Shown one piece after another: positions 1-24,530 of a stretch of DNA of 24,530 bases. The notes beneath the pieces were generated by a model that was not told the origin of the DNA, searched no databases, and was given only the letters and a program-made list of their open reading frames with translations. The stretch spans positions 1-24,530 of the IMG/VR virus record IMGVR_UViG_3300020169_000109. One strand, given 5' to 3'. This stretch comes from a virus. The position numbers and the translations under genes were made by a program. Positions within the stretch are counted from its first letter, which is position 1. Every line of letters starts with the position of its first letter.

Positions 1-258
1 CCCACCCAGTATCAAACTTGGAATTCTGATACTGAATCTTGGGACTTATTCTCTAGTCTCATTATTTCTGAAACAAGAAACTTACGAAATTTTAAACTAG
101 GAATGTCTGACTGGACTCAAGCAGTAGATGCGCCTCTCTCGGACGAGAAGAAAACTGAGTGGCGTACTTATCGTCAAGCTCTTCGAGATATAATGGCGAG
201 TCTTCCCGCAGACTTAGATGACCCAGAGAATGTTTCCTGGCCAACAGAACCCTCTTAA
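1..258 (+). CDS. C-terminal part of a tail fibre/tail assembly chaperone-like protein (5' truncated)
   Basis: The frame is open from base 1 to the TAA at 256-258, so 85 C-terminal residues are visible and the start lies outside the window. The residues include RNLRNFKLGMSDWTQAVDAP, then an acidic spacer and WRTYRQALRDI, ending in VSWPTEPS. This order (R-N-x-L, S/T-DWTQ, D-x-PL, W-x-x-YRQ-x-LRDI, P, WP-x-x-P) is the known signature of the phage tail assembly chaperone C-terminal domain (Pfam Phage_tail_APC type), often found at the end of fibre or fibre-assembly proteins. It is followed directly by the promoter of the terminase genes, so it ends the preceding tail/fibre module. The family call rests on motif recognition. 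Whether it is a separate chaperone or the tail of a longer fibre cannot be decided here. Confidence 0.6.
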   Translation, partial: PTQYQTWNSDTESWDLFSSLIISETRNLRNFKLGMSDWTQAVDAPLSDEKKTEWRTYRQALRDIMASLPADLDDPENVSWPTEPS

Positions 259-267
259 AAAAAGTTC

Positions 268-296
268 TTGACTTTTCGGTCTCAACATAATACAAT
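268..296 (+). promoter_or_regulatory. Sigma70-type promoter P1 upstream of the small terminase
   Basis: A -35 box TTGACT (268-273), a 17-base spacer and a -10 box TACAAT (291-296), with an A-run just upstream (257-263). A start point about 7 bases after the -10 box falls on or next to the A of the ATG at 303, predicting a leaderless mRNA. Two other sites in the window (2461-2489 and 11842-11870) share the TTCTTGAC core and the 17-base spacing. Confidence 0.75.
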
Positions 297-302
297 GAAT
301 CC

Positions 303-740
303 ATGAAACTCGTAAAGATGGCACCAGAAAATCTCGAAGTGGCAAATGCATATTTGTCCACGGGGTCTGCGCTCACTGCTGCAGGCAGCTTAGGTGTTGC
401 CCCAGACAAAGTTTACGAAGTGCTAGAGAAAAGTGACGTAAAAGACTACATCAACTCGGTTTATTTAGACCAAGGATATCGCAATCGTTTCAGACTCGCA
501 GAGCTGCTTGATGAAGTAATAGAGAACAAACTTCAAGAAGCTAGGGACTCTGAGCAGTATTCCAGTAAAGACCTCGTTGATATAATTGCACTCGCACATA
601 AAATAACTGTTGACCATACGAAAGAAGCAAAAGCTACTACAAATATTAAACAGCAAAATGTGCAAATCAATTCTCCGTTCGGCGAAGGTAACTATGGAAA
701 GTTAATGGAGAAACTACTTGGAAACCCAGCAACAGAATGA
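303..740 (+). CDS. terS: Terminase small subunit
   Basis: A 145-residue protein that would recognise the phage packaging site and load the large subunit. Residues about 12-40 form a helix-turn-helix-like segment (ANAYLSTGSALTAAGSLGV), followed by a helical middle (RLAELLDEVIENKLQEA) and SSKDLVDIIALAHKITVDH, the typical helical oligomerisation core of small terminases. The size and the position upstream of the large terminase fit. The ATG at 303 has no Shine-Dalgarno sequence, and the P1 promoter places the transcript start essentially at this codon. An alternative in-frame ATG at 318 also lacks a clear ribosome site. The 3' end overlaps the next gene by 23 bases and carries that gene's GGAG site. 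Assignment is by domain pattern and context. Confidence 0.75.
   Translation: MKLVKMAPENLEVANAYLSTGSALTAAGSLGVAPDKVYEVLEKSDVKDYINSVYLDQGYRNRFRLAELLDEVIENKLQEARDSEQYSSKDLVDIIALAHKITVDHTKEAKATTNIKQQNVQINSPFGEGNYGKLMEKLLGNPATE
707..720 (+). promoter_or_regulatory. Ribosome site deciding a TTG start
   Basis: GGAG at 707-710 lies 7 bases upstream of a TTG at 718-720, inside the end of the small terminase gene. No in-frame ATG occurs until 850, which would remove more than half of the protein, so TTG is the best start for the downstream gene. Confidence 0.65.
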
Positions 741-951
741 CCTTCTTACAGACTTTCGTACCCACGAAGCAGTTTGTGAAGAACGATGGAAAACTATATT
801 TAATGAAGTAAAGAAAGCTTCGGAAGATAGCCGTATTCGATATAAAGAAATGCAGCAATCCATCGATAAACTTCATAAACTCGTCTGGACAGTAGGCGGA
901 GCCCTTATCCTCTTCTTAGCAGGATTATTGGCATCAGGAAACATACTATGA
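718..951 (+). CDS. Small coiled-coil protein with C-terminal membrane segment
   Basis: A 77-residue protein started by TTG with GGAG 7 bases upstream. Residues about 1-52 are polar and helical with charged heptad-like spacing (RWKTIFNEVKKASEDSRIRY, then MQQSIDKLHKL). Residues about 53-77 form a single hydrophobic span (WTVGGALILFLAGLLASGNI) ending at the C-terminus. A cytosolic coiled coil with a C-terminal anchor resembles the architecture of XhlA-type haemolysin/holin accessory proteins and other small phage membrane proteins, but no diagnostic motif is present. It lies between the two terminase subunits, overlapping the small subunit gene by 23 bases and sharing an ATGA overlap with the next gene, so it is translated with packaging genes. 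A lysis accessory role or membrane tethering are both possible. Function is not known. Confidence 0.6.
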   Translation: METQQQNDLLTDFRTHEAVCEERWKTIFNEVKKASEDSRIRYKEMQQSIDKLHKLVWTVGGALILFLAGLLASGNIL

Positions 952-1184
952 TTTTTAAAAAAGGCAATATGTGGAAAGTAGCTGGCTCATCAGCAAAATA
1001 TGCTACAGAAGAAGAAGCGCTAAAAGCCGCAGGAATTCACCAAGCAGTAATGAAAGAAGCTCCTGTAGAGAAGACTTCTTGGCCCCCTTTAGAGAAAACA
1101 GAAGAAGCTCCTGTAGAGTGTGAAGAATGTGAATGTGACCCTTGCGAGTGTGAAAAAGAATGGAAGTCAGCAGACGAGACATAG
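948..1184 (+). CDS. Small acidic protein with a Cys-rich tail, unknown function
   Basis: A 78-residue protein; its ATG overlaps the upstream TGA (ATGA at 948-951) and a GGAA lies just upstream. The N-terminus (MIFKKGNMWKVAG, then YATEEEALKAAG) looks like a small beta-hairpin plus helix. A proline/glutamate-rich linker contains two copies of EAPVE 16 codons apart, encoded by a 17-base exact DNA repeat. The C-terminus packs five cysteines into a short acidic stretch (CEECECDPCEC), followed by EKEWKSADET. The cysteine spacing suggests metal binding or redox chemistry, but I know no family that matches. The last 25 bases overlap the large terminase start, implying translational coupling. Confidence 0.6.
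   Translation: MIFKKGNMWKVAGSSAKYATEEEALKAAGIHQAVMKEAPVEKTSWPPLEKTEEAPVECEECECDPCECEKEWKSADET
1054..1118 (+). repeat. In-frame direct repeat of 17 bases
   Basis: The 17 bases AAGAAGCTCCTGTAGAG occur at 1054-1070 and again at 1102-1118, exactly 48 bases (16 codons) apart, encoding the repeated EAPVE of the linker in the small Cys-tailed protein. The exact DNA match in a short gene suggests a recent internal duplication. Confidence 0.8.
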
Positions 1185-2440
1185 TTCTCGATAAAATAGT
1201 ACCGGGTAAGTTTCTAAAAGTACCTATTGAACAATATCTGGAGTTGCTAGGTATAGAGGCAATTCCTTCTCAGGTGGCCTTAATAAATGCTATTAATTCC
1301 GATAAGTATCGTTTTATTGTTGGTGCTCTTAGTCGTCGTCAAGGGAAGACGTATATCGGAAATATTATTGCCCAATGCGTCGCCCTCGTTCCAGGATGCC
1401 ATGTACTTATTGTCAGTCCTAATTACAATCTTTCTAATATCTCCTTCGACCTACAGCGTAATCTTATTAAGCATTTCGACTTAGAAGTAGCACGAGATAA
1501 CGCGAAAGATCGTGTAATTGAATTAACGAACGGGTCTACTGTTAGACTAGGGTCTGTAAACCAGATTGATTCAGTAGTAGGGAGGAGCTATGACTTTGTT
1601 CTCTTTGATGAGGCCGCATTGGCAGATGGAGAGACAGCGTTTAATGTTGCTATCAGGCCAACACTCGATAAGCCGGGATCTAAAGCTCTCTTTATTAGTA
1701 CTCCTCGTGGAAGGAATAATTGGTTTAGTCGCTTTTTTAATCGTGGGTTCACCGATGATTTTGAGGAGTGGGTAAGCATAAAGGCAACTTGGCATGATAA
1801 CCCAAGAGCTTCAGAAACTGATATTGCGGAAGCACGACGTTCTATGTCAACCGCAGAATTTGCTCAGGAATACGAAGCAGACTTTAATGTGTTTGAAGGA
1901 CAGATTTGGACACTTAACTTTGATAAGTGCGTGCAAGACTTATCAGAAATGGATTTTACAGGCTGCGATATTATCTCGGGGCTTGACGTAGGTTTTAAAG
2001 ACCCCACAGCATTTTGTTGTATCGCATATGACGGACACAAATATTATTTAATGGAAGAGTATTATGCGGCAGAACGCACGACAGAGGAACATGCTGGCTT
2101 CCTTGGTGAAATTATTGAAAGAAGAGAGGTCGACTATTGTTTTATCGATGCAGCCGCCGCACAGACAAGATTCGATCTTGCACAGCAGTATGATATTTCT
2201 ACTATCAACGCCAAGAAATCGGTGGTTGACGGGATTGGTCATGTGGCAAGTCTTATTGATAACGATCGTCTTATCGTAGACTCGAGCTGCACCGAAACAT
2301 TGCGCTCACTAGACATGTATAGATGGGACCCGAATCCCAACTTGATTCGAGAGAAGCCCGTTCACGATTCCTCTTCTCACATGGCAGACGCGTTGAGATA
2401 CGCACTCTATAGTTTTGAAGAGAACGCTCCAACATTCTAA
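1160..2440 (+). CDS. terL: Terminase large subunit (ATPase and nuclease)
   Basis: A 426-residue packaging motor that pumps DNA into the prohead and cuts the concatemer. Visible ATPase motifs: a Q-motif-like region (IPSQVALINAI, residues 35-45), Walker A SRRQGKT (58-64, K63), Walker B FVLFDEA (146-152, D150/E151) and coupling motif ISTPRG (179-184). The C-terminal RNase H-like nuclease shows the expected acids at D276 (GLDVGFKDPTA), D330 (FIDAAAA) and D410 (HMADALRY). Length is normal for this family and both domains look intact. The ATG at 1160 lies 25 bases inside the upstream gene and has only a weak ribosome site, so translational coupling is likely. An HNH gene with its own promoter follows. 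Confidence 0.95.
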   Translation: MEVSRRDIVLDKIVPGKFLKVPIEQYLELLGIEAIPSQVALINAINSDKYRFIVGALSRRQGKTYIGNIIAQCVALVPGCHVLIVSPNYNLSNISFDLQRNLIKHFDLEVARDNAKDRVIELTNGSTVRLGSVNQIDSVVGRSYDFVLFDEAALADGETAFNVAIRPTLDKPGSKALFISTPRGRNNWFSRFFNRGFTDDFEEWVSIKATWHDNPRASETDIAEARRSMSTAEFAQEYEADFNVFEGQIWTLNFDKCVQDLSEMDFTGCDIISGLDVGFKDPTAFCCIAYDGHKYYLMEEYYAAERTTEEHAGFLGEIIERREVDYCFIDAAAAQTRFDLAQQYDISTINAKKSVVDGIGHVASLIDNDRLIVDSSCTETLRSLDMYRWDPNPNLIREKPVHDSSSHMADALRYALYSFEENAPTF

Positions 2441-2460
2441 ACACCGAGTAAAAATAATTC

Positions 2461-2489
2461 TTGACTTTCAACTGACTCATGGCTATAAT
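2461..2489 (+). promoter_or_regulatory. Sigma70-type promoter P2 upstream of the HNH gene
   Basis: TTGACT (2461-2466), a 17-base spacer and a consensus TATAAT (2484-2489), preceded by AAAAATAATTC. It lies in the 61-base gap after the large terminase stop. A start at about 2495-2497 leaves only 5-7 leader bases before the ATG at 2502, with no Shine-Dalgarno sequence. It shares the 11 bases TTCTTGACTTT with P1. Confidence 0.8.
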
Positions 2490-2501
2490 GATTAAAATTA
2501 G

Positions 2502-2885
2502 ATGGTAGAATTAAAAAGAGACCCAGTAAAATACATCCGAGATAGGGCAAAATCGAAGTACGAGAAGGGTTCTGAATGTCGGATATGCGGCGTTAAGATA
2601 AAGTTAGACTTTCACCATTTCCATACTCTAGCTCCTCTACTGCGTAAATGGTTGAGTGAGAAGCAAAAGCTTCGTCCAGACCACTACACAGATGAGTATT
2701 TAATAATCTGGAGAGACGAATTTATAGATGATAACTGGGCTGAACTTTACACTGAAACAGTCACCCTATGTCACGATCATCATCTGAAACTACATTCCAT
2801 TTACGGAAGAAACCCCCCGCTTCACACTGCAGAAAAGCAGAAGCGCTGGGTAGAAATACAACGAGAAAAATATGGCTTGGTATGA
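2502..2885 (+). CDS. HNH-type endonuclease, probable packaging accessory
   Basis: A 127-residue protein with a zinc-pinned HNH core: CRIC (C26, C29), then KLDFHHF (H38/H39), a helical insert, and TLCHDHHLKLH (C90, H93/H94, H98), matching the CxxC ... HH ... C-H-x-x-H layout of phage HNH nucleases. Phage HNH proteins encoded beside the terminase are known to assist terminase cutting in cos-type packaging. This one sits between large terminase and portal, so a role in genome-end formation is a reasonable inference. Homing activity is an alternative, but nothing nearby looks like an intron or a split gene. It has its own promoter (P2) with almost no leader, and its last 14 bases overlap the portal start. 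Confidence 0.75.
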   Translation: MVELKRDPVKYIRDRAKSKYEKGSECRICGVKIKLDFHHFHTLAPLLRKWLSEKQKLRPDHYTDEYLIIWRDEFIDDNWAELYTETVTLCHDHHLKLHSIYGRNPPLHTAEKQKRWVEIQREKYGLV

Positions 2886-4065
2886 TTTCTGGAAACAGGA
2901 AAAGTTAAATCCCGCGCAAGAAGAGATTGTAGTAAGTCTCGAAGGCTCGGGCCCTATTGCTTCCAGAGAAATCGTACATAACTATAAAGCGTACTACGAG
3001 TACCTCGAAGTTGTGAACCGCGCCGTAAATATGATTGTAGATGATGCAGCTGAAATTCCGTTGCGAGTAGGTGAACCAATTCAAGGATTGAATTCAGTAA
3101 CCAAAGGTATAAGGCGTTCTCGTGTTGACTTATTGTTAAACAAAGAGCCTAACCCTTTTCAAGACGTTTCTACTTTTAAGCGAAACCTCATAATCGACTA
3201 TATACTAGATGGAAATATCTTTATATACTTTGATGGAGTTTCTCTGTATCATCTCCCCGCTAATTACATGGACATTGAGCCAGATAAAAGAACCTACGTA
3301 CAAGGCTATACTTTTCAGACAAGTATAGACTATACTCCTGATGAAATCATTCATGTTAAAGAAAACAGTTTTCATAGCATCTATCGTGGTACTAGTCGTT
3401 TAAGGGCAGCTCAACGAAGCATGTCTCAGCTTACACGTATGCGTGAATTTCAGGACAATTTCTTTAAGAATGGCGCTGTACCAGGTTTGGTAATTAAGTC
3501 ACCCTCTGTCATTAGTGAGAAAAATAAAGAGAGAATGATTCAATCTTGGGTCACGCGGTATAGACCGGATGGTGGCGGTAGACGCCCATTGGTGCTGGAC
3601 GGCGGAATGGAGTTAGACTCAATTTCAAATATTAATTTTCGTGAGCTAGACTTCGAATCGTCTATTGACTCCGCAAACAAAGAAGTATTAAAAGTACTTG
3701 GCGTACCGCCAATTATGTTAGACTCTGGTAATAATGCCAATATTCGTCCTAACCACAGAATGTATTATTTAGAAACTATTCTGCCTATCATAGAGAAGGT
3801 AAACAAAGCTCTCGAAAGGTTTTTCGGCTATCAAATTACTCCAGACATTAGTAATATTCCTGCACTTCAGCCAGAGCTAAGAGACTCAGCAGCCTATTAT
3901 TCTACACTAGTAAATGCAGGGATTATTACACCCAACGAAGCAAGAGAAGCTTTAAACTACGACGAGGTTTTTGGCGCTGGAGAAATACGTGTTCCTGCCA
4001 ACATTGCAGGCTCAGCTTCAAATCCCGCAGAAGGCGGAAGGCCACAAGAGCAAGAGGAAACTTAA
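2872..4065 (+). CDS. Portal protein (HK97-like)
   Basis: A 397-residue protein of the HK97-type portal family (Phage_portal), which forms the dodecameric vertex for DNA passage. Recognisable blocks are the N-terminal MAWYDFW, AVNMIVDDAAEIPLRV, the segment FKRNLIIDYILDGNIFIYFD, a wing region with IIHVKE and YRGTSRLRAA, NFFKNGAVPGLVIKSP, and the stem/crown part LGVPPIMLD followed by the MYYLETILPIIEKVNKALER helix and GIITPNEAREALNYDEV. The length is typical. The ATG lies 14 bases inside the HNH gene, and the next gene starts directly at the base after the stop. The Pro/Glu-rich tail (GGRPQEQEET) is commonly disordered in this family. Confidence 0.9.
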   Translation: MAWYDFWKQEKLNPAQEEIVVSLEGSGPIASREIVHNYKAYYEYLEVVNRAVNMIVDDAAEIPLRVGEPIQGLNSVTKGIRRSRVDLLLNKEPNPFQDVSTFKRNLIIDYILDGNIFIYFDGVSLYHLPANYMDIEPDKRTYVQGYTFQTSIDYTPDEIIHVKENSFHSIYRGTSRLRAAQRSMSQLTRMREFQDNFFKNGAVPGLVIKSPSVISEKNKERMIQSWVTRYRPDGGGRRPLVLDGGMELDSISNINFRELDFESSIDSANKEVLKVLGVPPIMLDSGNNANIRPNHRMYYLETILPIIEKVNKALERFFGYQITPDISNIPALQPELRDSAAYYSTLVNAGIITPNEAREALNYDEVFGAGEIRVPANIAGSASNPAEGGRPQEQEET

Positions 4066-4389
4066 ATGACAAAATCCGAAGTATTAAAGGTTATGATTGA
4101 TTTCTTTCATGAGCAGGGACGTGTGCCCTCTAGAAGTGAATATTATAAGCTAGGACCAGACGTATGGCCTATCAATCCAAGACTTTTAACAAGATATTTT
4201 AGAGGTAGGGGTTATAACTCTATCGTTAAAACTGCTGCACAGATGTATCCTGCAGATTGGAACTCAATTGGTAGTAAGCCTGTTGAAGAACCTAAACCAA
4301 TGAAAAAGCCCGTTCTTGAGCCGGCTTCAGAAGATGACCTTTCTCCTCTGGAGAAATTAAAATCTATAAAAGGAGAATCAATTGAATAA
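4066..4389 (+). CDS. Small protein with homing-endonuclease-associated-repeat-like domain
   Basis: A 107-residue protein whose ATG directly follows the portal TAA, with GAGGAAA upstream as ribosome site. The first 60 residues are a compact helical unit: KSEVLKVMIDFFHEQGRVPS, then RSEYYKLG, INPRLLTRYFRGRGYNSIVK. The pattern G-R-V-P-S/T, short helix, R-Y-F, G-Y-x-S-I/A resembles the DNA-binding repeat often attached to homing endonucleases. The rest (residues 63-107) is a Pro/Glu/Lys-rich linker. In this position it may help head assembly or bind DNA at the portal; neither is shown. The 3' end supplies the AGGAG site for the capsid gene and overlaps it by 8 bases. Confidence 0.55.
   Translation: MTKSEVLKVMIDFFHEQGRVPSRSEYYKLGPDVWPINPRLLTRYFRGRGYNSIVKTAAQMYPADWNSIGSKPVEEPKPMKKPVLEPASEDDLSPLEKLKSIKGESIE
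4371..4384 (+). promoter_or_regulatory. Ribosome site deciding a TTG start for the protease-capsid fusion
   Basis: AGGAG at 4371-4375 is 6 bases upstream of TTG at 4382-4384. The protein from this TTG starts MNKIFHIGSTFKAYEDG, matching the expected N-terminal strand of an HK97-type prohead protease. The first in-frame ATG afterwards (4454) would delete that strand. Confidence 0.7.
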
Positions 4390-6418
4390 AATTTTTCATA
4401 TTGGCTCCACTTTTAAAGCCTATGAAGATGGGGATGATCTCCATATCACAGGTATGGCCAGTACTAATAGTACTGACCGAGTTGGAGATATTATTGAATC
4501 TGAAGCCTGGACAAAGGGCGGACTTCAAAACTATTTAAACAATCCAGTTATTCTTTTTAATCACGACTACAACCAGCCGATTGGCCGAGCAATTTCGCTT
4601 GGTACTAACGACAATGGTCTGCAGCTAAAAGCAAAAATTGCTAAATCTGCTGGACATGTAGGAGAGTTAATTAAAGAAGGCGTCCTTGGAGCTTTTTCAG
4701 TCGGGTTTCGAGTCAAGGATGCGGAGTATATGACCGAAACCGATGGATATAAGATTAAGGACGCAGAGTTATTGGAGGTTTCCGTAGTTACGGTTCCTGC
4801 TAACCAAGCTGCTACCTTTTCTCTTGCTAAGTCTTTTAACTCTGATTCAGAATATGAAGACTTCAAGAAATCTTTCAAAACAGTAGATTCCTTAACAGAA
4901 TCTAATAAACTTCAGGAAACTGAAAAACATCTAGATTCCGTTAACGAATCAATGCCTACCGACTCTGATAAAGTCGAAGCACAGGAGAAAACTATGAGTG
5001 ATATCGATATTGATGCGATTGTGGCTGCTGCTGTCGAAAAGACCGCAACTGCAATGGCAATGAAAGAAGCTGAACGCAAGTCAGAAGAGAAAACGCGATT
5101 GGAAGCAGAACAAAAAGCTGCTGCCGAAGCCGAAGCTCAGAAGTCTGCACAAGAAGCTCAAATTGCAACCGCTGTATCTAGTGGTGCAGAACGTTTAATG
5201 GCTGACGTCGAAGCAAAAATGAGTGCTAAAGACGCTGACCATGCAGAAATTATTGGTTCATTGCAAAATGAACTGAAAGAAAAAGCCGCTGAAATTGAAA
5301 AAATTCAGCAGAGCAAGCGAGTCTTCTCAGACCGCGCTAGCCAAAAGTCTGAATTGTCAGAAGAAGATATGGTAAATGCACACGTTTTGGGTGTAGTTAC
5401 TAATAAAGGTATGGACACTCGTTTTGGTCGTTCTATCATGGAAAAAGTTAATGCCAGCTCTGGTGTAACTGTTCCTACTTCTACTACTGCGGACTTTGAG
5501 TCAACAGTATCTACCGCTATTCAGCGCGATATTGAGCTTGAACTCGTTCTTGACCCTCTTTTCCGTAAGATTCAGATGAATGCTGCTTCTATGGTTATCC
5601 CAACTATGCCTGATTCAGGTTACGCAGAGTGGCTTGGTAGCAATGCTGCCGGCACCGGCGCAGGTTCTGCCTTCAAGGGTAACTTAGGCGATCGTGATGA
5701 AGCTTCTCCTGGCGCTAACGCTGGTATTGGCTTAGGTAGCAAAGTCTTGACCGTAGAAAAGTTGGTTTCTAAGTCTTTCATGGCTAATGAAACTGAAGAA
5801 GATGCAATTATGCCTATTCTTCCTTTGATTCGTGAAGCTATGGTACGTGCTCATGCACGCGCTATTGAGCATTCAATTCTTCAAGCTGGTCATACTGCTG
5901 AAGTAGTAAACTCTGGGGGCCAAACTGGTCTTATCCAGCAGGCTATTGCTGCTAGCAAGAAGCTTGATACTGGTGCTTCTGCTGGTGCAGCTAGTGTTAC
6001 TGCTACTACTGCTGCTTTGTTGAATATGCGTCAAGCAATGGGTAAATACGGTCGTCGTCCTTCAGACGTAGTTTATGTTGTATCTTTAGATGCATACTAC
6101 GATTTGCTTGATGATGCTGAATTCCAAGATGTAAACTTGGTTGGTGGCGATCGCGCTACTAAGATTTCAGGCGAAATTGGTCAGGCTTATGGCTCACCCA
6201 TTATCGTTTGTGACGAGTTTACTGCCGGTAAAACTGCTAACAAGGTTTGGGGTGTTGCTGTCAATACTCGTAACTTCCTTGTACCAGTATTACGTGGTGT
6301 AACTGTTGAATCAGACTACGATGTTGAAAATCAGCGTCGAGTACTGGTTGCTACTCAGCGTCGTGGCTTTGATGTCATGTTTGCTGATGCAGGACAAGTT
6401 GTTTGTCACGCTTGGTAA
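4382..6418 (+). CDS. Prohead protease - scaffold - major capsid protein fusion
   Basis: A 678-residue protein with three parts. Residues 1-150 are an HK97/U35-type prohead protease: LFNHDY (H61), GAFSVGF (S106) and ELLEVSVVTVPANQ (E132), the expected catalytic set. Residues about 205-320 are an Ala/Glu/Lys-rich coiled coil, the scaffolding (delta-like) region. Residues about 325-678 are an HK97-fold major capsid protein: RFGRSIMEKVNASSGVTVPT, the P-domain-like helix AMVRAHARAIEHSIL, NMRQAMGKYGRRPSDVV, and the C-terminal QRRGFDVMFADA. HK97 itself keeps protease and capsid separate; fused versions are known in other phages. An AGGAG plus ATG at 4983-4996 lies in frame at residue 205, so a 474-residue scaffold-capsid protein is probably also made. 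In the capsid domain all Arg codons I read are CGN, unlike downstream genes rich in AGA. A hairpin follows the stop. Confidence 0.9.
   Translation: MNKIFHIGSTFKAYEDGDDLHITGMASTNSTDRVGDIIESEAWTKGGLQNYLNNPVILFNHDYNQPIGRAISLGTNDNGLQLKAKIAKSAGHVGELIKEGVLGAFSVGFRVKDAEYMTETDGYKIKDAELLEVSVVTVPANQAATFSLAKSFNSDSEYEDFKKSFKTVDSLTESNKLQETEKHLDSVNESMPTDSDKVEAQEKTMSDIDIDAIVAAAVEKTATAMAMKEAERKSEEKTRLEAEQKAAAEAEAQKSAQEAQIATAVSSGAERLMADVEAKMSAKDADHAEIIGSLQNELKEKAAEIEKIQQSKRVFSDRASQKSELSEEDMVNAHVLGVVTNKGMDTRFGRSIMEKVNASSGVTVPTSTTADFESTVSTAIQRDIELELVLDPLFRKIQMNAASMVIPTMPDSGYAEWLGSNAAGTGAGSAFKGNLGDRDEASPGANAGIGLGSKVLTVEKLVSKSFMANETEEDAIMPILPLIREAMVRAHARAIEHSILQAGHTAEVVNSGGQTGLIQQAIAASKKLDTGASAGAASVTATTAALLNMRQAMGKYGRRPSDVVYVVSLDAYYDLLDDAEFQDVNLVGGDRATKISGEIGQAYGSPIIVCDEFTAGKTANKVWGVAVNTRNFLVPVLRGVTVESDYDVENQRRVLVATQRRGFDVMFADAGQVVCHAW
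4983..4996 (+). promoter_or_regulatory. Internal ribosome site and in-frame ATG inside the protease-capsid gene
   Basis: AGGAG (4983-4987), 6 spacer bases, then ATG (4994-4996) in the same frame as the TTG at 4382. The product would start MSDIDIDAIVAAAVEK at residue 205 of the fusion, at the protease/scaffold junction, and be 474 residues long. The spacing is at least as good as that of the upstream start. Confidence 0.7.
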
Positions 6419-6430
6419 GATGTTTAGGAT

Positions 6431-6460
6431 GGGAAGCCTTCGGGCTTCCCAAGCCTTTTT
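6431..6460 (+). terminator. UUCG-capped hairpin with T-run after the capsid gene
   Basis: An 8-bp perfect stem GGGAAGCC (6431-6438) and GGCTTCCC (6443-6450) closes a TTCG tetraloop on a C-G pair, the extra-stable cUUCGg form. After AAGCC comes TTTTT (6456-6460). The five-base gap between stem and T-run makes it a weaker or partial terminator. It may also protect the 3' end of the capsid mRNA. Confidence 0.7.
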
Positions 6461-6469
6461 AGGAAAGAA

Positions 6470-7081
6470 ATGGCTGATTTAATTACATTAGATGATTATA
6501 AAGTACTAGAGGGAGTAAACTCTACTCAGTATGACGAAAAGTTCGAGACGCTAATTACGAGTGTAAGTAAGCTTGTCCGAACCTATTGTAATAGTGAGTT
6601 TGATACCTATGCTAGTAGCCCAGGATATACTGAATTTTTTGACATTCAGTGGGATACGTATACTGTTCAATTAAAGTACAGCCCTGTTATTAGTATTACA
6701 AATGTTTATGAAAGAGTAGGACAATCTACTGCCTACACAGAATTATTTACTAACGGTGGAGGAACTCCGCCTGAGTACTCGTGGTATTTAGATCAAGTTT
6801 CTGACTCTGTATTTAGAACACAGGAAAGCGGAAAATATAAAAATTGGCCTCGTGGTGTAGGGTCAGTCAAAGTAACCTATTTAGCCGGATACACAGCTAT
6901 CCCTACAGATTTGCAACTAGCTGTAGCAGATATTATTACATATTACCACAAAGATGAGTGGAAGGAAAGACAAAGCATTGGTTCAGCAACTCGTGAGGGT
7001 GCTGGGTCTTCTGCCATACGAAATGATCCGGGTTTCCCCGACCATATTCGCAGAGTCTTAGACATGTATAGAGTAGCGTGA
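6470..7081 (+). CDS. Head-tail connector / adaptor protein (gp6/gp15-like)
   Basis: A 203-residue protein directly after the capsid gene. The N-terminus (MADLITLDDYKVLEG, then YDEKFETLITSVSKLVRTYC, NSEFDTY) is the typical opening of phage head-tail adaptors that sit under the portal: a short strand and a helix with I/V-x-x-YC. The middle is beta-rich (YTVQLKYSPVISITNVY, GVGSVKVTYLAGYTAIPTDL). After it comes the helix LQLAVADIITYYHKDEW, and a C-terminal helix PDHIRRVLDMYRVA. The ribosome site AGGAAAG lies just before the ATG and behind the hairpin. The stop overlaps the next GTG start (GTGA). The role is inferred from pattern and gene order. Confidence 0.7.
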   Translation: MADLITLDDYKVLEGVNSTQYDEKFETLITSVSKLVRTYCNSEFDTYASSPGYTEFFDIQWDTYTVQLKYSPVISITNVYERVGQSTAYTELFTNGGGTPPEYSWYLDQVSDSVFRTQESGKYKNWPRGVGSVKVTYLAGYTAIPTDLQLAVADIITYYHKDEWKERQSIGSATREGAGSSAIRNDPGFPDHIRRVLDMYRVA

Positions 7082-8559
7082 GTAAAGCTTTTCTACAGTC
7101 CATAGCAGATGAGTTAGCTCTAGACTTAAGCGGTGCGAATAACGTTAGAGCAGAGTTAGACCGACAAGAACATACTACAGTTCTAACAAAGGGATTATTT
7201 GCCCGAGCTATACTACTAGAGTTAAATTTTAGCTCTAATGGTACGGCTGCTTTTCCTGGTTGGGAAGCTTTACCTGAAAAGAAGAAATCGGAGTTAGTAG
7301 CTTTTATAGATACAGAACTTGATGATGCTATGGTCATATTTCATGGTGAAGCTCAAAAAGCTAAAAGACAAGCCGAAGGCACTTCTGCTTCTCTTTATGT
7401 TTGGCCTACGACTTATACTAAAGGCAAAACTCCTTATATAAAAATGGTAGCTAATTATCCTGTGGGCAACGAAAACCAATTAGAAATGTACGGTAGAAGT
7501 GCAGAGTTTACTAGTTTTTCTAGGGTAAGAGAAGTATACAGAAATACAGTAAATGTTCTATTTAGTAAAATATCCAAGGAAATGTTACTATATAGAGAAC
7601 AGCTAAAATCTAGAGGTAATTTAAGTCCTGAGGAGCAAGGTTTCACTTCTCAAAGGGGCACTATAGGTTCCGGTAAAAATAGAGCAAAGTTAGCCTTAGA
7701 ACATATAGAAGGAACTAGTGTAGGGGAAGTGAAAGCTTCTAGAGCAGATGTTAAACTGCAAAAACTTATGGCAACTAGCGGCCTTTCTTCTTCGGATCAA
7801 GCCGGTATAATAAAAGAATTCGGTTTAGAGATATTTTTAACTTATAAGTCCGAGATAGACTCCACTAGTCTACAAGTAAAAGTTGGAGCTTATAGGGATA
7901 ATCAAGCCAGAGGAGCCAATGAAGAAGCCAAGAGAATTAATGATAGAAGAAATGTCATTAAAAGACTCGAAGCTAGAATTAAAAAAATGGATCTGTCAAG
8001 ATTCGCAGGTTCTGATAATAGAAAAGAGATAGAAAAAAAGAAAATAATAAAAAAGTTTAATAAAGATTTGGCGTCCAAAAACTTAAGAAAAACAACAAAA
8101 GCTAATACTATTATTAATCTTTCTTCTGGGCAGGCAGAAAAGAAGGTAAAAGGTAAACTTAAGAAAACATCTACTTCTGTTATGTTTAAGAAAGGTACTA
8201 CTAAGTCCTATCCTATAAGTAGAGGTAAAAAAAGTAACTTTTCTCTTCAGTCCCTTATCCCAGGAATTAATGCCAAGTTAGGTGAAACCATAGCTAAAAA
8301 TATGAGAACGCCCGGATTGCAAAACAAAACAGGTCGTTTCGCTGCTTCAGCTAGAGTAACTGATATTATGAAAACAACAAAAGGATATCCTAGTATTGGG
8401 TATACTTATGATAAAAATCCATATCAAATATTTGAACCAGGGGCAGGAAAAGCTCCTTGGGCTAACTCAGACAGAGATCCTAGAAAAGTAATTGATAGGT
8501 CTATAAGAGAAATAGCAGGTGGCATGTTAGCCGGAAGATTCTTCACTAGGAGATTATAG
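7078..8559 (+). CDS. Large neck / head-tail joining protein with HK97-gp10-like C-terminus
   Basis: A 493-residue protein started by GTG overlapping the upstream TGA. The C-terminal ~105 residues (about 388-493) carry LIPGINAKLGETIAKNM, PGLQNKTGRFA (412-422), a GYPSIGYTYDKNPYQIFEPG segment, DRDPRKVIDRSIREIA and FFTRRL, a layout like the connector/neck proteins found next to tail terminators. That family is usually much shorter. The middle (about 292-385) is very Lys-rich with poly-A runs in the DNA. The N-terminal third (FPGWEALPEKKKSELVAFID ... FHGEAQKAKRQAEG) contains helices and a beta segment I do not recognise. Arg is encoded mostly by AGA, in contrast to the capsid gene. It is probably a neck protein; the extra length could bind DNA or a chaperone. 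Confidence 0.55.
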   Translation: MSKAFLQSIADELALDLSGANNVRAELDRQEHTTVLTKGLFARAILLELNFSSNGTAAFPGWEALPEKKKSELVAFIDTELDDAMVIFHGEAQKAKRQAEGTSASLYVWPTTYTKGKTPYIKMVANYPVGNENQLEMYGRSAEFTSFSRVREVYRNTVNVLFSKISKEMLLYREQLKSRGNLSPEEQGFTSQRGTIGSGKNRAKLALEHIEGTSVGEVKASRADVKLQKLMATSGLSSSDQAGIIKEFGLEIFLTYKSEIDSTSLQVKVGAYRDNQARGANEEAKRINDRRNVIKRLEARIKKMDLSRFAGSDNRKEIEKKKIIKKFNKDLASKNLRKTTKANTIINLSSGQAEKKVKGKLKKTSTSVMFKKGTTKSYPISRGKKSNFSLQSLIPGINAKLGETIAKNMRTPGLQNKTGRFAASARVTDIMKTTKGYPSIGYTYDKNPYQIFEPGAGKAPWANSDRDPRKVIDRSIREIAGGMLAGRFFTRRL

Positions 8560-9011
8560 TGTCAACGAGAGATTATAGTTCTAGAAGAATGGCTATTATA
8601 CAGGCTATGGGGGATAAGTTAAAATTAATTAACGGTAATTTCCCTTATAGAACAAATTTATATAATAATGTTCTACCCAGACTCAAGTTTTGGGATGAAG
8701 TAGAAGACTTCCCCGCTGTACATGTCAGCGCGGGGTCGGAAACACGTCAATATCAAGGCGGCGGATATAAAGATAGATATTTAACTGTTACTATTCGAGT
8801 ATATGTTTCAGAGGAAAACGCTGTTTTCGCCCTAGAAAAATTATTTGAAGATATAGAAACGGTTTTGGAAGACAACGCAAGTCTCTCATATGTAGACCAA
8901 AACGGTGCCACACAAAGTGTTCAGCAGATAACAATCTTAAGCTTGGATACTGACGAAGGAGCACTAGAACCCCTAGCAGTAGGAGAGATTATTTGCGAAG
9001 TCAGATACTAA
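8559..9011 (+). CDS. Tail terminator / tail completion protein
   Basis: A 150-residue protein started by GTG (TAGTG overlap with the upstream gene) with AGGAG 6 bases before it. The N-terminal helix (RRMAIIQAMGDKLKLING) is followed by FPAVHVSAGSETRQYQGGGY, LTVTIRVYVSEENAVFALEK and LFEDIETVLEDN, ending with a beta segment ILSLDTDEGALEPLAVGEI and EVRY. The FPAV-x-V ... Y-x-G-G-x-x-x-x-x-L-x-V-x-I-x-x-Y-V ... A-L-E-x-L ... TDEG-x-L-x-P pattern and the place immediately before the tail tube gene fit tail terminators (lambda gpU-like), which cap the tube and join it to the head. No membrane or signal segment. The call rests on pattern plus position. Confidence 0.65.
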   Translation: MSTRDYSSRRMAIIQAMGDKLKLINGNFPYRTNLYNNVLPRLKFWDEVEDFPAVHVSAGSETRQYQGGGYKDRYLTVTIRVYVSEENAVFALEKLFEDIETVLEDNASLSYVDQNGATQSVQQITILSLDTDEGALEPLAVGEIICEVRY

Positions 9012-9053
9012 CCTTTTAGGTTAAGGGGAAAGCTTGTAAAGTTTTCTCAGGAG
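9009..9053 (+). promoter_or_regulatory. Two short hairpins and ribosome site before the first tail tube gene
   Basis: The 49-base gap holds TAACC (9009-9013) pairing with GGTTA (9019-9023), and GAAAGCTT (9028-9035) pairing with AAGTTTTC (9039-9046, one G-U, loop GTA), right before the AGGAG at 9049-9053. I see no convincing promoter here. The structures could stabilise or process mRNA near a gene that needs high expression. Confidence 0.4.
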
Positions 9054-9087
9054 AAATAAAATGGCATTACAATTTACAAGAAATGCA
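9050..9087 (+). repeat. 38-base exact repeat, copy 1 (ribosome site plus tail tube start)
   Basis: The 38 bases from GGAG through the ninth codon of the first tail tube gene are identical to 10469-10506 in front of the second copy. The duplication therefore included the translation signal. Confidence 0.9.
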
Positions 9088-10464
9088 GGAGTATACATAG
9101 AATTACTAGACTCTAGTACAGGAAAGCCAAAAGCTCACTGGAAAATGTCTGTTCTTGATGGATTTTCCTTTACTCAATCAATTAACTCATCAGAGATTAC
9201 AATTAATGAAGCAGGAGCTACTTCAAGACGAGCAAGATTGCTCTTTAACGATAGTTTAGCTCCTGTAGAGTGGTCTTTAAGCACATACGCTCGTCCTTTC
9301 TTAGATTCGGCTCCTGCTGTTTGTAGGGCTCCGGAAGATGTACTGTGGGCTATGGCTTTGGGCGCAGATGACTATAATGACACTTCAGGTGTCTTTTCTA
9401 ATGTATCTTTGACCCCAGATGTTCCAGTAAATACTGCCACTTCGGGAAGCAACACATTTAATTTTAATGGATCCAATGTTTCTTCTTTCGGAGATAATTG
9501 GAACATGTACTTTGCTTTCGAGGATGGCACAAATACTCAGTATTATAAGCTTGGAAGTTCGGTCGTAAATTCAGTATCAATGGACTTTGATATTGACGGT
9601 ATTGCTACTATCTCTTGGAGCGGATTTGCCAAAGAGTTAGGTGACGAAGGGGTTGTTCAGCCCGGCTTTATTAAAACCGCAGCTAACAGAACCCAGTATA
9701 CAGTAACTGGAGCTACTGGAAACGCTGGAACCCCTAATGTGGTAACAGCCTTAACTGGCGACACGACAGGGCTAGTGGTGGGTAGTCGTATTTTTGTAGA
9801 GGGAAACACTGCTTATGATACTCCAGCAACAGGGGCTCTGATCACCGCCGTAGTTTCAAATACTTCTTTCTCTTATGAAATTACGACTAATATTACTACT
9901 GCTGATCACTTTAACGGTACTTTTGGACTAACTCCTACGGGGATTAGCGCTAAAAACACCGAAACAAGTGGTTTAACAACAACAACAAACTTTATTCGTA
10001 ATCGTATTTCGACAGTAACTCTTGATAGAACCGATGTAGTTAAAACGTATGAGCTTGTCTTAACCGGCGGTAGCTTTACCTTAGAAAACAACATTAACTA
10101 CCTGACTCCTGAAGAATTAGGTGTTGTAAATGCTCCATTAGCTAACATCACTGGCGCTCGGTCTATTTCGGGATCAATGACTTGTTACTTAGATAATGAT
10201 AGTGCTGCAAATAAGTCTGGCACTCTTTTTGCAGACTTAGTAGCAGATACATCCACTATTAGAAATATATTTGAGATGCAGCTTCAAATGGGAGGAGCCA
10301 CGCCTAGTACTCCACGAGTTTATCTAGACATGAACTCAGCCCATCTAGAAATTCCCACTATTAACGTTGAAGATCTTCTTACTCTTGAGATTAACTTCCA
10401 TGGCCAAGTACTTGGCGGTGATGTGGATTTAACCAACGAAGCAACTATTATTTATAATACGTAA
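9061..10464 (+). CDS. Major tail tube protein, copy 1, with internal beta-sandwich insertion
   Basis: A 467-residue tail tube-type protein, strongly paralogous to the next gene. Shared core blocks are MALQFTRNA, VLDGFSFTQSINSSEITINE, TSRRARLLFNDSLAPVEWSL, WNMYFAFEDGTN, DFDIDGIATISWSGFAK, TNFIRNR, NNINYLTPEELGVVNAPLAN and LEIPTINVEDLLTLE. Residues about 203-303 are an insert absent from copy 2: YTVTGATGNAGTPNVVTALT, TTGLVVGSRIFVEG, LITAVVSNTSFSYE, a beta-rich decoration type seen in phage virion proteins. Good AGGAG site 7 bases before the ATG. The protein would polymerise around the tape measure as hexameric rings, with the insert probably on the outer surface. The tail tube call follows from position between tail terminator and chaperone/tape measure genes. 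Confidence 0.8.
   Translation: MALQFTRNAGVYIELLDSSTGKPKAHWKMSVLDGFSFTQSINSSEITINEAGATSRRARLLFNDSLAPVEWSLSTYARPFLDSAPAVCRAPEDVLWAMALGADDYNDTSGVFSNVSLTPDVPVNTATSGSNTFNFNGSNVSSFGDNWNMYFAFEDGTNTQYYKLGSSVVNSVSMDFDIDGIATISWSGFAKELGDEGVVQPGFIKTAANRTQYTVTGATGNAGTPNVVTALTGDTTGLVVGSRIFVEGNTAYDTPATGALITAVVSNTSFSYEITTNITTADHFNGTFGLTPTGISAKNTETSGLTTTTNFIRNRISTVTLDRTDVVKTYELVLTGGSFTLENNINYLTPEELGVVNAPLANITGARSISGSMTCYLDNDSAANKSGTLFADLVADTSTIRNIFEMQLQMGGATPSTPRVYLDMNSAHLEIPTINVEDLLTLEINFHGQVLGGDVDLTNEATIIYNT
9244..9290 (+). repeat. 47-base exact identity patch, copy 1
   Basis: 47 bases coding for FNDSLAPVEWSLSTYA are identical to 10645-10691 in the second tail tube gene, although the DNA just upstream carries many synonymous differences between the two copies. 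Confidence 0.85.
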
Positions 10465-10468
10465 TACT

Positions 10469-10506
10469 GGAGAAATAAAATGGCATTACAATTTACAAGA
10501 AATGCA
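10469..10506 (+). repeat. 38-base exact repeat, copy 2
   Basis: Identical to 9050-9087; it covers the GGAG ribosome site and first nine codons of the second tail tube gene. Confidence 0.9.
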
Positions 10507-11829
10507 AAAGTATACATCGAACTACAAGGTTCTCAAGTATGGCAACTTTCTGTACTAGACGGGTTTTCTTTTACTCAGTCTATTAATTCTTCAGAAATTA
10601 CTATCAACGAAGCCGGCTCTACATCTCGTAGAGCCCGTCTTCTTTTTAACGATAGTTTAGCTCCTGTAGAGTGGTCTTTAAGCACATACGCACGTCCTTT
10701 CGAGGAAAGTGCGAGTCAGGTAAGGTGCCCAGAAGAAGCTTTATGGGCAATGATGTTTGGTGCAGATGCTTACTCCGCAGGTGTTTTTAGTAGGACTGGT
10801 TTCGTTGAAGTAACTGGAATAGCTGGGGTTCCTGGTGCGGCTCTTATCGCTAATGGTCCAGAATATGAAATTACAACTGAAGGTGATACAAACTGGACGG
10901 CCATTGGGGCTTTAGATGCTACGGCAGGCACTCGTTTTATCTATAATGGTGAAGACATTACAGGTACTACAGGCGTTGCAAAGCTCACTAAGAATATTAA
11001 TACTCTTACGAATGATTCGGATGAAGATCCTGGAGATGCTAATATTTTCAATCTCTCTAAGTCTAACGTATCTTCGTTTTCAGACTCCTGGAACATGTAC
11101 TTTGCTTTTGAGGATGGTACTAATAAGCAATACTATAAACTAAGTAGTGCTGTAGTAAATTCTGCCTCAGTAGACTTCGACATTGATGGTATTGCTACTA
11201 TCTCTTGGAGTGGTTTCGCTAAAAACTTAAGCGACGAAGGAACCTCTCAACCAGGAGTACTTGCCGCCGCTAGAGCGGAAGGGCTTACTTCCACCACTAA
11301 CTTTATTCGTAATCGTGTATCTACTGTAGACCTCACTAGAACGGATAAGTTTATCGGGGATGTTGATAGTCCTTTAGGTGAATCGGATACTTCTGGGGCA
11401 ATCAAAGATGTTTACCAAGTAGTTCTAACTGGAGGAAATTTTACGATTGAGAATAATATCAACTACCTGACTCCCGAAGAATTAGGTGTTGTAAATGCTC
11501 CATTAGCAAACATTACCGGAGCCAGAAGCGTTAGTGGAAGTTTAACTTGTTACTTAGATAATGATAAAACTAATAGTAAGTCTGGGGAACTCTTCGCTGA
11601 TTTAGTCTCCGATACAAGCACTATCAGAAATGTGTTTGATCTAGGCATTAATATTGGAGGAGGTGCAGTAAGTACTCCTAGATTAGGTTTTTCTTTGCCG
11701 ACGGCTCATTTAGAAATTCCTACTATTAACGTTGAAGACCTTCTTACTTTAGAAGTTAACTTCCACGGCCAAGTGCAGGGTGGCGACGTAGATTTAACCA
11801 ACGAAGCAACCATTAGTTACAAGGCATAA
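10480..11829 (+). CDS. Tail tube protein, copy 2, with a different insertion
   Basis: A 449-residue paralogue of the preceding protein with the same core blocks along its whole length. It lacks the ~100-residue insert of copy 1. Instead it has ~65 extra residues at about 107-171: GFVEVTGIAGVPGAALIANG, YEITTEGDTNWTAIGALDAT and GTRFIYNGEDITGTTGVA. This matches a short beta motif (Y-x-I-x-x-x-G-x-T-x-W-x-A-I-G-A ... GTGTA) common in marine phage virion proteins. A second small insertion (DSPLGESDTSGAIKD) lies near residue 300. The two proteins may form mixed rings, segregate along the tube, or act in different morphogenetic steps. The stop at 11829 is followed within 13 bases by promoter P3. GGAG lies 7 bases before the ATG. 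Confidence 0.8.
   Translation: MALQFTRNAKVYIELQGSQVWQLSVLDGFSFTQSINSSEITINEAGSTSRRARLLFNDSLAPVEWSLSTYARPFEESASQVRCPEEALWAMMFGADAYSAGVFSRTGFVEVTGIAGVPGAALIANGPEYEITTEGDTNWTAIGALDATAGTRFIYNGEDITGTTGVAKLTKNINTLTNDSDEDPGDANIFNLSKSNVSSFSDSWNMYFAFEDGTNKQYYKLSSAVVNSASVDFDIDGIATISWSGFAKNLSDEGTSQPGVLAAARAEGLTSTTNFIRNRVSTVDLTRTDKFIGDVDSPLGESDTSGAIKDVYQVVLTGGNFTIENNINYLTPEELGVVNAPLANITGARSVSGSLTCYLDNDKTNSKSGELFADLVSDTSTIRNVFDLGINIGGGAVSTPRLGFSLPTAHLEIPTINVEDLLTLEVNFHGQVQGGDVDLTNEATISYKA
10645..10691 (+). repeat. 47-base exact identity patch, copy 2
   Basis: Identical to 9244-9290 in the first tail tube gene. Confidence 0.85.
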
Positions 11830-11841
11830 AAAAAATAATTC

Positions 11842-11870
11842 TTGACAAATTCCTATTTGTTAGTTATAAT
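11842..11870 (+). promoter_or_regulatory. Consensus sigma70 promoter P3
   Basis: A perfect TTGACA (11842-11847), 17-base spacer and perfect TATAAT (11865-11870), preceded by an A-run and AATAATTC as in P2. A transcript start near 11876-11878 is expected, just before the leader hairpin. It drives the third tail-tube-like gene and probably the chaperone, tape measure and tip genes. Confidence 0.9.
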
Positions 11871-11879
11871 TATTGAGAA

Positions 11880-11929
11880 TTGGGGGGAATTATTCCCCCA
11901 AACCTCTATAAGGAGATTGTCAAGGAGAT
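11880..11929 (+). promoter_or_regulatory. 5' leader hairpin and doubled Shine-Dalgarno sequence
   Basis: TTGGGGG (11880-11886) pairs with CCCCCAA (11895-11901); an alternative register pairs GGGGGAA (11883-11889) with TTCCCCC (11893-11899). No T-run follows, so it is not a terminator. It would sit at the very 5' end of the P3 mRNA, the position of stabilising hairpins. AAGGAGAT occurs twice downstream (11910-11917 and 11922-11929); the second copy serves the GTG at 11935. Confidence 0.65.
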
Positions 11930-11934
11930 CCTAA

Positions 11935-12858
11935 GTGAGTTTTGAATTTATAAGAGAAGGCCGAGTATGGCTGGAGTATCCAACTAATACTTTTTACCTT
12001 CTTCATACAATGAAAGATGTCACTTTCTCCCAAACCTTTCAACAAGAAGGAGTTGCAAAAAGAACTTTGCATAGCCCGAATAATTTGTTTGAAGGTTCCG
12101 TCATCAATAGAGCAAATCCAGCAGACTTCTCTTTCACTTTGTATATGATGGATGAAGCCTCGCTATACCAGCATAAGCCTCTGGATTTATTATTAGATTA
12201 CAACGGAAATAGTTTAAACACTTTCAATCTTTATTTTGTATACCAGAACAAAAGTCCTGCGGTTTACTATAAGATAGAAAATGCAGTTTTTACTAGTGGA
12301 ACTTTCAATATTCCAAGAGCTGGAATAATGACAGTGCCTCTTTCCGGACAAGGAACTAAACTTACGAGAACAGAAGGAACATTTAATCCTTCTCTCGGTA
12401 CTTATGATACTACACCAAGTTTCGCAGTATCAAAAGAGTTCATTGTATCCGTTCAAGGAAGTGATTTAGATAATATTCAGGGAGCATCCCTAGAGCTACA
12501 AAACGATATATCTTGGACAAAGAATGATACTATTCATCGTACTCAAGATGTAACAGATGCCTCCAATACAATCTACCCAAACTCCTTCACTTTAGAAGGA
12601 AGAACTTTGGGTGGAAGTATTACTCAATATATTGATAATACTAATACTGAATCTATTGATAATTTATTTACTTGGAGTGAAAATGCTTCTGTACGTATTC
12701 GTGCCGGATTTTCAGCCGCTGATTTGCAATTAGATATAAATATGCCAAGTGCTTGTTCTTTTACGAATAGACCCGCCTTTGGTGAAATTTTCTCACAAAA
12801 TTATGATTTTCGTCTAATGAGCAACCCAGCAAATTTAAACACTTATTTTACTTATTAG
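11935..12858 (+). CDS. Third, divergent tail-tube-like protein
   Basis: A 307-residue protein from GTG with AAGGAG 7 bases upstream. It follows the same block order as the two upstream tube proteins at much lower identity: FIREGRVWLEY, DVTFSQTFQQEGVAKRTLHS, PADFSFTLYM, FNLYFVYQNKSPAVYYKIEN, FNIPRAGIMTVPLSGQGTKL, LELQNDISW, LEGRTLGGSITQYIDNTN and LDINMPSACSF. It has no large insertion, so it may show the minimal fold. It has its own promoter (P3) and leader. It could be a specialised ring at the tube end, a tube initiator next to the tip, or an adaptor to the terminator. The homology is my reading of aligned blocks and needs structural confirmation. Confidence 0.65.
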   Translation: MSFEFIREGRVWLEYPTNTFYLLHTMKDVTFSQTFQQEGVAKRTLHSPNNLFEGSVINRANPADFSFTLYMMDEASLYQHKPLDLLLDYNGNSLNTFNLYFVYQNKSPAVYYKIENAVFTSGTFNIPRAGIMTVPLSGQGTKLTRTEGTFNPSLGTYDTTPSFAVSKEFIVSVQGSDLDNIQGASLELQNDISWTKNDTIHRTQDVTDASNTIYPNSFTLEGRTLGGSITQYIDNTNTESIDNLFTWSENASVRIRAGFSAADLQLDINMPSACSFTNRPAFGEIFSQNYDFRLMSNPANLNTYFTY

Positions 12859-12865
12859 GAATTAT

Positions 12866-13297
12866 ATGAAATTAACAGATTTAATGGTAGACACCAAGTC
12901 AGCTTGGATGGATTTCCCGGGCTGCCCTGGGTTTCAAGTAGAAGTAGCTAACTTAGCAAGAAAAGAGCTTGTTGCTTTAAGAAAACGATGCGTTAGTCAG
13001 AAGTTTGACAGAAAAACTCGTCAAATGGTAGAAGAGCTAGACGAAGATAAGTTTGTGGTAGAGTTTGCCAGAGCAACAATTAAAGGATGGAAAGGCTTAA
13101 AATTAAAGTATCTAGAAGACTTAATCTTGGTCAACCTTAATGACCAAGACCTAGAGTTAGAGTTAGAATACGACGAAGAACAAGCACAAGTAATGGTCCA
13201 AAACTCTACAGAGTTTGATAACTGGATAAATGAGGTAGTCTTTGACCTTGCCAACTTTCGTGGAGGATCAAAAAGAGCTTCTATGGGAGAGGTTTGA
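12866..13297 (+). CDS. Tail assembly chaperone (G-like, zero frame)
   Basis: A 143-residue, acidic, helical protein (KLTDLMVDTKSAWMDFPG, FQVEVANLARKELVALRKRC, FARATIKGWKGLKLKYLEDL, ELELEYDEEQAQVMVQNS, FDNWINEVVFDLANFRGG) with the size, charge and position (tube gene upstream, tape measure downstream) of lambda gpG-type tail assembly chaperones, which bind the tape measure protein. AGGA lies 5 bases before the ATG. Its 3' end overlaps a second open frame (from 13239) that has no good start of its own, the usual sign of programmed recoding to a longer G-T fusion protein. Confidence 0.75.
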   Translation: MKLTDLMVDTKSAWMDFPGCPGFQVEVANLARKELVALRKRCVSQKFDRKTRQMVEELDEDKFVVEFARATIKGWKGLKLKYLEDLILVNLNDQDLELELEYDEEQAQVMVQNSTEFDNWINEVVFDLANFRGGSKRASMGEV

Positions 13298-13652
13298 TAA
13301 GTGGCAAAAAAATAGCAATGTCGGGATGACCAAAGAAAAATACCTGGAGATGGAGGAACAATTAGGAAGAGAACCAAACCCCGATAACTGCCCTCCAGGT
13401 ATAGAAGACTTTCCTGATTCTGTGTCTGAGTCTATCCAGATATTTAATTATCTAGGAGACAGAGTTTATCCAGAGATAGGATATATGGGCAAGGACTATA
13501 CAAATTTACCCATACTTATGGAAGTGTATAATATACAAGATAAAGATTTTTTATTAGAAACTTTATCTAGGCTTGACGCAGAGGCAATAAAAGTTTCTCA
13601 AGAGAGACTAAAACGCCAATACGACAAGATGAAGAGTAAATCACGTGGCTGA
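13239..13652 (+). CDS. Tail assembly chaperone frameshift extension (T-like)
   Basis: The frame opens after the TAG at 13236-13238 and ends with TGA at 13650-13652. Relative to the upstream chaperone it is in the +1 (equivalently -2) frame. Possible starts (TTG 13242, GTG 13260) have no ribosome site, so expression as a fusion is more likely. A +1 slip at 13271 would give a 261-residue fusion; a -2 slip at 13289 a 262-residue one. The T part contains ELLWERFDKWQ, LEMEEQLGREPNPDNCPPG, YMGKDYTNLPILMEVYNI and a C-terminal helix LLETLSRLDAEAIKVSQERL. In lambda the T extension recruits tail tube protein to the tape measure complex. The 3' end overlaps the tape measure start by 8 bases. Confidence 0.7.
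   Translation, partial: SLTLPTFVEDQKELLWERFDKWQKNSNVGMTKEKYLEMEEQLGREPNPDNCPPGIEDFPDSVSESIQIFNYLGDRVYPEIGYMGKDYTNLPILMEVYNIQDKDFLLETLSRLDAEAIKVSQERLKRQYDKMKSKSRG
13268..13297 (+). other. Candidate programmed frameshift region (+1 or -2)
   Basis: Two positions allow perfect re-pairing into the T frame. AAA (13271-13273) can slip +1 to AAA (13272-13274), with an AGA codon next in the zero frame. GAG (13289-13291) can slip -2 to GAG (13287-13289), close to the zero-frame stop TGA at 13295. No -1 heptamer helps, because the -1 frame is not the T frame. Confidence 0.5.
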
Positions 13653-16600
13653 TAGTTCAGTATTATTAGAAGTAATAGTTGAAGGCAAAAATATTAAAGT
13701 TGTCCAGAGAGATGTGGAAAGCTTAACTGCGTCTGTCAATAAAGCTGCGGGTGCTGAAGAGGAAAGTACTAAAGGTAAAAAGAGAGGTAAAAAAGCTACT
13801 GATGATTTAACTGATTCTAATAAAAATTATAATAGGGGTCAGAAAGGTGTAGCTGGTTCTACCTCTAACAGTACTAAAGCTTTTAGTAAACAGAGAGACC
13901 TTCTTGGCGGCGGTTCTTCCGGACTTGTCGGGGCTTATGCTACTCTTGCGGCTAACATTTTTGCTGCAACCGCTTTGTTTGGTGCTTTACAAAGAGCCGC
14001 GCAAATAGAGCAACTAAGTAGAGGTCTTGTAGAGCTGGGCAAGGCCTCAGGCTTATCGCTCGGTACTCTTTCAAATGGTTTGAGACAAGCTACCGGAGAC
14101 GCTATTAGTTTGGAACAAGCTATGAGATCCACAGTAGCTATCACTAGTGCAGGGCTAGATCCTAGCTCTATTGAGGCATTTGGATCCGCAGCTAGAAATA
14201 TTGCGTTAGCGTTGGGTAGAGACACCACGGACTCTTTAGACAGGTTAACTCGCGGTGTTACTAAACTAGAGCCCGAATTACTAGACGAATTAGGGTTATT
14301 TATACGAGTCGATGAAGCCGCTGAAAAATACGCTTTAACTATAGGTAAAGCCGCATCTCAACTTACCAGTTTCGAGAAACGATTAGCTTTCCAGAATGCC
14401 ACTTTAGAACAAGCTAAAGAAAAGTATGGCTCTATAGGAGAGTCCATAGATGTTAATCCCTATGATAAACTAGCTGCCGCCTTGCAAGACTTAGCAAAAA
14501 TTATTGGTTCGGGTCTTAACACTGTCTTAGCTCCTTTAATAGGTTACTTAGCTACTAGCCCCACAGCTTTGGCTGCAGGTATAGCTCTTCTGGGGGGAAA
14601 AGTTTTACAATCTGCTATTGGCGCTCTGGTTCGGTTCGATACTACAGCCGAAAACGCTACTAAAAACCAAAAAAAGCTTAGCCAGCAACTAGCAAAACAG
14701 TTACCCCAACTCAACAACTCTTCTAAAACTTTAAAAAAAGTAACAGACGCAATGGCGGAAGGCTCAGTTTCTACAGAGGATTTAAAGTCAGCCTTAACTC
14801 AACAAGAAAATATTGTGAGAAGAACTAATAAATCTATGGGAACGTTATATGTTGGATTAGGTAAGGTAGGAACTCAGAATAAAAACGCAAAAAAAGCGGT
14901 ACAGTTACTAAATACTGGCCTGATGAACAATCATATAGAAACGGCCAAGGTCGCTACATCAGAAGCTGTCGCAGCTATTCAAGCTGGAAACTTTGGCTTA
15001 GCTTTAACAAAATTAAAAGTTAAAACAACCTCTTATGGTTTGGCAGCGAATACCGCAAAACTAACTACAACAGGTCTCTCAGCATCTTTCGCCGTAGCTA
15101 AGGTAAGGGCTCTTTCGTTTGCCTCTTCTTTAGTTGTTGTTGGCGCTTCCTTCCTAAAAGCAATCCCTTTTATAGGTACTTTTATAGCTATAGGTACTAT
15201 ACTTTGGGATATTTTTAAAGGTATTTGGAACTATTTTAAAAGCGACGACACCAAACAATTTGAAAGCCAAGTAAGTAATTTGTCAGATACTACTAAAGAT
15301 CTAGCTGAAGGACTAAGAGAAGTAGACAAAAGTTTAGTAGGTCAAAGTAGAATAATAGTTAAAACCTCTGATACTTATGGCGCTTTAGCTAATAATATTA
15401 GTCAATACTTAGGGGAATATGAAAAGCTAGGAAAAGGAGGTACAGACCAAGAGCGATTAGATTTGCTTAATCAATACATAAAGGGTTCAGAACTTCTTTC
15501 TATAAAAAGAGATGAACTGGTAAAAAATAGTAATTTAGAAGAGTTAAGCACTAAAGAACAGTTAAAATTAACTAAAGCACTTCTATCTGAAACACAAAAA
15601 AGAGCAATGTCGATTAAGACTGTGGGAGAGGCGTCCAAAGAAGTAAATGATCAATTTAAAAAACTACAACAAGGCTTAAAAATAACAACCCCATTTACTG
15701 AAGCTACTGGAGCTGTTTCCGCTCTTTCTCAGGCAATAAAAAAAGCAGAGGAACAAGGAAAGGACATAGGTTCTGCAATTTTGGAAAACCTAGACACTGC
15801 TACTATAGACTACTTAGGTTTAGATGAACAAGCGAATAAATTAAAAGAAATTGAGGCTGGTATTAAAGCAATCGATAGAGATGCGATAGCAAAAAAAGGG
15901 GACGCAGAAGATAATTGGATGGCTTGGACTTTTGGCTCTAAACAATTGAAAGATAGGCTGTTAGGAGAGATTAAGGCAGGAACAGAGGAAGCTGCAAAGT
16001 TAGCAGCATTAAAAGAACAAGAGGACTCAACATCTGAAGGAATAAAAGAACAGGTAGAACAAAGAAGACAAGTTTTAAAAACTTTAGATGACACCTTAAG
16101 ACTCAGCAAAGTACAAATTGCTGCTGAAAAGTCACAAATCGCTATACTTAAAAAAAGTAATATAAATCAAGAAGCAAACATAAGAAACATAGATGCTGCA
16201 GAAAATAAACTTTTAGACACAAAAATAGAAGCAAACAAGGCTGTTCATGATGAGTTTAACGTTAGGAAGAAAGCCTTTGATATTAACCTTGAAGCTGCTA
16301 AAGCTGCTTCTGATGCTGCTTCTGCTGCTGGAGCAAACTCTGCTGAAGCTATTTCAGCAGCAGCAACTTTAGCAGAGTTAAAGGACAGGGAAATAGATCT
16401 GAATGCTGAAGACAATAAATTAACAAATGAAGGTTTAGAACTGGCAGCGAGTAAGATTAGTGAAAAGCAAACTGAATTAAATGTTCAGAACGGGATTATG
16501 GCTGCACTACAAGAAACTCAAAAGTACGAGCACGAGTCTCTTAAGTTAAGGGAAAGATATGCTAAACTTAGCAACGACATAGCAAACTCTCAAGCGGCTA

Positions 16601-18432
16601 TAGCAAGGTCAGCGCTAGAGCTTTCAAGAGCAAAAACAGGAACTGGACTAACAGAAGAAGACACGGCAAACTTAGACAGAACAGCGGCTGATAGAATAAA
16701 AACACAAGAAGAAGCTAGTCTCGTTTTAAAAAAAGAAGGGATAGAGCTAGAATACAATCTTCTAGATGCTAAACTAAAAGTGATGTTAGCTGAGTTAGAA
16801 GTAGCGCTTGAAAAAGGAAAACTAGGAAAGGATCAATATAACTCCGCTAAAAAAGCATTAGATTTGGTGGATATTGCAGCTACAAAGGAACAGGCAATTG
16901 AACACGCAAAGCAAAAATCGAAAGAAAGAATAACCCTCGCAGAAAATAAAGCCCAAATATCTAGAATTAAAGCGGACGATGCCGCGGATAGACGACGTAT
17001 AGTAGAGCTACGAAATAGAGCCGATTTCTACGAAAGTCTGGGGGACATAGCAACTGCTACTGCAATGAGAGAGCTCGCCCTTACACAGGAAAGAGCAATT
17101 TTAGAGCAACAAATACAGGCCGGAAAAACAGCGGGTTTAGATGTATCAGCAGTAGAATTCGATAGATTAAAGAAAATGCAAGAACTCATAGCAGCTCAAA
17201 AAGGAGTTGTAGCAGCAGCCTCTCAAGGCGCTACAACTGCAGATAGAGTGAAAAGTTTTCAAGGAGCAGGAGGGTTTGGTGCGATTGATAAAGCCGCCGA
17301 AGGCCAAAAAGAAATATTAACGGAAAGAAAAACAGAAATAATACAATCTTCCACACTTGGATCAAGAACTCCAGAACAACAAGCAGAACTAGACGGAATA
17401 GGAGTAGCTCTTGAACGTATTCCTTTGGAAGCTTCTAGAGCTAAGATTGCTGCTATGAGGGAACAGTTAAGCCCAATGCTGGAAGAGTTAAAGCAACTAG
17501 GGCCCCAAGGAGCTGTAGCTGCTGCAATAGGGGAAGGGTCTTTTGTGATACAAGACAGTCTGACTGTCTTAGGTACTGCCGCCTCAACCAGCGCGGAAAA
17601 ACTGGCAGCTGTTGCTTCAATGGTTGGAGCTGTGGCAAGCATTATGAGCGCATCTTCCGACTCAAAAATAGCATCTATAGATGCGGAAATTGCTGCAGAG
17701 AAGAAAAGAGACGGAAAATCTGCAGCAAGTTTATCAAAAATTAAAAGTATGGAAGCTAAGAAAGAGAAGATGGCAAGAAAAGCTTTTGACGTAAATAAGA
17801 AATTGCAAATGGCTTCAATTATGATATCTACTGCTTCTGCAGCTATGGCAGCTTGGGCGCCTCCTCCTTTAGGCGCAGGACCTGTACTGGGAGGCTTTTT
17901 AACAGCAGCGATCATAGCTATGGGAGCAGCTCAATTAGCAATTGTAGCAGGAACTTCTTACCAGGGAGGAGGCTCAGGAGGAGGAGGTAGTATGCCTTCT
18001 TCCATTAGCGTAGGAGAGAGATCAAACTCTGTAGATGTATCACAGAAAGCTTCAGGATCAGAACTCGCAGGACTTCGTGGAGGAAATACTGCAAATATAG
18101 GAGGAATGCCTCCTACTCCAGCTTTCATGGGCTCTAAATATCGTGCCGCTGGCGGACCAACCGCCGGATACGTTGTCGGAGAGCAAGGTCCAGAATTATT
18201 TGTTCCAGAAACTTCAGGAAGAGTTGTTCCTAATGATGAAATGCGTAACTCTCAACCTCTCAATGTTAACTTTACTATTCAAGCAATCGATTCTTCTAAT
18301 TTCACAGACGCCCTAACAACTCAGCGTGGAAATATTATAGGCATGATTCGAGAAGCCGCCAATACCTATGGAGAAACTTTTTTAGAGTCCGTAAACGACA
18401 CAGCAATCACAACAGGAAACGGTAAAATCTAA
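13645..18432 (+). CDS. Tail tape measure protein
   Basis: A 1595-residue protein, by far the longest complete one here, started by GTG overlapping the chaperone stop. It sets tail length and leads DNA ejection. Hydrophobic segments lie at about 93-116 (LVGAYATLAANIFAATALFG), 296-320 (LAPLIGYLATSPTALAAGIA), 490-525 (VVVGASFLKAIPFIGTFIAI) and 1390-1437. Between about 545 and 1390 it is almost all charged helix/coiled coil rich in Ala, Glu, Lys. The C-terminus has the tape measure signature GGPTAGYVVGEQGPELFVP (about 1503-1521) followed by SGRVVPND. At the usual ~1.5 angstrom per residue it predicts a tail of roughly 240 nm, a long siphovirus tail. I see no lysozyme or peptidase motif. Confidence 0.9.
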   Translation: MADSSVLLEVIVEGKNIKVVQRDVESLTASVNKAAGAEEESTKGKKRGKKATDDLTDSNKNYNRGQKGVAGSTSNSTKAFSKQRDLLGGGSSGLVGAYATLAANIFAATALFGALQRAAQIEQLSRGLVELGKASGLSLGTLSNGLRQATGDAISLEQAMRSTVAITSAGLDPSSIEAFGSAARNIALALGRDTTDSLDRLTRGVTKLEPELLDELGLFIRVDEAAEKYALTIGKAASQLTSFEKRLAFQNATLEQAKEKYGSIGESIDVNPYDKLAAALQDLAKIIGSGLNTVLAPLIGYLATSPTALAAGIALLGGKVLQSAIGALVRFDTTAENATKNQKKLSQQLAKQLPQLNNSSKTLKKVTDAMAEGSVSTEDLKSALTQQENIVRRTNKSMGTLYVGLGKVGTQNKNAKKAVQLLNTGLMNNHIETAKVATSEAVAAIQAGNFGLALTKLKVKTTSYGLAANTAKLTTTGLSASFAVAKVRALSFASSLVVVGASFLKAIPFIGTFIAIGTILWDIFKGIWNYFKSDDTKQFESQVSNLSDTTKDLAEGLREVDKSLVGQSRIIVKTSDTYGALANNISQYLGEYEKLGKGGTDQERLDLLNQYIKGSELLSIKRDELVKNSNLEELSTKEQLKLTKALLSETQKRAMSIKTVGEASKEVNDQFKKLQQGLKITTPFTEATGAVSALSQAIKKAEEQGKDIGSAILENLDTATIDYLGLDEQANKLKEIEAGIKAIDRDAIAKKGDAEDNWMAWTFGSKQLKDRLLGEIKAGTEEAAKLAALKEQEDSTSEGIKEQVEQRRQVLKTLDDTLRLSKVQIAAEKSQIAILKKSNINQEANIRNIDAAENKLLDTKIEANKAVHDEFNVRKKAFDINLEAAKAASDAASAAGANSAEAISAAATLAELKDREIDLNAEDNKLTNEGLELAASKISEKQTELNVQNGIMAALQETQKYEHESLKLRERYAKLSNDIANSQAAIARSALELSRAKTGTGLTEEDTANLDRTAADRIKTQEEASLVLKKEGIELEYNLLDAKLKVMLAELEVALEKGKLGKDQYNSAKKALDLVDIAATKEQAIEHAKQKSKERITLAENKAQISRIKADDAADRRRIVELRNRADFYESLGDIATATAMRELALTQERAILEQQIQAGKTAGLDVSAVEFDRLKKMQELIAAQKGVVAAASQGATTADRVKSFQGAGGFGAIDKAAEGQKEILTERKTEIIQSSTLGSRTPEQQAELDGIGVALERIPLEASRAKIAAMREQLSPMLEELKQLGPQGAVAAAIGEGSFVIQDSLTVLGTAASTSAEKLAAVASMVGAVASIMSASSDSKIASIDAEIAAEKKRDGKSAASLSKIKSMEAKKEKMARKAFDVNKKLQMASIMISTASAAMAAWAPPPLGAGPVLGGFLTAAIIAMGAAQLAIVAGTSYQGGGSGGGGSMPSSISVGERSNSVDVSQKASGSELAGLRGGNTANIGGMPPTPAFMGSKYRAAGGPTAGYVVGEQGPELFVPETSGRVVPNDEMRNSQPLNVNFTIQAIDSSNFTDALTTQRGNIIGMIREAANTYGETFLESVNDTAITTGNGKI

Positions 18433-19160
18433 TGGCATACATGGACATACTCCCAGACCCAGATAGAAAGATAATGAACTCTGGAAAACAAAATGATGTA
18501 TCGGGCACTGCAGGGCCAGGCTTCGCTTCCGTAAAGTTTTCTTCGAATCAACCTACTATGGTATCTCGAACGAATGGGGGAAGAGTAGTTACTCGATCTC
18601 AAGCTACTCAATACTGGCAAATTGATATTAGCTATAATCCCCTTACGAGAGATGAGTTTGAGCCCGTGAATTCTTTTCTTATGTCAAGACAAGGTCGTCT
18701 TTCCCCTTTCTATGTAGTATTGCCCCAGTATTCCGTTTCTAGAGATTCTACTTTTGCTACTTATGCGGCTTCGAATACTATTTCTACTGTAGGAGCCACG
18801 AATTCCGGAGCTACTAAATTAACAGCTCAGGGCTTTACAGCTGAGGGCTTAAATAATACAAATAGTCCTCGTCCCGGAGATATGTTTACTATCGAAGATA
18901 CTGAAAATTCTAATCATGTTAAAGCTTATATGATTACAAGAGTAGAAACCAACGATGATCACGATGGTACTCAACCTACTGATAGTCAGAGGATAATTCA
19001 TTTTAATCCTCCAATGATTTATTCCTCTGGCACCACTACTACTATTAATTTCACTGCACCCAAAGTCAGAGTAATTTCAACAAAGAATGTAACAGACTAT
19101 TCACTCGGAACTAATAATTTATACCAGTTCAATTTATCTCTAGAAGAGGCATTACCATAA
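18432..19160 (+). CDS. Minor tail protein (distal tail / tip)
   Basis: A 242-residue beta-rich protein; its ATG overlaps the tape measure stop by one base (TAATG). Visible blocks: MAYMDILPDPDRKIMNSGKQ, TRSQATQYWQIDISYNPLTR, FEPVNSFLMSRQGRLSPFYV, LPQYSVSRDS, RPGDMFTIEDTENSNHVKAY, INFTAPKVRVIS and a C-terminal LYQFNLSLEEALP. Its position right after the tape measure and before the giant tip protein is that of lambda gpM/distal-tail proteins, which nucleate the tube on the tip complex. The ending F-x-L-x-L-E-E-A resembles minor tail proteins that finish with a beta strand. No enzymatic motif. The exact family is not certain. Confidence 0.6.
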   Translation: MAYMDILPDPDRKIMNSGKQNDVSGTAGPGFASVKFSSNQPTMVSRTNGGRVVTRSQATQYWQIDISYNPLTRDEFEPVNSFLMSRQGRLSPFYVVLPQYSVSRDSTFATYAASNTISTVGATNSGATKLTAQGFTAEGLNNTNSPRPGDMFTIEDTENSNHVKAYMITRVETNDDHDGTQPTDSQRIIHFNPPMIYSSGTTTTINFTAPKVRVISTKNVTDYSLGTNNLYQFNLSLEEALP

Positions 19161-22100
19161 ATGGCTAAGTTAGACTCCAATCCCACTCTTTCAGTACACC
19201 TTGAAGAGAATCGTCCTTTTGTATATGCTCATCTTGTTAAGTTTGAGAGACCCCTAAAAGAATGGACCGATCCAAATGCCACGGTACTTTATAGCGAAAA
19301 GTATAGTAGGTATGTGCATATTACTGATGCTTCTTATGCTATTAATTTTGACGATAAATCAAAATACTACGCAGGTCAAACTCTTACAGATAACCCTACA
19401 CAAACTTATTACCCTAATAAACTAGTTAATGTTAGTTCCGTACAAGACTCCGCAGAAAGCAAAGTAGCTACCTTTAATATCACGCTTGCTGCTGATGCTA
19501 TTGATGCCGCCCTTTATTCTCAAACGGTTGTATTTACAACTTCAGGTTCCGACTACTTTCTAGAGGCCACAGACAGTTTTTCAGCAGTAGGGTTTTCTGA
19601 AGGAGACCTTCTATACTTGAATTCTTCTGATAGCGGAATAAATAGCTTTAAGAAGTGTAGAATTGTAGCTTTTAGTAACGGCGGCAAAAAGATTAAAGTT
19701 TCAGAGGAAACCATTCCTTTTGTTGATGCCACGGTCAGCCCGGCGATAGCTTGGGTAGAATCGGGAAAAACCTACGATATTACACAATCCAGCACTGAAC
19801 TGACTGCGGTAACTTTAGACCAAAAATCTGCTAATTTTATAAATCGTCAAGTATCTATTTATAAAGCTTTCTTTTACGAAGATGAGCCTGATGTTTTTAT
19901 TGGCTCTCCCGTACTCTTATTTAGCGGCATTGTTGCTTCTGCTAATTTTAAAGAAGACCCTCAAAAAGGCGCTACTATATCTTGGGTCTGCAAAAGTCAC
20001 TGGGGAGATTTTCAACAAGTTAAAGGTAGAATGGGTTCCGATGAAATTCATAGAGCTTTAGATAGTAATGGGAATCCACAACCACTTGTTACTGTTCGAC
20101 CTGAGTATGCGCAAGACTTAGGGTTTCAACATGCTAATAATGCCGTAAATATTATTGGATTATACACTACCGTAGAAACTCGAATGGTAGAGAAATGGAG
20201 AAATAAACTCTTTGGAACAAAGAAGTATGTGGAAGAAGAGTACGATGTACTTAATGAGGTCGACCTTCGATTTAATTTAGCCGCAAAGTATATCCCAGTT
20301 GTGTATGGTGTTCGTAGGCTAGGAGGAACTTCTTTTTTCGCGGACACAAATACCACCGCCTCAAAACTATATATTGCGGAAACTTTAGCGGAAGGACCGA
20401 TACAAAGTATTTTAAACGTATACGTGGAAGACCAACCCCTTGTCTGTATCTCAGAACAAGATTCCGATGTGCGCGGGAACATCTCGGATGCTGTAGATGT
20501 AGTTTGTTATGGTAGAGCAGATAAAGGCCAAGTTCTATTAGGTACACCTTCCATAGGGTCTACTTTTAACACTAGTAATGGATACCTCCAAAATGCTCAA
20601 CTAGCTTACGAAGACGAAGAAAGAGTGTTAATAGAACAAAGTCTAGCTGGAGCAGAGGAGGCTGCTAATGCACTTACAGGAAAGGGGTATGGAAAATCTG
20701 GAACAGCTTGGAACGTACCTAACCTATATTCTACAGTTGAAGAGGGAGCTAGAGGAATAACACACAACCGAGGAATTAAATTAAGCTCCCCAGGTGATAT
20801 ACGTCTTGAATTTAAAGCTGGATTATCAGATCAACTAGCTTCTTCGTCTTTTGCAACTATAGGAAATGCTACTGGATTTAAACTACAGGCAGATTATTTT
20901 GGAGCGTCTTCTGGGTCTCAGTATTGGGGTGGAGAGCACAGAGTACTTGATACTGCTTATGTTACAAGCGAGTTTGGAATTTCTTCGGAACAAACATCTG
21001 CTCCTAGTATAGAATATGTTATTAAAGGAAAAATGGTTGAAAGTTACAACTATGATGGCAGTTTTGGTCACATAGGCTCTGGAGAAAGCGAAAGTAATTT
21101 CTCTCTTGGGGATACAGTAACTATAAAAAATATAGGTGGTACTACTTTAGCGTTAAACGTCACTATTATTGATAAGTGGTACTATTTTGACTCGGAAGCA
21201 AATCAGAATTATAGATTCAGGTGGAGCCTTACCTCCGCACAGGAAGAACTGTTATTAGATGCTAAATCTTTTTATATGGAAAAAGGTACAGATACCTGGA
21301 CTATGGCTACTTATGACTATAAAGAAGGCAATGTTGTCTTTAGCGTAGAAAAAACACTTAAAGACGAAGTTGATACTGTAGAAAGTACTGCCACCTCTGA
21401 TGCCACGGTAACCACTACTTTAGGTATTTTATCCCAAGCAGACTTGGGTGGTGGTTCTGCAATGTCACTTGGCCTGGAAGCTAATTTGAATATAGCCTTA
21501 GATGGTGTTAGCTCTTCTATTCCTTCGACTATGAGCTCTACTGTAAGTATCACTACTACTGCTACCGAAAGCGGGACTGAAATAACTTTACCTAATGTAA
21601 GTACTAATGACCTGTCCACTGTAGTAGCTTCTTCCGATGTTACTACTTATGTGTATGTAATGAATAAGATAAAATTAGCTACAAACTCTAATCTTAGTGC
21701 CGTCACAGACTATTATGTAGGTAAAACTGTCGTTTTGGTAAAAGTCGATAATAACGGAAATAAAGTCGAAATTACTAAAAGTATCACTGGGTATGAACCT
21801 ACCGAAAGAGTACTAACAATAACACCTGATTTTATACAATCAGAAATACCTGGACCGTCAGATACCGTATCTATTCTAGGAACCGCCGAAGGTAGAGACG
21901 TTAGACCTACTAACAACTTCGCCCTTATGTTGTTAGATTATCTTCAGAGTAAGAGATATGGTGCAGGGTTAGGATTAGATTCTAAAATAAATAAAAATAG
22001 CTTTTTGCAATCGGCTAGAACTTGCGACACTCGTTCAGATATTACCATAAAAGCTAATTCTGCGGGGGTAAGTTTAGGTGAAATTTTTACCTACTCCCCA

Positions 22101-24530
22101 AGCTCCGTTTTTAAATGGCGTGGAACTGTAAAAAGTCTTACCAGTACAACAATAACTTTTGGAGACTGCATAGGAAAACTAACCCATAAGTTTAGCAAAA
22201 TTAGACAGAGAGAAATAAATGATATAGTCTGGGACGATAATGCTGCTCAAACTAGCTTAATCACTTCTCCTGGACTCCAGACTAGCATAAGCTCGAATGC
22301 TTCTAGTATCACTACTTTCTCGCTTACAGGGCCTTCCACAATTACTGTAAATGCTACTGCAGGAGTAAATCCTGTATCCTACAGTTTGTATGACTCTGAT
22401 TTTGTAACTTATTGGAAATACGTAGGCTGGGATTCTCCTGATCAGCGCTGGGTAACTCGGCATCAAGGAAATATTATTATTGACACGGCGCAGCCCGTGT
22501 TTAATGTAATAGGCTCTTTACTAGACCACTTTAATGGAATTCTTTCTTTTGAAGATGGAAAATTCACCTTATCCGTAGAAACAAGAAAAGACGCAGATAG
22601 AGATTTGTGGTGGAACTTCCTAGACTCTCAAGAAGGCTGGGCTGCTACCGGAGGAACACTTACTGCTTCGACAGAATCTGCCGCTTTAACTGGAGGAGCT
22701 TCTTTAGATAAAACAGGACTATCTTTTGATGGGAGTACTAACCTAGTAGTTAGAGCTCGTATTAAAAAAACTAATGCAGCAACTTGGGTGGGCAGGGTAT
22801 ATTATTCTACAGATGATCATGTCTTTAATGCCTCCTATTATAAAGATATTACAGAACCCGAAGCTACTAATGAGTGGGGGATAGTTTCTTGGAATATGTC
22901 CGATTTAACGGTGGGAGGAACAGATTGGGAAGATAATTTCATCACAGGAATCAGGCTAGACTTGGGACCAGCCTTCGATGTAGAATGGATTTCCGTAGGT
23001 TCCGGTGTAAGGGTAATAGAAAATGAGGATATTGTAGGAACTATCTCTATAAAAGATGGGGGCTTGTCAAAATCGTACAATTCTCTATCCGCAAGTATTG
23101 TTGACCCTGCAAATAACTTCAATACCCGTTCAGTTTCTTTCTTTAACTCCGAATTTTTAAAACAAGATAGAGGTGTAGTACGTTCTGGGTCTTATAAGCT
23201 GGAAGGTATAACCAATTATCATAATGCTCGCCTAGCTGTTGAGCAAACTCTTAATCGTTCGAGATTCTCTAGACAGGTTTCTTTTACTGTTCGACCTGTC
23301 GGTCTTGCTCTAAGTCCTGGCAGTCTCATTCGTGTAAAATATCCTCGTTTTGGTTGGGATACTGGAAAATATTTCCGTATTCAATCTATGACTTATCAAG
23401 TAGATTGCATGGTAAACATTGTAGCTACAGAGCACGATGATTCTATTTACTTTATACAAGCTCCGAAAGCGAGCCCTTATAGTATTGAACGAACGGGGGA
23501 AGCTCTTGATAGAACCCCGGAAGCTCCTTCTGCTTTAGTAGCTACTAATGATAATGATTCTCCTACAACTGAAATTCTTGATGGTATAGAGCTAACGTGG
23601 GATAAAGCAGCTTCTCTTGTATCTTCCGCTGATTATGAAATATGGAGGTCTGTAAACTCTGATTTTAGTGATTCTGTTAAAATAGCTACTGTACCTTATA
23701 ATTCCGAAGCACGATATTTAGATAAATTGCAACCTACTACTAGGACTAGTTATTACTATAAAATAAGAACTGCTCAAACTACAAGAGTCCAGACCACTAG
23801 TAAATTAGACTCTAAAATATACTATAGTGCCTACATTCCTAGCACTGCTGTGGAAGGTACTACTCAAGCGAAATTTAATAATTATATTATTCCTTTATAT
23901 CAGAAAACAACAACTAATGTGGCTCCTACTAAGCCCAGTAATACTTTAACTTATACGTTTTCTACAAACTCTTTGAGCGATATTCCAGACAACGGGTGGT
24001 CAACGACACTCCCAAATAACTCAGATAAATATTCATGGAGAATAGAGCAACCAGTATCCTCTATTACAGACACCGTAGAAATTTCTACTTGGAATGATCC
24101 TTCCTTATTTGCGGAACAAGGGGCAGATGCTCAGGTAATAAAACTAGTTCCTAGTGCTAGTGTAATTAATTATAGTACTGCAGGAACTGAAAGTGATACT
24201 ATAGTTTTTACCACAGAAACTCAAGGTATGCCTGCCGGAATTAATTACAGATGGCTAGTAGGTACTACACAGAAAGAGTATGATACTAATTCAGGATTTA
24301 CTTTAGCTCAGGCTGATGAACCGGCTATAGGAAGTTTCACAAAAGTAACTGTAGAAGCTAGAACAGGGGGATCACCCGGAACTTTAGTAGCTACTGACTC
24401 TGTTACTATATATGCTATTCAAGATGGGTCAGATGCACTAACACTTATACTATCTAATGAAGCTCATACACTAGCAGTTACTAGCGGTGGAACAGTAACC
24501 TATACAGGCTCAGGGACTACTATTAGCCTA
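19161..24530 (+). CDS. Giant tail tip / host-specificity protein (gpL-gpJ-like fusion, 3' truncated)
   Basis: Open from the ATG at 19161 (GAGG 11 bases upstream) to the last base: 1790 codons with no stop, so the protein is longer. Residues 1-330 look like a tip-hub N-terminus of the gpL type: FINRQVSIYKAFFYEDEPDV (226-245), GIVASANFKEDPQKGATISW, SHWGDFQQVKGRMGSDEIHR and VRPEYAQDLGFQHANNAV. Residues from about 375 follow the gpJ-like path: IPVVYGVRRLGG, RDVRPTNNFALMLLDYLQSK (912-931) with RYGAGL next, LLDHFNGILSFEDGKFTL (1118-1136), SIVDPANNF. At about 1150-1280 a carbohydrate-binding-like beta-sandwich is inserted (GWAATGGTLTAS, WISVGSG). A fibronectin-III-like domain spans about 1452-1540. 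The end shows the QDGSDALTLILSNEAHTL motif common in phage fibre proteins. It probably forms the central hub and receptor-binding tip. Confidence 0.8.
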   Translation, partial: MAKLDSNPTLSVHLEENRPFVYAHLVKFERPLKEWTDPNATVLYSEKYSRYVHITDASYAINFDDKSKYYAGQTLTDNPTQTYYPNKLVNVSSVQDSAESKVATFNITLAADAIDAALYSQTVVFTTSGSDYFLEATDSFSAVGFSEGDLLYLNSSDSGINSFKKCRIVAFSNGGKKIKVSEETIPFVDATVSPAIAWVESGKTYDITQSSTELTAVTLDQKSANFINRQVSIYKAFFYEDEPDVFIGSPVLLFSGIVASANFKEDPQKGATISWVCKSHWGDFQQVKGRMGSDEIHRALDSNGNPQPLVTVRPEYAQDLGFQHANNAVNIIGLYTTVETRMVEKWRNKLFGTKKYVEEEYDVLNEVDLRFNLAAKYIPVVYGVRRLGGTSFFADTNTTASKLYIAETLAEGPIQSILNVYVEDQPLVCISEQDSDVRGNISDAVDVVCYGRADKGQVLLGTPSIGSTFNTSNGYLQNAQLAYEDEERVLIEQSLAGAEEAANALTGKGYGKSGTAWNVPNLYSTVEEGARGITHNRGIKLSSPGDIRLEFKAGLSDQLASSSFATIGNATGFKLQADYFGASSGSQYWGGEHRVLDTAYVTSEFGISSEQTSAPSIEYVIKGKMVESYNYDGSFGHIGSGESESNFSLGDTVTIKNIGGTTLALNVTIIDKWYYFDSEANQNYRFRWSLTSAQEELLLDAKSFYMEKGTDTWTMATYDYKEGNVVFSVEKTLKDEVDTVESTATSDATVTTTLGILSQADLGGGSAMSLGLEANLNIALDGVSSSIPSTMSSTVSITTTATESGTEITLPNVSTNDLSTVVASSDVTTYVYVMNKIKLATNSNLSAVTDYYVGKTVVLVKVDNNGNKVEITKSITGYEPTERVLTITPDFIQSEIPGPSDTVSILGTAEGRDVRPTNNFALMLLDYLQSKRYGAGLGLDSKINKNSFLQSARTCDTRSDITIKANSAGVSLGEIFTYSPSSVFKWRGTVKSLTSTTITFGDCIGKLTHKFSKIRQREINDIVWDDNAAQTSLITSPGLQTSISSNASSITTFSLTGPSTITVNATAGVNPVSYSLYDSDFVTYWKYVGWDSPDQRWVTRHQGNIIIDTAQPVFNVIGSLLDHFNGILSFEDGKFTLSVETRKDADRDLWWNFLDSQEGWAATGGTLTASTESAALTGGASLDKTGLSFDGSTNLVVRARIKKTNAATWVGRVYYSTDDHVFNASYYKDITEPEATNEWGIVSWNMSDLTVGGTDWEDNFITGIRLDLGPAFDVEWISVGSGVRVIENEDIVGTISIKDGGLSKSYNSLSASIVDPANNFNTRSVSFFNSEFLKQDRGVVRSGSYKLEGITNYHNARLAVEQTLNRSRFSRQVSFTVRPVGLALSPGSLIRVKYPRFGWDTGKYFRIQSMTYQVDCMVNIVATEHDDSIYFIQAPKASPYSIERTGEALDRTPEAPSALVATNDNDSPTTEILDGIELTWDKAASLVSSADYEIWRSVNSDFSDSVKIATVPYNSEARYLDKLQPTTRTSYYYKIRTAQTTRVQTTSKLDSKIYYSAYIPSTAVEGTTQAKFNNYIIPLYQKTTTNVAPTKPSNTLTYTFSTNSLSDIPDNGWSTTLPNNSDKYSWRIEQPVSSITDTVEISTWNDPSLFAEQGADAQVIKLVPSASVINYSTAGTESDTIVFTTETQGMPAGINYRWLVGTTQKEYDTNSGFTLAQADEPAIGSFTKVTVEARTGGSPGTLVATDSVTIYAIQDGSDALTLILSNEAHTLAVTSGGTVTYTGSGTTISL

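Follow-up and report, generated by a model that had tools for sequence, protein, structure and literature searches.

The tail tubes of phages are usually regarded as homopolymers with no more than one optional decoration. A 24.5 kb virus record, analyzed here over its whole length (24,530 nucleotides; the window), encodes two adjacent tube-type proteins. A preliminary description claimed that they share a core but carry different domains in different loops. The question is whether two such paralogues could build one tail tube.

A T5-like late module with two tube genes

The late module in the window is T5-like. It begins with terminase and portal, then a protease fused to the capsid protein, a head-tail adaptor, a p143-like protein, and the tail terminator. 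The tail terminator is followed by two tail tube protein genes, TTP1 and TTP2, and then by a p140-type baseplate tube protein, a chaperone, a gene at the tape measure position, and a pb9-type distal tail protein. The 1595 aa tape measure gene was identified by position and size. T5 has the same gene order around its one tube gene, and the window pair lies in the corresponding context, between the tail terminator and p140/tape measure. The head maturation protease and the major capsid protein form a single 678 aa protein (4382-6418), a fusion also present in actinobacteriophages with several tail tube genes.

TTP1 (467 aa; 9061..10464, + strand) and TTP2 (449 aa; 10480..11829, + strand) are separated by 15 nt. 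The ribosome-binding region GGAGAAATAAA is found at 9050..9060 for TTP1 and at 10469..10479 for TTP2, both on the + strand. As originally observed, this site and the first nine codons (ATG GCA TTA CAA TTT ACA AGA AAT GCA) do not differ between the two genes. The generation of two forms by frameshift or read-through is ruled out, as these are two complete genes, each with its own start and ribosome site. An assembly artefact or chance is ruled out, as this gene pair recurs in three other contigs, where its inserts are orthologous.

Both proteins match T5 pb6 over both tube subdomains (phmmer E 1e-36 for TTP1 and 3e-35 for TTP2), and both match PHROG 3575 (E 6e-45 and 8e-46, respectively). TTP1 aligns to pb6 in two separate stretches, 1-176 and 196-349. 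AlphaFold models of TTP1 and TTP2 were built on 42 window and locus sequences. Their best PDB matches are the tail tube proteins of T5 and DT57C (Foldseek; 7qg9_A, E 1e-26 for TTP1; 9iny_A, E 3e-27 for TTP2; TM about 0.62-0.78). The pLDDT values are mostly over 80 in the core blocks and mostly under 50 in the inserts. These results support the assignment of TTP1 and TTP2 to the tail-tube proteins of the T5 pb6 family (PHROG 3575), and the two adjacent tube-type reading frames are confirmed. By homology with pb6, they are likely to form a tube of trimeric rings. The C-terminal Ig-like (Big_2) domain, an accessory and not a defining feature, is absent from TTP1 and TTP2, which both stop at the tube core. 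It is also missing in some T5-like tube proteins (PMC5717097).

The core of TTP1 and TTP2 shows 74% amino-acid identity over 365 aligned residues. "Near-identical", the wording used earlier, is somewhat strong for the whole core, but it holds for the region corresponding to pb6 35-78 (43 of 44 residues).

The next gene (11935..12858, + strand) encodes a p140-type baseplate tube (tail tip middle) protein distinct from TTP1 and TTP2 (PF23779, E 6e-14; PHROG 3889). PF23779 matches this protein and shows no match to TTP1 or TTP2. TTP2 as the p140 baseplate tube is thus ruled out in the window, and with a distinct p140 gene after TTP2, neither copy is needed for the p140 role.

Inserted domains

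The positions of inserts were taken from an alignment of 105 non-redundant family members. The TTP1 insert (residues 203-298, 96 aa; 9667..9954, + strand) lies at pb6 187. Since pb6 187 falls between the two stretches aligned separately, the insert is placed in the linker joining the tube subdomains. Orthologous inserts are found in L060, L061, L083, and L013. The TTP2 insert (residues 107-170, about 63 aa; 10798..10989, + strand), designated here the "WTAIGA" module, follows the subdomain-1 helix (pb6 108-111) and has homologues in other tube proteins. The alignment with TTP1 and relatives also revealed a small TTP2 insertion of about 18 aa near pb6 219, with approximate boundaries (around residues 290-308; 11347..11403, + strand).

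The boundaries first proposed, 203-303 and 107-171, are within a few residues of those from the alignment. Inserts 1 and 2 show no likeness to each other in profile searches and occupy different alignment columns, consistent with the claim that they are unrelated and differently positioned. It is also supported that they are extra modules and not core elements: single-copy homologues lack them, and the AlphaFold core is confident without them.

Insertion sites are reused across the family at 108-111, 187, and 216-219 (pb6 numbering), and at the C-terminus in T5. The TTP2 module is present at pb6 216-219 in the single-copy tube proteins of L117, L119, and L123 (E 1e-5 to 1e-6). In the p140-like proteins of L039, L040, and L109, the match was weaker initially and became clear after iteration. 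In these six loci, the module, with the pattern Y.I...G.TNWTAIGA...G..F, is located at differing sites of tube and baseplate tube proteins. Such recurrence in other tube proteins indicates a transferable module, and the TTP2 insert thus behaves as a transferable decoration. Insert 2 has no match in an IMG/VR peptide scan or INPHARED; a relative of it shows a weak match to a cyanophage structural protein (E 0.01).

Insert 1 is seen only in TTP1 orthologues. Outside the tandem lineage, no homologues were found in the IMG/VR peptide scan or INPHARED, and there is no convincing Pfam or PHROG match. Its composition and low-confidence model suggest that it may be a beta domain.

The p140-like baseplate tube proteins of L054, L056, L119, and L153 are 495-773 aa long versus the usual 300 aa. 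The p140-like gene of these loci also seems to take up insertions.

Origin and maintenance of the tandem pair

The nearest single-copy relatives are 377 aa tube proteins without either insert. In the phylogenetic tree, the window pair and its orthologues in L060 and L061 form one clade within single-copy relatives (support 100), although the support is weaker (0.68) in a larger fast tree. This topology indicates that the pair is a product of tandem duplication inside a single-copy clade. Synonymous sites of orthologues are near saturation, and the pair is thus older than the split from L060. In the gene conversion test, the window pair shows one significant run of 14 identical codons, the last at TTP1 residue 76 (permutation p 0.004). 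No such run is present in the L060 and L061 pairs; therefore, gene conversion is local at most.

A second tandem pair is found in L029, L030, and L154. In this lineage, copies 1 group together and copies 2 group together (supports 0.79 and 0.93), apart from the window clade. Tandem pairs thus appear to have arisen at least twice. This second lineage retains two copies over a long divergence. In L029 and L030, the extra sequence likewise lies at 187 in copy 1 (23-30 aa) and at 108 in copy 2 (52-54 aa). In L154 (3438-5417), a 659 aa tube protein with around 230 extra residues at pb6 219 stands beside a plain 396 aa paralogue. All extra sequence is in one copy here, so two decorations are not universal in tandem pairs.

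Of 116 contigs with sufficient flanking sequence, about 9 have two tube genes and the others one. In INPHARED, 904 tube gene places were detected in 903 records, indicating that cultured relatives, with at most one exception, have a single detectable gene. A second tube-like gene in L113 (346 aa) is very divergent. L021, scored as two pieces, looks like one gene interrupted by a stop.

The reading frames of TTP1 and TTP2 are intact in four contigs, and each copy has a dN much lower than its dS. Both copies thus persist under purifying selection. If one copy were a non-functional relic or stayed out of virions, intact frames, this dN/dS pattern, and the conservation of assembly loops in both copies (see below) would not be expected; that explanation is very improbable.

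The second copy might merely raise the amount of tube protein while the inserts drift. The demand for tube protein is high, with 40 trimeric rings per T5 tail (PMC5717097). Against such a dosage effect, orthologous inserts have been retained in each copy since before the L060 split. Tape measure frames are equally long in single-copy L065 and L066 (at least 1604 and 1623 codons, versus 1599 in the window), and the frame of tandem L154 is short (1019 codons). A longer tail requiring more subunits is ruled out by these equally long tape measures, and dosage as the sole explanation is regarded as quite unlikely.

The tandem pairs of L060, L061, and L083 have alignable inserts that are 52-60% identical to those of the window, whereas the orthologues as whole proteins are 73-75% identical. 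This lower conservation could reflect escape from tube sensing, in which the presence of a second subunit with another decoration masks or dilutes the epitopes recognized by defences that bind tail tube protein, such as DSR2. DSR2 is known to be activated by a phage tail tube protein (PMC10981675). Escape of this kind is compatible with, and not exclusive of, a tube of two decorated paralogues; as the main explanation for the pair, it is given little probability.

Expression of the tube genes

A perfect consensus sigma-70 promoter, TTGACA-N17-TATAAT, is located after TTP2 (11842..11870, + strand). About 10 nt downstream, there is a hairpin, TTGGGGGGAATTATTCCCCCAA (11879..11900, + strand). Many relatives conserve the promoter immediately past their final TTP gene. 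Of 94 matches to TTGACW-N16-18-TATAAT across 169 loci (1.65 Mb, a redundant set), 92 are situated 10-70 nt past the last TTP stop. In the window, L060, L061, and L083, the promoter follows TTP2, and there is no match between the copies. Many loci have a G/C hairpin with a T-rich tract around 10 nt past the promoter. No copy of the promoter element was detected in L029, L030, or L154, nor in many relatives that are more distant. Another perfect consensus match is observed at 2461-2489, just past the terminase gene (0.03 expected by chance in the window).

Identical ribosome sites and a promoter after the second copy only suggest one expression unit. The promoter, which has TTP1 and TTP2 both upstream of it, may mark where a highly expressed capsid-tube unit ends. 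The promoter-hairpin combination resembles an element that both terminates and restarts transcription, or one that yields a very short RNA.

This arrangement bears on the possibility of a segmented tube, in which one paralogue makes up most of the tube and the other a special segment, for example, rings by the neck or the tail tip. Tails already have distinct tube-like end proteins, such as p140, the tail tip middle protein by the tip of T5 and DT57C. However, a distinct p140 homologue is encoded directly after TTP2, and the identical ribosome sites on the same side of the promoter suggest similar output of TTP1 and TTP2, not a few rings of one of them. A segmented tube is unlikely.

Assembly loops and the proposed tube

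Tube formation by pb6 is abolished by the deletion of its two long loops (PMC5717097). These loops were put at pb6 35-78 and 229-262 from reading of the alignment, not from structural mapping. Between paralogues, the first loop shows 98-100% identity (43/44 in the window, 44/44 in L060) and the second 85-91% (31/34 in the window, 29/34 in L060). The linker at pb6 177-200 is only 29-45% identical (10/22 in the window, 7/24 in L060). In the older L029 pair, 33/47, 18/34, and 5/19 residues are identical in the first loop, second loop, and linker, respectively. The long loops are conserved family-wide; thus, identity between paralogues permits, but does not prove, co-assembly. Only five sites are the same within a genome but different between genomes, versus 20 paralogue-specific sites. 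Co-assembly of TTP1 and TTP2 is plausible, and both probably enter one tube.

The following scenario is proposed. One T5 pb6-type tail tube gene was duplicated in tandem in this lineage. The copies then gained unlike domains at separate permissive loops, TTP1 in the inter-subdomain linker and TTP2 after the subdomain-1 helix. The loops required for tube formation remained practically identical, and it is thus plausible that TTP1 and TTP2 can be built into one tube of trimeric rings. Produced from adjacent genes with identical ribosome sites, they would give a tail that displays two kinds of surface domain. These domains are likely to serve in weak host or glycan contact, or in ring reinforcement. 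Under this scenario, TTP1 and TTP2 would both be present in the virion and mix, and their inserts would project outward and play an adhesive role.

A tandem-duplicated pb6-type tube gene with different inserts in different loops, whose products co-assemble in one two-decoration tube, is the best explanation of the locus and is somewhat probable. The chance is about even for the wider proposal of a heteromeric siphophage tube, made of two dedicated paralogues with identical locking loops and a different transferable domain on each from a different loop, and reached at least twice in uncultured T5-like phages.

Comparison with known systems

T5 and DT57C pb6 (PDB 5ngj, 7qg9, 9iny, and 8hrg) belong to the same family as TTP1 and TTP2, also consist of two fused tube subdomains, and are encoded amid the same order of genes. 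The single tube gene of T5 encodes a C-terminal Ig-like domain, whereas the two genes of the window encode none and have inserts in internal loops.

In some actinobacteriophages, there are two or three related genes for the major tail protein, and the C-terminal tails of the products differ. In Gordonia cluster DJ (FortCran gp22/gp24) and Microbacterium cluster EL (DizzyRudy gp17/gp19/gp20), paralogous tube genes have a common core and differing extras, like the window pair. The two tube genes of the window are likewise related, and their accessory parts differ. These phages also have the fused protease-capsid protein. In DizzyRudy (L177, MK814756; 5783-9803), three PHROG 2645 paralogues share a common core and differ in their C-termini, one by around 300 residues. 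The tube family of DJ/EL phages is PHROG 2645 (by the DizzyRudy match), in contrast to PHROG 3575 in the window; their copies are partly separated by another gene, and their extras are C-terminal, not in two different loops.

The SPP1 tube mixes two forms, gp17.1 and gp17.1*, via frameshift (PMC8718954). The likeness is that one tail contains two tube forms, only one of which has a surface domain (ratio 3:1). In SPP1, they come from one gene by translational frameshift, with a C-terminal FN3 on one form only, while the window has two genes. In YSD1 (chi-like), a domain inserted in the tube fold wraps neighbours (PMC7385642). This domain 2 is a beta domain inside the tube protein, after a helix according to a review, as in TTP2. 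YSD1 has a single gene and a hexameric tube whose ring is girded by domain 2, and the likeness to the TTP2 insert is one of position. Phage G has two adjacent tube-protein candidates (gp179/gp180), as in the window, but it is a myophage.

Tail-tube decorations, either inserted in loops or C-terminal, are known in YSD1, T5, lambda, and SPP1. Given the actinobacteriophage, SPP1, and YSD1 precedents, it is not a new principle that a phage has several tube paralogues with different decorations. The earlier suggestion that separate decorated paralogues would be another route to a heterogeneous tail fits two full genes and no recoding; its novelty is smaller than it implied, since multi-paralogue tail phages (DJ and EL) are already reported. 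No description of a T5-family pair with two different internal insertion sites was found in the literature searched.

Implications

If the paralogues co-assemble, gene duplication and domain insertion would determine what the tail displays on its surface, making it a modular display with defined hot spots at pb6 108, 187, 219, and the C-terminus. The TTP pair would give a concrete test of the role of tail decoration. A mixed tube would also be a possible reason why several unrelated phage groups retain two or three tube genes.

Follow-up and report, generated by a model that had tools for sequence, protein, structure and literature searches.

Probable +1 frameshifting at an invariant UUU_CGN site in the tail assembly chaperone genes of T5-type phages, and its likely counterpart, a -1 site at the homologous codon, in an adjoining lineage

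The IMG/VR record IMGVR_UViG_3300020169_000109, of which 24,530 nucleotides (the window) were analysed here, is a linear record of 24.5 kb that carries the virion-structure module of a tailed virus: terminase, portal, capsid, tail-tube paralogues, G, T, tape measure, distal tail protein and further tail genes. Like the gpG/gpGT pair of phage lambda (PMC5009743), G and T are overlapping frames placed between the tail-tube and tape measure genes, and the second frame has no plausible start codon of its own. The T frame is open from 13239 to its stop at 13650-13652 and lies in the +1/-2 relation to G. The question raised by the locus is how ribosomes gain access to T, and at which codon. An earlier note on this DNA had held that T requires a shift of +1 (or formally -2) in place of the usual -1, and that it lacks its own start; both statements are borne out by the window and its relatives. 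The features on which the argument rests are as follows.

12866-13297, + strand: G, short form of the tail assembly chaperone, 143 aa (open reading frame; match to phrog_313, "Tail assembly chaperone", E 3.5e-15; Shine-Dalgarno-like AGGA upstream).
13236-13238, + strand: T-frame TAG, the 5' limit of the permitted slip interval (read from the sequence).
13253-13261, + strand: putative +1 slip site AAC_UUU_CGU, with UUU 13256-13258 in the P site, C 13259 skipped and reading resumed at GUG 13260 (conservation).
13260-13652, + strand: T as it would be read after the shift, 130 aa plus stop (match to phrog_3914, "tail assembly chaperone", E 4.5e-20; codon periodicity before and after ATG 13326).
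13295-13297, + strand: TGA stop of G, the 3' limit of the permitted slip interval (read from the sequence).
13326-13328, + strand: T-frame ATG, the gene start in annotations of the T5.142 type, judged not to be a start (Shine-Dalgarno-like core scarce; ATG lost in 6 +1-type relatives).
13645-18432, + strand: tape measure protein of 1595 aa, on which G and GT would be expected to act (match to phrog_3779, tail length tape measure protein, E 1.4e-68).

G, T and the tape measure gene thus follow one another as matches to phrog_313, phrog_3914 and phrog_3779, the arrangement of a G-T type chaperone pair. By the common rule of 1.5 angstrom per tape measure residue, the 1595-residue protein of the window would correspond to a tail of about 240 nm. 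Upstream of G, a tail-tube-like protein appears to have been duplicated in tandem: the neighbouring paralogues at 9061-10464 and 10480-11829 have near-identical starts (MALQFTRNA.VYIEL...), the former matching phrog_3575 (major tail protein), and a third tube-like gene, of the baseplate tube p140 family, begins at 11935. Further upstream, a single frame of 678 aa (4382-6418) apparently joins a prohead-protease-like N-terminal part to a major-capsid-like C-terminal part, as judged by eye.

The relatives of the two frames were assembled using the following approach. Viral contigs with relatives were found by single-protein scans, and G and T were placed by profile searches, which yielded 243 loci, including 15 isolated T5-type phages (T5 among them). 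After the removal of duplicates, T stands in the +1 relation in 125 loci, a set made up of T5, 14 T5-like phages drawn from many genera and a number of uncultured contigs; it stands in the -1 relation in 62, and in 3 no T was found. With G as the query, tblastn found related sequences, roughly 30-38% identical, in 887 phage records, most of them T5-like. The window's G and T are related by sequence to T5.143 and T5.142 (alignment A1), and "T5-type" refers here to this relatedness of G and T; in the tree of GT fusions the window's clade lies far from T5. A sequencing error, which the earlier note had named as a possible source of the frame relation, is ruled out, as the same relation is common to a contig whose G is 96% identical (L001) and to the other +1-type relatives, and recurs in many contigs.

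The earlier note had placed two perfect re-pairing sites in the overlap, AAA_A at 13271-13274 and GAGAG at 13287-13291. Both exist, but exact re-pairing sites in the window number three: the third, TTT_C at 13256-13259 (followed by CGT), lies upstream of the other two and is the only conserved one. Examination of the distinct +1-type relatives shows an in-frame TTT_CGN (as TTT_CGT, TTT_CGC or TTT_CGA) inside the permitted interval in 124 of the 125, and since clustering of these relatives at 70% G identity gives 18 groups, the invariance goes beyond near-copies. In 69 of 69 representatives all five bases of TTTCG are fixed, even the third base of the Phe codon, where a change could be synonymous, and most flanking bases vary. 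Elsewhere in these genes TTT accounts for 75% of the Phe codons, and CGN for only 39% of the Arg codons. The codon preceding the hexamer, which would occupy the E site, is AAY, ACT or CAC. The permitted interval is reduced to about 11 bases in My1 (TAG-ACTCCTTTCGT-TAA) and in Vibrio phage 70E38.1 (TAA-ACAACTTTCGT-TAA), and in both phages UUU_C is the sole possible slip. The lone +1-type relative without TTT_CGN (L017) has TTT_GCT. At L017:4350-4400 some 50 junction bases are gone (GTG TTT GCT GGA AAA), lost in a genuine deletion or through faulty assembly; its G and T are otherwise intact.

With the putative slip site excluded, TTT_CG occurs in the G genes of the +1-type relatives at 0 of 17,700 other codons, versus 12 per 8,275 codons in the G genes of the -1 relatives, hinting that the hexamer may be avoided in G genes where it is functional. 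Within the coding sequences of the window, UUU_CGN is found in frame at three more places (3637, 4706 and 12808), so the bare hexamer probably promotes shifting at a low level only, and some part of the context may be missing from the description. Downstream RNA structure in the +1 clade does not rise above background (mean z of -1.04, compared with -0.98 for the control segment; -0.1 for the window), and a Shine-Dalgarno-like element of the prfB kind was not found within 20 nt upstream of the slip site in the 69 +1-type representatives.

These observations make it very probable that a T5-type tail assembly chaperone is made here in two forms, G and GT, the latter by a +1 slip at UUU_CGU (13256-13261). 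Most ribosomes would read G through to its own stop. In a minority, the P-site tRNA-Phe paired with UUU 13256-13258 would, with CGU as the A-site codon, slip by one base and re-pair with UUC 13257-13259; reading would then resume at GUG 13260 and give a fusion of 261 aa (131 + 130), with the predicted junction ...DLANF-VEDQK... in place of the GSKELLW and MGERFDK peptides proposed in the earlier note. By analogy with lambda gpG/gpGT, G may coat the tape measure protein and the T part may recruit tail-tube subunits. Presumably the bare hexamer yields little shifting, in keeping with the known excess of G over GT in lambda (PMC5009743). What the sequences show is the frame relation, the lack of a T start, the conservation and uniqueness of UUU_CGN and the coding constraint on the T frame; from these we infer the slippage itself, its +1 rather than -2 direction, that it is inefficient, and that both products act as chaperones.

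Most annotations of T5-type genomes treat T as a gene in its own right that begins at the ATG equivalent to 13326, as in T5.142, Sugarland and many T5-like phages, and Sugarland and T5 have been stated to have no frameshift signal (PMC6256483). The ATG is indeed kept in 116 of 122 +1-type relatives, and T could be initiated there separately, possibly by translational coupling or by reinitiation past the G stop. This is very improbable, however, on three counts. A Shine-Dalgarno-like core precedes the T ATG in 5 of 116 relatives, whereas G has one in 122 of 122; the remaining six relatives have ATT, ATA, CTA or TTC in place of the ATG; and the T frame is already constrained upstream of it. Between the G stop and ATG 13326, substitutions per codon at T-frame positions 1, 2 and 3 amount to 0.28, 0.17 and 0.51, compared to 0.27, 0.18 and 0.48 after the ATG, a periodicity which implies that the intervening stretch is translated in the T frame. 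T would thus have no start of its own and be read as an extension of G. In Sugarland, ACT_TTT_CGT stands in frame and leads into the open T frame, and the annotated T start lies 102 nt downstream. The GenBank entry KP143763 (Shivani) carries a joined chaperone coding sequence with a span of 832 bases, which implies a +1 or -2 join, on which the genome paper is silent (PMC4342426).

Where T is read as an extension of G, the two sites favoured in the earlier note compete with UUU_CGN, and the conservation among relatives speaks for the latter. A +1 slip on AAA_A (junction ...GGSKELLW) would have perfect re-pairing in the window, and the site is present in 64 of 125 relatives, but it is missing in 61 of them and in 7 of the 13 closest relatives examined (the window counted), and it is both absent and impossible in My1, 70E38.1, pVp-1 and VspSw_1. 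Moreover, the T-frame residues directly after UUU_C and upstream of AAA_A are conserved above the G tail in most codons, a constraint that would be unneeded if the shift came later; we consider this slip very unlikely. A Mu-like -2 slip on GAGAG (junction ...MGERFDK) is slightly less likely again. The site is present in the window, and phage Mu, whose T is likewise in the +1/-2 frame, uses this direction for its GT (PMC5009743, PMC3498833), but the +1-type relatives share no conserved two-back re-pairing site: an exact -2 site of any kind occurs in only 44 of 125 and in none of the phages with the shortest intervals, and the constraint on the T frame begins upstream of GAGAG. The lambda-like -1 heptamer class does not apply to the window, whose T lies in the +1/-2 frame.

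Shifts of -1, -2 or +1 have been described for the tail chaperones of different phages, including a "very likely +1" case in HSTV-2 (PMC5009743), a haloarchaeal myovirus that shares the +1 relation of its chaperone pair with the window and belongs to another virus group. In lambda, as would be expected here, the short form is in excess and the fusion is the minor product, but lambda shifts by -1, unlike the +1 relation and conserved UUU_CGN of the window. The siphophages SPP1, PSA and A118 (the latter two of Listeria) also employ +1 recoding in a tail gene, although in that for the major tail protein; in PSA the shift occurs on a proline codon beside a stop codon or pseudoknot. The closest parallel in sequence is PA-X of influenza A virus, where UUU_CGU is a proven +1 site that no longer shifts once altered to UUC_AGA and that has no known stimulator (PMC3498833). 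An in-frame UUU with C next to it, and CGN as the A-site codon, is the sequence pattern of that type of slippage and is found here as well. Both sites have the zero-frame core UUU_CGU (UCC_UUU_CGU in PA-X), with +1 movement of the P-site tRNA-Phe, proposed in the case of the phages, and downstream structure is neither needed in PA-X nor found in the +1-type phages. The two systems differ in that PA-X belongs to an RNA virus of a eukaryotic host and to an unrelated gene, in the E-site codon (UCC versus AAY, ACT or CAC), and in that CGU is rare in the host of influenza virus and not in E. coli, a host of T5 (table in PMC3498833). The likeness is one of mechanism, not of kinship.

The relatives in the -1 relation present a different picture. 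A canonical heptamer lies in the permitted interval of all 62 sequences: 52 carry A_AAU_UUU before ACN, and the other 10 carry G_GGA_AAC before UUY. In alignment A1, A_AAU_UUU falls on the same Asn-Phe codons as the AAY_UUU of the +1 clade. The tree of GT fusions places the -1 sequences on one side of a single branch (100/96), adjoining the window's clade, with the T5-type phages beyond; MAFFT kept 265 of 1447 columns for this tree, several T5-like rows form long branches, and its root is not secure. The -1 clade also exhibits downstream folding (mean z of -2.46, versus -0.42 for the control). In the main -1 group, 18 representatives share an 8-bp stem that begins 8 nt past the heptamer and is 92% paired, and whose covariation amounts to 6 double-change cells, as opposed to 1.1 in shuffles and at most 2 when the stem is slid along the alignment. 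Some members with G_GGA_AAC have little downstream structure. In the G_GGA_AAC subclade (L124, L130, L141, L143, L144 and L148, with junctions near 1878-1956) the heptamer is situated half a codon pair upstream.

On this basis, it is likely that the whole T5-type family, T5 included, uses +1 shifting at the invariant UUU_CGN, and that one large uncultured lineage then switched to -1 at the homologous codon, gaining a canonical heptamer (A_AAU_UUU, with G_GGA_AAC taking its place in a subclade) and, in its main group, the stem-loop. Since the root of the tree is not secure, the direction of the switch (from +1 to -1 or the reverse) is itself a matter of inference. Six +1 phages (L020, L157, L160, L167, L170 and L178) carry A_AAU_UUU_CGU, which is competent for both kinds of slip. 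Comparison of UUU-CGN with UUU-ACG indicates that one inserted base would turn a need for +1 into a need for -1, and a one-base insertion after UUU is a plausible shortest path for the switch, although variation in the distance from the slip to the conserved core of T keeps it short of proof.

Should the comparative evidence hold, T5-type phages, with close to 900 deposited records, carry a miscalled gene start and an undescribed fusion protein of 260-280 aa, although the T5 site may have been mentioned earlier in the subscription literature. This would include the textbook phage T5, in which the tail-chaperone pair is annotated as two genes. The family would also provide a clean natural case of a programmed frameshift that changed direction at a single codon, whether towards -1 or towards +1, with both products kept. 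In addition, a hexamer common to a bacterial virus and to influenza PA-X would allow the role of CGN in the A site, which the PA-X study did not settle, to be tested in E. coli.
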